From the NCBI RefSeq assembly GCF_036173125.1, contig NZ_CP108054.1, positions 3,782,001 through 3,846,000 on the forward strand: a DNA stretch of 64,000 nucleotides, given 5' to 3'. This DNA is from Streptomyces sp. NBC_00286 (GTDB taxonomy: Bacteria; Actinomycetota; Actinomycetes; Streptomycetales; Streptomycetaceae). This document shows, piece after piece, positions 1 to 64,000 of this stretch (position 1 is the stretch's first letter; the number at the start of each line of letters is the position of its first letter). The notes below the pieces were generated by a model that worked only from the letters and a program-made list of their open reading frames with translations, did not search any database and was not told the DNA's origin. The position numbers were made by a program, and so were the translations under genes.

Positions 1-78
1 GTCGCGCCCGCCTACCCCCGGGTACAGTCACCGCACTGCTCTGCCAGCGCCCCTGTTGTCGAGGCGAAAGAGAAGTTG

Positions 79-1659
79 GTGAACGACCGTCACCCGTCGG
101 GGACCGTGCCGCCCCCGGCCTCGGCTCCCGAAGCCGCCTCGACGCACTTTGCGTCGTTTGGCGAGCATGGGGTCCAGCACGGCGACTTCACCACGTACGA
201 CGCCTACGCCGCCACCGGTTTTGACGCGGCGCCCACCGGCATCTACGACACCTATGGCACCCCGGGTGCCTGCGCGGCGCCGCCCTTCGAGGCCACGACG
301 AGCTTCGAGACCGATCCCCTCTTCGGCGACCTGCCGGGCAGCGGCGGCACGGGTTCGTACACGTTCACCGGCAGTCATCAGACGCTGAACTACGACGCGT
401 ACGCGGCCCAGCACCACGCCGCGTACGACACCGGCGGCCATGACGCGACCGGCCTGTGGACGGACACCTCCGGTCAGCAGCCGCTCATCGGGATCCCGGC
501 GCAGTCCACAGGCCCCGACATCAGCGGTCAGTGGGACGCGAACGCCTGGCTGCAGGCCGAACCGCTCGACCAGGCCCAGCAGTGGAACACGCAGACCTTC
601 GACTCAGGTGCGTACGACGCCACGGCCTGGAACTCCGACGGGGGCGCGCAGCACGAGTCGTACGACCAACGCGCGCCGCACGAGTCGTACGACCAGCAGG
701 CCACAGTGATCTTCGAGCAGGTCACCTACGACCAACAGGCCCCCATAGGGGACGAGTTCGCCCCCTCCGACGACCGCCTGGACTCGGACACCGGCACCGG
801 TATCAACACCGGCAGCCACGACGAACTCCCTCTCCTCGACGGCCCCGAAGCGCCCGCCCCGGACGCCACCGCCGTCCTCCCGGCCCCCCGCCCGGGCTCC
901 CGCACCGCCGCCCGTGCCGCATCCCGCTCCCGCCGCCGTACTCCACCCAAGCGTTCCGCCCTGCTGACGGTCGCCGTGCCGTCCGCGTGTGTGATGGGCG
1001 TGGCCGGGATCGCGGCGGCGTCCGTGGGCAGTGGGGGCGGGAACGAGAGCAACCAGACGACGGCCGCGACCGGCACGACGGCTGTGCAGCCCGCGACCGC
1101 CAACAACAAGCTGGACACCCAGCTCGAGAGCCTGACCGCAGACGCGGACGACTTCGCCGACCGGGCGAGCCGTACGCAGGAGCGGATCGACCTCAAGGCC
1201 CAGCAAGAGGCCGAGAAGAAGCGGGCGGCGGCGGAGGCGGCGCGCAAGGAGCGGCTGCGTCCGAAGTTCGCGGTGCCGGTCGAGCAGAAGGGGCTCAGCG
1301 CCTACTACGGCCAGGCCGGCATCAACTGGATGTCCGTGCACACAGGCATCGACTTCCCCGTCTCGTACGGCACGACGGTGATGGCCGCGACCGACGGCGT
1401 CGTCCGTACGGAGTGGAACAGCGCGTACGGGAACATGGCGATCGTGACCGCGAAGGACGGTACGGAGACGTGGTACTGCCACCTCTCCACCTACAAGGTC
1501 GCTTCCGGGACCGAGGTGAAGGCCGGCGACCCGATCGCGTACTCCGGAAATTCCGGCAACTCGACGGGCCCGCACCTCCACTTCGAGGTACGCCCGGGCG
1601 GCGGCGACGCGATCGACCCCCTGGCGTGGCTCCGCAGCCACGGCCTCAACCCGACGTAA
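79..1659 (+). CDS. M23 family metallopeptidase, membrane-anchored
   Basis: Predicted peptidoglycan endopeptidase, 526 aa from the GTG at 79 (a TTG lies one codon upstream; the purine-rich AAAGAGAAG precedes both). The first ~290 residues are acidic, low in complexity and rich in Tyr/Asp/Thr, with a repeated ESYDQ element. A single hydrophobic segment (~293-319) is a membrane anchor. A charged Ala/Glu/Lys coiled coil (~345-394) follows, then the LytM/M23 domain (~407-520) with the zinc ligand motif HTGID (H421, D425) and HLHFEV (H499, H501). All metal and catalytic residues of the family are therefore visible. The architecture implies a cytoplasmic N-terminal tail and an extracytoplasmic peptidase. 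It converges on pcrA. The role of the tail is unknown. Confidence 0.93.
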   Translation: MNDRHPSGTVPPPASAPEAASTHFASFGEHGVQHGDFTTYDAYAATGFDAAPTGIYDTYGTPGACAAPPFEATTSFETDPLFGDLPGSGGTGSYTFTGSHQTLNYDAYAAQHHAAYDTGGHDATGLWTDTSGQQPLIGIPAQSTGPDISGQWDANAWLQAEPLDQAQQWNTQTFDSGAYDATAWNSDGGAQHESYDQRAPHESYDQQATVIFEQVTYDQQAPIGDEFAPSDDRLDSDTGTGINTGSHDELPLLDGPEAPAPDATAVLPAPRPGSRTAARAASRSRRRTPPKRSALLTVAVPSACVMGVAGIAAASVGSGGGNESNQTTAATGTTAVQPATANNKLDTQLESLTADADDFADRASRTQERIDLKAQQEAEKKRAAAEAARKERLRPKFAVPVEQKGLSAYYGQAGINWMSVHTGIDFPVSYGTTVMAATDGVVRTEWNSAYGNMAIVTAKDGTETWYCHLSTYKVASGTEVKAGDPIAYSGNSGNSTGPHLHFEVRPGGGDAIDPLAWLRSHGLNPT

Positions 1660-1689
1660 CCGCCCCGCTGCCCGGCCACCAAGTCCCGG

Positions 1690-4176
1690 CTACAACTTCT
1701 CCACCGGCGCGTAGCGCAGCAGCAGCCGCTTCGGCTTGGTGTCCCCGAAGTCGATCGTCGCCTCCGCGTTCGACCCCGTGCCCTTCACGCCGACCACCGT
1801 GCCGAGCCCGAACTGGTCGTGGGTGACCCGGTCCCCCACCGCCAGCGACACCACCGGCTTCTCCGTGGCACCGCCGCGCCGCGTGGCGAAGCCGGAGGCG
1901 CCCGAGGCCGCCGAGCGCGAAGAGGACAGGGAAGCCGCCACACCGGCCGCGGGGCCGGAGGCCACCGCTCCCATGGACCCCTTCCGCTTCCACTCCAGAT
2001 GGGTGTCCGGGATCTCCTCCAGGAAGCGGGACGGTGGGTTGTACGAGGGCTGCCCCCATGCGCTCCGCATCGAGGACCGCGTCAGATACAGCCGCTCCCG
2101 CGCGCGCGTGATGCCGACGTACGCCAGCCGCCGCTCCTCCTCCAGCTCCTTGGTCTGGCCGAGGGCACGCATGTGCGGGAAGACGCCGTCCTCCATGCCG
2201 GTCAGGAACACCACGGGGAACTCAAGGCCCTTGGCGGTGTGGAGGGTCATGAGCGTGATGACGCCGGAACCGTCCTCTTCCTCGTCCGGGATCTGGTCGG
2301 AGTCGGCGACGAGCGCGACCCTCTCCAGGAAGTCGGAGAGCCCACCCGACGCCTCGCCCTCACCGGCCTCCTGCTCGAACTCCAGGGCCACGGCGGCGAG
2401 TTCCTGAAGGTTCTCGATACGGGTCTCGTCCTGCGGGTCCGTGGAGGCCTGCAACTCGGCCAGATAGCCGGTGCGTTCGAGCACGGCCTCCAGGACCGTG
2501 GCCGGGCCCGCGCCCGATTCGACGATGGTCCGCAGGTCCTCCATCAGCGTGTTGAACCGCTTGACGGCGTTCGTGGAGCGGGCCGCCATGCCGTACGCCT
2601 CGTCGACGCGGCGCAGCGCCTGGGAGAAGCTGATCTTCTCCCGGGAGGCGAGTGCGTCGATCATCGCCTCGGCGCGGTCGCCGATGCCCCGCTTGGGGAC
2701 GTTGAGAATCCGCCTCATCGGTACGGAGTCCTCCGGGTTGGCGAGAACCCTCAAGTACGCGAGGACGTCCCGGACTTCCTTGCGCTCATAGAAGCGCACG
2801 CCGCCGACGACCTTGTAGGGCAGGCCGACGCGGATGAAGACCTCTTCGAAGACACGGGACTGGGCGTTCGTACGGTAGAAGACGGCGACATCGCCCGCCT
2901 TCGCCTCCCCTGCGTCCGTCAGCCGGTCGATCTCGTCGGCGACGAACTGCGCCTCGTCGTGCTCCGTGTCGGCGACGTAGCCGGTGATGCGCGCGCCCGC
3001 GCCCGCGTTGGTCCACAGGTTCTTGGGGCGGCGGCTCTCATTGCGCTCGATGACCGCGTTCGCCGCGGTCAGGATCGTCTGTGTGGAGCGGTAGTTCTGC
3101 TCCAGCAGGATCGTCGTCGCGTCCGGGTAGTCCTCCTCGAACTGGAGGATGTTGCGGATGGTCGCGCCCCTGAAGGCGTAGATGGACTGGTCGGCGTCAC
3201 CGACGACACACAGCTCGGCGGGCGGCACGTCGTGCTCGCTCGGGGGTACGTCCACGGGGTGCTCGGAGGTGCCGACGAGTTCCCGTACGAGGGCGTACTG
3301 GGCGTGGTTGGTGTCCTGGTACTCGTCCACCAGTACGTGGCGGAATCGGCGGCGGTAGTGCTCGGCGACGTCCGGGAAGGCCCGCAGGAGGTTGACCGTC
3401 GTCATGATCAGGTCGTCGAAGTCGAGGGCGTTCGCCTCGCGCAGCCGCGACTGGTACATCGCGTAGGCCTGGGCGAGGGTCTTCTCGAAGCCGTCACTCG
3501 CCTGTGCCGCGAAGTCCTCCTCGTCGATCAGCTCGTTCTTGAGGTTCGAGATCTTGGCGCTGAACGACTTGGGCGGGAAGCGCTTCGGGTCGAGGTCCAG
3601 GTCGCGGCAGACCAGGGCCATGAGGCGCTTGCTGTCGGCGGCGTCGTAGATCGAGAACGAGGAGGTGAAGCCGAGCTTCTTCGACTCCCGCCGCAGGATC
3701 CGTACGCAGGCGCTGTGGAAGGTCATCACCCACATCGCGTTCGCCCGCGGTCCGACGAGGTGCTCGACGCGCTCCTTCATCTCGCCCGCGGCCTTGTTGG
3801 TGAAGGTGATGGCGAGAATCTGGCCGGGATGCACCTTGCGCTCGCCGAGCAGGTACGCAATCCGGTGTGTGAGTACTCGGGTCTTGCCGGAGCCGGCGCC
3901 GGCCACGATGAGCAGGGGGGAGCCGGAGTGCACGACCGCCGCGCGCTGGTTGTCGTTCAGCCCCTCCAGGAGCGCGGCCGCGTCCACGTGGGGACGGGGG
4001 GCGCCATCGCGGTAGTAGGCCTCCCGGTCCGGCGGCACGTCGAACTTCCCGCCGAACAGATCGTCCGGAACCTGCTCCGGTACGTGATCGTCCTCGGGCG
4101 GTGGCGGGGGCTCTTCCTCGTGGTCCCGCGAGGGTTTGAGGTCCGCCAGGAAGCTGTCATCAAAGAGGCTGCTCAT
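1690..4176 (-). CDS. pcrA: ATP-dependent DNA helicase PcrA/UvrD
   Basis: Superfamily 1A 3'-5' DNA helicase, 828 aa, near the length usual for actinobacterial PcrA. It works in repair and in clearing replication conflicts. Visible motifs are the Q-motif region LNDNQRAAV, Walker A AGAGSGKT (~residues 93-100), Walker B/motif II DEYQDTN, motif III VVGDADQSIYAFRGA, motif IV EQNYRST and motif VI VGITRARERL. The first ~65 residues are acidic and Pro-rich. The C-terminal tail after ~780 has the GDRVTHDQFGLGTVVGV signature of the PcrA Tudor-like domain, known in other bacteria to contact RNA polymerase. It is transcribed alone toward the M23 gene. The ATG start gives MSSLFDDSF. Confidence 0.97.
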   Translation of the reverse strand: MSSLFDDSFLADLKPSRDHEEEPPPPPEDDHVPEQVPDDLFGGKFDVPPDREAYYRDGAPRPHVDAAALLEGLNDNQRAAVVHSGSPLLIVAGAGSGKTRVLTHRIAYLLGERKVHPGQILAITFTNKAAGEMKERVEHLVGPRANAMWVMTFHSACVRILRRESKKLGFTSSFSIYDAADSKRLMALVCRDLDLDPKRFPPKSFSAKISNLKNELIDEEDFAAQASDGFEKTLAQAYAMYQSRLREANALDFDDLIMTTVNLLRAFPDVAEHYRRRFRHVLVDEYQDTNHAQYALVRELVGTSEHPVDVPPSEHDVPPAELCVVGDADQSIYAFRGATIRNILQFEEDYPDATTILLEQNYRSTQTILTAANAVIERNESRRPKNLWTNAGAGARITGYVADTEHDEAQFVADEIDRLTDAGEAKAGDVAVFYRTNAQSRVFEEVFIRVGLPYKVVGGVRFYERKEVRDVLAYLRVLANPEDSVPMRRILNVPKRGIGDRAEAMIDALASREKISFSQALRRVDEAYGMAARSTNAVKRFNTLMEDLRTIVESGAGPATVLEAVLERTGYLAELQASTDPQDETRIENLQELAAVALEFEQEAGEGEASGGLSDFLERVALVADSDQIPDEEEDGSGVITLMTLHTAKGLEFPVVFLTGMEDGVFPHMRALGQTKELEEERRLAYVGITRARERLYLTRSSMRSAWGQPSYNPPSRFLEEIPDTHLEWKRKGSMGAVASGPAAGVAASLSSSRSAASGASGFATRRGGATEKPVVSLAVGDRVTHDQFGLGTVVGVKGTGSNAEATIDFGDTKPKRLLLRYAPVEKL

Positions 4177-4461
4177 CGCTCTCCGAGTCTAGGCTCCCCC
4201 ACTGACAGCTCGCCGCCGCCCTGAAAAGCTGTCCGGGAAAACCCTGAGAACTCCGCTCGTACGAGGCTGCCGGGAGCCCGCCCGGATTTCCCTCACCCTC
4301 CAGGACCGTCCCGTCACGGTCGGCGACGGATCATGACGCCTGAGGCTAAGGTCACGAAAACGTATCGGACAATTCGCACATCAACCTTCACAGGAGCCAC
4401 ACGAGTTGGTTAGCTTTCGCAGTGGGCCGCTCGACCCCCACCGGCGAACGTCGCCGGGCCG

Positions 4462-4622
4462 TGCGGCTCCCGCCGAGTCCGGTACGCCCTTGTGGCCACC
4501 CGGAGCCGGGGACCCACCGACCTTGGGGTGAATCGGTCCAACTCCCTTAGGGACAAGGACCGTAGGGCAAACCTTCCGAAGCACACGCCCGAACCCGACA
4601 GCTAACTCGGTAGGCGGAGCAC
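4462..4622 (+). promoter_or_regulatory. ydaO-type c-di-AMP riboswitch
   Basis: The leader of the following hydrolase gene carries conserved blocks of the ydaO/yuaA aptamer: GGGGACCCA near 4508, GGGGTGAATC near 4525, GTAGGGCAA near 4563, and the signature CCCGACAGCTAACTCGGTAG near 4594-4613. The 5' arm (GCTCCCGCCGAGT) pairs with the 3' arm (ACTCGGTAGGCGGAGC) to close P1. The class binds cyclic di-AMP and in Streptomyces precedes cell-wall hydrolase genes such as rpfA, where ligand lowers expression. Directly after P1, GAAGG at 4624-4628 can pair with CCTTC at 4633-4637 and hide the ribosome binding site. Confidence 0.93.
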
Positions 4623-4638
4623 GGAAGGAGTCGCCTTC

Positions 4639-5790
4639 GTGGCGCCACACCGCAAAGCGCGGTCGTCCAGTCCCAAGGGCATACGGACCCCTGCCCTCGC
4701 CACCGCCGCTCTCACCTCGGTGGCCCTCCTGTCGCAGACCGCGAACGCCTCGCCCTCCGCGGAGCCGAAGCCCAGCCTCGACGAAGTACAGAAGAAGGTC
4801 GACGACCTCTACGCGCAGGCGGAGACGGCGACCGAGAAGTACAACGGCGCCAAGGAGAAGACCAGCAAGCAGCGCAAGAAGGTCGACAACCTCCTTGACG
4901 ACGTCGCTTCCCGCACGCAGAAGCTCAACGAGGCGCGCGAGGAACTCGGTACGTTCGCCACCGCGCAGTACCGCACGGGCACCGCCGCCCCTGACACCGC
5001 CGCCATGCTGCTCGCGGACAACCCGCAGGACTACTTCGACCAGAACCAGCTGATGGACCGGCTGACCAGCCGCCAGCAGCAGGCCGTCGACGACTACGCG
5101 ACGCAGCAGTCCCAGATGGCGGAGAAGCGTCAGGAGGCCTCCGAGAGCCTTCAGGGGCTCACCCAGACCGAGAACACCCTGAAGTCGTCCAAGGCGACGG
5201 TTCAGCGGAAGCTCGCCGAGGCGCGCCAGTTGCTCTCGCAGCTGACCGCCGAGGAGAAGGCCCGGCTCGCGGCGATCGAGCGGGAGCAGCGCGAGGAGGC
5301 CCAGCGCAAGGCGGAGGAACTGGCGCGGCAGCAGGCCGCGGAGGAGCAGCGCCGCCAACAGCAGCAGGCCCAGCCGGCTCCCGCGCCTTCCACCGGCGCG
5401 GGGACCTCGGCCGGCACGGGCACTTCCGCGGGCGCCTCGACCGCCAAGGGGGAGAAGGCGCTCGCCTTCGCCCGTTCCCAGACCGGCAAGCCGTACGTCT
5501 GGGGCGCCTCAGGACCGGACTCCTACGACTGCTCAGGCCTCACCCAGGCCGCCTGGAAGGCCGCCGGCGTCACCCTCCCGCGCACCACGTGGGACCAGGT
5601 CAAGACCGGCACCCAGGTCTCGGTCGCCAGCGCCCAGCCCGGGGACCTCGTCTTCTTCTACGACGACATCAGCCACGTCGGCCTCTACCTCGGCGACGGC
5701 ATGATGATCCACGCCCCGAAGCCCGGTGCGTACGTCCGCGAGGAGTCGATCTACTACATGCCGGTCCACAGCGTGGTCCGTCCGGCGTGA
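4639..5790 (+). CDS. NlpC/P60 family peptidoglycan hydrolase (RipA-like)
   Basis: Secreted D,L-endopeptidase, 383 aa, GTG start behind GGAAGGAG. The N-terminus has basic residues and a hydrophobic stretch ending near ANASPSAEP, a signal peptide. Residues ~40-235 form a long coiled coil in two blocks, as in RipA/PcsB-type hydrolases. A Pro/Ala/Gly/Thr linker follows, then the NlpC/P60 domain (~275-383). The catalytic Cys is in YDCSGLTQAAW, the His in DDISHVGLYLG, and the third polar residue is the His of MMIHAPKPG. Expression is probably set by the c-di-AMP riboswitch just upstream. A paralogue with the same layout lies at 6717. A strong terminator hairpin follows. Confidence 0.95.
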   Translation: MAPHRKARSSSPKGIRTPALATAALTSVALLSQTANASPSAEPKPSLDEVQKKVDDLYAQAETATEKYNGAKEKTSKQRKKVDNLLDDVASRTQKLNEAREELGTFATAQYRTGTAAPDTAAMLLADNPQDYFDQNQLMDRLTSRQQQAVDDYATQQSQMAEKRQEASESLQGLTQTENTLKSSKATVQRKLAEARQLLSQLTAEEKARLAAIEREQREEAQRKAEELARQQAAEEQRRQQQQAQPAPAPSTGAGTSAGTGTSAGASTAKGEKALAFARSQTGKPYVWGASGPDSYDCSGLTQAAWKAAGVTLPRTTWDQVKTGTQVSVASAQPGDLVFFYDDISHVGLYLGDGMMIHAPKPGAYVREESIYYMPVHSVVRPA

Positions 5791-5791
5791 C

Positions 5792-5843
5792 GCACGCGCG
5801 CGTGGACCCCATTTCGGGGTGCACGCGCGCGTGAGCTGTTTTT
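5792..5843 (+). terminator. Rho-independent terminator after NlpC/P60 gene
   Basis: A long inverted repeat, CACGCGCGCGTG plus ACCCC, is mirrored around the loop ATTTC (5792-5833) and followed by a run of five T at 5839-5843. It starts within a few bases of the stop codon. Confidence 0.85.
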
Positions 5844-5852
5844 GGGGTTTTG

Positions 5853-5910
5853 GCGCTCTTCATGAGGCCGTTTTTTCGAGGCTCTCCATGAGGCCGTTTT
5901 CGCGGCTCTT
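5853..5910. repeat. Two degenerate ~27-bp tandem repeats
   Basis: CATGAGGCCGTTTT followed by CG-GGCTCT occurs twice, at about 5861 and 5887. The units lie between the terminator and the 3' end of the next minus-strand gene. No function is evident; one copy may be residual terminator sequence for the minus-strand gene. Confidence 0.5.
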
Positions 5911-5917
5911 CGGGCCG

Positions 5918-6271
5918 TCAGGTCCAGAGCACAGCGATGAAGACGTTCGCGGTGGTCAGCCCGCCGACCAGCCCGAACGAGCCCTTGTCCACCTTCTCCT
6001 CGTCCCGCTTCACATACACGAGGCCCAGGATCACGATCAGCAGCGCCAGCTTGACGCCGATCTTGATGTTGTTGACCGTCTGGTCGTCGGCCTGGTTGAG
6101 GCCGACGAGGATCACGCCCGTGACGAGCATGGTGAACGCGCCGTGGAGCATCGCGGGGCCGAAGCGGGCCGTGCCCTCGCCCATCGCCTTCATCTGGGTG
6201 AGAAAGCCGCCGAGGAGTGCGGCGATGCCGATGATGTGCAGGGCGACGAAGAGATGGATGAGTACGTCCAT
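5918..6271 (-). CDS. Small integral membrane protein, unknown function
   Basis: 117-aa protein with about four hydrophobic segments: LIHLFVALHIIGIAALLGG, the stretch around AMLHGAFTMLVTGVILVGL, KIGVKLALLIVILGLVYV, and a C-terminal one near GLVGGLTTANVFIAVLWT. I use the ATG at 6271. The frame stays open to 6400, but the extra 43 residues are a Pro/Arg-rich translation of the tandem DNA repeat at 6341-6393 and look non-coding. I do not recognise a named family. Similar short four-helix proteins are common in actinobacteria. It sits between the two NlpC/P60 paralogues on the opposite strand. Confidence 0.8.
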   Translation of the reverse strand: MDVLIHLFVALHIIGIAALLGGFLTQMKAMGEGTARFGPAMLHGAFTMLVTGVILVGLNQADDQTVNNIKIGVKLALLIVILGLVYVKRDEEKVDKGSFGLVGGLTTANVFIAVLWT

Positions 6272-6340
6272 GAGGCCGGAGCCTAACCGGGGGCTCGCAT
6301 ACGGCCTCACACTGCCCCCGGCCCCTGGGGGCGCCGTACG

Positions 6341-6393
6341 GGCTCTGACGGGCCCTGACGGACGCTGACGGACGCTGACGGACGCTGACGGGC
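6341..6393. repeat. Short tandem repeat, 10-bp unit
   Basis: GACGCTGACG occurs three times perfectly at 6361-6390, preceded by diverged units (CTCTGACGGG, CCCTGACG). It lies ~70-120 bp upstream of the start of the small membrane protein, so it may sit in its promoter or leader. Confidence 0.8.
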
Positions 6394-6481
6394 CCCACAT
6401 AGCACCGCCGCGCCGCTCGGACCTCTACGACCCCGGCATCGGTCAACACCCCGCGTCAACTTGACGACTCCAGGCCGGAAT

Positions 6482-6501
6482 TACGGTCACATACGGTCAC
6501 C
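6482..6501. promoter_or_regulatory. 10-bp-period direct repeat, possible operator
   Basis: TACGGTCACA is followed immediately by TACGGTCACC. A direct repeat with one helical turn of spacing is the form bound by OmpR-family regulators. It lies about 60 bp upstream of a possible promoter of the second NlpC/P60 gene (TAGCGT at 6559-6564). Both the operator and promoter assignments are inference. Confidence 0.4.
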
Positions 6502-6638
6502 ATGCGGCGCAGTGCCGACAGTTCCGTACATGCCGTTACCAGGCGCGCACGCTCAGGTTTAGCGTCCTTCCCCAGGTGACCGGCTCCCCACCCGCCGTCC
6601 GGACCAGGGGCGGCAGCCGGACATCACCGCCGAGAAGA

Positions 6639-6679
6639 TCCGGCGGCGGTCCGCTCCCCCTGTGCGGGCCGCCGCCGGA
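6639..6679 (+). promoter_or_regulatory. Stable hairpin in the 5' leader of the second NlpC/P60 gene
   Basis: TCCGGCGGCGG...TCCGC at 6639-6654 pairs with GCGG...CCGCCGCCGGA at 6664-6679, leaving a short loop. It lies ~20 bases before the ribosome binding site AAGGAAG. No ydaO aptamer is present here, unlike the paralogue upstream. With a GGAAGG site following, the hairpin could affect transcript stability or translation. Confidence 0.45.
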
Positions 6680-6716
6680 CGCGTGACCGGCCCGTTCGGG
6701 AAGGAAGTGTGTCCAG

Positions 6717-7769
6717 GTGGCAGCGCACCGCAAGCCAAGACAGCGCTCGCTCAGTGGCAATACGGCCCGTACCGCCTTCACGATCGCCCTGGCGGGCGCG
6801 GCGAGCGCAACCTCATTCGACGGGGCGGGTTACGCCGAGCCGCGGCTGACGCCGGAGCAGGTGCGGGCGAAGGTCGACAAGTTGTACCAGGAGGCGGAGG
6901 TCGCCACCGAGAAGTACAACGGGGCGAAGGAGAAGGCCGACAAGGCGGAGGCCCGGGTGGACTCCCTCCAGGACGAGGCCGCCCGCCGGACGGAGCGGCT
7001 CAACTCCGAGCGGGATGCACTGGGTTCAGTGGCTGCCGCGCAGTATCGGGATGGGGGCATCGACCCGGCGCTGCGGCTCTTCCTCTCCTCGCAGCCCGAT
7101 CAGTACTTGGACGAGGCCGCGTTCGCCGAGCGCGCCGGCAGTCGGCAGGCCTCGACCGTTTCGCGCGTACGGGGCCAGCTGCGGGAGATCGAGCAGTTGC
7201 GCGGGGCCGCCCATGTCGAGCTGGCCTCGCTCAAGTCCCAGCAGGCGGCGCAGAACCGGCACAAGAAGACGGTGACCGGGAAGCTCGGCGAGGCTCGGCG
7301 GCTTCTGTCCCGGCTGACGGACGAACAGCGTGCGCGGATCGGCACGGACGACGCCGCCACGGCTCGCGCCTCGCGCTCCTCCGACTCGCCGGATCCGGGC
7401 TCGGCTGTTGGGGCTCCCAACTCGCGGGCTGCGGCTGCCGTCTCGTACGCGTACGAGAAGCTCGGCAGCCCGTATGTGTGGGGGGCCACCGGGCCCGATG
7501 CCTTTGACTGCTCGGGGCTCATGCAGGCCGCGTATCGCTCTGCGGGGATTTCGCTGCCTCGGACGACTTATGACCAGATCGAGGCTGGGGAGCGGGTTTC
7601 GCGTGGCGATCTCCGGCCTGGGGACCTGGTGTTCTTCTACTCGAGCATCAGTCATGTGGGGCTTTATGTGGGCAACGGGCAGATGATCCATGCGCCCAAT
7701 CCTTCGGCGCCGGTGCGGGTCGCTTCGCTTGATGAGATGCCGTTTGCGGGCGCCGCGCGGGTGGTGTGA
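6717..7769 (+). CDS. NlpC/P60 family peptidoglycan hydrolase, second paralogue
   Basis: 350-aa secreted endopeptidase with the same plan as the gene at 4639: signal peptide (hydrophobic core ~17-35), coiled coil (~45-205), a short Ser/Pro linker and a C-terminal NlpC/P60 domain (~240-350). The catalytic Cys is in FDCSGLMQAAY and the His in SSISHVGLYVG, and MIHAPNPSAP is kept. The GTG start follows AAGGAAG. The coiled coil starts with the same LTPEQVRAKVDKLYQEAE-type segment as its neighbour, so the two arose by duplication. Codon usage in the last third is less GC-biased than in neighbouring genes (TTT, TAT and GGG are frequent), which may indicate a recombined 3' half. Confidence 0.95.
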   Translation: MAAHRKPRQRSLSGNTARTAFTIALAGAASATSFDGAGYAEPRLTPEQVRAKVDKLYQEAEVATEKYNGAKEKADKAEARVDSLQDEAARRTERLNSERDALGSVAAAQYRDGGIDPALRLFLSSQPDQYLDEAAFAERAGSRQASTVSRVRGQLREIEQLRGAAHVELASLKSQQAAQNRHKKTVTGKLGEARRLLSRLTDEQRARIGTDDAATARASRSSDSPDPGSAVGAPNSRAAAAVSYAYEKLGSPYVWGATGPDAFDCSGLMQAAYRSAGISLPRTTYDQIEAGERVSRGDLRPGDLVFFYSSISHVGLYVGNGQMIHAPNPSAPVRVASLDEMPFAGAARVV

Positions 7770-7864
7770 GGTTGTTTCGTCGCCCCCGCCGCCCCTTCCC
7801 GTCCCATCCCTGGGGCTGTGCCCCAGGCCCCCGCCAGGGGTGGTGGGTGACACTGCGTGTCGCG

Positions 7865-7919
7865 GCTGCGGGTTCGTTGTGGCTGGTCGCGCAGTTCCCC
7901 GCGCCCCTAAAGGGGCGCC
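7865..7919. repeat. Intergenic repeat R1, copy a
   Basis: GCGGGTTCGTTGTGGCTGG is followed by TCGCGCAGTTCCCCGCGCCC and CTAAAGGGGCGC. The 3' part is a hairpin (GCGCCCCT / AGGGGCGC). Related copies occur at 12707 and 25043 and, inverted, at 12980. It lies between convergent genes and could terminate transcription. Confidence 0.85.
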
Positions 7920-8013
7920 ACCAACCTGCCCTCGACTGACGGCGACGAATACCTCTCCTTCACCCTCGTGACGTCCGCAAGAACTAATCGCAACCGCCGT
8001 ACGACCGGGCGGG

Positions 8014-8850
8014 TCAGACCAGTCGTCGTGCCGTCGCCCACCGGGTCAGCTCGTGGCGGTTGGACAGTTGGAGCTTTCTGAGGACCGCTGAAACATGGGA
8101 CTCCACCGTCTTCACCGAGATGAACAGTTGCTTGGCGATCTCCTTGTACGCGTACCCGCGGGCGATGAGGCGGAGAACCTCGCGCTCGCGTTGGGTGAGG
8201 CGGTCGAGGTCCTCGTCGACGGGCGGGGCGTCCGTGGAGGCGAAGGCGTCGAGGACGAATCCGGCCAGGCGCGGGGAGAACACCGCGTCGCCGTCCTGGA
8301 CGCGGAAGACGGAGTTGACGAGGTCCGTGCCGGTGATCGTCTTCGTCACATAGCCTCGCGCGCCGCCCCGGATGACGCCGATGACGTCCTCGGCGGCGTC
8401 GGAGACGGACAGCGCGAGGAACCGTACGGGCTGCTCGGCATCCGCCATCAACGGAGCGCAGCGGCGCAGGACTTCGACCCCGCCGCCGCCCGGAAGGTGC
8501 ACGTCGAGGAGGACGACCTCGGGCCGGGTCGACGTGATGACCGAGACGGCCTGGTCGACGTCGGCGGCCTCCCCGACCACCTCGACACCTGTCCGCTCGG
8601 TCTGCCCGATCTCCGCCTGGACCCCTGTACGGAACATGCGGTGATCGTCGACGAGAACCACTCGGACTCGCCGACCGGGCCCGGCGTCCGCCGAATCGGG
8701 CGTGGCCGTCGAGTCGTTGGGCTCGGCGGCGGCCTGCGGCGCGTCGGCTGCGGCCGCGCCGATGCCCGCGGCAGGGCCGTCGGCCGCGCCCGCGCCGGTC
8801 GCGCCACCGCCCGGCTCGACCGTCCCGGCCGGCTCGTTCGCGTCGCTCAT
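8014..8850 (-). CDS. LuxR/NarL-family response regulator
   Basis: 278-aa DNA-binding response regulator. The first ~56 residues are Ala/Gly/Glu/Pro-rich and unusual for the family. The receiver domain (~58-185) begins RVRVVLVDDHRMF with the acidic pair and has the phosphorylation site in VVLLDVHLPGGGG. The LuxR helix-turn-helix (~210-275) reads LTQREREVLRLIARGYAYKE followed by the VKTVESHVSAVLRKL recognition segment. The start is supported by a 4-bp ATGA overlap with the kinase gene upstream, so the low-complexity N-terminus appears real. Kinase and regulator form one operon. Confidence 0.95.
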   Translation of the reverse strand: MSDANEPAGTVEPGGGATGAGAADGPAAGIGAAAADAPQAAAEPNDSTATPDSADAGPGRRVRVVLVDDHRMFRTGVQAEIGQTERTGVEVVGEAADVDQAVSVITSTRPEVVLLDVHLPGGGGVEVLRRCAPLMADAEQPVRFLALSVSDAAEDVIGVIRGGARGYVTKTITGTDLVNSVFRVQDGDAVFSPRLAGFVLDAFASTDAPPVDEDLDRLTQREREVLRLIARGYAYKEIAKQLFISVKTVESHVSAVLRKLQLSNRHELTRWATARRLV

Positions 8851-10166
8851 GTCTCCGCCCTCTCCATCTCCAGCTCGACCTCCGTGCCGCCGTCCGGTAC
8901 GGCGCGCAGCCGGGCCGTGCCGCCGTTGCGCTCCATGCGGCCGATGATCGATTCTCTGACGCCCATGCGGTCGGCGGGTATCGCATCCAGGTCGAAGCCG
9001 GGGCCGCGGTCCCTGACGGACACGAAAACCGTCCTGCCCTCGACCTCGGCGTAGACCTGCACCGCGCCGCCCTCGCCACCGTACTTGGCCGCGTTCACCA
9101 TCGCTTCCCTCGAGGCCTGCATCTGGGCCCCGATTCTTTCGTCGAGCGGGCAGTCGCCGACGACCACGACCTCTATGGGGACGCCGTGCTTGTCCTCCAC
9201 CTCCGCCGCGCTGCGCCTGACCGCCTCGGCGAGGGTGTCCGGCTCGTCGGCCTCGTCCTTGCCGGTGCCCTCCGGTTTGTAGAGCCAGTTACGCAGGTCG
9301 CGCTCCTGAGCGCGGGCGAGGCGGCGGACCTCGCCCGCGTTCTCCGCGTTCCGCTGTATCAACGTCAGGGTGTGCAGCACCGAGTCGTGGACGTGGGCGG
9401 CCACCTCCGCCCGCTCCTGGGCACGGATACGCATCAGCCGCTCCTCGGAGAGGTCCTGGGTCATGCGTACGAGATAGGGGCCGGCGAGCAGCGCTATGCC
9501 GACGAGGACCGCGAGCGCCGCCTGCAACACCGAACCGAGGTGGGCGGCCGAGCCCTGGAGAACGAATATCCCGGAGACTCCCACGGTGACCAGCAGGACT
9601 CCGGCCGCGGAGCGGGCCAGCGTCAGCGTGCGCCGATGGCGGCCGACCTCCACCCAGCGGGCCCGCCGCGCATTGTCCGCCTGGCGCCAGACCAGGGCCA
9701 CGCCCGCGCCGACGAGGACGACGGGCCAGAGATACAGCTTGGCCCCGCCGCTCAGGTCCACATTGCCGACGAAGATCATGGCGATGACGACCATCGCGAG
9801 CAGCGCGACGATCTGGCCCTTGTCGGGCTTGCGGGCGACGAGTCTGCGGCGCCCGTCGGTGGAGGTCTCGGTGACCAGGGCCGGAGGCCGTCCGGTGTCC
9901 ACGCCTCCGACGCCGAGCGGCACGAAGAACCAGAACGCGGCATACAACAAGGCCCCGAGGCCCTCGGCCATGAACAGTCCGACGAAGACCAGCCGCACCC
10001 AGACCACAGGCAGCCCGAGATGCCCGGCGAGCCCCCGCGCCACGCCACCGAGCCAGCGTCCGTCGCTGCTGCGGTAGAGCTTGCGCGGCGGCCGCGGGTC
10101 CTCGACGGGCACAGCTGCGACTTCCGGCATGTCATCGATATTCACACGCGAGGCGGGCCAGGACAT
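8847..10166 (-). CDS. PspC-domain sensor histidine kinase
   Basis: About 439 aa. A PspC domain (roughly residues 25-90, RKLYRSSDGRWLGGVARGLA) is followed by several membrane segments (a PspC helix, then pairs around IVALLAMVVIAMIFVG, LYLWPVVLVGAGVAL, AGVLLVTVGVSGIFVL, and LAVLVGIALLAGPYLV). The cytoplasmic part has a HisKA_3-type H-box (ERAEVAAHVHDSVLHTL) and a HATPase_c domain (NAAKYGGEGG, VSVRDRGPGFDLD). This family pairs with NarL/LuxR regulators, as here. I place the start at the ATG 10166; GTG 10145, ATG 10130 and an upstream GTG 10205 are also open. A divergent PspC protein starts at 10310, suggesting a shared signal. Confidence 0.92.
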   Translation of the reverse strand: MSWPASRVNIDDMPEVAAVPVEDPRPPRKLYRSSDGRWLGGVARGLAGHLGLPVVWVRLVFVGLFMAEGLGALLYAAFWFFVPLGVGGVDTGRPPALVTETSTDGRRRLVARKPDKGQIVALLAMVVIAMIFVGNVDLSGGAKLYLWPVVLVGAGVALVWRQADNARRARWVEVGRHRRTLTLARSAAGVLLVTVGVSGIFVLQGSAAHLGSVLQAALAVLVGIALLAGPYLVRMTQDLSEERLMRIRAQERAEVAAHVHDSVLHTLTLIQRNAENAGEVRRLARAQERDLRNWLYKPEGTGKDEADEPDTLAEAVRRSAAEVEDKHGVPIEVVVVGDCPLDERIGAQMQASREAMVNAAKYGGEGGAVQVYAEVEGRTVFVSVRDRGPGFDLDAIPADRMGVRESIIGRMERNGGTARLRAVPDGGTEVELEMERAET

Positions 10167-10309
10167 CAGGGTCGACCCCCGAGACTCCCCTGATCTTCGA
10201 AGCACCGGGCGCCTCGGGGATCAAGGCCCGATGCCTCGGGGACGATTTCAGGGTTCGGCCAGGGTCGTCCCGACTGCCGCCGGACCGCTGCGGCCGTCAC
10301 CATGGACAC

Positions 10310-11743
10310 ATGACAGATCACACGCACGCCGCGACGGGTCCAGGACCCGGCTCCGGCCCGGGCCCCGACGAGGCTTCGCCCGCCGGGCCGCGGGACAAGG
10401 TGCCCGCCGCCGGCGCCCCGGCCGCCGCGGGTGAGGAACCGCGCGCGCACGGGGGCCCGCCCGCGCCCGGGGATCCGGTCGTGCCCGAGGTTCCGCAGAA
10501 GTTCCGGCGCGACCGGCGGCACAAGATGCTGGGCGGCGTGTGCGCGGGGCTCGGGCGGCAGTGCGACATGGACCCGGTGATCTTCCGCATCGGGCTCGCG
10601 GTGCTCTCGGCGAGCGGCGGCATCGGCCTCATCTTCTACGGCTTCGCCTGGCTGTTCGTGGCGTACGACGACGAGGAGGAGAACGAGCTGCGCAAGCTGC
10701 TCACCGGCCGCGTGGACGGCCAGGCGCTGACGGCCGTGCTCTTCGCGCTGGTCGGCTGCGGAGTGTTCCTGTCCATGCTGGGCAACGGCGGGGTGCTCAC
10801 CTTCGCCACCACGCTCGCGCTGGTGCTCGCGGGCGCCGGTTACTGGTCGCGGCAGCGCGGAGCCCCCGGCCCCGACCCGCTCGCCGCGCAGGCGGTCGCC
10901 GACGCGCCACCCGAAGCCCAGGCACCGCCCGTCCCCGCCTCCTTCTCCTCCTGGTGGCGCGACCCCATCGTCAAGGACGGCACATATGTAGGAGGCACGG
11001 GCTATCTGTGGGGCCCGAGTGACACCCGGGACCGTGACATCGCAGCGGCGGTGAACATCGCGCAGGGCAACTACCGCCCAGACATACGCGCCCGCGAGCA
11101 GAAGCCGCGCGGCCCTCGCTGGATCGGCGGCTGGGTGTTCCTGCTCGCCCTGCTGGCGGGCGCCATCGGCACCGGCGCGACCTGGGAGGAACACGCGCTG
11201 GGCACCAGCCTCCAGGCCGGCCTGGCGGGCGCCCTCATCGTCCTTGGCGCAGGCATAGCGGTCAGCGCGTTCCTGGGGCGTACGGGGGCGGGGTCCGTCT
11301 TCCTCGCGATCATCACCGCGGCCCTGCTGGCCTGCTCGGCGGCGCTTCCGAAGGACATCAGCACCCACTGGGTGCGCACGAACTGGACACCGGCCTCGGT
11401 GGCGGACGTAAGACCGGCCTACGAACTCGGCACAGGCGTCGGCACACTCGATCTGACCCGGATACCCCTCGCCAAGGGCCAGACCGTGACGACAAGCGTC
11501 GAGGTGGGCGTGGGCCAGCTCAAGGTCGTCGTGCCCAAGGACGCGACCGTGAAGCTGAACGTCGAAGTGGGCGTCGGCGACATCCAGTTCCCCGGCGACG
11601 GAAAGCAGGACGTGGACGTGGCCCCCGGCAAGTACGAGGAACGGACCCTCAGGCCCACGAGCAACACCAAGAACGGCGGCACGCTCGACCTCACCCTCGA
11701 GGTCGGCGTCGGACAGGCGGAGGTGGCCCGTGCTACGTCATGA
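10310..11743 (+). CDS. PspC-domain membrane protein with LiaF-like C-terminus
   Basis: 477 aa. A disordered Pro/Gly/Ala N-terminus (~1-60) is followed by a PspC domain (~65-125, FRRDRRHKMLGGVCAGLGRQ and a hydrophobic helix), then more membrane helices (~143-185, 265-290, 305-350). The C-terminal ~100 residues are beta-rich and hold repeated EVGVGQLKVVVP / EVGVGDIQFP / EVGVGQAEV strands, as in the toast-rack domain of LiaF and related proteins. It diverges from the PspC kinase operon and overlaps the next small gene. The arrangement resembles LiaF-LiaRS or PspC-based envelope-stress systems. A sensing or inhibitory role toward the kinase is inference. Confidence 0.88.
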   Translation: MTDHTHAATGPGPGSGPGPDEASPAGPRDKVPAAGAPAAAGEEPRAHGGPPAPGDPVVPEVPQKFRRDRRHKMLGGVCAGLGRQCDMDPVIFRIGLAVLSASGGIGLIFYGFAWLFVAYDDEEENELRKLLTGRVDGQALTAVLFALVGCGVFLSMLGNGGVLTFATTLALVLAGAGYWSRQRGAPGPDPLAAQAVADAPPEAQAPPVPASFSSWWRDPIVKDGTYVGGTGYLWGPSDTRDRDIAAAVNIAQGNYRPDIRAREQKPRGPRWIGGWVFLLALLAGAIGTGATWEEHALGTSLQAGLAGALIVLGAGIAVSAFLGRTGAGSVFLAIITAALLACSAALPKDISTHWVRTNWTPASVADVRPAYELGTGVGTLDLTRIPLAKGQTVTTSVEVGVGQLKVVVPKDATVKLNVEVGVGDIQFPGDGKQDVDVAPGKYEERTLRPTSNTKNGGTLDLTLEVGVGQAEVARATS

Positions 11744-11969
11744 CTTCCAGCCCGGCCGACTGATAGCGGGCATGTTTTTCACGCTCACCGGCATCATCTA
11801 CGCCGGCGACGCGGGCGGACTCTGGGAGACCCCTTGGTACGCGGTGATCCCTCTGGTCACCGGCGGCCTGTTCCTGGCGGCAGCGGCGGGCACGGTGACC
11901 CTCGCGATACGCCACCACCGCAAGAGCCTCGCTTCCCGGGAGACGCGGGAGGCGCCGACGCAGAGCTGA
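11730..11969 (+). CDS. Small two-helix membrane protein
   Basis: 79 aa with two hydrophobic segments (IAGMFFTLTGIIYAGDAGG and AVIPLVTGGLFLAAAAGTVT) and a short charged tail. The GTG start lies 14 bp inside the end of the preceding PspC gene, in another frame, so the two are probably translationally coupled. No family recognised. It likely works with the PspC/LiaF-like protein in the membrane. Confidence 0.8.
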   Translation: MLRHDFQPGRLIAGMFFTLTGIIYAGDAGGLWETPWYAVIPLVTGGLFLAAAAGTVTLAIRHHRKSLASRETREAPTQS

Positions 11970-12026
11970 AGGCCGGGAGCTGCGGGAGCTGGGCCTGATC
12001 GCCGGAGGCCCTGGCCCTGACCAGTC

Positions 12027-12557
12027 CTAGTACGTGCCGGCTCGCTGCCTTCGGCGTGCGCGCAGCATCGAGTCGATCGAGAACACCGATGCGCCGGCGA
12101 GTACGAGGGGGAGCCAGGCCATCAGGTAGGGGAGGTCGTTGCCGTAGTAGTACGGGTCCGAGGGCCAGCTCACGGTCAGCCAGAGACTGAGGGAGATCAT
12201 GGCACCACCGAACGCGGCGAGGCGGGCGAACAGCCCGATCAGCGTGCCGATACCGACAGCGAGTTCGCCGAGGGCGATGGCGTAGGCGAAGCCGACCGGG
12301 TTCTTGAGGGAGAGGTCGACGAGTTCCGGGATGGCCGAGGAGTCGCGCACCGTGCGCATCATGTCGCCGATCGAACCGGAACCGGCCTCCGACATGAACG
12401 CGCTGTCGGTGAGCTTGTCGATCCCCGCGTAGATGAAGGTGACGCCCAGGAAGACGCGCAGCGGTAGCAGGGCGTACCGGGTGGCGGCGTCCCGCCAGTC
12501 TCTGCCTCCGCCGTCGAGGTAACCGGAGTGCGTATCCATCCGCATACCGTGAGCCAT
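12027..12557 (-). CDS. DoxX family membrane protein
   Basis: 176-aa integral membrane protein of the DoxX/DoxD family, ATG start behind GGAG. It shows the typical four-helix pattern: RYALLPLRVFLGVTFIYAGI near residue 30, then GFAYAIALGELAVGIGTLIG, a third helix LAAFGGAMISLSLWLTVSW, and LMAWLPLVLAGASVFSID. LRVFLGVTFIYAGIDKL is the family signature. DoxX relatives are linked to respiratory or redox functions in the membrane; the substrate here cannot be told. It stands alone, followed upstream by a repeat-rich gap. Confidence 0.9.
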   Translation of the reverse strand: MAHGMRMDTHSGYLDGGGRDWRDAATRYALLPLRVFLGVTFIYAGIDKLTDSAFMSEAGSGSIGDMMRTVRDSSAIPELVDLSLKNPVGFAYAIALGELAVGIGTLIGLFARLAAFGGAMISLSLWLTVSWPSDPYYYGNDLPYLMAWLPLVLAGASVFSIDSMLRARRRQRAGTY

Positions 12558-12706
12558 CGCACTCCGCCACCTCTCACCGAGACAGTTCGCCCCTCAACAG
12601 ACCATACGTAGCCCTTGGGCGGGCGGCTCAACCGCGGACGTAACTTTTTACCTCCGGCGGTCCAGCGGGATGCCTCCGGCGGAGGGGCGGTTGGGTTCGT
12701 TGGCAC

Positions 12707-12754
12707 GTGCGGGTTCGTTGTTGCTTGTCGCGCAGTTCCCCGCGCCCCTAAAAA
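12707..12754. repeat. Intergenic repeat R1, copy b
   Basis: GTGCGGGTTCGTTGTTGCTT, then GTCGCGCAGTTCCCCGCGCC and CCTAAAAA. The closing GGGGCG arm of copies a and c is replaced by AAGCC. Confidence 0.85.
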
Positions 12755-12979
12755 GCCTGCGACTTCCCGCGGCCCGACAGAGCAAGCGACCCGAAAAGCC
12801 CGCGCCCCCACGAAACCGGCACCCTCCCGCCGGTGGGAGGGGACGTGGGCCGGTGCGTCCCATGCCCGTCGCTTAGCTTCGGTCTGGGCACAGCTACGCC
12901 CTGTGGAAGCACGGGGCCGTATGCCCTGTTGGCGACGGGCTGACGCACCGGCCCGCGGCCCCGCACCCACCACGCACCC

Positions 12980-13050
12980 AAGGGGCGCGGGGCTGTGTCA
13001 ATTTGCGGCTCCGCCGCGTGGGCGCGACCAGCCACACACAACCCGCACCC
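12980..13050. repeat. Intergenic repeat R1, inverted variant d
   Basis: Read on the minus strand it starts GCGGGTTGTGTGTGGCTGGT then CGCGC, as in R1. The interior AGTTCC is replaced by about 30 bases including CCACGCGGCGGAGCCGCAAA, and then the CCCGCGCCCCTTG end returns. The ends are therefore conserved while the middle is exchanged. Confidence 0.75.
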
Positions 13051-13141
13051 GCCCAACCGCCGGAGGCACCCCGCGGGGCGGCGCGACCAGCCACTACGAA
13101 CCGTCAGTCGACAACGCACCCAACCCGCCCAACCGACGGAG

Positions 13142-14464
13142 TCAATCCGTCACATCGATCGCGTACCGGTTCGTCTCGGCCCCCGCCGCAGTGACCACCT
13201 GCACCTCCACCCGCCCTGGCTCCACATCCGCAGGCACCGGCACAGTCAGAACCGCGTCGGACGGATTCCGGAAACCCCCGGCCACGGGCACGAGCGGTAC
13301 ATGGACGTGGACGGAACCGATCCGGACCACCATCCGTGACAGGCGGTCGGCCGTGTGCGCACCCGGTGGCACGAAACCGGCGCCACGGATCTCGATGTCG
13401 TCCCCGGTGCGGATCGGCGCGTCCAGGTCGCCGGCCTCGCGGGACCGGACGACCGAGTGGATCACCGGTCGCCCGCCCTCCGCGTACTTGGCGGCGACGT
13501 ATGTCGCGGCCGAGACCAGCACGACCAGCGCCAGCCCCCACGGCAGGTCCGGCAGCTGTTCGGGCCGCCGGGCGAGCCGTACCGCCGCGAACACCAGTGC
13601 GGCGCCGGCGATCACCACGTACTGCGTGTCCGCGAAGTTGCCCCGGCCCGAGTCGTCGGTCAGCAGGTCGGCGGCACGTGGCCGGTCGGCACGTATCTTC
13701 TGCAGGCGCTGACCGAGCACGCGCAGGCCCACCACCCGCCGCACCAGCACAGCGATCCCGCACACCACGGCGAGAACGGTGACGATGCCCGCGGCCCGGG
13801 CGAGTTCGAGCCCGGAGATCAGCGCGTCACGTTCGCCCGGCGAGGAGGCGCCCGCGAGGCGGCCAGCCAGTACCAGCACGGCGTAGACGACGAACAGCAC
13901 CCAACTCGCCGCCACCGCACGGGAAGTGGAGAGCCGGTTGTCTTCGCCTATGACAGGCGCCAGCGCACCCCCGCGCGCCCGGTGGAACCACGACGCCCCG
14001 ACGAGCAGCCCGCCCACGACGACCGCGGCGAGGAAGCCGGCGGTCCGTGCGGCGGTCCAGCCCGCCCCGATCGCGGTGAGCGCCTGCACCACAAGCAGGG
14101 CTCCGACGACTCCCGCCACCGCAAGGGCCGTACGCCGCCACAGCAGCCCCAGCCATGCCTCGCCCTCGGCCCGGCTCCGCTCGGCGACGAGGTCCGCGGA
14201 CTGGGTCAGCTCGTCCGACACCCACTGCCGCGAGGCCCCCGCCGAGTGCGCGACCGCGGCGGGCAGCCCCCGGCCTGAGGCCAACTCGTCCCGCTTGGAA
14301 AGGAATGCGGCAACGGCTCGTCGATGCCCTTCGCGCGCCCCCTGCGGACAGTCCCCGCAGGTGCAGCCCCCTTCGTGCGCGCTCTGTCCAGCCTCCTGCA
14401 CCGCCACCGCCCGCTGCCGCCTTCCCGCACCGCTCCGTAGAACCAACTCGTAGGACCAACCCAT
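13142..14464 (-). CDS. Large membrane protein with C-terminal beta-domain, unknown function
   Basis: About 440 aa from the ATG at 14464 (MGWSYELVLRS). The open frame runs to 14689 but would overlap the divergent gene at 14628. Near the N-terminus is a CTCGDC motif that could bind a metal. The middle contains six or so hydrophobic segments (TALAVAGVVGALLVVQALTA, AGFLAAVVVGGLLVGASWF, AVAASWVLFVVYAVLVLAG, AGIVTVLAVVCGIAVLV, VVIAGAALVFAAVRLA, LPWGLALVVLVSAATYVAA). The C-terminal ~100 residues (GDDIEIRGAGFVPPGAH...) look like an IPT/TIG-type immunoglobulin fold. No assigned function. It diverges from the DUF4429 gene. Confidence 0.8.
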   Translation of the reverse strand: MGWSYELVLRSGAGRRQRAVAVQEAGQSAHEGGCTCGDCPQGAREGHRRAVAAFLSKRDELASGRGLPAAVAHSAGASRQWVSDELTQSADLVAERSRAEGEAWLGLLWRRTALAVAGVVGALLVVQALTAIGAGWTAARTAGFLAAVVVGGLLVGASWFHRARGGALAPVIGEDNRLSTSRAVAASWVLFVVYAVLVLAGRLAGASSPGERDALISGLELARAAGIVTVLAVVCGIAVLVRRVVGLRVLGQRLQKIRADRPRAADLLTDDSGRGNFADTQYVVIAGAALVFAAVRLARRPEQLPDLPWGLALVVLVSAATYVAAKYAEGGRPVIHSVVRSREAGDLDAPIRTGDDIEIRGAGFVPPGAHTADRLSRMVVRIGSVHVHVPLVPVAGGFRNPSDAVLTVPVPADVEPGRVEVQVVTAAGAETNRYAIDVTD

Positions 14465-14627
14465 AACCGCAAGTACCAAGCACCGGGATTGTGCCGTACG
14501 CCACTGCACCCCCACGCGGCAGGTCCGCTCAGCGGCCGGGAACCCCACAACCCCCCACCGGCGGGCCCGTCGCCCAACCGGCATCGAACCCCCGCCCCCT
14601 TGTTGACCCGGCTGCGAGAATTTCCGT

Positions 14628-15533
14628 ATGGCCGAGATCATCCAGCGCGACGGGACCTGGGCCTTCGACGGCAACACGGTCCGGATCACGCCGGGACTCC
14701 ACCGCTCCGTACCGCTGTTCCGGCAGACGTACGGAGAGATCGCCGTGCCGCTCGAAGCGGTCGCAAGCGTCGTCTACGAGCCCGAACGCAAGCGCGGTCG
14801 GCTGCGCCTGAGACTTCGCGAGGGCGCCGATCCGCTGCTCCAGGCGACCGGTGGCCGGCTTCCCGACGCGGCGGACCCGTATCGGCTGACGGTGGATCTC
14901 GACCGTTCGGGCGTCGCCGAGTACGTCGCCGAGGAGATACGCCGGGGACTGCTCCTCGAGCAGATCCCCAAGGAGCCCGCGAAGGAGTACCTGCTGCCGG
15001 GCCCGCCCGTGCCGGTGTCCGTACGGTCCAGCGACGGCACGGTGTCGTTCGACGGGAACCAGGTCCGGATCGACTGGAGCGACACCTCGGACCGGGTGAA
15101 GCGGGCGACGGGCCCGCGCATCATCGACGTACCGGATCTCGTTCAGGTGGAGTGGTTGCCCAACTCCGGTTACGAGGACGGGTTTCTGCGCTTCGTGACG
15201 CGCGAGACGGCGTTCTCCAAACTCCCGCCGGAGAAGGACCCGTTCGCCCTCGACCTGTGGGGCAGTGCCCGCCGCGATCTGCTCACGGCGCTGGTCGCCA
15301 CCGCGGTCACGGCCCGGCTTCCGCATCCGTCCAGCCGCACCGGCGAGTATCTGCCCGCCGACGCGCCCCGCCTCCCGTTGACGGCCAGGGACGCGGTGCC
15401 GACCGAGCCGCAGGCCGAGAATCACGACGTACTCCTGCGCCGCCTGCGGGAGTTGGGCGAACTGCACCGCGAAGGCGTGCTGACGGACGAGGAGTTCGCG
15501 GCGACGAAGGCCGCCGTGCTCCGCGACTTCTGA
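14628..15533 (+). CDS. DUF4429 domain protein with C-terminal SHOCT
   Basis: 301 aa, ATG start. Two DUF4429 repeats are visible: IQRDGTWAFDGNTVRITPG near the N-terminus and VRSSDGTVSFDGNQVRIDWS near residue 128, each followed by a PH-like beta-rich stretch. The last ~35 residues (LLRRLRELGELHREGVLTDE then EFAATKAAVL) are a SHOCT domain, a short C-terminal helical module usually involved in oligomerisation. It is a cytoplasmic protein of unknown function, common in Streptomyces. It converges closely (18 bp) on the aldolase gene. Confidence 0.9.
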   Translation: MAEIIQRDGTWAFDGNTVRITPGLHRSVPLFRQTYGEIAVPLEAVASVVYEPERKRGRLRLRLREGADPLLQATGGRLPDAADPYRLTVDLDRSGVAEYVAEEIRRGLLLEQIPKEPAKEYLLPGPPVPVSVRSSDGTVSFDGNQVRIDWSDTSDRVKRATGPRIIDVPDLVQVEWLPNSGYEDGFLRFVTRETAFSKLPPEKDPFALDLWGSARRDLLTALVATAVTARLPHPSSRTGEYLPADAPRLPLTARDAVPTEPQAENHDVLLRRLRELGELHREGVLTDEEFAATKAAVLRDF

Positions 15534-15551
15534 GCTCCGGAAACCCGGAGG

Positions 15552-16346
15552 TCACGACAGCAGATCCGGCTCGCTTCGGCTGATGTCCTGCCACAGCGGC
15601 TGGTAGTTGATCCACGCCACCAGGTCTCCGCCGAGTTGCTCGCGGGTCGCCACCGCCTGCCGGTGGTCGATGAGCACGGGCCGGCCCGCCGCGCGGGCGG
15701 TGAGCTGGACCTGGGCGGAGCGTTCCATGGACAGGAACCACCAGGCCGCCGCATCGACCGAGTCGCCGACGGTCAGCAGTCCGTGGTTGCGCAGCACCAG
15801 CGCCTTGCGGGAACCGAGCGCGGTGGCGATCCGCCGTCCCTCCTCGGCGTCCACGGCGACGCCGGTGTACGCGTCGTACAGTGCGTGATCTTCGTAGAAG
15901 GCGCAGCTTTCCTGTGTGATCGGGTCGAGCAGTTCGCCGAGTGCGGCCAGGGCGCGCCCGTGCACCGAGTGACAGTGTGCGACCGCGACGACGTCCGGGC
16001 GGGCGGCATGCACCTGAGCGTGCACCGTGAACGCCGCCTGGTTCACGTGATAGCGCCCCTCGATCACCTGCCCCTCCCCGTTGGCCATGACAAGATCGCC
16101 GACCGTGACGTGTTTGAAGGGCATCCCGAACGGGTTTACCCAGAAGCAGTCGCTGAACTCCGGGTCGCGCGCGGTGATATGGCCGGAGACCCCGTCCTCG
16201 AAACCGAGCCGCCCGAAGATCCGCAACGCCCCGGCGAGCCGTTCCTTGCGATGCCGCCGTTCGTCGTCGAGCGACTCGTGCATCGGCGGCATGGCGAAGC
16301 GCAGTTGCTCGGTGGGGCGGGGCAGGGGCGGCGTGGGCCCGTGCAT
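15552..16346 (-). CDS. Class II aldolase/adducin family protein
   Basis: 264 aa, ATG start with GGAGG at good spacing. The family fold is evident: FEDGVSGHITARDPEFSDCF (substrate and active-site loop), NPFGMPFKHVTVGDLVM, the metal ligands in VVAVAHCHSVHGRALAALG (HCH), and RNHGLLTVGDSVDAAAWWF (third His). Such proteins use a divalent metal to cleave or epimerise sugar phosphates. This single-gene actinobacterial subgroup has no firm substrate. It is not in an operon. Confidence 0.92.
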   Translation of the reverse strand: MHGPTPPLPRPTEQLRFAMPPMHESLDDERRHRKERLAGALRIFGRLGFEDGVSGHITARDPEFSDCFWVNPFGMPFKHVTVGDLVMANGEGQVIEGRYHVNQAAFTVHAQVHAARPDVVAVAHCHSVHGRALAALGELLDPITQESCAFYEDHALYDAYTGVAVDAEEGRRIATALGSRKALVLRNHGLLTVGDSVDAAAWWFLSMERSAQVQLTARAAGRPVLIDHRQAVATREQLGGDLVAWINYQPLWQDISRSEPDLLS

Positions 16347-16553
16347 ATGTCCTCCAGCCCAGAGGTACGGACTTGTTTGCAGCCCGGAAGTTACCGTCAG
16401 TCAGCGCAGGAGAACAGAGATGTTCGTGAAGAGAGTGCACAACCGTTGTGCCGAGTCGTGTGTCTGCGTGTCTGCGAGAGTGGCACCGACTGCTCAGTCG
16501 GGCACGGTCCGCTTAAGCACAATCCGGCCGGGCCATCAGGAAAGGCGAACAAG

Positions 16554-17114
16554 ATGAGGGGAGGCATGAACAGAACCGAACGCCGGATCGCCGACATGCT
16601 CCGGCAGATCGCGACCCGGGACGTCGTCGTACTGAACGACCTCGGCGGCTCACCGCGCAGACTTGCCGCGCTCACCTATATCGCCGTCCAGTACGGATTC
16701 CGGTACGGGGAGACGCACAGGCACGGCCAGACGCTCCAGGTCCGCCTGATCCGCGACAACCGCCCCGAGGCGCGCGAGCGGAGCACCGCCGCGCTCAGCA
16801 AGCTGGCGGCCGGCCGCACGCCCGGCATGCGCCCCGGCACCCTCAGGCCTCTTCCGGACGCGGCGCCCGCGGTCGGGCTGATCAGGGCCCGGATCGAGTT
16901 CGACGCCATGGACGACGACCTCGACTGGCGCCGGAAGGCCGGCTTCATGACCGCCAGCGCGGCCCTGATGACGCTGCTGCTGATCCCCGTGGGCTGGAGG
17001 GCGTCGCTCTGCGCCGGCGCCGCGATGGGCCTGGTGTTCGCGGTCTTCCTGCGCCTGGAACTCGGACGCAAGGACCGGCTCGAGCGGCGCCTCAGGGCGC
17101 ACGGGCTGCTCTGA
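16554..17114 (+). CDS. Hypothetical protein with two C-terminal membrane helices
   Basis: 186 aa from the ATG at 16554, chosen because AGGAAAGG lies eight bases upstream; the ATG at 16566 (MNRTERRIADML) is the alternative. The N-terminal ~110 residues are basic and soluble (RRIADMLRQIATRDVVVLND, RRLAALTYIAVQYGFRY). Two hydrophobic segments follow (~135-152 AGFMTASAALMTLLLIPVGW and ~155-172 LCAGAAMGLVFAVFLRL), ending in a basic tail. Family not recognised. It is followed in the same direction by the PPOX-fold gene after 122 bp. Confidence 0.78.
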   Translation: MRGGMNRTERRIADMLRQIATRDVVVLNDLGGSPRRLAALTYIAVQYGFRYGETHRHGQTLQVRLIRDNRPEARERSTAALSKLAAGRTPGMRPGTLRPLPDAAPAVGLIRARIEFDAMDDDLDWRRKAGFMTASAALMTLLLIPVGWRASLCAGAAMGLVFAVFLRLELGRKDRLERRLRAHGLL

Positions 17115-17236
17115 GGCACACCACGCCTCAACCGTTGGGCACCGCCCCTTCGTCAATCTTCGCCGCTCATCAACAGCGACAAGCCGTACTTAAAACAGCG
17201 ACACAAGATGTCTGGTTTCGGCGTCAGACTGGTCGT

Positions 17237-17740
17237 ATGACGCCGAAACCGAACCCGAGCCGGGCACCGAACTGGGCGGCCTTCACCGCCGCCGAACCCG
17301 ACCTCGCCAAGCTGACCGAGGAACGCTTCGGTGCCTTCACGCACCACGTCCTCGCGACCCTCCGTAAGAACGGGTCGCCGCGCACCTCAGGGCTCGAAGT
17401 CCAGTTCAAGAACGGCGAGTTGTGGTTCGGCATGATGCCCGGCTCGCAAAAGGCACTGGACCTGCGCCGCGATCCCCGCTTCGCGCTCCAGGCGAACTCG
17501 GGGCCCGGGACCGAGATGGGGGGCGGCGACATACGAATCTCTGGGCGGGCCGTCGAGGTCACCGATCCCGAGACGATCGCGCTGTACACGGAAAAGCCGG
17601 AAGAGGCAGAACCGCCGGGGTTCCACCTCTTCCGCACTGAGCTGACAGAGGTCGTACGGACCTTCGTCGAGAAGAACGCGTACCTGGTCGTGCAGATCTG
17701 GAAGCCCGGCGAACCGCTGCGCTCCGTCAAGCGCGAGTGA
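17237..17740 (+). CDS. Pyridoxamine 5'-phosphate oxidase-fold protein
   Basis: 167 aa, ATG start. The split-barrel fold of the PPOX family is evident: THHVLATLRKNGSPRTSGLE, LWFGMMPGSQKALDLRRDPR, and the central GGDIRISGRAVEVTDPETI. Members bind FMN or, in actinobacteria, F420 or heme. The cofactor cannot be fixed from sequence alone. It converges on guaA. Confidence 0.88.
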   Translation: MTPKPNPSRAPNWAAFTAAEPDLAKLTEERFGAFTHHVLATLRKNGSPRTSGLEVQFKNGELWFGMMPGSQKALDLRRDPRFALQANSGPGTEMGGGDIRISGRAVEVTDPETIALYTEKPEEAEPPGFHLFRTELTEVVRTFVEKNAYLVVQIWKPGEPLRSVKRE

Positions 17741-17774
17741 GCCACAGACCGAGTGAATCACCGGCTCTGGAGGG

Positions 17775-19349
17775 TCACTCCCACTCGATCGTGCCCGGCG
17801 GCTTGCTCGTCACGTCGAGGACGACGCGGTTGACGTCCGCGACCTCGTTCGTGATCCGGGTCGAGATCTTCGCGAGGACCTCGTACGGCAGTCGCGACCA
17901 GTCGGCGGTCATGGCGTCCTCGCTCGACACCGGGCGGAGCACGATCGGATGGCCGTACGTCCGGCCGTCGCCCTGGACGCCGACGCTGCGTACGTCCGCG
18001 AGCAGCACGACCGGGCACTGCCAGATGTCGCGGTCGAGGCCGGCCGCGGTCAGCTCCTCGCGGGCGATGGCGTCGGCCTCGCGGAGCAGGTCGAGGCGCT
18101 CCTTGGTGACCTCGCCGACGATACGGATGCCGAGGCCGGGGCCGGGGAACGGCTGGCGCTGGACGATCTCGTCCGGCAGGCCCAGCTCCTGGCCGACCAT
18201 CCGGACCTCGTCCTTGAAGAGCTTGCGCAGCGGCTCGATCAGCTGGAACTCGAGGTCCTCGGGCAGTCCGCCGACGTTGTGGTGGGACTTGATGTTGGCC
18301 GTGCCGGTGCCGCCGCCGGACTCGACAACGTCCGGGTAGAGCGTGCCCTGCACGAGGAAGGCGACCTCGGGGCCCGCGTCCGCGATGATCTCCGCCTGCG
18401 CCTGCTCGAAGACCCGGATGAACTCGCGCCCGATGATCTTCCGCTTCTCCTCGGGGTCGCTGACCCCGGCGAGCGCCTTGAGGAAGCGCTCCTCGGCGTC
18501 GACGACCTTCAGCTGCACACCGGTGGCCGCGACGAAGTCCTTCTCGACCTGCTCGGTCTCGCCCTTGCGCATCAGACCGTGGTCGACGTACACGCAGGTC
18601 AGCTGCGAGCCGATGGCCTTCTGTACGAGGGCGGCGGCGACGGCGGAGTCCACGCCGCCGGAGAGCCCGCAGATGGCTCGCTTGTCGCCGACCTGCTCGC
18701 GAATGGCGGCGACCTGCTCCTCGATCACATTGCCGGTGGTCCAGTTCGGGGTCAGCCCGGCGCCCCGGTACAGGAAGTGCTCGAGCACCTGCTGGCCGTG
18801 CGTGGTGTGCATGACCTCCGGGTGGTACTGGACGCCGTACAGCTTCTTCTCGTCGTTCTCGAAGGCGGCGACCGGGACGACGTCCGTGGAGGCGGTGACG
18901 GCGAAGCCCTCTGGGGCCGCGCTGCACGCGTCGCCGTGCGACATCCACACCGACTGCTCGTCCGGGGTGCCCTCGAAGAGAGTGGAGCCGGACTTGGAGA
19001 CATGCAGGGGCGTACGGCCGTACTCGCGGGCGCCCGTGTTGTCGACCGTGCCGCCGAGGGTCGTCGCCATCAGCTGGAAGCCGTAGCACATGCCGAAGAC
19101 GGGAACGCCGGCTTCGAAGAGCTCGCGGTCCAGGCGGGGGGCGCCCTCCGCGTACACCGATGAGGGGCCGCCGGAGAGGATGATCGCCGCCGGGTTCTTG
19201 GCGAGCATGTCCTGGACCGGCATGGTGCTCGGCACGATCTCGCTGTAGACCCGGGCCTCGCGGACCCGTCGGGCGATGAGCTGGGCGTACTGCGCACCGA
19301 AGTCGACGACCAGGACGGTGTCGGGGACGGCTGGGGTCGCTGATGACAC
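17775..19349 (-). CDS. guaA: GMP synthase (glutamine-hydrolysing)
   Basis: 524 aa. Converts XMP, glutamine and ATP to GMP, the final step of the guanine branch; guaB lies 28 kb away in this window. The N-terminal class I amidotransferase (~1-200) starts [20 protein letters not shown], has the nucleophile elbow FGMCYGFQL and the catalytic His/Glu in [11 protein letters not shown]. The ATP-pyrophosphatase domain (~205-400) has the P-loop [10 protein letters not shown]. The C-terminal dimerisation domain ends with the conserved KPPGTIEWE. The GTG start has GGAAGG upstream. The length is normal. Confidence 0.98.
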
Positions 19350-19422
19350 GGGTTGCCTTCCGGCGGTTGAGCAGGGCTTGTGTGGCCGAGTTTAGCGGGG
19401 AGCTCGGTGGTGGTGGCGCCGT

Positions 19423-19512
19423 CACTGGGGCTCCGCCCCCGGACCCCGTATCGACCTTCGGCCTCGTCCTCAAACTTCCCCGGCTACCGCTGGGGGTGCC
19501 CCAGACGGGCTG
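19423..19512. repeat. Intergenic repeat R2, copy a
   Basis: A ~90-bp element starting ACTGGGGCTCCGCCCCCGGA and ending TGGGGGTGCCCCAGACGGGC. It contains CGACCTTCGGCCTCGTCCTC in the middle. A second copy is at 56657-56751 with the same order of blocks. GGGGCTCCGCCCC and TGGGGGTGCCCCA are palindromic. Confidence 0.88.
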
Positions 19513-19564
19513 CTTGATGCCGGACCTGGCTGAGAAGCCCAGCCATCTCAGCATCCGGAACCGC

Positions 19565-19594
19565 TTGGCCCGCCGCTGCCTCCCGGTCCATACT
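19565..19594 (+). promoter_or_regulatory. Promoter for the chorismate mutase leader
   Basis: TTGGCC (19565-19570) and CATACT (19589-19594) are separated by 18 bases, a fair sigma-HrdB-type match. Six bases after the -10 comes the ATG of the leader peptide, so transcription would begin at or next to the start codon. No ribosome binding site precedes this ATG. Confidence 0.6.
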
Positions 19595-19600
19595 CCCCCC

Positions 19601-19672
19601 ATGCTCACGCACCCGACCTTCGTCTTTACCTATGGCAACCGGCCCACCGGCTGCCATGGTCGTGCTGCTTGA
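19601..19672 (+). CDS. Putative Phe/Tyr leader peptide, leaderless
   Basis: 23-codon frame: MLTHPTFVFTYG then NRPTGCHGRAA, stop TGA. Two Phe and one Tyr codon lie within five codons (FVFTY). It has a promoter directly upstream, ends 21 bases before a perfect 11-bp hairpin, and precedes the chorismate mutase gene, which feeds Phe/Tyr synthesis. This is the layout of transcription attenuators such as pheL. No ribosome binding site is visible, consistent with leaderless translation. Function is inferred. Confidence 0.6.
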   Translation: MLTHPTFVFTYGNRPTGCHGRAA

Positions 19673-19693
19673 GCTACTGACAAGCGACTTACC

Positions 19694-19726
19694 AGGCGCC
19701 CCGGGCCGACAAGGTCCGGGGCGCCT
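19694..19726 (+). terminator. Attenuator-type hairpin before chorismate mutase gene
   Basis: AGGCGCCCCGG (19694-19704) and CCGGGGCGCCT (19716-19726) form a perfect 11-bp stem with an 11-base loop. It lies between the leader peptide stop and the gene's ribosome binding site. Only a short T run (TTT) follows, which is usual for Streptomyces. Confidence 0.65.
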
Positions 19727-19779
19727 GACGTTTCCGGGGCTTGCCGGTCCAGGGCGTCGCCGAAGAAGAGGAGCCCGAC

Positions 19780-20064
19780 ATGGGTGACGTACTCGACAAG
19801 ACCGGTGCCCGAACCGATGAGGCGGCCGGCGTGATCAGCGGTGCGCGGGAGCGGATCGACGCGCTCGACGACCGGATCATCGGTCTCGTACAGGAACGCA
19901 TGGCCGTGTCGGCCGTGATCCAGGAGGAGCGGATCGCGTCCGGCGGCCGACGCGTGAACCTGTCGCGGGAGATGGAGGTACTCGGCCACTACAGGGAGGC
20001 GCTGGGCAAGCCCGGTACGTCGCTGGCGATGACCTTGCTGGAGCTGTGCCGGGGCCGCATCTGA
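19780..20064 (+). CDS. Chorismate mutase, AroQ type
   Basis: 94 aa, ATG start behind GAGGAG. Converts chorismate to prephenate, the branch-point step to phenylalanine and tyrosine. The all-helical AroQ fold is evident: ISGARERIDALDDRIIGLVQ, then ERMAVSAVIQEERIASGG with the conserved Arg, and NLSREMEVLGHYREALG. It is short, as in free-standing actinobacterial enzymes. It is probably controlled by the leader peptide and hairpin upstream. It is monocistronic and is followed by a 630-bp gap. Confidence 0.93.
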   Translation: MGDVLDKTGARTDEAAGVISGARERIDALDDRIIGLVQERMAVSAVIQEERIASGGRRVNLSREMEVLGHYREALGKPGTSLAMTLLELCRGRI

Positions 20065-20281
20065 GGCCCCGACGATTCCCCGTATCCCCAATCCCCGTAT
20101 GTGAGTTCCGCGTACGCACGTACCCATGGCCGGTTCCCCGGAAATCGCGTGACCGCGTCGTGGCGCGCTTCGTTGGTGTCGGTGTCCGTGCCAGCCAGGG
20201 GCGGCCCGAAGAAACCACGCGTGGCTCCGCTGGAGCGATGAGGCGTACGGACGTGCGTCGTGGGACCTCGCTCCAGTAGAT

Positions 20282-20315
20282 GTGACCGGACTGCAGGGGA
20301 CAGCAGCCCGGTCAC
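20282..20315. terminator. Hairpin, probable terminator
   Basis: GTGACCGG-A-CTGC pairs with GCAG-C-CCGGTCAC around an 8-base loop. It is 220 bp downstream of the chorismate mutase stop. Confidence 0.55.
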
Positions 20316-20326
20316 GGACCAGAGAA

Positions 20327-20360
20327 GGCCGGCTCCGGGGACGCCCGGAGCCGACCGGCC
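20327..20360. other. Long hairpin
   Basis: GGCCGGCTCCGGG pairs with CCCGGAGCCG-A-CCGGCC around the loop GACG. It is only 11 bp after the previous hairpin. The tetraloop and long stem suggest a stable RNA 3' end or structured transcript. Confidence 0.5.
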
Positions 20361-20631
20361 GAATCTGTGTGAGAGCGGTCGAAACGGTTGCGAAGGCCTC
20401 CGCCCATCGAGCACGATGCGTAGAGCAGTCCCAAATCGAACAACACACCCGAGTCCCAGCGCAGACAACCGCATTGCATCGCCCGACTGCCAAAGGTCTA
20501 CACCACTGGCGCTCGCCAAGTGCTCCGGGGCGCAAGACCGGCAGACAACCGCACCACCACCGAACCAGCGGCGCTCCCCCCGGCGCCGCTCCTCAGGCAC
20601 CGGCGCTGCCCTGACGTCGGTGCTGACCGGG

Positions 20632-20668
20632 AAGGGCCCCGCGGATCCCCCCGCCGCGGGGCCCTTCG
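20632..20668 (-). terminator. Terminator of the following minus-strand gene
   Basis: GGGCCCCGCGG and CCGCGGGGCCC form an 11-bp stem, flanked by AA on the left and TTC on the right, about 30 bp after the stop codon of the gene at 20695. Confidence 0.7.
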
Positions 20669-20694
20669 CATGCCCGAAGCCCTGCGCTTCCCCG

Positions 20695-21861
20695 TCAGGT
20701 CCGCGAGGCGGTGCCGCATGTCTCCGTACCGGAGTTCTGGATGTCTCGGCTGCGGTCGTACGGGTCGACCTTGGGCCCTGTCGGCTTCGTCGTCCCCTTG
20801 GTGGGGACCGAGTCGAACCGCGGGTGCATGTAGCCGTCGTAGATGCCGCAGCCGGTGTTGGCGAGATCCTGGTCGTAGCGGACGATCACCAGTTTGCCCG
20901 GGGTGAGCCGGAAGCGCGTCGGGTCGGCCAGCTCCGTCTCGAGGACGCGGCGCGCGATGACGCGGGCCACCTCCGTGGAGTCCGGGCCGGCCGGGGCCAG
21001 CGCGTAGACGAAGGTGTAGTCGGCGTGGATGACGACCGACCCCTTCTCGTCCCGTTCGAAGCTCATACGTCCACGGGTCTTGACCACATCGCCGACGAGC
21101 CGCACCTCGTCCTTGTCGAACCGGCTGAACATCAGCAGTGGATTGTTCTGCTTGTCCGGCTTGCGCAGCCAGGACCGCACGTCGGAAACCATCTGGGGCT
21201 GCTTGGGGTCGAGGGTGCCGAGCACGGTCTCGGGGGTGCCGCCGAGCAGGGTCTTACGGTCGATGTTCGCGTCGACGAGCAGGGCCTTGGTCTGCTTCAG
21301 GGCCCTGCCCACCTGGTCCTTGCTGAACGAGCCGACCGGCTCCGCCTCCGGCAGCACGATTCCGGCTTCCCCGTCGGCGTACCGCTCGGCCGGAGATCCG
21401 GCGAACGGCCGGTCCAGTGTGGGCGTTCCGGGTGCGGCGGAGGGGGCGGCGGACGGGGGCGCCGTCTCCTCGGGCAGCGGGGACGCGGATTCCGTGCCCG
21501 TACCGCCCCAACCGCCCGTGCCGAACGGGTCGCCGGGCAGCAGCGACGGCTTCATGGCGACCAGGGCGATGGCCAGCGCGACGGGTATGCCGATGATCGC
21601 CCAGAGCTTGCCGCGGCGGGCGGGCCGCTCGTTCATCCCCTGCACGGCGGGACCGGTGCGCCACCCCGGCGGCGTCTCGCCCCGCGCGTCCTGCTGACGC
21701 AGCCGCTCCGTCACCATGCGGGCTCGCGCGGAGGGCTCCTTGGGCGCGTTGGAGGCGCTGATGCCCAGCTCGCTGTCCCGTACGAACTTCTCCCACTCAT
21801 CGTCAGTGGGACTCTTGGGGTCCTCGGAGCCCCGCGGGCCATCGGACGGCTTTTCGACCAC
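20695..21861 (-). CDS. Single-pass membrane protein, unknown function
   Basis: 388 aa, GTG start behind GGGGGAGAGG. The N-terminal ~85 residues are hydrophilic (EWEKFVRDSELGISASNAP). One membrane segment (~88-105, LWAIIGIPVALAIALVAM) is followed by a Pro/Ala/Ser linker, and then a ~230-residue C-terminal domain that would be extracytoplasmic. Two Cys residues near the C-terminus (NTGCGIYDG and TETCGTASRT) could form a disulphide. It resembles conserved hypothetical proteins of Streptomyces; I cannot assign a function. Confidence 0.85.
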   Translation of the reverse strand: MVEKPSDGPRGSEDPKSPTDDEWEKFVRDSELGISASNAPKEPSARARMVTERLRQQDARGETPPGWRTGPAVQGMNERPARRGKLWAIIGIPVALAIALVAMKPSLLPGDPFGTGGWGGTGTESASPLPEETAPPSAAPSAAPGTPTLDRPFAGSPAERYADGEAGIVLPEAEPVGSFSKDQVGRALKQTKALLVDANIDRKTLLGGTPETVLGTLDPKQPQMVSDVRSWLRKPDKQNNPLLMFSRFDKDEVRLVGDVVKTRGRMSFERDEKGSVVIHADYTFVYALAPAGPDSTEVARVIARRVLETELADPTRFRLTPGKLVIVRYDQDLANTGCGIYDGYMHPRFDSVPTKGTTKPTGPKVDPYDRSRDIQNSGTETCGTASRT

Positions 21862-22132
21862 GGCGCTCGCGCCTCTCCCCCTGTCAACTGCCCACCCCCG
21901 ATGGGCAGACGAGCCTTTCTAAGCCGTGGCCGAGGGAGTTCACAAGTCGAGTACGGAGTTCATGGATGTGACTCAGCCCACATAAGAATCCCGTGAAATC
22001 GAGGACAACCATTCACAGGATTCCCGGGTCTCACTTGCGGAACCAACAGCCCCACCGCGTCTCGTACGCGGAGGGCGTCCACCTACATCTCGTACCGCGA
22101 CGTCGCGGTACGCCGGACTCACCGAGGTCTTG

Positions 22133-23170
22133 ATGAAGCTTCGCCGTGCCATGGCCGCTGCGGCCGCGACGGCCGTCATAGCCCCGCTCGCGCTGCTGTC
22201 TGCGCCTGCCGCGTTCGCCACAGACGGTCCGAGCACGACGACCACCACCACGGAGCCCACGGCCCCGACGACCGACCCGACGGCTCCGACCACGGACCCC
22301 ACGGCTCCGACCACGGACCCGACGACCCCGACGACGGACCCGACGACTCCGGCAACCGACCCCACGGCTCCGACGACCGACCCGACGGCTCCGACAACCG
22401 ACCCGACGGCTCCGACCACTGAGCCGACGGACTCTCCGAGCCCCAGCGAGAGTGCGCCGGAGGACGGTGACGAGGCCGAGCTCTGCGTCGACGAGGACGG
22501 CAACGACCTCACCGGGCTCAGCGCCGACCTGAAGAGTGGCCTGTCGGGCCTGCCCGACACGATTGTCTCGGGCAGCGGCTGGACCAAGTTCTCGTTCAAC
22601 GTCTCCAACAACGGTGACGACGAGATCAAGGACATCGCACCGATGATCGGTGTCGCGGCCTTCGGCTGGGACGACGCGGAAGACTACTCCGGCGAGATCA
22701 GCGTGCAGGTCCTCGACAAGGCCACCGGCACGTGGCAGGAGGTCGCGGGCGCCGCGGGGGAGGGTGGCACGTTCACCCCCTTCTCGCTCGGGGCCGGCAA
22801 GTCGACCTCGTACCAGCTGCGGCTGAGCGTCAGCGGTAAGGTGCCGGACTCCATCGGCGTGACCGGCGGCTTCGCCCAGTACTCGGACGACGAAGGCTGC
22901 TGGGTCGCCGACGACCCGAACGGCTGGGTCTACTTCTTCGACATCCTCGCCGCCGGCTCCGACCCGGGCAAGCCGTCCGAGGCCAAGCCGCAGACCGGCG
23001 GTAAGAAGGAAATCACCCAGGCCAAGACGGTGGACGTCTCCGGCTCGCTCGCCGAGACCGGTTCCAGCTCGGCCCTGCCGATGATCGGCCTCGTCGGCGG
23101 TGTCGCCGTCGTCGCGGGTGCGGGCGCGGTGTTCGTCGTGCGCCGCCGTAAGACCGGTGCTGACGCGTAA
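22133..23170 (+). CDS. LAETG-anchored surface protein with Pro/Thr repeats
   Basis: 345 aa. The ATG at 22133 follows GAGG; a TTG lies one codon before it. Features in order: a signal peptide (~1-30, ending near APAAFA), a Thr/Pro/Asp-rich repeat region (~40-102) of nine 7-residue units (PTAPTTD and variants), a beta-rich domain (~115-285), and a C-terminal sorting signal with LAETG, a hydrophobic helix (PMIGLVGGVAVVAGAGAVFV) and the basic tail RRRKTGADA. LAxTG is the motif of class E sortases in Streptomyces, so the protein is probably linked to the cell wall. No sortase is encoded in this window. A perfect 18-bp terminator follows. Confidence 0.92.
   Translation: MKLRRAMAAAAATAVIAPLALLSAPAAFATDGPSTTTTTTEPTAPTTDPTAPTTDPTAPTTDPTTPTTDPTTPATDPTAPTTDPTAPTTDPTAPTTEPTDSPSPSESAPEDGDEAELCVDEDGNDLTGLSADLKSGLSGLPDTIVSGSGWTKFSFNVSNNGDDEIKDIAPMIGVAAFGWDDAEDYSGEISVQVLDKATGTWQEVAGAAGEGGTFTPFSLGAGKSTSYQLRLSVSGKVPDSIGVTGGFAQYSDDEGCWVADDPNGWVYFFDILAAGSDPGKPSEAKPQTGGKKEITQAKTVDVSGSLAETGSSSALPMIGLVGGVAVVAGAGAVFVVRRRKTGADA
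22255..22430. repeat. 21-bp coding tandem repeats
   Basis: About nine copies of a 21-bp unit encode PTAPTTD, PTTPTTD or PTTPATD. Codons drift between copies (GGCTCC/GACCCC, ACGGAC/ACCGAC), so the repeat is old rather than a fresh expansion. Confidence 0.9.
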
Positions 23171-23189
23171 GGCATAACGCTTCACGCAC

Positions 23190-23235
23190 ACGACGAAGGA
23201 CCTGCGCTCGGAGGGGGGCGCAGGTCCTTCGTCGT
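23190..23235. terminator. Bidirectional terminator
   Basis: ACGACGAAGGACCTGCGC (23190-23207) and its perfect complement (23218-23235) form an 18-bp stem with a 10-base loop between the LAETG gene and the convergent GMC oxidoreductase gene. Confidence 0.92.
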
Positions 23236-23240
23236 ATCTC

Positions 23241-25031
23241 TCAGGTTTGCTGCTTCGGCGGCACCGTCGGCATTCCCAGGAACGGCAGTCGCAGTGCTCC
23301 GAAGGCGTCCGGCGGGACGACCGGCGAGCGGGGTTCGACCGGCTTCAGGCGTTCGTACGCGGCTCCTGGCGCCGGACGCGGATCCGTCTCGCCCTTGTTG
23401 GGCCAGTACGACATCGCGCGCTCGGCCTGGGCGGTGATGGTCAGCGACGGGTTGACGCCGAGGTTCGCGGAGATCGCGGCGCCGTCGACGACCGAGATGC
23501 CCGGGTGCCCGTACAGCCGGTGGTACGGGTCGATGACGCCCTCGTCGGCGGACGCCCCGATCGGGCAGCCGCCCAGGAAGTGGGCCGTCAGCGGTGTGCC
23601 CATCAGCTCGCCCACATTGCTGCCCGCGAAGCCGTTGATCTCCGCGGCGATCGCCGACGCCGCCTCCGAAGCCGCCTTGATCTGCTTGGGATTGGGCGCC
23701 CCATGTCCCTGACGAGCCGTCAACAAACCCTTTCCCGCGCCCTTCGGCTTCAGATACGTCGTCAGGGAGTTGTCGAGCGACTGCATGACGAGCCCGATGA
23801 TCGTCCGCTCCGACCAGCGGCGGTTGGACAGCGAGCGGAGTACGAGCAGCGGATGCCTGGCCGCGTGGGACAGAAAGCCGAGGACCCTCGACGACCCGTC
23901 CGCGTACGGGACTTGGACGATGGACAGGCCGCCCATCGAGTTCGAGCCCTTGCCGTAGCGGACCGGCTCGATGTGCGTGTTCGCGTCGGGGTGGATCGAG
24001 GAGGTGATCGCGACGCCGCGGGTGAAGTCGACCTTCGCCGCGCCGGTGACCTTGCGATAGCGCCGGTTGTCGGTCTGCGCGCCGACCAGGGCCTCGGAGT
24101 TGGTACGGGTCAGATCGCCCAGTCTGCCGGAGAGGTACGGGAGTTGGCCGCCCTCCTTCATCCGGTGCAGCAGGGTCTGCGTGCCGTACGTACCCGCCGC
24201 GAGGACGACCCGGCGGGCCCTGAAGACTCGTCCCTCACCCTTGCGTTTCTGGTCGGTGGGGAGGGTGGCGACGGCGTACCCGCCCTGCGAGTCGTCGGTG
24301 ACGGACACCACCGTCGTCATCGGGTGGACGACCGCGCCCGCCTTCTCGGCGAGGTACAGGTAGTTCTCGACGAGGGAGTTCTTCGCGCCGTGCCGGCAGC
24401 CGGTCATGCACTCCCCGCACTCGGTGCACGCCTTGCGGGCCGGGCCCGCGCCGCCGAAGTACGGGTCGTCGACCTGCTGTCCGGGCCCGGCCTTCGCGGT
24501 CCCGTCGGCGTCCTCGCCGTCACCGAAGAAGACGCCGACCGGCGCCAGATGGAAGGTGTCGCCCACGCCCATCCGCTCGGCCGCCGCCTTCAAGTGAACG
24601 TCGGACGGCGTCATTGTCGGGTTGAGCCGTACGCCGAGCATGCGCCGCGCCTGGTCGTAGTACGGCTTCAGCTCCTCCTGCCAGTCCGTGATGTCCTTCC
24701 ACTGGGGGTCCTCGAAGAAGGGCTTCGGCGGTACGTAGAGGGTGTTGGCGTAGTTGAGCGAACCGCCGCCGACGCCCGCGCCCGCCAGCACCATGACGTT
24801 GCCGAGGAGATGGATGCGCTGGATGCCGTACATGCCGAGTTTCGGCGCCCATAGGTAGTTCTTGAGATCCCAGGAGTTCTTGGGGAGCGACTCGGGGGTG
24901 AAGCGGCGGCCGGCTTCGAGGACGCCGACGCTGTAGCCCTTTTCGGTCAGGCGCAGGGCGGTTACGGAGCCGCCGAAGCCGGAGCCTACGACGATTACGT
25001 CGTAGTCGTAGGGCTCGTCTGGCTGCCGCAT
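23241..25031 (-). CDS. GMC-type FAD oxidoreductase with four-Cys motif
   Basis: 596 aa, ATG start behind GGAG. The N-terminal FAD-binding Rossmann motif is DVIVVGSGFGGSVTALRLTE. VMVLAGAGVGGGSLNYANTL is the second GMC signature. The C-terminal GMC_oxred part (~480-560) has AHFLGGCPIGAS and the closing FAD segment VVDGAAISANLGVNPSLTIT. Near residue 205 lies CTECGECMTGCRHGAKNS, four Cys in C-x2-C-x2-C-x3-C spacing, typical of Fe-S ligands and not of classical GMC oxidases. The closest named relatives I know are cholesterol-oxidase-like actinobacterial enzymes; substrate and electron acceptor are unknown. It is co-directional with the dehydrogenase upstream (66-bp gap holding repeat R1). Confidence 0.9.
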   Translation of the reverse strand: MRQPDEPYDYDVIVVGSGFGGSVTALRLTEKGYSVGVLEAGRRFTPESLPKNSWDLKNYLWAPKLGMYGIQRIHLLGNVMVLAGAGVGGGSLNYANTLYVPPKPFFEDPQWKDITDWQEELKPYYDQARRMLGVRLNPTMTPSDVHLKAAAERMGVGDTFHLAPVGVFFGDGEDADGTAKAGPGQQVDDPYFGGAGPARKACTECGECMTGCRHGAKNSLVENYLYLAEKAGAVVHPMTTVVSVTDDSQGGYAVATLPTDQKRKGEGRVFRARRVVLAAGTYGTQTLLHRMKEGGQLPYLSGRLGDLTRTNSEALVGAQTDNRRYRKVTGAAKVDFTRGVAITSSIHPDANTHIEPVRYGKGSNSMGGLSIVQVPYADGSSRVLGFLSHAARHPLLVLRSLSNRRWSERTIIGLVMQSLDNSLTTYLKPKGAGKGLLTARQGHGAPNPKQIKAASEAASAIAAEINGFAGSNVGELMGTPLTAHFLGGCPIGASADEGVIDPYHRLYGHPGISVVDGAAISANLGVNPSLTITAQAERAMSYWPNKGETDPRPAPGAAYERLKPVEPRSPVVPPDAFGALRLPFLGMPTVPPKQQT

Positions 25032-25042
25032 GTTGTCTCCTC

Positions 25043-25096
25043 GCTGCGGGCGCGTCGTGGTTGCTCGCGCAGTTCCCCGCGCCCCTAAAGGGGCGC
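25043..25096. repeat. Intergenic repeat R1, copy c
   Basis: GCTGCGGGCGCGTCGTGGTT, then GCTCGCGCAGTTCCCCGCGC and CCCTAAAGGGGCGC. It abuts the stop codon of the dehydrogenase gene at 25097, and the hairpin GCGCCCCT / AGGGGCGC could terminate or attenuate between the two genes. Confidence 0.85.
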
Positions 25097-26710
25097 TTAC
25101 CTGAACCGGAGTGCCTTCATGACCCGGAGGCTCCGGCTCATGAACTGCGCGTACTTCTCGTCGTCCATCCCCAACGACGGCGCCAGCGGCAGCAGCCGCT
25201 GGTGGGCGATCGTCTGGGCCTCGGTGTACTTGAGGATGCCCTCGGAGCCGTGGCGGCGGCCGAGGCCGGAGTCCTTCATGCCGCCCATCGGCGACTGGAG
25301 GCTGCCGTACGCGGCCGCGTAACCCTCGTTGATGTTGACCGTCCCGGTGCGCAGCCGGGCGGCGACCTCGGCGCCGCGGCGGCCGTTCCTCGTCCAGACC
25401 GAGGCGTTCAGGCCGTACGGCGTGGAGTTGGCCTGCTCGATCGCCTCGTCCTCGTCCTTGAAGCGATAGATGGAGACGACCGGGCCGAAGGTCTCTTCAT
25501 TGCAGACGGCCATCGGCGCCTCGACGCCGTCGAGGATCGTCGGCTCGAAGAAGTACGGGCCTATGTCCGGGCGGGCCACTCCGCCGGCGACCAGCTTGGC
25601 TCCCTTGGCGACTGCCTCGTCGACGTGCCGGGTCACGGCCTCGAGCTGGCGCTCGCCGGCCAGCGAGCCCATCTCGGCGCCGTACGACAGGGACGTACCG
25701 AGCCGCATCGCCTTGGTGCGGGTGGCGAACCGCTCCAGGAAGGCGTCGGCGACGGACTCGTGGACGTACAACCGCTCGATGGAGACGCACAGTTGGCCCG
25801 CGGAGGAGAAGCAGGCGCGCACGGCGCCCGCCGCGGCCTTCTCGATGTCGGCGTCCTCGAGGACCAACATGGCGTTCTTGCCGCCGAGTTCGAGGGAGAC
25901 GCCGACCAAACGGCCTGCCGCGCTCTGGGCGACCTCGCGGCCGGTACGGGTCGAGCCGGTGAAGGAGACGTAGTCGGCGTGCCGGACGATCTCCGGGCCG
26001 ATGACCGGGCCGTCGCCGATGACGACCTGGAACACCTCGATCGGCAGACCCGCCTCGATGAGCAGATCGCGCGCCCACAGCGCCGTCAGGCAGGTCTCCG
26101 TGTCGGGCTTCATCACGACCGCGTTGCCCGCGACGAGGGCGGGCAGCGCGTCGCCGACCGAGAGCTCCAGGGGGTAGTTCCAGGGCGCGATCTGCCCGAT
26201 GACACCGCGCGGCTGGCGCAGTTCGGTGACCTTGGTGAGGGTCGGCACGGCACCGGTGTGCCGCTTGGGCCTGAGGTACGAGGACGCCTTCCTGCCGTAG
26301 TGACGGGCGGCCACCGCCACCGCCTGCACCTCTTCGTGCGCGTGCAGCCGGGCCTTGCCCGTCTCCAGCTGGATGAGGTCGAGAACTTCGGCCTGACGCT
26401 CCAGCACCAGGTCGTGGAAGCTCAGGAGTACGGCGGCCCGCTGCCGTACCGGCACCTGCGCCCAGACCGACTGCGCCGCGCGGGCCTGCTCGAACGCCTT
26501 CTGTACGTCCTCGGGGGTGGACTCGGGCAGATCGGCCAGCTTCTCGCCGGTGAACGGCGTGTGGTTGGCGGTGCGACCCGAGCCGGGCACGCCCTTGGTG
26601 AGCTGGGCGATCAGCTCCGGCGTGACCACGTCGGCGGCCGTGCGGGCGCCCTCGGGGGCGGGGGCGAGGGGGTTCGTGCCGGTCTGTACCGGGGCCTGCG
26701 AGTCCGTCAT
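25097..26710 (-). CDS. gabD2: Succinic semialdehyde dehydrogenase (NADP+)
   Basis: 537 aa from the ATG at 26710 (MTDSQAPVQTG). The frame continues to 26776 but those residues are unlikely. Aldehyde dehydrogenase family: IGQIAPWNYPLELSVGDALP (cofactor and substrate region), VSFTGSTRTGREVAQ, the general base in VSLELGGKNAMLVL, and the catalytic Cys in FSSAGQLCVSIERLYVHES. The ERLYVHE and YFFEPTILDGV context matches actinobacterial GabD2. It oxidises succinic semialdehyde to succinate in the GABA shunt or an alternative TCA route. It is followed by the GMC oxidoreductase. Confidence 0.9.
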   Translation of the reverse strand: MTDSQAPVQTGTNPLAPAPEGARTAADVVTPELIAQLTKGVPGSGRTANHTPFTGEKLADLPESTPEDVQKAFEQARAAQSVWAQVPVRQRAAVLLSFHDLVLERQAEVLDLIQLETGKARLHAHEEVQAVAVAARHYGRKASSYLRPKRHTGAVPTLTKVTELRQPRGVIGQIAPWNYPLELSVGDALPALVAGNAVVMKPDTETCLTALWARDLLIEAGLPIEVFQVVIGDGPVIGPEIVRHADYVSFTGSTRTGREVAQSAAGRLVGVSLELGGKNAMLVLEDADIEKAAAGAVRACFSSAGQLCVSIERLYVHESVADAFLERFATRTKAMRLGTSLSYGAEMGSLAGERQLEAVTRHVDEAVAKGAKLVAGGVARPDIGPYFFEPTILDGVEAPMAVCNEETFGPVVSIYRFKDEDEAIEQANSTPYGLNASVWTRNGRRGAEVAARLRTGTVNINEGYAAAYGSLQSPMGGMKDSGLGRRHGSEGILKYTEAQTIAHQRLLPLAPSLGMDDEKYAQFMSRSLRVMKALRFR

Positions 26711-26791
26711 GGGGCGCAGCGTATTCCGGCCCGAAGACTTTTGGTACCCGGTGGTAACCCACTTCACGGAGTGCACACATCGCGCCAGTGG

Positions 26792-26834
26792 CCGCTGGCG
26801 GAGACACCCTGATCAGGACGTCAGGCCGCCATCG
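26792..26834. repeat. Flanking imperfect direct repeat, left copy
   Basis: CCGCTGGCGG, then a variable 5 bp, then CCCTGATCAGGACGT and (C)AGGCCGCCATCG. A matching sequence with a few mismatches is at 29598-29641. The central TGATCA is palindromic. Together the two copies bracket a 2.8-kb segment. Confidence 0.7.
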
Positions 26835-26846
26835 TTACTCTGCCGC

Positions 26847-26996
26847 ATGCACCAGCACCTCCCGCTGCCGTTCCGCTGCGCTCCGGGCCGGGCTGAGCAA
26901 CTGCGCGAGGACCTCGCCGAGGCCGACGCGGAGACAGCGCGCCTGGAGGTTGCCCAAAGCCTTGATCTCAAGCGCCTCTCAATGGTTTCGGAGTAG
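26847..26996 (+). CDS. Possible small ORF, 49 aa
   Basis: ATG to TAG, starting MHQHLPLPFRCAPGRAEQ with a charged helical centre (LREDLAEADAETARLEVAQ). No clear ribosome binding site. It sits just inside the left direct repeat of the island. It may be a real small protein, a remnant, or chance. Confidence 0.25.
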   Translation: MHQHLPLPFRCAPGRAEQLREDLAEADAETARLEVAQSLDLKRLSMVSE

Positions 26997-27003
26997 GCGT
27001 GGA

Positions 27004-27590
27004 TCATTCGGGATCCTCGTACACCTCGGCAAGACGCAGCCCAAGGTCGGACCCCCACTCCTGCGCCCAATGCCGCAGCTCTGCGATCTCCTGCGATTCC
27101 AACCCATAGGCAGCGAACTCTTCGTCGCTCACCCAGACAACGCTCTCCAACCGATCACGCAGCTCCCCCAGGTCGAACTCCGCCTCATCGCGCAGCCCCA
27201 GCCGCTCAAGCTCCGCCACGGAGTAGTACTGGCATGCCGCACGCACATCGATCACGTCCCGCGGCAGACCTCGATCCCCCAGCGCACGCACCTTCATGGC
27301 CACCAGATCTTCGAGATCGACCACCGGGCCAACATCCATGATCACGGGCTGCCGGAACAATGCTTCCTTGAGCAGATCGACCTCACACGCCTCCCGACTG
27401 CCTGGGTCGGTGACCAGCAACCGCGCCTTGAGCGGCCTGGTGTCGACAACGGCGACCGACCATCCCCTGTCCCGCAGGCCGCCGGCAAGCGCCCCGATGA
27501 TGTCCGCCATCTATGCGGGATGCCCGGTCGCAAAGTCCAGGTCCTGACTCGGTCGGCTGACCAGGCCGTGTGCCTGGACTGCGTAACCGC
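27004..27590 (-). pseudogene. AbiEii-like nucleotidyltransferase, decayed
   Basis: The open part (27004-27510, 168 aa, MADIIGALAGGLRDRGWS...) matches the middle and C-terminal half of actinobacterial AbiEii-type nucleotidyltransferase proteins (VDLLKEALFRQPVIMDVGPV, RGLPRDVIDVRAA). Upstream in the same frame, across a TAG at 27511-27513, the family sequence continues: GYAVQAHGLVSRPSQDLDFA, then TGHPA before the stop. The catalytic region with the Gly-Ser-type nucleotide pocket is missing, because at ~27590 the reading changes to another gene's start. So there is an in-frame stop plus a 5' truncation. AbiEii homologues serve as type IV toxins; this copy should be inactive unless the short form has another use. 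Confidence 0.75.
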
Positions 27591-27634
27591 AGGACTCCGT
27601 GAATGTCGGACAGGACGGCTACTCGGTTCAGCAT
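27590..27634 (-). pseudogene. 5' stub of a metallophosphoesterase gene
   Basis: ATG at 27634 encodes MLNRVAVLSDIHGVL, the typical N-terminus and first metal motif (D-x-H) of calcineurin-like phosphoesterases. After about 15 codons the sequence turns into the AbiEii-like reading in another frame. A deletion has fused the beginning of one gene to the interior of another. Confidence 0.6.
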
Positions 27635-27854
27635 GGCCACCACTGTGCGGTGAAGACAGCCGAGCGGTGAGATCTTTCGCCTGGCGCGTAGCTCAGGGCG
27701 GGGCCGTGACGGCTTCGCGGACCCGCCCGTTGCGTGGGCGGCCCGGCACGCCCTCTGCCGGCACGAAGGTCGGCGGTACACGGAGTCACAGCGGTGCCCG
27801 TGGGCGGGCGGCGGTGGAGTGTGAGGGCCGGCGGCGATGGACAGCACGAGAGGG

Positions 27855-28718
27855 TCACAGCCGTGTGGCCGTGCGGATCAGCCCGGCCAGGGCTAGGGAG
27901 CGGCTGTGCGCGGGCCAGGCGATGTGGGTGACAACGGGCGGTGCGTCGGTCAGGGGGACGGCGGTGTGCTCGGCCCACAGCCAGGCGCGGGCGGAGTCGG
28001 GGAAGACGGCCACGGTGCGTCCGAGGGCGATCAGCTGGGCCAGCTGCGTCTGGTCGTGGATCTCGGGGCCAGGGCCGGGTGAGTACGTGCCGTGGCGGGA
28101 CCAGCGGGCGAGCGGAAGATCGGGGATGTCGCTGACGTCGGCCAGGGACAGAGTCTTGTGCGCGGCGAGGGGATGCCCGGCGGGCAGGATGGCGATCTGC
28201 CCCTCGGTCAGCAGTTCCTCGCTGTCGAACCCGGCGAGGGAGTTGAACGGGGCGTGCATGAGCGCCACATCGGCGCGGCCGTCGCGCAGCATCTCTCCCT
28301 GCTCGCACGTGCCGCTCGGCAGTACCTCGATCTCGGCGGCGTCGGGCTCGGCCGCATAGGCGTCGAGGAGTTTCTGCAGCAGCTCGTGAGACGCGGCGGC
28401 CTTCACTGCCAGCACCAGGCGGTTGCGGGGGCCGCCCGGACGGTCGGCGCCACCGGCGCGACGGGTGCGGCGAGCGGCGGCGGTGATCGCGTCGAGGGCT
28501 GCGCGGCCCTCGTGCAGCAGTACCTCTCCGGCGCCGGTCAGACAGACGCCGCGGCGGTTGCGTTCCAGCAGACAGACGCCGAGGCGCCGTTCGAGCTGCT
28601 GGATCGCCCGGGACAGCGGTGGCTGGGCCATGCCCAGGCGCTCGGCGGCGCGGCCGAAGTGCAGTTCCTCGGCGACGGCCATGAAGTACCTCAGCTCGCG
28701 GGTCTCCAAGGTGTCCAT
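27855..28718 (-). CDS. LysR-family transcriptional regulator
   Basis: 287 aa from the ATG at 28718 (MDTLETRELRYFMAVAEEL). Winged helix-turn-helix at residues ~4-63 (HFGRAAERLGMAQPPLSRAI, then QQLERRLGV), with the effector-binding domain from ~95 to the end. It diverges from an SDR gene, the usual arrangement for a LysR regulator and its target. It is located within the repeat-bounded island. The effector is unknown. Confidence 0.93.
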   Translation of the reverse strand: MDTLETRELRYFMAVAEELHFGRAAERLGMAQPPLSRAIQQLERRLGVCLLERNRRGVCLTGAGEVLLHEGRAALDAITAAARRTRRAGGADRPGGPRNRLVLAVKAAASHELLQKLLDAYAAEPDAAEIEVLPSGTCEQGEMLRDGRADVALMHAPFNSLAGFDSEELLTEGQIAILPAGHPLAAHKTLSLADVSDIPDLPLARWSRHGTYSPGPGPEIHDQTQLAQLIALGRTVAVFPDSARAWLWAEHTAVPLTDAPPVVTHIAWPAHSRSLALAGLIRTATRL

Positions 28719-28737
28719 GGCCACAGCGTACGTCGGT

Positions 28738-28754
28738 GATACCTACCGGGTATG
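28738..28754. promoter_or_regulatory. Candidate LysR operator
   Basis: ATACC-TACC-GGGTAT lies between the divergent LysR and SDR genes, 20 bp from the LysR start. The dyad ends (ATACC / GGTAT) and T-N11-A-like spacing fit LysR boxes. Inferred from position and symmetry only. Confidence 0.45.
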
Positions 28755-28811
28755 ACAGGGCACCGTATCGGTGTTGGATGCGCCGCTCGTCCGCGAGTGA
28801 ACATCGACGGC

Positions 28812-29549
28812 GTGAGCGAAACGAAGATCGCGCTGGTGACCGGCGCGAACAAGGGAATCGGGTACGAGATCGCGGCCGGTCTCGGCGCCCTCGGGCACCG
28901 CGTGGGCGTGGGAGCGCGCGACGAAGCTCGGCGCGAGTCCGCCGTCGAGAAGCTGCGCGCCGCCGGGGTGGACGCGTTCGGGGTGCCGCTGGACGTCACC
29001 GGCGACCAGAGCGTCACCGATGCCGCGGAACTGGTCGAACGGCAGGCCGGGCGCTTGGACGTCCTGGTCAACAACGCGGGCATCTCGGGAGAGACGGGCC
29101 CGGGGTGGGCGCAGGACCCGACCACTCTCGACCTCGACGTGGTCCGCACGGTCGTGGAGACCAACGTCATCGGTGTCATCCGGGTGACCAACGCGATGCT
29201 GCCGCTGCTGCGGCGCTCGACGTCGCCACGCATCGTCAACGTCTCCAGCAGCGTCGCCTCCCTGACCCTGCAGGCGAGGTCCGACGTCAAGGCCGGCCCC
29301 ATCATGGCGGCCTACTCGCCGTCGAAGTCGTTCCTCAACGCCGTCACCGTGCAGTACGCCCGGCAGTTCGCCGGTACGAACATCCTGATCAACGCCGCCT
29401 GCCCGGGCCTGGTCGCGACCGACTTCACCGGCTTCCAAGGACCCCGCACTCCCGAGCAGGGCGCAGCAACAGCGATCCGGCTCGTCACGCTGCCCGACGG
29501 CGGCCCGACCGGTTCGTTCTTCGAGGACGACGGCGTCATCCCCTGGTGA
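28812..29549 (+). CDS. SDR family NAD(P)-dependent oxidoreductase
   Basis: 245 aa from the GTG at 28812 (VSETKIALVTGANKGIGYEI). The cofactor motif TGANKGIG, NNAG (VLVNNAGISGE) and the active-site Tyr and Lys in AAYSPSKSFLNAVTVQYA are present, so it should be an active classical SDR. The C-terminal part lacks membrane or lipid features. The substrate is unknown. It is divergent from, and probably regulated by, the LysR gene. Confidence 0.9.
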   Translation: MSETKIALVTGANKGIGYEIAAGLGALGHRVGVGARDEARRESAVEKLRAAGVDAFGVPLDVTGDQSVTDAAELVERQAGRLDVLVNNAGISGETGPGWAQDPTTLDLDVVRTVVETNVIGVIRVTNAMLPLLRRSTSPRIVNVSSSVASLTLQARSDVKAGPIMAAYSPSKSFLNAVTVQYARQFAGTNILINAACPGLVATDFTGFQGPRTPEQGAATAIRLVTLPDGGPTGSFFEDDGVIPW

Positions 29550-29597
29550 CCCCCGAACCTGCAACCCGGCGGCCGTCAGTGCGCTCCGCGCCGCCCA

Positions 29598-29641
29598 CCG
29601 CTGGCGGGAAATGCCCTGATCAGGACGTTAGCCCACCATCG
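29598..29641. repeat. Flanking imperfect direct repeat, right copy
   Basis: CCGCTGGCGGGAAATG, then CCCTGATCAGGACGT and TAGCCCACCATCG. It overlaps the stop codon and last codons of the kinase gene at 29628, so this copy belongs to the kinase gene's 3' end and the left copy may be derived from it. Confidence 0.7.
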
Positions 29642-31271
29642 ACTTGCCGACCTTGAGGCGATCACGCGCGCCCTCGAACAACGAGGCGCCGCGTTTCTCG
29701 TCCTTCGCGCCCTTCGGCATGTCCACGCGCAGCTCGTAGTACTCCTTGGCGTCCGTGGCGATCAGCAATTGCATCACGCGGTACTTCTCTTCCTTCACCT
29801 CGTACTCGGTGTCGAGGAACCTCGCCTCGTAGCCGTGGAACGTGGTGGGTTCGGACAGCGTTTTCGCGAAGTCGTCGGCGTAGGAGAGCGTGACCTCTTC
29901 CGCCCAGGAGTCCATGGGCGTCGGCACAGCGTCCTCGCGGGTCAGCCGGAGCTCGACGGTCTTGTCGCCGTAGATCACCGAGCGGGAGGGGTTACGGCGG
30001 TCGGCGCCGGAGTCGTCGCGGTCGGTCAGCGGAGTGCCGGCCGGTACGGACACGATGGCGTCCATGTCCTTCTCCGGATGGATGGTCCAGCCGTTCACGG
30101 TCCTGGCCGAAGGGGAGGCGGACGCCGAGGGGGTGGCTCCGCGGTTCTGCGCCTCCGCCCTCGGGTCGCCGCCCCGGAAGGAGATCCCGAGCCAGATGCC
30201 GCCGCTGAGGAGAACGGCACCGGCGACGGAGGCAGCGAGGAGACGAAAGCTGGGGCGTCGTCGGCGTAAGGAGTGATGGTCCGGCGCCGTCGGGGACGGC
30301 ACGGATCCGGCGGGCGGGGCTCCAGCAGTCTCGGTTCGTGCCATGTCCGGATGCGGCAGTCCGGCCTGTACGGTCTCGGAGTAGCCCGCGAACTGCGGTG
30401 AGGCGTAAGGGGGTTGGGGCCGCCGCGGCGGGTTGGTGAGGACGGGCACGGTCCAGCCCTCGGCTACCGCCTCGAGCACCGCCGCGCTCTTCGCGGCGTC
30501 CGGTCGCTGTCCTGGGTCCTTGGCCAGCAGTTGGGTGATCAGTGGCGCGAGGTCCCCGGCCTGCCGCGGTTCCGGCGGCTCGTCGGACAGGATCGCGGCG
30601 AGCGTGGACTCCACGGCCGTACGGCGGAAGGGGGACCAGCCCTCGACGGCGGCGTACAGCAGAACGCCCAGGGACCAGAGGTCGGAGGCGGGTCCGGCGC
30701 CCTGGCCCGCCATGCGTTCGGGCGCGATGAACTCGAGCGAGCCGACGAACTCGCCGCTGGCGGTGAGGGATTCCTCGCCCTGGATATGCGCGATGCCGAA
30801 GTCGGTGAGGACGACGCGGCCGTGGGAGCCGAGCAGCACGTTGGCGGGCTTCACGTCCCTGTGCACGATCCCGACGGAGTGCGCGGCGTGCAGCGCGCCG
30901 ACGACCGCGAACCCGATGCGCGCGGTGTCGGCCGGTTTGAGGGGACCGCGCCGTAGTACGTCCTCCAGCGACTCGCCCCGGATCAACTCCATGACGATCC
31001 ACGGCAGTCCGTCCTCGACGACCACGTCATGGATGGCGACGGCGGCGGGGTGGTCGACCCGCGCGGCGGCCCGCGCCTCGCGGTAGAGGCGATTGGCGGC
31101 GCGCTGGTGGGCGCCGTCCCGGGGATCCCCGGGCAACCGCGGCTGCTTGACGGCGACTTCGCGCTCCACGAGCTGGTCCACGGCACGCCATACGGTGCCC
31201 ATGCCGCCGGAGCCGATGCGCTCGGCCAACCGGTAGCGGCCACCGATCAGCCGACCCTCCTCAGTTGTCAT
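29628..31271 (-). CDS. Ser/Thr protein kinase 1 of the array
   Basis: 547-aa membrane kinase, ATG start. The Hanks-type domain (~12-275) is complete: GSGGMGTVWRA P-loop, VAVKQ Lys, HRDVKPANVLL catalytic loop, LTDFGIAHIQG DFG motif and an APERM segment. A Pro-rich juxtamembrane stretch follows, then one membrane helix (~345-365, LLAASVAGAVLLSGGIWLGI) and a ~175-residue external domain beginning VNGWTIHPEKDMDAIVSVPA. The external part has no PASTA repeats. It is last in a run of co-directional kinase genes, 22 bp after kinase 2. It shares its external-domain opening (GW-x-xH-x-EKD) with kinase 2. Confidence 0.95.
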   Translation of the reverse strand: MTTEEGRLIGGRYRLAERIGSGGMGTVWRAVDQLVEREVAVKQPRLPGDPRDGAHQRAANRLYREARAAARVDHPAAVAIHDVVVEDGLPWIVMELIRGESLEDVLRRGPLKPADTARIGFAVVGALHAAHSVGIVHRDVKPANVLLGSHGRVVLTDFGIAHIQGEESLTASGEFVGSLEFIAPERMAGQGAGPASDLWSLGVLLYAAVEGWSPFRRTAVESTLAAILSDEPPEPRQAGDLAPLITQLLAKDPGQRPDAAKSAAVLEAVAEGWTVPVLTNPPRRPQPPYASPQFAGYSETVQAGLPHPDMARTETAGAPPAGSVPSPTAPDHHSLRRRRPSFRLLAASVAGAVLLSGGIWLGISFRGGDPRAEAQNRGATPSASASPSARTVNGWTIHPEKDMDAIVSVPAGTPLTDRDDSGADRRNPSRSVIYGDKTVELRLTREDAVPTPMDSWAEEVTLSYADDFAKTLSEPTTFHGYEARFLDTEYEVKEEKYRVMQLLIATDAKEYYELRVDMPKGAKDEKRGASLFEGARDRLKVGKSMVG

Positions 31272-31293
31272 GCACCATCAGTATCGTGCGGCC

Positions 31294-32994
31294 TCAGGGC
31301 TTGTCGACGTCGAGATTCGCGATGGCGGTTTCGGCCACTTCGCGACCGCGTTCCGTGAAGTCGCCCTTGCCGGGATAGTCGATCCACAGCTTGTAGAGGT
31401 CGCCCGACTTGGTCTTGTAGTAGAAGATGCGGGCCTCGCGCGGGCGGGGCGTGTCGGAGTCCGTCTGGTCGTCGACGTAGGTGACGACGTTCTCCGCCGC
31501 CTTGCCTTCCTTGTACGACGTCTCGGTGGTCTCTGCCTTGGGCGCGGGCGACTCCGCCATGTTGCTGAACGCGCTGTCGTCCACCTTCTCCATGGCGTCG
31601 GCGTCCTGGTACGCCTCCGAACTGGCGGTGCCCGCGATCTCGTTGAGGCTGTCCTCGGACTTCTTGTACAGGTACAGGCCGATCGAGACGGAGTAACTCG
31701 GGTCCGTGTACGTGACCCAGTGGGTCTTGTCCGTGGCGCGGTCGGGCAGGCCCCGCACGTAGTCCGGGGGCACGGCCAGCGTCGCCGCCACGTCCTTCTC
31801 CTTGTGCGTCTTCCAGCCGTCCGGCAACGGCCCCGCGAACGGGTTGCCCATCTGCAGGAAAGCGGTGACCGCTGTCGCCACAACGAGCGCCGTCGCGACC
31901 CCGATCCACCCCTTGCGGCCGATGCGTAGCGACTTGCCGCCGGGGGACGCGAGTTGGACGACCTTGGTCTCCTGGTGCGGCTGGGCGGCCTGTGCCAGGA
32001 GCTGGCGGACCTGGGCGGCGTTCGGACGACGGGCCGGGTCCTTGTTCAGCAGGGCGTTGATGGCGTCGGCGAGCGGGCCCCCCGCCGCATTCGGTGCGGC
32101 CGGCGTGGCGTTGAGGACGGACTGGAGGGTGGCGGGGGTGTTGGTGCGGCGGAAGGGTGAGACGCCCTCGGTGGCCGCGTACAGGACGACGCCCAGCGAC
32201 CACAGGTCGGAGGCGGGGCCCGGCCGCTGCCCCAATACCCGCTCGGGCGCGATGAATTCGGGCGAGCCGACGAAGCCGCCGGTGTCCGTCAGGTTGGTCT
32301 CGCCCTCGATCTGGGCGATGCCGAAGTCGGTGAGGACGACGCGGCCGTGCGGGCCGAGCAGCACGTTGTCGGGCTTGACGTCGCGATGCAGGATGCCTGC
32401 GGCGTGCGCGGCCTCCAGCGCGCCGAGGACGTCGAGGCCGATCTTCGCCGCCTCGCGCACCCCGAGCGTGCCCTCTTGCAGCGCGGCGCCGAGCGAACGT
32501 CCATGCACCAGCTCCATCACGATCCACGGCTGGCCGTCCACCACCGCGACGTCATGCACGTTTACGACAGCCGGGTGGTCGAGCCGAGCGGCGGCGCGCG
32601 CCTCGCGACGCATGCGCTCGAAGGCGTTGGCACGTTCGCGTTCGGGAAGGTGATCCGGTACGCGGGGCTCCTTGACGGCGACCTCACGGTCCACCGTCTC
32701 GTCCTTGGCCCGCCATACGGTGCCCATGCCGCCATGGCCGAGCTTGCCGAGCAGCCGGTAACGGCCGGCGATCAGGCGTCCGGTGCCGGGCTCCTGCGGC
32801 ACCTGCGGAACGTGCTGATCGGGCACGACCTGGGTGGGCGCCGCGTGCGGAGCCGCGTACGGGTTGCCCGGGTACGGGACGCCGACGGGCTGCTGCACAC
32901 CGGGCTGCTGTCCTGGCATACCCGGCTGCGGCGGTTGCAGACCAAAACTTGTTGGCTCATTCGACCCGTAAGGGGCTCCCCCGCTGTTGCTCAT
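31294..32994 (-). CDS. Ser/Thr protein kinase 2 of the array
   Basis: 566 aa from the ATG at 32994 (MSNSGGAPYGSNE); ATG 33003 is an alternative. A Gln/Pro/Gly-rich N-terminal extension of ~75 residues precedes the kinase domain: GHGGMGTVWRA, VAVKEPRV, HRDVKPDNVLL, LTDFGIAQIEG, all intact. The membrane helix GWIGVATALVVATAVTAFL lies at ~365-385, followed by an external domain (LPDGWKTHKEKDVAATLAVP). The external domain is about 180 residues and homologous at its start to that of kinase 1, suggesting duplication. Confidence 0.95.
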   Translation of the reverse strand: MSNSGGAPYGSNEPTSFGLQPPQPGMPGQQPGVQQPVGVPYPGNPYAAPHAAPTQVVPDQHVPQVPQEPGTGRLIAGRYRLLGKLGHGGMGTVWRAKDETVDREVAVKEPRVPDHLPERERANAFERMRREARAAARLDHPAVVNVHDVAVVDGQPWIVMELVHGRSLGAALQEGTLGVREAAKIGLDVLGALEAAHAAGILHRDVKPDNVLLGPHGRVVLTDFGIAQIEGETNLTDTGGFVGSPEFIAPERVLGQRPGPASDLWSLGVVLYAATEGVSPFRRTNTPATLQSVLNATPAAPNAAGGPLADAINALLNKDPARRPNAAQVRQLLAQAAQPHQETKVVQLASPGGKSLRIGRKGWIGVATALVVATAVTAFLQMGNPFAGPLPDGWKTHKEKDVAATLAVPPDYVRGLPDRATDKTHWVTYTDPSYSVSIGLYLYKKSEDSLNEIAGTASSEAYQDADAMEKVDDSAFSNMAESPAPKAETTETSYKEGKAAENVVTYVDDQTDSDTPRPREARIFYYKTKSGDLYKLWIDYPGKGDFTERGREVAETAIANLDVDKP

Positions 32995-33086
32995 AGGACC
33001 CATCTCTATCGCGCCAGATGGCGAGCTTCCACCCCTGATGCCCACCGGTCACAGACCCGTGACCCACGACGTTCCTTATATCCCCT

Positions 33087-34295
33087 TTACGGGATTCTGG
33101 GCGGCCGGTCCGGCGACCGAGTCGTGTCCACGCTGGACGTCGGCGAGCGCGTGCCGGTCGCCGAGGGCGTGGGGCTCGCCGGCGCACTCGTACCCGGACT
33201 CGTACCGGGGCTCGTCTCGGGCGCCGAGCTCGTGGGCGCCGGCGTACGGTCACCGTCCCCGCCACCTCTCATCAGCAACGCGGCGGCCGACACCCCCGCC
33301 CCTGCCATCGCGGCGACCAGCGCGGCCGCGATCAGCGCGCTCCGGGCCGGCAGCCTCGACGGCAACGGCCGCGAGGGCGAGGGGATCCGGGGCTGCGCGG
33401 TCACCGGCTGCCGCTTCGATACGTCCCGCCGCGCCGGCGCGGGGCCTGGCGGCACCGGTGGCGTACGGCCCGTGTCGAGAAACGCCCGCAGCATCTGCTC
33501 CGCCTCCGCGGAACCGAGGCGCCGGTCGGGATCCCGCTCCAGGAGCCCTCGTACGACGGGCAGGATCGGCGCGGCCTGGTCCGGCGGATGGATCTCGGCG
33601 GCGACCACCGCATGCAGAATGCCGCCCAACGAGTCGCGGTGGAACGGCGATTCACCGCTCAGCGCCGTGCACAGCAGCGCGCCGAGCGACCACAGGTCGG
33701 ACTCGGGTCCTGTCCTGGCCCCGGACATGCGCTCGGGCGCGGTGTACTCGGGCGAGCCGACGAACGCCCCGTTCTCCGTGAGCGTCGGCGCGCCCGCGAC
33801 CCGGGCGATCCCGAAGTCGGTGAGCACGACACGGCCGTCGTCGGAGACGAGGACGTTCGCGGGCTTGAGATCACGGTGCAGCACGCCCGCGCCGTGCGCC
33901 CTGCGCAGCGCACTGAGCAGGGCGATGCCCAGCCGCGCGGCCTCGGTCGCGTCGACGGGCCCGTGTGCGGCGATCCGGTCGGCGAGGGAGCTGCCCTCGA
34001 TCAACTCCATGACCATGTAGGGGCGTTCGTGGTCCTCGACCACGTCGTGCACCACGATGATGTTCGGGTGCTCGAGCTGTGCGACGGCCCGCGCCTCCCG
34101 CAGGGTGCGCTCGCGCTGCGAGCGGGACTCCTCCGCCGGGAGCGACGGGTCGACTGCGAGTTCCTTGACCGCGACCTGCCGGCCGAGCAACAGGTCCGTG
34201 GCCCGCCATACGACGCCCATGCCGCCCCGGCCGACCGAGTTCTCAAGCCGGTAACGACCCGCGATGACACGGAGGTTCTCCCCCTCGGTCCCCAT
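33087..34295 (-). CDS. Ser/Thr protein kinase 3 of the array, no sensor domain
   Basis: 402 aa from the ATG at 34295 (MGTEGENLRVIAGRYRL). Full kinase domain: GRGGMGVVWRA, VAVKELAVDP, HRDLKPANVLV, LTDFGIARVAG, APERMSG. After a Pro/Arg linker and a membrane helix (SALIAAALVAAMAGAGVSAA) only ~50 Ser/Thr/Pro-rich residues remain outside. It thus differs from its neighbours in having no folded external domain. Co-directional with kinases 2 and 4. Confidence 0.94.
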   Translation of the reverse strand: MGTEGENLRVIAGRYRLENSVGRGGMGVVWRATDLLLGRQVAVKELAVDPSLPAEESRSQRERTLREARAVAQLEHPNIIVVHDVVEDHERPYMVMELIEGSSLADRIAAHGPVDATEAARLGIALLSALRRAHGAGVLHRDLKPANVLVSDDGRVVLTDFGIARVAGAPTLTENGAFVGSPEYTAPERMSGARTGPESDLWSLGALLCTALSGESPFHRDSLGGILHAVVAAEIHPPDQAAPILPVVRGLLERDPDRRLGSAEAEQMLRAFLDTGRTPPVPPGPAPARRDVSKRQPVTAQPRIPSPSRPLPSRLPARSALIAAALVAAMAGAGVSAAALLMRGGGDGDRTPAPTSSAPETSPGTSPGTSAPASPTPSATGTRSPTSSVDTTRSPDRPPRIP

Positions 34296-34431
34296 GCGCC
34301 CCATCATGCCCCACAGGTGAGCGCCTGCTAGGGGGCCCGGAGGCCGGGTGGCCGAAGCGCGACGGTTGACAGGGACCGGTGGGTACCGAGGCCGGCGGCG
34401 GGTCGCTGGGCCGGCCTGGCGTCGTGCGGGC

Positions 34432-36141
34432 TCAGCCGGCCGTGTCCGCCGTGGGCCGCCAGCCCCTCAGGATGTTGTCGAACTGACGGCGGGCCTGCTC
34501 CCAGTCCGCCGCGGGCGCCGACACGTAGATCGCGTACTCGATGCCGTCACGGCTGAGATACATCTCCTCGATGGCCCGCCGCGGACCGGGGAACGGGGTG
34601 TCCTTCGCCACCGCCGTCCAGGTGAAGTCCCACAGGCCGCCCGGACGGTCGCGGAACACGTTCTCCTCCAGGCTGACCTGCCGGTAGTCGAGCAGCCGCT
34701 GCTGCAACTGCTGCTCCAGATCGAGCAGATGCTCGTACGGCGTGGGGAAGTCCGGGGACTGGTCGACGGCGATGCGGACGAAGTGTTTGCCGCCGTCGGG
34801 CGTGTAGTCGACCTGAAAGTCGTCCACCGTCTTCCGCTTCCAGGCCTTGCTCGGCAGAGCGAGACTGAACCCCTTCGGATCGTCGACCCGCACCCAGCTG
34901 TCCGGGACACCGTCCGAGGGCGCCTTGTCCCCGGCCTCCGGCGAGGGCTTCACGGGTTCGGAAGACGAGGACGACGCGCCGGAGGACCGCCACTCGTCCG
35001 CGTACCGCATCACCGCGGCACCGCCTCCGCCGACGAGCGCGGCCAGGACCACGACGAGGGCGAGGGTGCGGCCACGGCGGCGGCCTCGCGTGCGGGCCTG
35101 TCCCGACGGCGGTTGGTACGTCGGATGGTGCGGCTGGTGGTTCGGGGCGTGGCTCGCCGGATGGTTCGACGGGTGGTTCGGAGTGTGGCTCGTCGGGTGG
35201 TTCGAGGTGGCGGCGGCCGGATCGGGCGCCGGCCGGCCATCGATGCCGTAAGTGCCGCTGATGGTCGGGGCATTCGAGATGTGCACCGTCGGCACATGGT
35301 CCTCGGCCGCGCTCGGCCTGCGCCCCTCGGCGGCCTCGGCGAGCATCTGCTCGGCCTGCGCCGCGTCGGGCCGGTCGGCCGGATCCTTCTGCAGCAGGGC
35401 GTTGATCACGTGGGCGAGCGGGCCCGCGTTCTGCGGCTCGCCCGGCTCCTCGTCGACCACCGCCTGCATGGTGGTCAGCGGTGTGGTCCGCCGGAACGGC
35501 GACCTGCCCTCGACCGCCGTGTAGAGCGTGGCGCCGAGCGCCCACAAGTCGGAGGCGGGGCCGGGATCGTGGCCGCGAATGCGCTCGGGCGCGAGATAGT
35601 CGACCGAGCCGACGATCTCGCCGGTCCGCGTGATCGTCGTGTCCCCCTCCACCTGCGCTATACCGAAGTCGGTGAGCAGGACACGGCCATCTCGGGAGAG
35701 GAGTACGTTGCCGGGCTTGATGTCGCGATGCAGTACGCCCGCCGAGTGCGCGGCCCGCAGCGCACGCAGCACCCACAGCCCGATCCGTGCCGCCTCCTGG
35801 GGCTCGACGCGCTGCGAATCCTTCACCGCGTCGGCCAGCGAGTGGCCCTCGACCAGCTCCATCACGATCCATGGCCGGCCGTCGTGCTCCAGCACGTCGT
35901 GCACCGTGACGACGGCCGAGTGGTTGATCCGCGCGGCCGCACGCGCCTCGGCCCGGGTACGGGCGAGCAGTACGGCCCGATCGCCCTCGGACACGTACAG
36001 CGCGGCCGTCAACTCCTTGATCGCGACCGCACGGTGCAGCACCTCGTCATGCGCGCGCCACACCCGGCCCATGCCGCCGCTCCCGATGGAGTCGACGAGC
36101 CGGTAGCGATCCGAGAGGAGAGCGCCCTGCATCTGATTCAC
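34432..36141 (-). CDS. Ser/Thr protein kinase 4 of the array
   Basis: 569 aa from the GTG at 36141, preferred over the TTG at 36153 because GGGGAAA precedes it. Intact kinase: GSGGMGRVWRA, VAIKELTAAL, HRDIKPGNVLL, LTDFGIAQVEG, APERIRG. A His/Asn/Pro-rich juxtamembrane stretch (repeats of NHPTSHTPNHPSNHPASH type, coded by degenerate 12-bp units near 35110-35215) leads to a helix (RTLALVVVLAALVGGGGAAV) and an external domain (VPDSWVRVDDPKGFSLALPS) of ~170 residues. Confidence 0.95.
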   Translation of the reverse strand: MNQMQGALLSDRYRLVDSIGSGGMGRVWRAHDEVLHRAVAIKELTAALYVSEGDRAVLLARTRAEARAAARINHSAVVTVHDVLEHDGRPWIVMELVEGHSLADAVKDSQRVEPQEAARIGLWVLRALRAAHSAGVLHRDIKPGNVLLSRDGRVLLTDFGIAQVEGDTTITRTGEIVGSVDYLAPERIRGHDPGPASDLWALGATLYTAVEGRSPFRRTTPLTTMQAVVDEEPGEPQNAGPLAHVINALLQKDPADRPDAAQAEQMLAEAAEGRRPSAAEDHVPTVHISNAPTISGTYGIDGRPAPDPAAATSNHPTSHTPNHPSNHPASHAPNHQPHHPTYQPPSGQARTRGRRRGRTLALVVVLAALVGGGGAAVMRYADEWRSSGASSSSSEPVKPSPEAGDKAPSDGVPDSWVRVDDPKGFSLALPSKAWKRKTVDDFQVDYTPDGGKHFVRIAVDQSPDFPTPYEHLLDLEQQLQQRLLDYRQVSLEENVFRDRPGGLWDFTWTAVAKDTPFPGPRRAIEEMYLSRDGIEYAIYVSAPAADWEQARRQFDNILRGWRPTADTAG

Positions 36142-36345
36142 GTTTCCCCGCAATGCTCTTGACAGGCCCAGACTAGGGACCGGTCCTCGAACAGGGGAAC
36201 CGGCACGGGCACTCGGTACCGCACTGTGACGGTTGAGCCTTGTACGTAAAGGACGGGGCTGCAGGAACTGGCAGTAACCGGCGGACTGGTGGGGCGATCC
36301 GGCCGGGGCCCCGTGCCCTCAACAGGTGACCTGTCCTCCGTACCG

Positions 36346-39129
36346 TCAGCCGGTGATCTGATAGGTGGCCGACGCCTGCTCGAACAGCCGCGTCACCTCG
36401 TCCCGCTCGGCCTCCGGACCGCGCAACTGCACCACGTGGTAACGGCCGTCGGCGAGGATCGCGAGATTGCGTACATAGATCTCGCGCCCTTCGGCGTCCT
36501 GCCAGGTGAACTGGCCCTCGGCCATGGTCCGTCCGCCCACGTCGATCCGGCGCATCCCGCTGGACGTGGCCCAGGTCGAGTCACGGAACGGCTGCAACTC
36601 GCGCTCCTCCTCGCGCTGGTACGTCATCGGATCGTCGCCGTATTCACTGGCGGTGTCGCGCCCGGGCACGATCAGCAGCTCGAATCTGCCCTGGGAATAG
36701 ATGACTTGACCACTCCCGTTCTTGGGCGTGCGATCCCAGCCGCGCGCGACCGCGACGCTGAAGCCTTCGGAGTCCTTACGCAGTGTGAAGCCCTGCGGCA
36801 GCTCGGGTCCCGTGGTCTGCGTGCCGGAACTGGACGACTGACTGGGGGTGTTCTCCTTGCTCGGCGTGCTGCTCGGGGTCTCGTCGGACCCCGGATCCGT
36901 GCCCGCGTTCCCGTCCGTGCCGGGGTTCGGGTCGGTGTCGGACGAGGCCGCGGGTCCGGGCCCGGCGGCGCCTGGCTGCACACTGCTGCTCGCGTCGGGC
37001 TCGGCCTTGGGCATGAACACCATGGCGTACGCCACGGCCGCGGCCAGCGCCAGAAGGATCAGTAACAGCAGGGTGCGGCCCAGGCGGCGGGGCTTCGGCG
37101 CCTTCTCCTGCCGCTTGTGACGTGCCTGCCGATCGGGCAAGCCCGCGCGACGCTTGCGGACGATCTCGCCCCTGCGGCGTACGACGGGCAGGCGCGTCGC
37201 ATCCAACGGCGGCGCCGCCACCACATGCGTCCCCGCCTCCGGCTCGGGCGCCGACCGTACGAGCGAACGCAGCCAGCCGCGCAGCTCCTCGAAGTCCAGC
37301 CGCTCGGTGGGGTCCTGACGCAGCAGCGACTCCACGACCGGCCTCAGCGGCCCGCACTCCTCCGCGAAGGCAGGCGGCTCCGCGCAGACCAGCTGCACGA
37401 GCTCGGCGGTGTTCTCCTCCGGATACGGCGCATGCCCCTGCACGGCCCGGAAGAGCAGCGCGCCCAGCGCCCACAGGTCGGTCGCGGGCCCGATCGGCGC
37501 GGCCAACTGCCAGTTCTCGTGCACCGGTCCGGCCTGCTCAGGCGCCCAACGCTCGGTGACCGGTCCCACGACGGCCATACGGGCCTGACGGGCGCGCTCG
37601 GCGGCAAGGGCGGTGGTGGGGCCTCGGTGGGGGGCACGCTCGGGGACGAGGTGGGTCCAGCGGGTGGGCTCGGAGGAGGTTTGCTGGTCAGGGGCCTGGG
37701 GATCGATGTGGTGGTCGGTGGGCTGGGTGGGTATGCCCCTTGCCTCGAGGGCGGCTCCGCTCGCCGGTACGTCGGTTCCTGTGCCCGAAGCGCCAAATCC
37801 GTTGCCCGGTATGCCCGTTCCAGCCCCGTTCGCCTGGCCCGGGAGCGCGGGGCGTCCCTGGCCCTGGCCCTGGCCGTTGCCGGGAAGCGCGGGGGCGCCT
37901 GCGCGCGGGACGGCGCCGTGCCAGGGGTTCGGCCCGCCCACTCCGTACGGGTCGGCGATCTGGCCGGGCGGCGCCGAGTGCTCCACGCCGTACGCGGAGG
38001 TCTGCCCGGCTTCGGCGTCACCGTCGGCGGAGGGTCGAGGCCGCGGGCCGGGCAACGCTGGGTTCTCTCCGTGCCGTCCGTGCTGCCCGTGCTGTCCGTC
38101 CCGCTGCTCCTCGTGTACGCGCGCCGCGGCCCGCGCACCGGCGCGGTAGGCCGCGATGGCTCCGGCCCGGGCCGCCCGCACGTCATTGGTCGGCTCCAAC
38201 GCCCGCCGCCCCGCGACCGGGGGCTGCGCGACAGGCGCCACGGCTCCATGACCGCCGGGCGCCGCCTCTACGGCGGACCGGTCGCCACCGGGGACGCGGG
38301 TGTGAGGAACAGCGGGCGAGCCGTAGTGACCGGGGCTGCCCGACTGACCAGGTTGACCGGGATGTCCGGGCTGACCCGACTGACCAAGCCCATGCTGTCC
38401 GGGCTGACCGGATGGTCCGTACGGGCCCTGCGCACCCGACCCCGTCGAACCCGCGGCCGTTCCGGAAGCGGAACCGGAATCGGCCCCCTCAGGGCCCCCG
38501 TCGCGCTCACCCTCCGCAACCGGCACCGGGTCGTAGCCGCACAGCGCCTCCTCGGCCGCCCCGGCCGCGAGCCCCGTGAGCATCACCCGGCCGTCGTCGC
38601 AGACCAGCACCGTACGCACCGTGATGTTCCGGTGCACCCAGCCGTGCGCATGCAGTACCCGCAACGCGGTGAGCACGTCGGCGGCGACCTCGGCGGCCCG
38701 GTACGGACTCAGCGGGCGCTCCGCGAGCAGCGCCGCCAGCGGCCGGGCGGGCACCAGCTCGCTCACTATCCACAGCGACCCACCCTCGGCGAACACGTCG
38801 AAGACCTGGTCGAGCCGGGGATGGTCGGGTATCTGCGCCGCCGCCTGCGCGGCCTCGATCGCCCGGCGCACGGCGGGCTCGGTGGGGCGCCGCGTGGGCC
38901 GCGCGGCCGATCGCCGCGCCCCGCCGTCCCGCGCCACGAAACCGTCGGGCAGGCCGTCGGCGTCGATCACCTCCGCCTCGACGACCTCGGGCAACGGCAC
39001 CTGCCTGACCAGCACTTCCTGCCCGCTGTAGGTGTCGAAGGCCCGACTCTCGGCGAATTCGTACTCGTCCGAGGGCGGCAGCGGAAGGCGGTAGCGGTCG
39101 GCGAGTACCCGCCCCGCATAGTCGTCCAC
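36346..39129 (-). CDS. Pseudokinase membrane protein of the array
   Basis: 927 aa from the GTG at 39129 (VDDYAGRVLADRYRLP), which has GGGGGAGG upstream; an upstream TTG at 39159 is weaker. The kinase fold is recognisable but key residues are lost: no glycine loop, Lys replaced by Arg (EVLVRQV, ~42), HRD is HRN (WVHRNITVRTVLV, Asn ~168), and DFG is GLA (MLTGLAAGA, ~186). Residues ~195-520 are a Gly/Gln/Pro/His-rich insert in the activation segment. The C-lobe resumes at RWAPEQ (~527) with ATDLWALGALLFRAVQGHAP. A membrane helix (~684-705) and external domain (LPQGFTLRKDSEGFSVAVAR) follow. It probably acts as scaffold or regulator of the active kinases beside it. Confidence 0.93.
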   Translation of the reverse strand: MDDYAGRVLADRYRLPLPPSDEYEFAESRAFDTYSGQEVLVRQVPLPEVVEAEVIDADGLPDGFVARDGGARRSAARPTRRPTEPAVRRAIEAAQAAAQIPDHPRLDQVFDVFAEGGSLWIVSELVPARPLAALLAERPLSPYRAAEVAADVLTALRVLHAHGWVHRNITVRTVLVCDDGRVMLTGLAAGAAEEALCGYDPVPVAEGERDGGPEGADSGSASGTAAGSTGSGAQGPYGPSGQPGQHGLGQSGQPGHPGQPGQSGSPGHYGSPAVPHTRVPGGDRSAVEAAPGGHGAVAPVAQPPVAGRRALEPTNDVRAARAGAIAAYRAGARAAARVHEEQRDGQHGQHGRHGENPALPGPRPRPSADGDAEAGQTSAYGVEHSAPPGQIADPYGVGGPNPWHGAVPRAGAPALPGNGQGQGQGRPALPGQANGAGTGIPGNGFGASGTGTDVPASGAALEARGIPTQPTDHHIDPQAPDQQTSSEPTRWTHLVPERAPHRGPTTALAAERARQARMAVVGPVTERWAPEQAGPVHENWQLAAPIGPATDLWALGALLFRAVQGHAPYPEENTAELVQLVCAEPPAFAEECGPLRPVVESLLRQDPTERLDFEELRGWLRSLVRSAPEPEAGTHVVAAPPLDATRLPVVRRRGEIVRKRRAGLPDRQARHKRQEKAPKPRRLGRTLLLLILLALAAAVAYAMVFMPKAEPDASSSVQPGAAGPGPAASSDTDPNPGTDGNAGTDPGSDETPSSTPSKENTPSQSSSSGTQTTGPELPQGFTLRKDSEGFSVAVARGWDRTPKNGSGQVIYSQGRFELLIVPGRDTASEYGDDPMTYQREEERELQPFRDSTWATSSGMRRIDVGGRTMAEGQFTWQDAEGREIYVRNLAILADGRYHVVQLRGPEAERDEVTRLFEQASATYQITG

Positions 39130-39294
39130 GATGCCTCCCCCGGCCACCCGGTCGGTCAAATCCGTTCGTCATGCGTCCCGTTGTGGCCGCATATCCGGCT
39201 GCGTACGGTCCGCAACCACTCACGATACGTGCCGGAGGCAACTCGCAGTGAGGGGATGCGAGATCTCAAGACTCCCGTATCCCTCTTGTATCCC

Positions 39295-41592
39295 TCAGGC
39301 CTTCGGTTGGAACGTCCGCGTGAGTGTCTGCCAGGTGTCTCTGCGAAGATCGCTGCCCCACGCCGAATCCTTCGCGGTGTACATCAGCGCGTGACCGAGC
39401 TGCTCGTTGACCACGAACCCGCGGTCGATCGAGCGGTACTTTGTCCCGCCCTCCGTGAACGTGAATTCCCAGTCGGCCGTGTTCCAGCCGCGATAGCCGA
39501 CCTTCTCGATGCGGATCCGCTGGTACTGCGACCGCTGCATGAACTGCTCTTGGTTCTTCCAGTCCGCCACGGGGTCGTCCTTGGGCGTGGACGTCCAGGC
39601 GACCAGCAGCTCCTGCCCGTCAGGGCCGGCGAACCTGTCCCCGCTCGCGCTCGTGGACTGGTACTTCCACCCCTTCGGCAGCCCGATCGAGTACCCCTGG
39701 CTCCCCTTGTGCGTCGACGTGGCGACGTCCTTCGAGCCCCCGCCGCCTTCGTTCGCCCCACCGGACCCGCTCGGCGTCGGGCTCGGCGTGCTTCCCGTGC
39801 TCGGGTTTCCGGAAGCTCCGGCAGCGGACTCCGGCTTTTCGCCGCCGTCCGTGCCCGTACCGTCCTTCTCGTCCTGCTTGGTGTCGCTCCCGGCGTTCGC
39901 CCCACTGGACGCAGATTTGTCGCCTCCGCCCTTGTTGCCCTGGGCTCCGGCATCGCCGTCGCCGTCCAGCACAACCGCGAGAATCGTGCCGAGCACGGCG
40001 AGCGCCACGACCACCGCGACGATCATCAACGTCCGCCGCGACACCACATCGCTGAGCGGCGCCCGGGGGGTGGTGGGCGACGTCGTCCCACCCCCTGCCC
40101 CCGAAGTCGCGCTCGCCGCAGGGGTGTTCGCTCCGGGGGAATTCGTTTCGGCGGAGCTCAGCCCGACGGCGACTTTCTCACCGTCCTTCGCGGATACTTC
40201 GGCCTTGGCCTCGGCCTTCCCCCCGGCCGGCTTCTCGCCGACGGCCTTCTCTCCGCCGGACGCCTTCTCGCTCGCAGCAGCCGCGCCCTCCGCGGAGGAA
40301 CCCGAGGAACCCTTGGATGCGGCGGACTCGGCAGAGTCGGCACGCTCGGCAGAGGTTGCGGACTCAGCGGAGCCCGCGGACTCGGGGGCCTGATCCGAGC
40401 CGGCGGACTCGGTGGAGTCAGCGGACTCAGTGGAGCCTACGGAGCCGTTGGAGCCGGCGGAGTCCTTACCCGAACCGTCCGACTTCCCGCGCACCCCGGC
40501 CACCGCCGCCGAGGCCGCCCCCGCCGAAGCGGCAGCACTCTTCCGTACGGAACGAAACGCCCCGAGCAACCGCTCGGCCGCCTCCTCGCCCTTCTTACTC
40601 GCCTTGCCCGGCCGGCTCCCGGCGCCATCGCCCGAACTCCTCTTCTTCGAGTTCTTCGAGGGGGCCTCCGGCACGTCCGGCAGAGGCACGACCTTGGTCG
40701 CCTCCATCGGTTCCGGCTCGGGCTCGGTCTCCTTGGGCTCGGGCGCATGGATCACCTCGGTGAGCATCGCCCGGGCACCCGCCTCGTCGAGCCGCTGCTC
40801 GGGGTCCTTCACGAGCAGCCCGGAGATGACCTTCTCCAACGGCCCCGCGTTCATGGGCTGTTCGAGCGGCTCGGTCATCACCGCGGTGAGCGTGGCGATG
40901 GCGGAGCCCTTGTCGTACGGGGGCACACCCTCCACCGAGGCGTACAGCAGGCCGCCGAGCGACCAGAGGTCGGCGGCGGGGCCCGGCTTGTGGCCGCGCG
41001 CCCGCTCGGGCGAGATGTAGGAGGGCGCGCCGACGAGCATGCCGGTCGAGGTGATGGACGGGTCGCCCTCGACCTGCGCGATACCGAAGTCGGTGAGCAC
41101 GACCCGGCCGTCCTCGGAGATGAGCACGTTCGACGGCTTCACGTCACGGTGCAGGATGCCCTCACGGTGCGCGGCACGCAGCACGTCGAGAACGGCGAGA
41201 CCGACTTCCGCGGCGCGCTTCGGGGTGAGCAGCCCGTCCTCACGGATCGCCTCGGCGAGCGACTTGCCCTCGATGAGCTCCATCACGATCCACGGCCGGT
41301 TGTCCTCGTCGACCACGTCGAAGACCGTCACCGCGCCGGTGTTCCGGATCCGCGCGATCGCCTTGGCCTCACGCAGGGTGCGCGTGATCAGCCGCCGCTT
41401 CTCGTCCTCGTCGATGCTCGACGGGAAGCGCAGCTCCTTGACGGCGACCGTCCGGCCCAGCGTCTCGTCCTTGGCTCTCCACACGGTGCCCATGCCGCCG
41501 CGGCCGAGGACTTCCCCCAGCCGGTACCGACCGGCGAGGAGACGTTCATCCTTGTCCTGACGAGATGTCCCGTCCCGCTCCGGCTCCGACAT
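39295..41592 (-). CDS. Ser/Thr protein kinase 6 of the array
   Basis: 765 aa from the ATG at 41592 (MSEPERDGTSRQDKDERLL) with GAGGGG upstream. Active kinase: GRGGMGTVWRA, VAVKELRFPS, HRDVKPSNVLI, LTDFGIAQVEG, SPERARG. A ~250-residue Ser/Ala/Glu/Lys-rich disordered juxtamembrane region includes SAG-SAES repeats. The membrane helix is near MIVAVVVALAVLGTILAVVL, and the external domain (GYSIGLPKGWKYQSTSASGD...) is ~140 residues. It is the first gene of the kinase run and the largest active kinase. The long disordered tail holds many possible phosphosites. Confidence 0.95.
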   Translation of the reverse strand: MSEPERDGTSRQDKDERLLAGRYRLGEVLGRGGMGTVWRAKDETLGRTVAVKELRFPSSIDEDEKRRLITRTLREAKAIARIRNTGAVTVFDVVDEDNRPWIVMELIEGKSLAEAIREDGLLTPKRAAEVGLAVLDVLRAAHREGILHRDVKPSNVLISEDGRVVLTDFGIAQVEGDPSITSTGMLVGAPSYISPERARGHKPGPAADLWSLGGLLYASVEGVPPYDKGSAIATLTAVMTEPLEQPMNAGPLEKVISGLLVKDPEQRLDEAGARAMLTEVIHAPEPKETEPEPEPMEATKVVPLPDVPEAPSKNSKKRSSGDGAGSRPGKASKKGEEAAERLLGAFRSVRKSAAASAGAASAAVAGVRGKSDGSGKDSAGSNGSVGSTESADSTESAGSDQAPESAGSAESATSAERADSAESAASKGSSGSSAEGAAAASEKASGGEKAVGEKPAGGKAEAKAEVSAKDGEKVAVGLSSAETNSPGANTPAASATSGAGGGTTSPTTPRAPLSDVVSRRTLMIVAVVVALAVLGTILAVVLDGDGDAGAQGNKGGGDKSASSGANAGSDTKQDEKDGTGTDGGEKPESAAGASGNPSTGSTPSPTPSGSGGANEGGGGSKDVATSTHKGSQGYSIGLPKGWKYQSTSASGDRFAGPDGQELLVAWTSTPKDDPVADWKNQEQFMQRSQYQRIRIEKVGYRGWNTADWEFTFTEGGTKYRSIDRGFVVNEQLGHALMYTAKDSAWGSDLRRDTWQTLTRTFQPKA

Positions 41593-41712
41593 GCGTCCCC
41601 TCATGCAACCCGCCCCGACAGAGCCTCCATTGTCCCTCACCCGACGACCAGTCAGCGCCCAGGGTGCCCACAAGCGGAATGCGCCATCCGCAACCCCCGC
41701 GAGAACGCCGCG

Positions 41713-43419
41713 CTACAGCGGCACGATGTCCGGCGCCCCCAGCCGTGCCGCGTCGGCCGTCAGGTCGTCCGGCTGCCGCTGCGACTCCCGCTCGGCCTCC
41801 ACCCGCTTCTCGTAGTGCTGCACCTCACGCTCGATCTGGTCCTTGTCCCAGCCGAGCACCGGCGCCATCAGCTCCGCGGCCTCCCGCGCGCTGCGCGTCC
41901 CGCGGTCGAACGTCTCTATCGAGATGCGCGTACGCCGGGTCAGCACGTCGTCCAGGTGCCGCGCCCCCTCGTGCGAGGCGGCGTAAACGATCTCGGCCCG
42001 CAGATAGTCCTCGGCGGCCGGCAACGGCTCACCCAGCGAGGTGTCCTTGGCAATGAGGTCGAGCACCTCCTCGGCGAGCGCCCCGTACCGGTTCAACAGG
42101 TGTTCCACGCGCACCACATGGAGCCCGGTCCGCGCGGCTATGCGCGCCCGCGCGTTCCACAGCGCCCGGTACCCCTCGGCGCCGATGAGCGGGATGTCCT
42201 CGGTGACGCAGTCGGCGACGCGCTGGTCGAGGCCGTGCACCGCCTCGTCCACCGCGTCCTTGGCCATCACGCGGTACGTCGTGTACTTGCCGCCCGCCAC
42301 GACCACGAGCCCCGGCACCGGATGCGCCACCGTGTGCTCGCGCGACAGCTTGCTGGTGGCGTCCGACTCCCCGGCCAGCAGCGGCCGCAGCCCCGCGTAA
42401 ACCCCTTGCACGTCGTCGCGTGAAAGCGGCACCGCCAGCACGGAGTTGACGTGCTCCAGGAGATAGTCGATGTCCGCACTGGACGCCGCGGGATGCGCCT
42501 TGTCCAGGTCCCAGCCGGTGTCCGTCGTGCCCACGATCCAGTGCCGCCCCCACGGGATCACGAACAGCACGGACTTCTCGGTCCGCAGTATCAGACCCGT
42601 AGTCGAGTGGATCCGGTCCTTCGGCACGACGAGATGGATGCCCTTGGACGCCCGTACGTGGAACTGCCCCCTCTCCCCCACCAGCGCCTGGGTGTCGTCC
42701 GTCCACACCCCCGTGGCGTTGACGACCTGCTTGGCGTGGATCTCGTACTCCCCGCCCGCTTCCACATCCTGCACCCTGGCACCGACAACCCGTTCGCCCT
42801 CGCGCAGGAAGCCGGTCACCCGCGCACGGTTGGCGACCTTCGCGCCGTACGCCGCCGCCGTGCGCACCAGGGTTGCCACATAGCGGGCGTCGTCCATCTG
42901 CGCGTCGTAGTACTGCAGTGCCCCGACCAGGGCGTCCTTCTTCAAGCAGGGCGCCACACGCAGAGCACTACGGCGGGTCAGGTGACGATGCATCGGCAGT
43001 CCGCGTCCATGGCCGCGCGCCATCGACATGCCGTCGTAGAGCGCGACGCCCGATCCGGCGTACAACCGCTCCCATCCCTTGTTCTGCAGCGGATAGAGGA
43101 ACGGCACAGGCTTGACGAGGTGCGGCGCCAGCCGCTCCAGCAGCAGTCCGCGCTCCTTCAACGCCTCGCGTACGAGCGCGAAGTCGAGCATCTCCAGATA
43201 GCGCAGTCCGCCGTGTATGAGCTTGCTCGACCGGCTCGACGTGCCCGACGCCCAGTCACGCGCCTCGACCAGGCCGGTGGACAGCCCGCGGGTCGCGGCG
43301 TCCAGCGCGGTGCCCGCGCCGACCACACCACCGCCCACAACCAGCAGATCCAGCTCATGCTCGGCCATCGATGCGAGTGACTCGGCGCGCTCCGCCGGTC
43401 CCAGTGCCGCTGTCCTCAC
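41713..43419 (-). CDS. glpD: Glycerol-3-phosphate dehydrogenase (FAD)
   Basis: 568 aa, GTG start behind GGGAGG. Oxidises sn-glycerol-3-phosphate to dihydroxyacetone phosphate, passing electrons to quinones. FAD motif: LDLLVVGGGVVGAGTALDAA. Further family signatures are SRSSKLIHGGLRYLE, VNATGVWTDDTQAL and IPWGRHWIVGTTDTGWDLD. The C-terminal DAO_C helical domain (~395-520) is present. It is a stand-alone gene, upstream of and co-directional with the kinase array. Confidence 0.95.
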   Translation of the reverse strand: MRTAALGPAERAESLASMAEHELDLLVVGGGVVGAGTALDAATRGLSTGLVEARDWASGTSSRSSKLIHGGLRYLEMLDFALVREALKERGLLLERLAPHLVKPVPFLYPLQNKGWERLYAGSGVALYDGMSMARGHGRGLPMHRHLTRRSALRVAPCLKKDALVGALQYYDAQMDDARYVATLVRTAAAYGAKVANRARVTGFLREGERVVGARVQDVEAGGEYEIHAKQVVNATGVWTDDTQALVGERGQFHVRASKGIHLVVPKDRIHSTTGLILRTEKSVLFVIPWGRHWIVGTTDTGWDLDKAHPAASSADIDYLLEHVNSVLAVPLSRDDVQGVYAGLRPLLAGESDATSKLSREHTVAHPVPGLVVVAGGKYTTYRVMAKDAVDEAVHGLDQRVADCVTEDIPLIGAEGYRALWNARARIAARTGLHVVRVEHLLNRYGALAEEVLDLIAKDTSLGEPLPAAEDYLRAEIVYAASHEGARHLDDVLTRRTRISIETFDRGTRSAREAAELMAPVLGWDKDQIEREVQHYEKRVEAERESQRQPDDLTADAARLGAPDIVPL

Positions 43420-43691
43420 CGCTGCCTCCCGCTGTTCGTCGAGCTGGCCTCATCTGTTCGGCGAGGCTCGGTCCGCATCCCCCACGCTCAAAGTCTGACG
43501 GCCTTCCCCGACTTCGGCCACCACCCACCGCCAGCCTGTGGACAACCCTCGGCGACTCGCAGGGAATCACCACCGGCCAATCCCGCAAATCGGTCATATT
43601 TACTCCTAGTCTGACATTGCGCTCGCCCGTTCTGTCCACAGGGCTTGCGCCGTTGTCCCGCCTCGGCTATTGGGAAGGACGGCCCACCGCC

Positions 43692-44897
43692 ATGCCCGCA
43701 GATCTCGCCGTCATCGGCCTCGGCCAGCTCGGCCTGCCCCTGGCCCAGGCCGCCGCCACCGCCGGCATCCCCACGCTCGGCTACCAGAGCGGCGACCCCG
43801 CACCGCTGTCCGCCGCCGAACTGCGCCGGATGCTCGCGGCAGGCTTCCGCCCGGCCACCGACCCCGCCGAACTCGGCCGCGTACGCACCGCCGTCATCTG
43901 CGCACCCACTCCCCGCGGCGCGGACGGCGGCCTGGACCTGTCCCAGGTGACCGCCGCCGCGAGCACCCTGGCCACATGGCTGCGTCCGCACACCACGGTG
44001 ATCCTGGAATCCCCCGTGTACCCGGGGACCACGGAGGAATTCCTGCGGCCTCTTCTGGAAGAGGGTTCCGGACTGCGCGCGGGCCGCGACTTCCACCTCG
44101 CCTACTCACCCAGCCGTGTCGACCCGGGCAACCGCGACCACACCCCCGCCAACACCCCGAAGGTCATCGGCGGCCTCACCCCCGCCTGCACCGAGTCGGC
44201 CGCCGCCTTCTACGGCCGACTCACCGACAAGGTGGTACGCGCGCGTGGCCCCCGCGAAGCGGAAACAGTGCAGCTCCTGGAGACCAACTACCGGCACGTC
44301 AACATCGCCTTGGTCAACGAAATGGCCGTACTCTGCCACGAGTTGGGCGTCGACCTGTGGGACGTAATCCGCTGCGCCGAGACCAAACCCTTCGGCTTCC
44401 AGGCCTTCCGCCCCGGCCCCGGAGTCGGCGGCCACGCCGTCCCCCGGGACCTCGCGGGCCCCAGAACCCGCGCCCTGCGCATGGTCGAACTGGCCCAGCA
44501 GGTCAACGACCACATGCCCCAGTACGTCATCCAGCGCGCGGCCACACTCCTCAACGAACACGGCAAGTCGGCCCGCGGCGCACGCGTACTCCTCCTCGGC
44601 GTGACGTACAAGCCCGACCACGCCGACCAACAGGGCTCCCCCGCCCGCGAGATCGCACTCCGACTGATGGAACTGGGCGCCGCCATCACCTACGACGACC
44701 CGTACGTCCCCTCCTGGAGCGTCCTGGACCACCCGATCCCCCGCGCGGACTCCCTCTACGAGGCCACCGCCGGCGCCGACCTGACGATCCTCCTCCAGCA
44801 CCACCGCACGTACGACCTCCAGGGGCTGTCGGTGAAGGCACAGTTGCTGCTGGATACGCGGGGGGCTACGCCTACGGGGGCGGCGCATCGGTTGTGA
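43692..44897 (+). CDS. Nucleotide-sugar dehydrogenase (UDP-Glc/GDP-Man family)
   Basis: 401 aa from the ATG at 43692 (MPADLAVIGLGQLGLPLAQA). NAD-binding Rossmann motif GLGQLGLPLA. The central domain has ETNYRHVNIALVNEMAVLCH with the conserved Asn. The catalytic-Cys segment of the family (GPGVGGHCIP) is here GPGVGGHAVPRDLAG, so the expected Cys is Ala. The C-terminal UDPG_MGDP_dh_C domain is present (LLGVTYKPDHADQQGSPARE). Without the Cys, classical four-electron oxidation to a uronic acid is doubtful. It may be a degenerate or repurposed member. Confidence 0.88.
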   Translation: MPADLAVIGLGQLGLPLAQAAATAGIPTLGYQSGDPAPLSAAELRRMLAAGFRPATDPAELGRVRTAVICAPTPRGADGGLDLSQVTAAASTLATWLRPHTTVILESPVYPGTTEEFLRPLLEEGSGLRAGRDFHLAYSPSRVDPGNRDHTPANTPKVIGGLTPACTESAAAFYGRLTDKVVRARGPREAETVQLLETNYRHVNIALVNEMAVLCHELGVDLWDVIRCAETKPFGFQAFRPGPGVGGHAVPRDLAGPRTRALRMVELAQQVNDHMPQYVIQRAATLLNEHGKSARGARVLLLGVTYKPDHADQQGSPAREIALRLMELGAAITYDDPYVPSWSVLDHPIPRADSLYEATAGADLTILLQHHRTYDLQGLSVKAQLLLDTRGATPTGAAHRL

Positions 44898-44973
44898 AGG
44901 GGGGCGCGTGCGGGAGGTTGTGCGTCTGGGGCTGGTGGCGGGTGGGGCGGGTCCGCGGCTAGCGTGGGGACAG

Positions 44974-45080
44974 GTGGAGCCCACCGCAGGTGGCACTGCG
45001 GCAGGCTCCTGGATGGTGAACGGAGTGTCCGCCCCTAGCTCTCGTGGGGGTGGCCGCTCTCCAACCGAAGATCCGCAAGG
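44974..45080 (+). ncRNA. Tandem structured RNA candidate, copy 1
   Basis: Stem I: GGAGCC (44976) with GGCTCC (45004), and inside it CCGCAG (44984) with CTGCGG (44996). Stem II: GAGTGTCCGCCCC (45023-45035) with GGGGTGGCCGCTC (45047-45059), one mismatch only. TAGCGT (44960-44965), a -10-like box, lies exactly 8 bases before GTGGAGCCC. The same arrangement is repeated 162 bp downstream. A short frame (VNGVSAPSSRGGG) also runs through stem II, so a small peptide is an alternative. Strand is taken from the -10-like boxes. Confidence 0.5.
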
Positions 45081-45135
45081 TCACCACATCCGGCAGCCGA
45101 GCCGCCGGACGGCGGATCCGGTACCGTACAAAAGG

Positions 45136-45241
45136 GTGGAGCCCACCGCAGTGGCTGCTGCGGCAGGCTCCTGAAAAGTGAACGGAGTGTCCACCCCTAG
45201 TCCTCGTGGGGGTGGCCGCTCACCTTCCGTAAATCCACAAG
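45136..45241 (+). ncRNA. Tandem structured RNA candidate, copy 2
   Basis: Same two stems as copy 1: GGAGCC (45138) / GGCTCC (45166) enclosing CCGCAG / CTGCGG, and GAGTGTCCACCCC (45185-45197) / GGGGTGGCCGCTC (45209-45221). A G-U pair in copy 1 is an A-U pair here, and loops differ in sequence, as expected if structure is conserved. TACCGT (45122-45127) again stands 8 bases before GTGGAGCCC. Confidence 0.5.
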
Positions 45242-45422
45242 ATCCACCTCCTCCGGCACTTCACCATCCGCAGACGGATACAGTCCCAGCGGGTGGGCTT
45301 GCGGTGACGACCCATGGGTGCGCCCCCTTCCATGACGCCGCCCATCAGCCCGGTGGACGGTCCATTGGAGCTCGGGCCGGGCCCCGAGGGCCGGGGTCCG
45401 GAAACGTTCTCCTTGGAAGGGG

Positions 45423-45446
45423 GCGCCCCAGAGAACCGGGGCGCCG
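45423..45446 (-). terminator. GC-rich hairpin
   Basis: GGCGCCCC and GGGGCGCC form an 8-bp stem around AGAGAACC. It lies between the structured elements and the 3' end of the guaB3-like gene, and could terminate either transcript. Confidence 0.55.
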
Positions 45447-45623
45447 AACAGGACACTATCGCCCCACTACGCCCGTTCAGCCCACATTCGCCCCAAACGC
45501 AACCACGCGCCCCCCTCTCACAACCCGCGCTCCCACCAGCCCACTTGGGCACAGCAAAGGGGCCCGGTCGCCCACACAGGCAACCAAGCCCCTCCCTCCG
45601 CTCAAGCCGAGCGCAGCGTCACG

Positions 45624-46748
45624 TCACCGCTTGTGCTGCGAGTCCGCCACCGTGACCTCAACGCGCTGGAACTCCTTCAGCTCGCTGTACCCGGTGGTCG
45701 CCATCGCCCGCCGCAGCGCCCCGAAGAAGTTCATCGAACCGTCGGGGGTGTGCGAGGGACCCGCGAGGATCTCCTCGATCGTGCCGACCGTGCCGAGGTC
45801 GACCTTCTTGCCGCGCGGCAGCTCTTCGTTGACGGCCTCCATGCCCCAGTGGTGGCCCTTGCCAGGGCCGTCCGTGGCGCGGGCCAGCGGGGAGCCCATC
45901 ATGACCGCGTCGGCGCCGCAGGCGATGGCCTTCGGGAGGTCGCCGGACCAGCCGACGCCTCCGTCCGCGATGACGTGGACGTACCGCCCGCCGGACTCGT
46001 CCATGTAGTCCCGGCGGGCCGCCGCCACGTCCGCGACCGCCGTGGCCATCGGCACCTGGATGCCCAGAACGTTGCGCGTGGTGTGCGCGGCGCCGCCGCC
46101 GAAGCCGACCAGGACACCGGCCGCGCCCGTACGCATCAGGTGCAGCGCCGCCGTGTATGTGGCGCAGCCGCCGACGATGACGGGGACGTCCAGCTCGTAG
46201 ATGAACTGCTTCAGGTTCAGCGGTTCGGAGGCGCCCGAGACGTGTTCGGCCGACACCGTCGTACCGCGGATCACGAAGATGTCGACGCCCGCGTCCACGA
46301 CGGCCTTGGAGAACTGGGCCGTGCGCTGCGGAGAGAGCGCGGCGGCGGTGACCACGCCCGAGTCGCGCACCTCCTTGATGCGCTGCCCGATCAGCTCCTC
46401 CTTGATGGGAGCCGCGTAGATCTCCTGGAGCCGGCGGGTCGCGGCGTCCGGGTCCAGCTCCGCGATCTCGTCGAGGAGCGGCTGCGGGTCCTCGTACCGC
46501 GTCCAGAGGCCTTCGAGGTTCAGTACGCCGAGGCCGCCCAGCTCTCCTATGCGGATGGCCGTGGCCGGAGAGACGACCGAGTCCATGGGGGCGGCCAGGA
46601 AGGGCAGCTCGAAGCGGTAGGCGTCGATCTGCCAGGCGATCGAGACCTCCTTCGGGTCTCGCGTACGGCGGCTGGGGACGACGGCGATGTCGTCGAAGGC
46701 GTACGCCCGGCGGCCGCGCTTGCCGCGCCCGATCTCGATCTCAGTCAC
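45624..46748 (-). CDS. GuaB3 family IMP-dehydrogenase-related protein
   Basis: 374 aa from the GTG at 46748 (VTEIEIGRGKRGRRAYAF) with AGGGAAAGG upstream. A single IMPDH/GMPR TIM barrel without CBS domains. Signatures: FDDIAVVPSRRTRDPKEV, LPFLAAPMDSVVSPATA, VHVIADGGVGWSGDLPKAIA and AVMMGSPLARA. In the catalytic-Cys loop (GPGSICTTR in IMPDH) this protein reads GFGGGAAHTTRN, with His where the Cys should be. It therefore may not be a standard IMP dehydrogenase or GMP reductase. It is co-directional with guaB, 291 bp downstream of it. Confidence 0.92.
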   Translation of the reverse strand: MTEIEIGRGKRGRRAYAFDDIAVVPSRRTRDPKEVSIAWQIDAYRFELPFLAAPMDSVVSPATAIRIGELGGLGVLNLEGLWTRYEDPQPLLDEIAELDPDAATRRLQEIYAAPIKEELIGQRIKEVRDSGVVTAAALSPQRTAQFSKAVVDAGVDIFVIRGTTVSAEHVSGASEPLNLKQFIYELDVPVIVGGCATYTAALHLMRTGAAGVLVGFGGGAAHTTRNVLGIQVPMATAVADVAAARRDYMDESGGRYVHVIADGGVGWSGDLPKAIACGADAVMMGSPLARATDGPGKGHHWGMEAVNEELPRGKKVDLGTVGTIEEILAGPSHTPDGSMNFFGALRRAMATTGYSELKEFQRVEVTVADSQHKR

Positions 46749-46818
46749 GTTCTGTGGCCTTTCCCTCTTCGTTTCAGCGTCTTCCAGTATCACCGACGCC
46801 ACGAGCCGCAGGGGCGCG

Positions 46819-46929
46819 GCCGGTGTCGAGAGAGCATGGGGGTCCCCCCGCGCGAGCGAAGTCGAGCGTGGGGGAGCGCGGAGTGCCCGACGAAGGAGGG
46901 CCGAGCACGGTCGGTCTCTCGACACCGGC
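46819..46929. repeat. Repeat element with 15-bp inverted ends
   Basis: GCCGGTGTCGAGAGA (46819-46833) and its perfect complement TCTCTCGACACCGGC (46915-46929) flank an interior with TGGGGGTCCCCCCGCGCGAG and GAGCGTGGGGGAG. The interior matches a short palindromic element I know as frequent between Streptomyces genes. Transcribed, the ends would close a long stem. Confidence 0.75.
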
Positions 46930-46965
46930 TCAGAGCGCCCCGGAGGCGAACCGAGAGGCTGCAGG

Positions 46966-46992
46966 GGCGGCTCCGGAACCTCCGGAGCCGCC
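46966..46992 (-). terminator. Terminator of guaB
   Basis: GGCGGCTCCGGA and TCCGGAGCCGCC form a perfect 12-bp stem with a 3-base loop, 48 bp beyond the guaB stop codon. Confidence 0.8.
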
Positions 46993-47039
46993 CTCATCGT
47001 GCTGCACGCGCGCGTGGATGCCGATTTCGAGTCGTACGA

Positions 47040-48587
<1,548 letters not shown>

Positions 48588-48720
48588 CTAACGGCGAACT
48601 GGGGGGTCTGATTCCACACCATGGCTGCTCCGCCGCTTCGTCGGTTCGTACGGGCCCGGTGGCTTCGTCGTTCACCACCTGCGCCGACTGCCGCGAATCC
48701 AGGGATCCCGGAAGCCGGTC

Positions 48721-49398
48721 CTACTGCTCGGCCAGCGCCCTCAAGCGGCTCAGCGCCCGGTGCTGGGCGACCCGGACCGCTCCCGGAGACATCCCCAGCA
48801 TCTGGCCCGTCTCCTCGGCCGTGAGGCCCACCGCGATCCTCAGGAGCAGCAGCTCGCGCTGGTTCTCCGGAAGGTTCGCCAGGAGCTTCTTGGCCCACTC
48901 GGCGTCGCTGCTGAGGAGGGCGCGCTCCTCTGGGCCGAGGGAGTCGTCGGGCCGCTCGGGCATCTCGTCCGAGGGCACGGCCGTCGAGCCGGGGTGGCGC
49001 ATCGCGGCGCGCTGCAGATCGGCGACCTTGTGCGCGGCGATGGCGAAGACGAAGGCCTCGAAGGGGCGTCCCGTGTCCTTGTAGCGCGGCAGTGCGAGCA
49101 GCACCGCCACGCAGACCTCCTGCGCCAGGTCCTCCACGAAGTGCCGTGCGTCACCCGGCAGCCGGGACAGCCGGGCGCGGCAGTAGCGCAGCGCGAGGGG
49201 ATGGACATGGGCGAGCAGATCGTGCGTGGCCTGCTCGTCACCGTCGACGGCACGATGCACGAGCGAACCGATTGCCCCTTGGGCAGTGGCCGCCTCGTCT
49301 TCGCGCATCGGTCCATGGTGCCTTGGCGTCGTCTGTTCCGTGGCACCGCGTCCGTTGTTGTGCACCGAAGCGTTATGAGCAGGTGCGCCGGAACTCAT
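48721..49398 (-). CDS. shbA: ECF RNA polymerase sigma factor, ShbA type
   Basis: About 225 aa from the ATG at 49398, chosen because GGAGGGGAGG lies at proper distance; GTG 49449 and ATG 49308 are alternatives. Sigma-70 region 2 (~70-130: [59 protein letters not shown]) and region 4 (~165-222: [40 protein letters not shown]). Location beside bldM identifies it as the ECF factor known in S. griseus as ShbA, which drives transcription of hrdB, the principal sigma gene; it is related to mycobacterial SigD. No anti-sigma gene is adjacent. Confidence 0.87.
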
Positions 49399-49510
49399 CT
49401 CCTGCGCCCTCCCCTCCCGCTCGATCGACTCGTCCCCGAGGAACTCCACACCTCAAGGATGCGGCATTCTCGCCGAAACGAGCAGCGGGCACCTGTCGGG
49501 CCCTCTCCCC

Positions 49511-49540
49511 ACCCCCGCCCACCACACGGCAGGCGGGGGT
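49511..49540 (-). terminator. Terminator of bldM
   Basis: ACCCCCGCC and GGCGGGGGT form a 9-bp stem with a 12-base loop, starting 25 bp after the bldM stop codon. Confidence 0.75.
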
Positions 49541-49564
49541 TTTCCTACCCCCGCTGCACTTCAC

Positions 49565-50176
49565 CTAACGGACCAGGCCCCACCGGAATCCGAGCGCCAC
49601 CGCGTGGGCGCGGTCCGAGGCGCCGAGCTTCTTGAACAGACGACGCGCGTGGGTCTTGACGGTGTCCTCCGAGAGAAACAACTCCCGGCCGATCTCCGCG
49701 TTCGACCGGCCGTGACTCATGCCCTCGAGCACCTGGATCTCACGCGCGGTGAGCGTCGGCGCGGCACCCATCTCGGCCGAGCGCAGCCTGCGCGGGGCGA
49801 GCCGCCAGGTCGGGTCGGCGAGTGCCTGCGTCACGGTCGCCCGCAGCTCGGCGCGCGAGGCGTCCTTGTGCAGATAGCCACGGGCTCCGGCGGCCACGGC
49901 GAGCGCGACACCGTCCAGGTCCTCGGCAACGGTGAGCATGATGATGCGCGCACCGGGATCGGCGGACAACAGCCGCCGGACCGTCTCCACGCCGCCCAGA
50001 CCGGGCATGCGTACGTCCATCAGAATCAGGTCCGAGCGGTCGGCGCCCCAGCGGCGGAGGACTTCCTCGCCGTTGGCCGCCGTCGTCACACGCTCGACGC
50101 CGGGCACGGTCGCGACCGCGCGGCGCAACGCCTCTCGGGCAAGCGGGGAGTCGTCGCAGACGAGGACCGATGTCAT
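49565..50176 (-). CDS. bldM: Developmental response regulator BldM
   Basis: 203 aa, ATG behind GCGGAGGAC. NarL/FixJ-type regulator required for aerial hyphae and, with WhiI, for sporulation genes. Receiver domain 1-125 (TSVLVCDDSPLAREALRRAV; phosphorylation-site Asp in LILMDVRMPGLGG) and LuxR helix-turn-helix (~138-200: LTAREIQVLEGMSHGRSNAE, EDTVKTHARRLFKKLGAS). There is no cognate kinase next to it, as expected for this atypical regulator. Its promoter region carries a perfect sigma-BldN recognition sequence (50319-50346). It sits between shbA and divergent whiD. Confidence 0.97.
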   Translation of the reverse strand: MTSVLVCDDSPLAREALRRAVATVPGVERVTTAANGEEVLRRWGADRSDLILMDVRMPGLGGVETVRRLLSADPGARIIMLTVAEDLDGVALAVAAGARGYLHKDASRAELRATVTQALADPTWRLAPRRLRSAEMGAAPTLTAREIQVLEGMSHGRSNAEIGRELFLSEDTVKTHARRLFKKLGASDRAHAVALGFRWGLVR

Positions 50177-50574
50177 GGCTGTCCTCCGCGGCTCTCACAG
50201 CTGCTGCGCGTCACCTTGAGCCTCCAGGCTGGTACGAATCGTCACCTGTGCGGTCGACACTCGCCGACGGATTCTGCCGTCCGACCGAGCGTTTGTTCCT
50301 TCAACCGCCTCAGCACACTCAACGACGGTCACTCGAAAGAGTTACGGGGCGGTGAGCCACCTTCGGCACTCTACGTGAGGGTGCGGACACGGTGCAGACA
50401 GCCGCCGAGGACCCACAAGGTTTCATCACAAGGCGTGCCCCATTCAGACGTTTTTCTTCCCATTCGCTGGTGTCTGTAGCTAGATTCGCAATGAGTCATA
50501 TTTTCATCTCCTTAGATCGTCTACACGCGATCATGGGCATGCATCCGCCTGAACGGCCACAAGGGGACAACGCA
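50177..50574. other. bldM-whiD divergent regulatory region
   Basis: A 398-bp intergenic region with no gene. It holds the bldM sigma-BldN promoter (50319-50346) and, nearer whiD, a more AT-rich stretch (50455-50520: ATTCGCAATGAGTCATATTT) that probably contains the whiD promoters. I could not assign other operators with confidence. Confidence 0.7.
50319..50346 (-). promoter_or_regulatory. Sigma-BldN promoter of bldM
   Basis: On the minus strand CGTAAC (50346-50341) is followed, after exactly 16 bases, by CGTTGA (50324-50319). CGTAAC-N16-CGTTGA is the published consensus for sigma-BldN. It lies ~140 bp upstream of the bldM start, consistent with known BldN control of bldM. Confidence 0.9.
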
Positions 50575-50904
50575 ATGGCAGATTTCTCCCGCCTTCCCGG
50601 ACCCAACGCGGATCTGTGGGACTGGCAGCTCCTCGCGGCCTGCCGTGGAGTCGACAGCTCCCTGTTCTTCCACCCGGAGGGCGAGCGCGGGGCAGCCCGG
50701 AGCGCTCGCGAGAACTCGGCCAAAGAGGTCTGCATGAGGTGCCCGGTACGCGCGCAGTGCGCGGCGCACGCGCTGGCGGTGCGCGAGCCGTACGGGGTGT
50801 GGGGCGGACTCACCGAGGACGAACGCGAAGAGCTCATGGGACGCGCCCGCAACCGGCTCGTCTCGGCCTCGGCGCCGAGCGGAGGCGTCACGTCGAACAA
50901 TTGA
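50575..50904 (+). CDS. whiD: WhiB-family regulator WhiD
   Basis: 109 aa, ATG behind AAGGGGAC. Fe-S cluster protein needed for late sporulation (spore size, wall and septation). The four ligand Cys are at AACRG, EVCMRC (two) and AQCAAH. The family turn GVWGGLTEDERE is intact, followed by the basic segment RARNRL. The match in length and position (divergent from bldM) identifies it as whiD. As an [4Fe-4S] Wbl protein it probably binds region 4 of the principal sigma factor. Confidence 0.95.
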   Translation: MADFSRLPGPNADLWDWQLLAACRGVDSSLFFHPEGERGAARSARENSAKEVCMRCPVRAQCAAHALAVREPYGVWGGLTEDEREELMGRARNRLVSASAPSGGVTSNN

Positions 50905-50973
50905 ACAATCGAAGGAACGTTTCTGCACAGGCTGTGCACAACAGCGGATGCTCTGCTGGGGGAAACGCTGTAC

Positions 50974-51870
50974 TCAGCGTGCCGCGGCGCGGGCCAGCTC
51001 GTTCAGCGTGGCCGCCACCGCGGGAACTTGGGCCAGATCGGGGAGCGTGAGCGCGACGATCTCCCGCCGGAGCGCGGGCTCCACCGTCACCGTGCGTGCC
51101 CTCTTGGGGCGTACGGACTCGATGGCCAGCTCCGGCAGCACGGCAACGCCAAGACCCGCGCCGACCAGACCGACCACCGCCGGATAGTCGTCGGTCGCGA
51201 AGTCGATACGAGGGGTGAAGCCGGCACTCTCGCAGGCCTCGACGAGCTGCCCGCGGCAGCGGGGGCAGCCCGCGATCCACGGGTCCCCGGCGAGTTCGCC
51301 GATGGCGACCGACTCCGCACCGGCCAGCCGGTGCCCCTCCGGGACGAGCCCGACGAGCCGGTCGCGGAGCAGGGGTCGTACCACCAGGTCGTCCCACTCC
51401 TCGGCGCTCGCCGCGCCCTCGTATCTGAAGGCCAGCGCCACATCGCAGTCGCCCTCGCGGAGCATCTCGACCGAGTGAGGCGGCTCGGCCTCCTCCAGGG
51501 AGACGCGGGTGCCGGGGTGTGCGGCGCGCAGAGCGGCGAGTGCGGTCGGTACGAGCGTGGAGCTGCCGCTGGGGAACGAGACCAGGCGGACCCGGCCCGC
51601 GCGCAGGCCCGCGATCGCGGCGACCTCCTCCTCGGCGGCGGTGAGGCCGGCGATGATGCCCGCGGCATGGCGTACCAGCGCCTCCCCGGCCTGCGTCAGA
51701 CGCATTTCGCGGCCCGTGCGGATGAGCAGCGGCGTACCGACGGAGGCTTCCAGGGCCTTCATCTGCTGGCTGACGGCGGGCTGCGTGCAGCCCAGCTCGC
51801 GCCCCGCCGCCGAGAAGGAGCCGGTGGCGGCCACGGCGCGCAGCACACGGAGATGACGGGCTTCGATCAC
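50974..51870 (-). CDS. LysR-family transcriptional regulator
   Basis: 298 aa, GTG start (MIEARHLRVLRAVAATGSFS). Helix-turn-helix ~residues 17-60 (AAGRELGCTQPAVSQQMKAL) and the effector domain after ~90. Adjacent in the divergent direction is a MOSC-domain gene 79 bp away, its likely target. The effector-domain sequence RGQLVEACESAGFTPRIDFA is typical of LysR regulators of unknown ligand. Confidence 0.93.
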   Translation of the reverse strand: MIEARHLRVLRAVAATGSFSAAGRELGCTQPAVSQQMKALEASVGTPLLIRTGREMRLTQAGEALVRHAAGIIAGLTAAEEEVAAIAGLRAGRVRLVSFPSGSSTLVPTALAALRAAHPGTRVSLEEAEPPHSVEMLREGDCDVALAFRYEGAASAEEWDDLVVRPLLRDRLVGLVPEGHRLAGAESVAIGELAGDPWIAGCPRCRGQLVEACESAGFTPRIDFATDDYPAVVGLVGAGLGVAVLPELAIESVRPKRARTVTVEPALRREIVALTLPDLAQVPAVAATLNELARAAAR

Positions 51871-51949
51871 GTCCTGAGCATAAGCGCATCTTGGGTACGT
51901 AGCTGAATATTGCGTCGCGCCTTTGGTCGCCCTCGCCTAGCGTGCTGGC

Positions 51950-52615
51950 ATGAAGCTTCTGTCGTTGAATCTGGGCCGGCCCGAGGTCACCGAGCACACG
52001 GATCAGCCGGAGCGCGTGACCGGGATCGACAAGCGGCCGGTGGACGGGCCGGTGCGGGTGACGGCGCCCGGGCCCAAGGGGGTCGGCGCCAGTGGGGTGG
52101 CCGGGGACGCCGTGTGTCACACGAAGCATCACGGCGGGGATCACCAGGCCGTGTACGCCTTCGCACGCGAGGATCTCGACGACTGGGAGCGGGAGTTGGG
52201 GCACACGCTGGCCAGTGGCACGTTCGGCGAGAACCTCACGACGGAGGGACTCGATGTGACCGGCGCGAAGATCGGGGAGCGCTGGCGGATCGGTTCCGAG
52301 GTGGTCCTCGAGGTCACCAGCGGGCGGATTCCCTGCAACACCTTCCAGGGCCATCTCGGGGAGAAGGGGTGGGTCAGGCGGTTCACGCGGAAGGGGGCGC
52401 CCGGCGCGTATCTGCGAGTGATCGAGCCGGGGGAGATACGGGCCGGGGATCCGATCGAGATCGTGCACCGGCCGGACCACGAGGTGACCGTCGCCTTCCA
52501 GTTCCGGGCGGTCACAACCGTGCGGGAGCTGCTGCCGCGGCTGCTCGCGGCGGGTGACGCGCTGCATCCGGAGGCGATCGAGAGGGCGCGGGCCTATATG
52601 GCGCGGCAGAGTTGA
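51950..52615 (+). CDS. MOSC domain protein
   Basis: 221 aa, ATG at 51950. The TAGCGT box lies six bases before the start, so the transcript may be leaderless. MOSC fold: VTAPGPKGVGASGVAGDAVC, HHGGDHQAVYAFAREDLDDW, GTFGENLTTEGLDV and the conserved Cys in SGRIPCNTFQGHLG. MOSC domains bind molybdenum cofactor or move sulphur; this YiiM-like form is involved in detoxification in other bacteria. It is divergent from a LysR regulator. Confidence 0.92.
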   Translation: MKLLSLNLGRPEVTEHTDQPERVTGIDKRPVDGPVRVTAPGPKGVGASGVAGDAVCHTKHHGGDHQAVYAFAREDLDDWERELGHTLASGTFGENLTTEGLDVTGAKIGERWRIGSEVVLEVTSGRIPCNTFQGHLGEKGWVRRFTRKGAPGAYLRVIEPGEIRAGDPIEIVHRPDHEVTVAFQFRAVTTVRELLPRLLAAGDALHPEAIERARAYMARQS

Positions 52616-52691
52616 CGGATCGTCATCCCGGTAGGGCGGAATTCGGGAATCCGGTGCGGTCGGGCCGACGCGCACTCAATAACCTTGGGGC

Positions 52692-53465
52692 ATGACAACG
52701 GCTCTGATTACGGGATCGACCGCGGGCATCGGTGCCGCCTTCGCGCGACGCCTGGCCTCCGACGGCCACAACCTCGTGCTGGTGGCGCGTGACAAGAAGC
52801 GGCTCGGTGAGCAGGCGACCGAGTTGCACGACCGGCACGGCATCGAGGCAGAGGTGCTGTCGGCGGACCTGGCGACGGACGACGGCATCGAGGCGGTGGC
52901 CGCCCGCCTCTCGGACCGTAAGCACCCGGTCGACCTGCTGATCAACAACGCCGGCTTCGGCAACAAGGGCCGCTTTCTGGACGTACCGATGGCGGACGAG
53001 CTGACGATGCTCAAGGTGCACTGCGAGGCGGTGCTCCGGCTGACCTCGGCGGCGACGGAATCCATGCGGGACCGCGGTCGTGGGGGTGTCGTCAACGTCG
53101 CGTCGGTGGCGGCGTTTCTGCCGCGTGGCACCTACGGGGCGTCGAAGGCCTGGGTCGTGCAGTTCACCCAGGGCGTGGCGAAGGACCTGGCGGGGTCGGG
53201 GGTCCGGCTGATGGCGCTGTGCCCCGGCTTTGTGCGTACGGAGTTCCATGAGCGGGCCGGGATGGGAACGGACAACATCCCCGACTGGATGTGGCTCGAC
53301 GCCGACAAAGTGGCCACGGCGGCCCTCGCGGACCTGGCCCGCGGCAAGTCGCTGTCCATTCCCGATCCGCGTTACAAGGCCATCATGGGCTTGGTGAAAG
53401 TGGCCCCGCGCGGTCTGCTCGGCGGGGTCAGTTCGAGGGCGGGAAGGAAATACGGGCCGCAGTAA
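52692..53465 (+). CDS. SDR family NAD(P)-dependent oxidoreductase
   Basis: 257 aa, ATG at 52692. TAACCT stands six bases upstream of the start, again suggesting a leaderless transcript. Classical SDR: TGSTAGIGAAFARRLASDGH, INNAGFGNKG, active-site YGASKAW. The substrate is unknown. It resembles YqjQ/DltE-like SDRs. It is followed by the two-domain SnoaL-like gene. Confidence 0.92.
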   Translation: MTTALITGSTAGIGAAFARRLASDGHNLVLVARDKKRLGEQATELHDRHGIEAEVLSADLATDDGIEAVAARLSDRKHPVDLLINNAGFGNKGRFLDVPMADELTMLKVHCEAVLRLTSAATESMRDRGRGGVVNVASVAAFLPRGTYGASKAWVVQFTQGVAKDLAGSGVRLMALCPGFVRTEFHERAGMGTDNIPDWMWLDADKVATAALADLARGKSLSIPDPRYKAIMGLVKVAPRGLLGGVSSRAGRKYGPQ

Positions 53466-53582
53466 CACCCGGTCGCCACCGCATTGCCCCCATTCACGTC
53501 GCCAATTCAACTAAGACACCGCTGGGCGATTTTCACTAAAATGGGGGATTCAGCCGGAGTCAGGGGGGCTGGAGGCGGCGTC

Positions 53583-54290
53583 ATGACCTTTGTGCAACTC
53601 ATCGACTGCAAGACGAGCCGGTTCGACGAGGTGAACCGGCTGATGGACACCTGGGTCGAGCGGACCAAGGGGAAGCGGACGGCGACGCACAGTCTGATCG
53701 GCAAGGACCGGTCCGACTCGTCGCACATCATCGAGATCGTCGAGTTCCCGTCGTACGAGGAGGCGATGCGGAACTCGAATCTGCCCGAGACGGACGAGGT
53801 CTTCCGCCAGCTGGTGGCGCTCTGCGAGGAGATGCCGACGTTCACGGACCTGGATGTCGTACGGGACGAGCAGCTGTACGCGGCGAATATCCGCAGGCTC
53901 TTCGAGGCGATCGGCACGAAGGGTGAACTGCCCCCGCTCAACGACCTGATCGCGGAGAACTACCACGACCACGATCCCGCCAACGACCAGGACACCATCG
54001 GACTCGACGCGATGCGGCGCGAGATGGGGATGTGGCGCGGAGCGTTCGACTTCACGTTCACCGTCGAGGACCAGATCACCCAGGGCGACCGGGTCTGCAC
54101 GCGCTGGACCTGGAACGGCACCCACAAGGGTGACTTCCTGGGGATTCCGTCGACCGGCAGGACGGTCAGCATGACCGGGACGACCGTCTTCCGCTGCCAG
54201 GAGGACGGCAAGATCGTCGAGGGCTGGTGGCAGTACGACCGGCTGGGGCTGATGGCCCAGCTCGGGGTGCTCGACCAGCTCGAGATCTAG
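53583..54290 (+). CDS. Two-domain protein: dimeric alpha/beta barrel plus SnoaL-like
   Basis: 235 aa, ATG start. The N-terminal ~95 residues (FVQLIDCKTSRFDEVNRLMD, HIIEIVEFPSYEEAMRNS) look like an antibiotic-monooxygenase-type alpha/beta barrel. The C-terminal half (~105-235: LNDLIAENYHDHDPANDQDT, TRWTWNGTHKGDFLGIPSTG, TTVFRCQEDGKIVEGWWQYD) is a SnoaL/ester-cyclase-like NTF2 fold. The combination suggests a small-molecule enzyme, but no substrate is inferable. It ends before a perfect 42-bp palindrome. Confidence 0.87.
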   Translation: MTFVQLIDCKTSRFDEVNRLMDTWVERTKGKRTATHSLIGKDRSDSSHIIEIVEFPSYEEAMRNSNLPETDEVFRQLVALCEEMPTFTDLDVVRDEQLYAANIRRLFEAIGTKGELPPLNDLIAENYHDHDPANDQDTIGLDAMRREMGMWRGAFDFTFTVEDQITQGDRVCTRWTWNGTHKGDFLGIPSTGRTVSMTGTTVFRCQEDGKIVEGWWQYDRLGLMAQLGVLDQLEI

Positions 54291-54300
54291 GGCGAATTGA

Positions 54301-54342
54301 GAGAGGCCCGGTACCCCACGCGCGTGGGGTACCGGGCCTCTC
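54301..54342. terminator. Perfect 42-bp palindrome, bidirectional terminator
   Basis: GAGAGGCCCGGTACCCCACG is followed by its exact complement, giving a 21+21 palindrome. It lies between the convergent SnoaL-like gene and groEL. Confidence 0.88.
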
Positions 54343-54392
54343 TCCGGGCGTCGTCAGGGACGTACCGCCCTAGTGTCCGAGCTGTCCGAGCC

Positions 54393-56027
<1,635 letters not shown>

Positions 56028-56048
56028 TCAGTCCTTTCGGAAAAAACG

Positions 56049-56104
56049 AACCGCGCCCCCGGCGCCCGGCTTCTTAGTGGTCGCAGGGGGCCAGGGGCGC
56101 GGTT
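56049..56104 (-). other. Inverted repeat between groES and groEL1
   Basis: AACCGCGCCCC (56049-56059) and GGGGCGCGGTT (56094-56104) pair perfectly over 11 bp around a 34-base loop containing a second GC-rich dyad. It lies after the groES stop and before the groEL1 ribosome binding site. It may attenuate or process the transcript to give more groES than groEL1 message. Confidence 0.7.
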
Positions 56105-56123
56105 CAAAGCAAACCTGGGTGAA

Positions 56124-56432
56124 TTACTTCTCGATGATCGCGAGCACGTCGCGAGCCGAGAGGACGAGGTACTCCTCGCCGCTGTACTTCACTTCGGTGC
56201 CGCCGTACTTGCTGTACAGCACGATGTCGCCGGTCTTCACGTCGAGCGGCAGGCGCTCGCCGTTCTCGAACCGGCCCGGGCCCACGGCAAGGACGACGCC
56301 CTCCTGGGGCTTCTCCTTCGCAGTGTCCGGGATGACCAGGCCCGAGGCCGTGGTCTGCTCGGCCTCGACGGCCTGGACCACAATGCGGTCCTCGAGCGGC
56401 TTGATGGCAACCTTGGAGCTGGCGGTCGTCAC
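56124..56432 (-). CDS. groES: Co-chaperonin GroES
   Basis: 102 aa ([20 protein letters not shown]). Cpn10 mobile-loop and dome motifs: [40 protein letters not shown]. First gene of the groES-groEL1 operon, controlled by a sigma-HrdB-type promoter and two CIRCE elements upstream. Confidence 0.97.
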
Positions 56433-56531
56433 GATCCGACCTCCCCCTTCGGAGATCTCACGGGGTTAACTGTCTGAGGTGGCGACCAGGTCGATCCGTC
56501 GTCGCGGGTGCCGGACCTGCCCGTCGCGTTG

Positions 56532-56558
56532 TTGGCACTCTCCAGTGGGGAGTGCCAG
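56532..56558 (-). promoter_or_regulatory. CIRCE element 1
   Basis: TTGGCACTC-N9-GAGTGCCAG on the plus strand, an inverted repeat close to the HrcA-binding CIRCE consensus (TTAGCACTC-N9-GAGTGCTAA). It covers the predicted start point of the groES transcript. Confidence 0.9.
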
Positions 56559-56563
56559 ACCTG

Positions 56564-56593
56564 AGACTATGACCGCGATTAGCACTCGGTCAA
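56564..56593 (-). promoter_or_regulatory. groES promoter
   Basis: On the minus strand TTGACC (56593-56588) and TAGTCT (56569-56564) are separated by 18 bases, matching a vegetative promoter. The -35 lies inside CIRCE element 2, so HrcA binding would block polymerase. Confidence 0.8.
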
Positions 56594-56605
56594 GCGGAGT
56601 GCCAA
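56579..56605 (-). promoter_or_regulatory. CIRCE element 2
   Basis: TTAGCACTC-N9-GAGTGCCAA, near-perfect CIRCE. It contains the -35 hexamer. Confidence 0.92.
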
Positions 56606-56656
56606 TCGCCTCCGGCGTGTTCGCAGGTTTTGGGCACCCTGCGTTGGTGCCGGCGT

Positions 56657-56751
56657 CCACTGGGGGCTCCGCCCCCAGACCCCCGTATCGGCCTTCGGCC
56701 TCGTCCTCAAACTCCCCCAGCTACCGCTGGGAGGTGCCCCCAGACGGGCTG
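56657..56751. repeat. Intergenic repeat R2, copy b
   Basis: A ~95-bp element starting CACTGGGGGCTCCGCCCCCA and ending GGTGCCCCCAGACGGGCTGA, with the same internal blocks as the copy at 19423-19512. It fills most of the gap between the groES promoter and the deacetylase 3' end. Confidence 0.88.
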
Positions 56752-56823
56752 AATATGGCTGGGCCGGTTGGAGATTGCGCGTCGACTGCGCCCCCGCCCC
56801 GCCTCCTGGCCCCGCAGAAAGCC

Positions 56824-57639
56824 TCAGAGGTAATCCTCCAGCCTTGCCACCGTGAAGCCCTGCTGCTGGATGTGGTTCAGCATTCGCGTCGTCGTCTCCG
56901 CGAGGGTTGCGCCGTCGCGGCCCTCCGGGCAGTGGAGGATGTCGCCCGGCCGTAGGCGCTTCGCGTCGCTCCACAGGACCACCGCCGCTACTCCGCAGTC
57001 CGCTGCCGCTCTGAGCGTGTCGTCGTTGTAGGCGCCGTATGGGGGGCGGAACAGGTGGGGGCGGATTCCGAAGCGGTGCTTGAGTTTGTCCTGTTGGCCG
57101 CAGATCTCGGCTCGTTGGCCGGCGTAGGGGAGGCTGGGCAGGTAGGGGTGGTCCAGGGTGTGGTTCTGGACGCTTGCGCCTACCGCGCGCAGGCGGCCGA
57201 AGTGCGCGTATCCCGGTCCTACGACGCTGTCCGTGAGGAACATGCTGACCGGCAGCCGGAGTTCGCGGACCAGGTCGACGAACCGCGGGTCGCGCTCGGC
57301 GCCGTCGTCGAAGGTCAGGAAGACGACCTTGTCGCGGGTGGGGACACGGTCGACGACGGGCGGCAGGCCCGGACCCGCGGGGCGTACGTCGGGGCGGGCG
57401 GGTGGTTCCGGTGCCGGGGCGAGCGGGGCGGGGAGGCCCCAGCGGCGGTACGTCGCGGCCGGGACGCCGTGGGTTCGTACCGTCGATGTCGCCTTCTTGT
57501 CGAGCCTGTCGAGGTGTTCGGCCGGGGCGACGGGGCGGGCGCAGCCGGTGGCGCCTGTGGCCAGCAGTGCGGACGCGAGTACGGCCGTGGCCAGGGCGCG
57601 ACGGAAGCCGACTTTGCCATCTTGTCGTACCGATCGCAT
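56824..57639 (-). CDS. Polysaccharide deacetylase, probable lipoprotein
   Basis: 271 aa, ATG start. The signal peptide ends in a lipobox-like stretch (LLATGATGCARP, Cys ~33), so it may be lipid-anchored. NodB domain (~100-265): motif 1 VVFLTFDDGAERD (Asp pair), motif 2 HTLDHP (metal His residues), motif 3 FRPPYGAYNDDT, then DAKRLRPGDILHCPEGRDG. It should deacetylate a wall or extracellular polysaccharide such as peptidoglycan or chitin. It is divergent from the methyltransferase gene. Confidence 0.9.
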   Translation of the reverse strand: MRSVRQDGKVGFRRALATAVLASALLATGATGCARPVAPAEHLDRLDKKATSTVRTHGVPAATYRRWGLPAPLAPAPEPPARPDVRPAGPGLPPVVDRVPTRDKVVFLTFDDGAERDPRFVDLVRELRLPVSMFLTDSVVGPGYAHFGRLRAVGASVQNHTLDHPYLPSLPYAGQRAEICGQQDKLKHRFGIRPHLFRPPYGAYNDDTLRAAADCGVAAVVLWSDAKRLRPGDILHCPEGRDGATLAETTTRMLNHIQQQGFTVARLEDYL

Positions 57640-57730
57640 GGCCCCGGATCCTCACAGGCCATGCGCCGTACGAGCCCTCGACACCGCCCACCGGGCGCGT
57701 ACCGTCCACCGACTGGCCCACAATGGGGCC

Positions 57731-58927
57731 GTGGACGATCACGACCCCCTGGCCTCCTTCGCCGCGCTGCTCACCGACCGCGGACGGTTTCTGCTCGACG
57801 AGGTGCGGGAGGTCGAACCGGCGCAGGAGCTGGCCGTGGCCACGCGGTTGCGGCGGGAGCATCCCGCCGAGCTCGTGTCCGCGGCGATCGCGCAGGCGCG
57901 GTGGCGGCAGCGGGCGGTGGCGAAGTTCGGGGGCGCTGACGCCGGGCGGATGTTCTTCACCGCGAATGGGGTCGAGCAGGCGACTCGGGCGACGGTCGCG
58001 GCGTACCGGGCGAAGCGTTTCACGGACCTCGGCGTACGGTCCGTCGCCGATCTCTGCTGTGGCATCGGCGGGGACGCCATCGCCCTCGCCCGCGCGGGGG
58101 TACGTGTCCTGGCTGTCGATCGCGACCCGCTGACCTGCGCGGTGGCGCGAGCGAACGCCGAAGAGCTGGGGCTCGGCGACCTGATCGACGTACGGGAGGC
58201 GAATGTCACGGAGGTCGATACGTCCTCGTACGACGCGGTCTTCGTCGATCCCGCCAGGAGGGGTGGACGGGGGCGGATCTTCGATCCTGAGGCTTATTCG
58301 CCGCCTCTCACCTGGGCCGTCGATGCGGCCCGCAAGGCGCCTCGGGCCGCGCTGAAGATCGCGCCCGGGATTCCGCACGAGGCGGTTCCGGGCGAGGCCG
58401 AGGCCGAGTGGGTCTCGGATGCCGGGGATGTGAAGGAGGCGGTGCTGTGGTTCGGCACCGAACCCGGGGTTGTGCGTGCCACCCTGCTGCCCGGGCCGCG
58501 CAGCCTGCGCGGGCGTGGGCTGCCCGATCCTCAAGTGCGGCCGCCGGGGCGGTACTTGTACGAGCCTGACGGTGCCGTCATCCGTGCGCACCTGGTCGCG
58601 GAGGTCGCCGAGGAGGTAGGCGGCGGGCTGCTCGACGAGACGATCGCGTACGTCACCGCGGACGCCGTGACCTCGACCCCGTACGCCACCGCCTACGAGA
58701 TCACGGATCAACTCCCCTTCAACGTAAAGAGGTTGAAGGCGTTGCTACGGGAGCGTGACGTCGGCATCCTCACCGTCAAGAAGCGCGGCTCGGCGGTCGA
58801 GCCGGAGGAACTCCGGCGCAAGGTGAAGCCGCAAGGGCCGAACTCGGCGACCGTGTTCCTGACGCGCATGAAGGGGGCTCCGACCATGCTGATCGGGCAT
58901 CCCGTCCAACGGCAGAAGGCCGCTTAG
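57731..58927 (+). CDS. Class I SAM-dependent methyltransferase, THUMP-like
   Basis: 398 aa from the GTG at 57731 ([18 protein letters not shown]). A helical N-terminal part precedes the Rossmann core: [20 protein letters not shown] (SAM motif), [20 protein letters not shown], and the catalytic-site-like [18 protein letters not shown]. The C-terminal ~60 residues ([20 protein letters not shown]) match the THUMP-like domain, pointing to RNA methylation. The substrate is not assigned. The stop codon overlaps the convergent dipeptidase stop by 4 bp. Confidence 0.9.
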
Positions 58928-60102
58928 CCGTCCAGTTGCACCAGTGTCGCGTTCGACGGACCCCTGCGGGAGCGCTCATCGCGTGCCACGTCCGCCGCCG
59001 CCCCCAGCACTCGTACCGCGTTCTGCCAGGTCAGCTTGGCGAGGTCCGGCTTTGACCAACCCCGGTTCAGGAGTTCGGCGATGAGGTTCGGGTAGCCCGA
59101 GACGTCGTGCAGGTCGTCGGGGGTGAAGGCTGTGCCGTCGTAGTCGCCGCCGATGCCGATGTGGTCGATTCCGGCGGCCTCGCGCATGTGGTCGAGGTGG
59201 TCGGCGACCGTCGCGGCGGTGGCGACCGGGCGGGGGTGCGCGTCCTCGAAGGCGCGGTGGACCTTCATCGCCTCTGACGTGGTGTCCAGGGGGTGGAAGC
59301 CGTGCTCGCGCATGTTCTCGTCCGCCGCCTCCGTCCAGTCGACGGCCGCCTGGAGGACGAACTTCGGGACGAACGTCACCATCGCTACGCCGCCGTTGGC
59401 CGGCAGGCGCTCCAGTACGTCATCCGGGATGTTGCGGGGGTGGTCGCAGACCGCGCGTGCGGAGGAGTGGGAGAAGATCACGGGCGCGACGGTCGTGTCG
59501 AGGGCGTCGCGCATCGTCGTCGGGGCGACGTGGGAGAGGTCGACGAGCATGCCCTCGCGGTTCATCTCCCGGACCACCTCGCGGCCGAAGGCCGACAGGC
59601 CGCCGACGCCCGGCTCGTCCGTCGCGGAGTCCGCCCAGGGGATGTTGTCGTTGTGGGTGAGCGTCATGTAGCGGACGCCCAGCGCGTACAACGCCCGTAG
59701 CGTGGCGAGGGAGTTGGCGATCGAGTGGCCGCCCTCCGCGCCCATCAGCGAGGCGATACGGCCCTCGCCGCGCGCCGCCTCCATGTCGGCGGCGGTCAGC
59801 GCGGCCTTCAGGTCCGCGGGATGGCGCGCGATCAACTGCTGTACGCAGTCGATCTGTTCGAGCGTGGCGGGCACGGGCTCCGGCAGGTCCGAGCGGACGT
59901 ACACCGACCAGAACTGGGCGCCCACGCCGCCTGCGCGCAGCCGCGGCAGGTCGGTGTGCAGGTGCGCGCTCTGGTCGGTGGTGAGGTCGCGGGCGTCGAG
60001 GTCGTAGCGGACCTGTTCGCGCAGGGCCCAGGGGAGGTCGTTGTGCCCGTCGGCGATCGGGAACTCCCGCAGCAGTTCCCGGGCTTCGTCCAGCGACGTC
60101 AC
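58924..60102 (-). CDS. Membrane dipeptidase family (M19) enzyme
   Basis: 392 aa, GTG start 4 bp after the purE stop. Renal-dipeptidase-type TIM barrel: [14 protein letters not shown] (metal ligands H, D), [48 protein letters not shown] and [10 protein letters not shown]. Typically hydrolyses L-D or D-amino-acid dipeptides with zinc. Third gene of the purK-purE operon; the link to purine synthesis is not functional as far as I know. Confidence 0.93.
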
Positions 60103-60106
60103 GCTC

Positions 60107-60649
60107 TCAGCTCCCCGAGCCGAAGCCGAAGCCCGCGGCGCCCTCGGTCTTGGCGCGCAGCCGCTTGCCCTTTTCCGAAGCCTGGTCGTTCAGTTCCTGC
60201 TGGAACTCCCGCATACGGCCGCGGAGTTCCTCGTCGTGGGCACCGAGGATGCGGGCCGCGAGCAGTCCGGCATTGCGCGCGCCGGCGACCGAGACGGTGG
60301 CGACCGGCACTCCGGCGGGCATCTGCACGATGGACAGCAGGGAGTCCATGCCGTCCAGGTGCTTCAGCGGCACGGGCACGCCGATCACGGGCAGCGGGGT
60401 CACGGAGGCGAGCATGCCCGGCAGATGGGCGGCCCCGCCCGCACCCGCGATGATCACCTTGATGCCGCGGCCGGCCGCCTCCTCGCCGTACGCGATCATC
60501 TCGCGCGGCATCCGGTGCGCGGAGACGACATCGACCTCGTACGCGATCTCGAACTCGTCCAGGGCCTGGGCCGCCGCCTCCATGACGGGCCAGTCGGAGT
60601 CCGAGCCCATGACGATGCCGACGACGGGCGACTCTGGCGCAGTGCTCAT
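60107..60649 (-). CDS. purE: N5-carboxyaminoimidazole ribonucleotide mutase
   Basis: 180 aa from the ATG at 60649, which overlaps the purK stop by 4 bp (ATGA). Rearranges N5-CAIR to CAIR in purine synthesis. PurE signature: [52 protein letters not shown] and [20 protein letters not shown] with the active-site His. The C-terminus has an extra charged helix. Second gene of the operon. Confidence 0.97.
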
Positions 60650-61785
60650 TCGGTGATCGTCCCTCTCAGGTATGCGGCTGCGTGACGGGCGCGGTCGAGG
60701 ACGTCGGCCAGGTCGTCGCCATAGGTGTTGACGTGGCCGACCTTGCGGCCGGGCTTCACGTCCTTGCCGTACATGTGGATCTTGAGCTTCGGGTCGCGGG
60801 CCATGCAGTGCAGGTACGCGGAGTACATGTCGGGGTAGTCGCCGCCGAGGACGTTCACCATGACCGTCCACTTCGCGCGCGGGCGCGGGTCGCCGAGGGG
60901 CAGGTCGAGGACCGCGCGGACGTGGTTGGCGAACTGGGAGGTGATCGCGCCGTCCTGGGACCAGTGGCCGGAGTTGTGGGGGCGCATGGCCAGCTCGTTG
61001 ACCAGGATGCGGCCGTCGCGGGTCTCGAAGAGCTCGACGGCGAGGTGGCCTATGACGTCGAGTTCCTTGGCGATGTTCAGGGCAAGCTGCTCGGCCTTCA
61101 GCGCCCGCTCCTCGGGGAGGTCCGGGGCCGGGGCGATCACCGTGTCACAGACGCCGCCCACCTGCCGCGATTCCACGACGGGGTACGCGACGGCCTGGCC
61201 GTGGGGCGAGCGGACGACGTTCGCGGCGAGTTCCCGTACGAAGTCGACCTTCTCCTCTGCGAGGACCGGGACACCTGCGCGGAAGGGATCCTCGGCCTCC
61301 TCCGCGGACTCCACGACCCACACGCCCTTGCCGTCGTAGCCGCCGCGGACGGTCTTCAGGACGACCGGAAAGCCGTCGCCCTCCTCCGCGAACGCGGCGA
61401 CATCGGCCGGGTCGCTCACGATCCGGTGCCGTGGACACGGCACCCCGATCGCGTCCAGCCGCTCGCGCATCACACCCTTGTCCTGGGCGTGCACCAGAGC
61501 GTCGGGGCCGGGGCGTACGGGAATGCCGTCCGCCTCCAGGGCCCGCAAATGCTCGGTGGGCACATGTTCGTGATCGAAGGTGATCACATCGCAGCCCCGC
61601 GCGAAGTCACGCAGCGTGTCGAGATCGCGATAGTCGCCGACGACGACATCGCCGACGACCTGCGCCGCGGAGTCCTGGGGGGTGTCACTGAGAAGCTTGA
61701 ATCTGATGCCGAGCGGGATGCCAGCCTCGTGCGTCATACGCGCGAGCTGGCCTCCGCCGACCATGCCGACTACCGGGAAAGTCAC
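60646..61785 (-). CDS. purK: 5-(carboxyamino)imidazole ribonucleotide synthase
   Basis: 379 aa from the GTG at 61785 ([20 protein letters not shown]). ATP-grasp enzyme adding bicarbonate to AIR to give N5-CAIR. Signatures: [60 protein letters not shown] and [12 protein letters not shown]. First gene of purK-purE-dipeptidase. Confidence 0.97.
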
Positions 61786-61977
61786 GCACCCAGGGTAACG
61801 GCCATGCCAGGGCGCCTCTGCCGCGAGCATGATCATCGAAACTTCCGCATGCCATCACATACTGGCCACATCTTCGGGCTCTGCCCAGGACTGGACCAGC
61901 CGGGCTGGATAGCATGGTCGAGTCGACGAAGGTTGACGAAGTTGGCGTATCCGACGAGACGGGGGCTGGGCGACACC

Positions 61978-62538
61978 ATGGGCAAAGGTGGTTCACGCGG
62001 GGCACATGCCGCGCCGCGCAGCGTGGTACGCCAGCGTATCGACCGGCTGACACGGGAGCTCGCCAAGTTCGGGGTGGTCGGCGGCCTGGGGCTGGGGGTC
62101 AATCTTCTCGTCTTCAACCTCGTCCGCAGCACCACGGATCTGCAGGTCGTGCGGGCCAGTGTGATCGCCACGGTGGTGGCGATCGTCTCCAACTACATAG
62201 GCTTCCGCTATTTCACCTACCGCGACCGCGACAAGAGCGGCCGCACCAAGGAACTCTCGCTCTTCCTGCTGTTCAGCGCCATCGGCCTGGTGATCGAGAA
62301 CGGCATTCTGTACGTCGCCACGTACGGCCTCGACCTCGACAGCGCCCTGCAGAGCAACTTCTTCAAGTTCCTCGGCATCGGTATCGCGACCCTGTTCCGC
62401 TTCTGGTCCTACCGCACCTGGGTGTTCCGTTCGCTCCCGGCCCGCGAGGCCGTGGCCAGTGCCGAATCGTTCCTGACGCCGGAGGCCCTCCTGGCGGAGG
62501 ACCGTCCGACCCGGCAGTTCACGCGCGTTCTTCGCTGA
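61978..62538 (+). CDS. GtrA family membrane protein
   Basis: 186 aa, ATG at 61978 (MGKGGSRGAHAAPRSVVRQR). Four membrane helices in the GtrA pattern: FGVVGGLGLGVNLLVFNLV, VIATVVAIVSNYIGFRYFTY, LFLLFSAIGLVIENGILYVA, FFKFLGIGIATLFRFWSYRT. GtrA-like proteins move polyprenyl-linked sugars across the membrane for cell-surface glycan synthesis. It is divergent from purK and followed by a convergent histidine kinase. Confidence 0.92.
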   Translation: MGKGGSRGAHAAPRSVVRQRIDRLTRELAKFGVVGGLGLGVNLLVFNLVRSTTDLQVVRASVIATVVAIVSNYIGFRYFTYRDRDKSGRTKELSLFLLFSAIGLVIENGILYVATYGLDLDSALQSNFFKFLGIGIATLFRFWSYRTWVFRSLPAREAVASAESFLTPEALLAEDRPTRQFTRVLR

Positions 62539-62542
62539 CCGG

Positions 62543-63820
62543 CTATCGAACCGTCTCCGGCTCCTGCCCCGCTGACGCCCGCTTCTTCGGCGTACGGGAC
62601 AGGAACAGGCCGAAGACCGGCGGCTGCGCCTGGAGCATTTCGAGCCGTCCGCCGTCCGCCTCCGCCAGATCACGGGCCACAGCGAGGCCGATACCGGTCG
62701 AGTTTTGGCCACTGATGGCCCGCTCGAAGATCCGGGCGCCGAGCTCGGCGGGGACTCCCTCGCCCTCATCGGTCACCTCGACCACGGCCTGGTTGCCGGT
62801 GACGCGGGTACGCAGAGCGACCGTGCCGCCGCCGTGCATCAGCGAGTTCTCGATCAGGGCGGCCAGCACCTGGGCCACCGCTCCGGGCGTGCCCACGGCC
62901 TGCAGATGCCGCTTGCCGGAGCTGACGATCGCGCGGCCCACGCTGCGGTAGGCGGGGCGCCATTCCGCGAGCTGCTGGTTGATGACCTCGTCCAGGTCGA
63001 AGGTGACGGCCGAGCCGGTGCGCGGGTCGCGGGAGTTGGTGAGCAGCCGCTGCACCACGTCCGTGAGGCGCTCGACCTGGCCGAGCGCGATCGTCGCTTC
63101 CTCCTTCACGGTGTCCGGGTCGTCGGTGAGCGTGATCTCCTCAAGGCGCATGGACAGGGCGGTGAGGGGCGTACGGAGCTGGTGGGAGGCGTCGGCGGCC
63201 AGCCGGCGTTCGGCCGTGAGCATCCGCGCGATGCGCTCGGCTGAGCTGTCCAGCACATCGGCGACACGGTCCAGCTCGGGCACCCCGTACCGCTTGTGGC
63301 GCGGACGCGGGTCCCCGGAGCCGAGCCGCTCGGCGGTCTCCGCGAGGTCGGTCAGCGGGGAGGCGAGCCGGTTCGCCTGGCGGACGGCGAGCAGGACCGC
63401 GGCGATCACCGCGAGCAGGGCGACCGCGCCGATGATCAGGAACGTACGGCCGACTTCACGGGTGATCGAGGACCGCGGCTCCTCGACGACGACCGTCTCG
63501 CCCTCCTCGCCGACGGCCTCCTTCGACTGGATGACCTCACCGGTGGGCTTGGTGCCGACCTCGATCGGGTCCCGGCCCGGGATCGCGACCCGCGCATAGC
63601 GCTGGTCCGTGACCTGATCCTCGAGTATCTCGGCATTGATCTGCTCGTCCCCGAGAATCCGGCTGTCGACGATGCTGGCCAGCCGCAGCGCCTCCAGATC
63701 CACGCGTTCCTGCGCACTGGCACCGATCGTCCGGGTCTCCACGATGACGAGCGAGACCCCGAACACAGCGATCACGACAAGGACCACGGCGAGAGTGGAC
63801 TGAATAAGACGGCGACGCAC
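62543..63820 (-). CDS. Sensor histidine kinase
   Basis: 425 aa, ATG start. Two membrane helices (~8-26 and ~128-146) bracket a ~100-residue external sensor, rich in Glu/Asp. HAMP (~147-200), HisKA with LAADASHQLRTPLTALSMRL (His), HATPase_c with N-box ALIENSLMHGGG and G motifs VTDEGEGVPAEL, STGIGLAVARDLAEADGG. Cognate regulator is just upstream (on the minus strand, beyond 63820), cut by the window end. The closing residues form a short basic tail. Confidence 0.95.
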   Translation of the reverse strand: MRRRLIQSTLAVVLVVIAVFGVSLVIVETRTIGASAQERVDLEALRLASIVDSRILGDEQINAEILEDQVTDQRYARVAIPGRDPIEVGTKPTGEVIQSKEAVGEEGETVVVEEPRSSITREVGRTFLIIGAVALLAVIAAVLLAVRQANRLASPLTDLAETAERLGSGDPRPRHKRYGVPELDRVADVLDSSAERIARMLTAERRLAADASHQLRTPLTALSMRLEEITLTDDPDTVKEEATIALGQVERLTDVVQRLLTNSRDPRTGSAVTFDLDEVINQQLAEWRPAYRSVGRAIVSSGKRHLQAVGTPGAVAQVLAALIENSLMHGGGTVALRTRVTGNQAVVEVTDEGEGVPAELGARIFERAISGQNSTGIGLAVARDLAEADGGRLEMLQAQPPVFGLFLSRTPKKRASAGQEPETVR

Positions 63821-63889
63821 GGGGCCCTCCGAGCTGCTGGTTTACGAGGTCCAGTGTGCCCCTGGGCGCCGCACTGCTCCGGAGTGGGT

Positions 63890-64000
63890 TCAGCTTTTCT
63901 CGAAGCGGAAGCCGACCCCGCGTACCGTCGCGATGTACCGAGGATTGGCCGCGTCGTCACCGAGCTTCTTGCGCAGCCACGAGATGTGCATATCGAGGGT
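63890..64000 (-). CDS. OmpR-family response regulator, C-terminal part (cut by window)
   Basis: The last 36 codons are visible: TLDMHISWLRKKLGDDA, then ANPRYIATVRGVGFRFEKS and a stop. This is the recognition helix and wing of an OmpR/PhoB winged-helix DNA-binding domain. The gene lies 69 bp upstream of the kinase start in the same direction, so the two form one two-component operon. The receiver domain is outside the window. Confidence 0.93.
   Translation of the reverse strand, partial: TLDMHISWLRKKLGDDAANPRYIATVRGVGFRFEKS

Follow-up and report, generated by a model that had tools for sequence, protein, structure and literature searches.

The region described here lies in a 64,000-nucleotide stretch of Streptomyces sp. 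NBC_00286 (the window), between two convergent genes: a nucleotide-sugar dehydrogenase gene on the plus strand (43707..44897; TIGR03026, 293 bits, above the cut-off) and guaB3, which encodes an IMP dehydrogenase-related protein, on the minus strand (45624..46787; TIGR01304, 654 bits, above the cut-off). Between them, a repeat search of the window found a 110-nt direct repeat (44973-45082 and 45135-45244) whose copies are 84% identical, start 162 nt apart and fold into two stems each on either strand, bearing out an initial annotation, made from the sequence alone, that had described two structured copies at this distance. When the copies were folded singly and compared with shuffled sequences, copy 1 gave −51.2 kcal/mol on the plus strand (z −2.8) and −48.5 on the minus strand (z −3.4), and copy 2 gave −51.1 (z −3.8) and −55.9 (z −5.5), respectively; stability above that of shuffles was clearest for the minus strand of copy 2. 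A further GC-rich hairpin at about 45559-45593, just past the end of guaB3, is judged by eye to be probably that gene's own terminator. The window also contains a c-di-AMP riboswitch (RF00379; 4461-4631, plus strand; 74.9 bits, gathering score 38), and no tRNA or tmRNA was found in it.

The search across Streptomyces proposed in the initial annotation, carried out at the DNA level on 150 genomes, detected relatives of the hairpins, and in 30 of the 30 loci examined (L009-L038) these sit between a dehydrogenase gene and guaB3, 14 loci having two copies and 16 one (E<1e-5). Such recurrence at one intergenic place indicates that the repeat did not arise by chance. In the source genome (G000), a covariance model of the element matched nothing outside this locus, and the DNA search found only weak, short matches to the copies elsewhere. 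Since 45135-45460 matched nothing in either the plasmid or the phage collection, an origin from such elements was set aside. No Rfam 15 family reaches its gathering score in the region, consistent with the earlier failure to recognise one; the best permissive match, to ar14 (RF02344) on the minus strand of copy 1, scores 16.1 bits against a threshold of 58.8, and the part aligned to ar14 skips a hairpin, so that the element is not a member of that family and was not assigned to any known one. Literature searches of main texts on Streptomyces small RNAs, type I modules, small proteins and the peptide string gave no entry recognised as this locus among the matches listed, nor was one met in the passages retrieved by term searches within PMC2422843, PMC3765725 and PMC6344877, papers that name SCO4771 (guaB3) or SCO4772.

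The minus-strand reading frame and its leader

The initial annotation held that the region contains no convincing gene, a view contradicted by an unannotated 31-codon ORF, MGRHRKPTRWDCIRLRMVKCRRRWILWIYGR (45220..45315, minus strand; stop codon TGA at 45222-45220), which adjoins the repeat directly upstream on the minus strand and varies among relatives as a coding sequence would. In 21 relatives retrieved via the hairpin rather than the protein, variants in the frame of the ORF show a synonymous excess (26/65 synonymous vs 35/223 nonsynonymous; p=5.5e-5, with variants treated as independent), and the other five frames of the same relatives give p>=0.1. Altogether, 26 of the 30 hairpin-found loci yield a peptide that fits our search rule, 21 of them exactly 31 codons long; by eye, the four missed loci have a K-to-R change (L024), non-ATG starts (L028 and L035) or an internal deletion (L025). 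A second set of ORFs was collected with a DNA pattern in which codons 2-12 are prescribed, which makes their conservation a product of the search itself; its 101 loci comprise 80 of a first set and 21 held out. Over the free codons 13-31 of 72 ORFs in this set, the excess is weaker (18/39 synonymous vs 37/132 nonsynonymous; p=0.028), variants again being treated as independent and the hairpin-found and pattern-found sets overlapping. The ORF is 31 or 32 codons long in 77 of 81 units (the 80 first-set loci and the window) and in 19 of the 21 held-out loci. Exceptions include loci in which the stop is lost (L026, L037, L069, L101 and L159), the frame is disturbed (L108, L147 and L162) or the usual start is absent (L083). 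Comparison among relatives shows that, as judged from its sequence variation, this Arg/Trp-rich ORF of 31 amino acids is under coding constraint.

The consensus peptide has 31 residues, 12 of them Arg or Lys and one acidic, and a GRAVY of −1.0; the corresponding values for the window's peptide are 11 Arg or Lys and −0.9. Its amphipathic moment is no greater than that of shuffled sequences, and the idea of an amphipathic toxin therefore gains no support from the hydrophobic moment. Searches with the ORF protein matched no family in Pfam, NCBIfam or PADLOC and no relative among solved structures, and a 42-residue relative used as query against 5.8 billion predicted proteins had one match only, a hypothetical protein of 48 residues. 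The proportion of basic residues in the consensus (12 of 31) suggests a peptide that may bind nucleic acids or membrane surfaces.

Both the ORF and the repeat occur in part of the genus. The ORF was found in 33 of 150 Streptomyces genomes (E<=1e-3) and in 31 of 297 genomes of the family, all in one of 17 genera. The covariance model found the element in 34 of the 150, of which 33 were counted because that of G040 lies elsewhere in its genome, and in 24 of 119 genomes of the order, with one weak match (E=0.0016) outside the genus. In the same 150 genomes, then, the ORF is present in 33, the element in 33 and both in 31. Two genomes carry the ORF without a model match to the array (G027 and G125, the latter retaining a piece of the element), and two carry the element without the ORF (G009, where most of the ORF is deleted, and G133, where none is recognisable). 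Of the 101 named records, 99 carry Streptomyces in their titles, the remaining two being labelled Kitasatospora aureofaciens and Actinobacteria bacterium. Twenty-six genomes, 24 lacking the ORF together with G027 and G125, were probed for the dehydrogenase gene. In the 24 without the ORF, guaB3 lies inside the stretch retrieved in 17 and outside it in 7; the gap to guaB3 in those 17 measures 31-208 nt in 8 genomes and 723-1314 nt in 9, the longer gaps often holding another gene by eye. An apparently unrelated gene with an MSQ or MTQ start stands in place of the unit in L173, L174, L181-L184, L187, L189 and L191, again by eye, and L176 seems to retain a decayed remnant some 50-100 nt past the dehydrogenase stop codon, with the ORF start present twice in a short repeat and no hairpins.

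Upstream of the ORF, a Shine-Dalgarno sequence, GGAAGGGGG (45323..45331, minus strand), ends 7 nt before the ATG, and the exact motif occurs within 22 nt of the ORF start in 75 of 81 units. It falls within a leader (45317..45429, minus strand) in which a long stem, built from a 16-nt inverted repeat of 94% identity (arms 45414-45429 and 45317-45332), pairs the Shine-Dalgarno sequence and encloses two hairpins. In folding predictions the Shine-Dalgarno sequence pairs with a CCCUUCC arm in 69 of 69 leaders and in 18 of 18 held-out leaders, all of them leaders that contain the arm; in the 69, the mean probability of its being unpaired is 0.005, compared with 0.293 after mononucleotide shuffling with the last 20 nt kept. 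The arm is absent in 7 of 81 units (L075, L094, L098, L108, L126, L138 and L141) and in at least 2 of 21 held-out loci (L151 and L161; L153 is incomplete), and because at least nine ORF carriers lack it, such a lock is not universal. These nine arm-less carriers are natural unlocked variants that would be useful as controls. Covariation in the leader is modest (6 double-change pairs vs 2.1 in shuffles, for the window's fold), and in many sequences an upstream hairpin appears, by eye, able to compete with the Shine-Dalgarno stem. The leader stem is thus predicted to bury the Shine-Dalgarno sequence in most carriers. Further upstream, TAGTGT (45453..45458, minus strand) is a candidate −10 box for this unit on the basis of conservation, 63 of 70 units having a TANNNT motif in the corresponding stretch ahead of the leader.

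The folded 3' element and the strand of its fold

Read on the minus strand, each copy of the repeat consists of two hairpins. Copy 2, the proximal copy (45138..45231), scores 103 bits against the covariance model, in whose alignment it is itself a member, and the distal copy 1 (44976..45069), also found by the repeat search, scores 95 bits. The first hairpin of copy 2 takes in the stop codon of the ORF at its base, and its helix also holds the last codons of the ORF; in most carriers the stop codon likewise lies within the basal helix. The second hairpin of copy 2 (45138..45171, minus strand) is a predicted terminator-like site with 14 pairs, including a tandem U-G/G-U, and is followed by a U-rich tail, CCTTTTGT (45128..45135); terminator-like sites here were predicted on the minus strand only. 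The 14-pair helix keeps standard pairs in 807 of its 812 cells across 58 proximal copies (from 79 units with a copy) that fit our parsing pattern, which itself demands a similar hairpin and restricts some positions, although not the U-G and G-U pairs. Helices 3 and 4 are 99.4% and 97.7% paired in 28 sequences. Tails average 3.43 T per 8 nt in 58 parsed outermost copies and 4.55 in 44 inner ones, against a background of 14.8%, with the T-richness falling at positions 4-8 after the hairpin on the minus strand; T counts of 3.43 and 4.55 in 8 are weak by E. coli standards. Two features expected of an intrinsic (rho-independent) terminator, a stable GC-rich hairpin (here of 14 bp) and a U-rich tail, are thus found on the minus strand, and the second hairpin resembles such a terminator. 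It differs from the usual kind in its short tail, in the stop-codon hairpin that precedes it and in its repetition in up to five tandem copies.

Copy number varies among carriers, and the pair of copies that led the initial annotation to speak of twins is incidental, arrays in relatives running from 1 to 5. Of 81 units, 79 carry one or more copies after the ORF (42 have one copy, 32 two, two three, two four and one five) and the remaining two have none, some of the loci being incomplete; the 21 held-out loci have one (9), two (11) or three copies (1). Spacing within arrays is bimodal (80-119 nt for 37 of 46 distances, 150-179 nt for the other 9). The five-copy array is that of L111, and L109 and L137 have four copies each. 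Identity within arrays reaches 98-100% for some copies, including those of L109 and L137, which points to recent tandem growth there; across multi-copy arrays, however, only 17 of 83 copies are most similar to another member of the array they belong to.

Which strand's RNA is selected was assessed from wobble pairs, since a G-U pair on one strand is an A-C mismatch on the other, cells of each type being counted for the fold of each strand. In the terminator helix of the 58 proximal copies, the minus strand has 109 G-U-type and 3 A-C-type cells; at two of the helix's pairs most species show U-G and G-U, where others have C-G, G-C or A-U. Over the whole element in 71 parsed proximal copies (10 of 81 units were unparsed), the fold of L096, used as reference, gave 243 G-U and 8 A-C cells and 97.3% pairing on the minus strand, compared with 214 and 98 cells and 91.0% for the plus fold, whose A-C cells lie mostly in the basal and terminator helices while its upper stem II is well kept. 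The counts depend on the reference, with 244/9 G-U/A-C (minus) and 150/69 (plus) when the window was used, and 242/57 and 107/179 when L078 was used. With the L096 structures fixed, 17 held-out copies gave 98.5% pairing, 59 G-U and 0 A-C cells on the minus strand, and 92.9%, 55 and 19 on the plus strand. Double-change pairs exceeded shuffles in the 71 copies on both the minus fold (11 vs 4.6; 0 of 300 shuffles reach the observed number) and the plus fold (12 vs 7.0; 0 of 300), so that covariation alone cannot settle the strand. In the set of 28 sequences the minus structure shows 97.0% pairing and 11 double-change pairs, a result matched by 0 of 500 shuffles, and versions of the structure slid along the alignment are at most 48.5% paired; all of these strand and covariation counts ignore relatedness, and the structure was drawn from the same sequences.

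Other measures divide between the strands. Consensus folding of unfiltered alignments with RNAalifold favours the plus strand (−43.9 vs −26.4 for 43 copies; −11.2 vs −9.8 for 122 copies), and, copy by copy, the minus strand has the lower minimum energy in 91 of 122. Stem II contains pairs that form on the plus strand only and are well kept in the 71 copies (A-U in 59 and G-U in 9; U-G in 70 of 71), among them a loop-closing pair (U-G 50, U-A 19, C-G 2). The G-U to A-U change noted earlier in stem II is indeed present when the plus strand is read. In copy 2 the minus strand has a strongly conserved 5-nt bulge, ACACU (45186-45190), the bases of which likewise find partners only in the plus-strand fold. 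In the leader the strands are not clearly separated by the wobble counts (G-U/A-C of 186/82, 208/70 and 190/55 for minus folds; 216/114, 222/107 and 242/103 for plus folds), and unfiltered consensus folding gives −40.6 for the plus and −36.0 for the minus strand. We conclude that, as the initial annotation had supposed, the RNA structure is under selection, with the pattern of substitutions pointing mainly to the minus strand.

Plus-strand signals and competing interpretations

The plus strand carries signals of its own. TAGCGT (44960..44965), outside the array, is a candidate −10 box on the basis of conservation, and a second box, TACCGT (45122..45127), precedes copy 2. Both stand in the window exactly 8 nt before GTGGAGCCC, as first described, yet this distance varies among relatives by eye, and boxes of the TACCGT type were seen, again by eye, on inner copies with the long repeat unit. 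The outer box is indeed conserved, a scan along the full length of each outermost flank having turned up a plus-strand TANNNT in 63 of 63. A CTGGTGGC-like block was recognised in 57 of these flanks and starts 26-28 nt before the box (44932-44939 in the window). Element-free loci (24 of 24) lack the combination of block and box in the 150 nt that follow the dehydrogenase gene, and the combination was also not found by the ORFs of G027 and G125. Being conserved, the box may start an antisense RNA. The plus-strand peptide frame (NGVS-x-PS-x-RGGGRSP), about which the initial annotation was rightly hesitant, has no synonymous excess (6/29 synonymous vs 21/70 nonsynonymous, p=0.89, in 67 of 71 sequences) and was rejected; the suggested comparison of covariation with codon-like change yielded covariation of paired bases and no codon pattern in this frame.

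The reading we favour, at a probability of about 0.8, is that a small protein-coding transcription unit lies on the minus strand between guaB3 and the convergent dehydrogenase gene in part of Streptomyces, and that the copies are its 3' end. Comparison shows a folded 3' element that, as read from the sequences, has the stop codon in its first helix and a second, terminator-type hairpin, and that is present in tandem, usually once or twice and up to five times. Minus-strand transcription would start near 45450, and translation would be held low by the leader until some signal or processing event opens the stem; the stop-codon hairpin and the repeated terminators would define and protect the end of the mRNA and stop it from entering the convergent gene.

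The original proposal, a plus-strand pair of small RNAs or leaders with no part played by the minus strand, can draw on the box and its spacing in the window, on the stable plus-strand folds and on the better consensus energy of the plus strand in unfiltered alignments. It has to accommodate a conserved ORF with a stop codon that falls in the element, terminator-like sites predicted on the other strand only, and basal and terminator wobbles that are G-U on the minus strand and A-C on the plus strand (98 A-C cells on the plus fold vs 8 on the minus; 19 vs 0 in the held-out copies); the strand test lowered its standing as the main reading, and we now consider it very improbable. Another reading takes the repeat as a terminator acting in both directions, or as a tandem DNA repeat, lying between convergent genes, and the ORF as decaying or unused; it would suit the convergent setting, the variable copy number, the 98-100% identity of some array copies and the occurrence of element-only remnants and broken ORFs. 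Coding constraint on the ORF, the predicted burial of the Shine-Dalgarno sequence and the conservation of the boxes speak against it, as does the hairpin near 45559-45593 that guaB3, by eye, seems to own, and we think it unlikely.

Somewhat more credible, if still doubtful, is an antisense-controlled module resembling type I toxin-antitoxin systems, in which an mRNA with a buried Shine-Dalgarno sequence encodes a harmful peptide and is silenced by a plus-strand RNA overlapping its 3' end. The Shine-Dalgarno pairing predicted in every leader folded, the plus-strand box at its near-constant distance from the block, the lack of both in element-free loci, the plus-only pairs of stem II and the short cationic peptide are all consistent with such a module; the lack of block and box beside the ORFs of G027 and G125 counts against it. 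In aapA/IsoA of Helicobacter pylori, as outlined in the relevant parts of PMC6733600 and PMC8309996, a 30-residue peptide is encoded by an mRNA whose structure hides the Shine-Dalgarno sequence, with a cis-encoded RNA on the opposite strand. The present locus is similar in its 31-residue ORF, predicted Shine-Dalgarno burial and conserved opposite-strand box, but its peptide is Arg-rich rather than membrane-spanning and matches no family, its Shine-Dalgarno sequence is predicted to pair with the 5' leader rather than through the 5'-3' interaction described in those parts, and it has tandem 3' hairpins. Membrane type I toxins are described as hydrophobic (PMC8309996, in its treatment of that class); with a GRAVY of −1.0 in the consensus and −0.9 in the window, and amphipathicity no higher than in shuffles, our peptide is unlike them and has no hydrophobic transmembrane helix. 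The ORF is below 60 amino acids, as in type I systems, and has a coding pattern; we do not claim membership, because the hydrophobic-toxin feature is missing and both toxicity and the antisense RNA are putative. An extension that joins the two strands in a compact regulatory module of a new type, in which an mRNA for an Arg-rich microprotein, locked at its Shine-Dalgarno sequence and with its stop codon embedded in the iterated hairpin-terminator array, is countered by an antisense RNA started just outside the array, copy number (1-5, differing among species) sets the balance of sense termination and antisense silencing, and the peptide may bind its own hairpins, is offered as speculation and is improbable as a whole.

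In conclusion, the repeat first noticed on the plus strand is real and conserved, although the initial annotation described it on the less likely strand; the case illustrates that reading the wrong strand can make an element resemble paired small RNAs. Favouring the minus-strand unit, we propose a new gene for a microprotein, its 3' end folded and repeated and its translation, in most carriers, subject to a predicted lock, the gene and its RNA element both lying outside Rfam, Pfam, NCBIfam and PADLOC. As a terminator the element would be of a known kind; what appears unusual is a 3' end in which the stop codon is enclosed in a covarying helix and the terminator is repeated up to five times. 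The natural series of one to five copies among Streptomyces would provide a way to test the effect of terminator or antisense dosage on a small mRNA.
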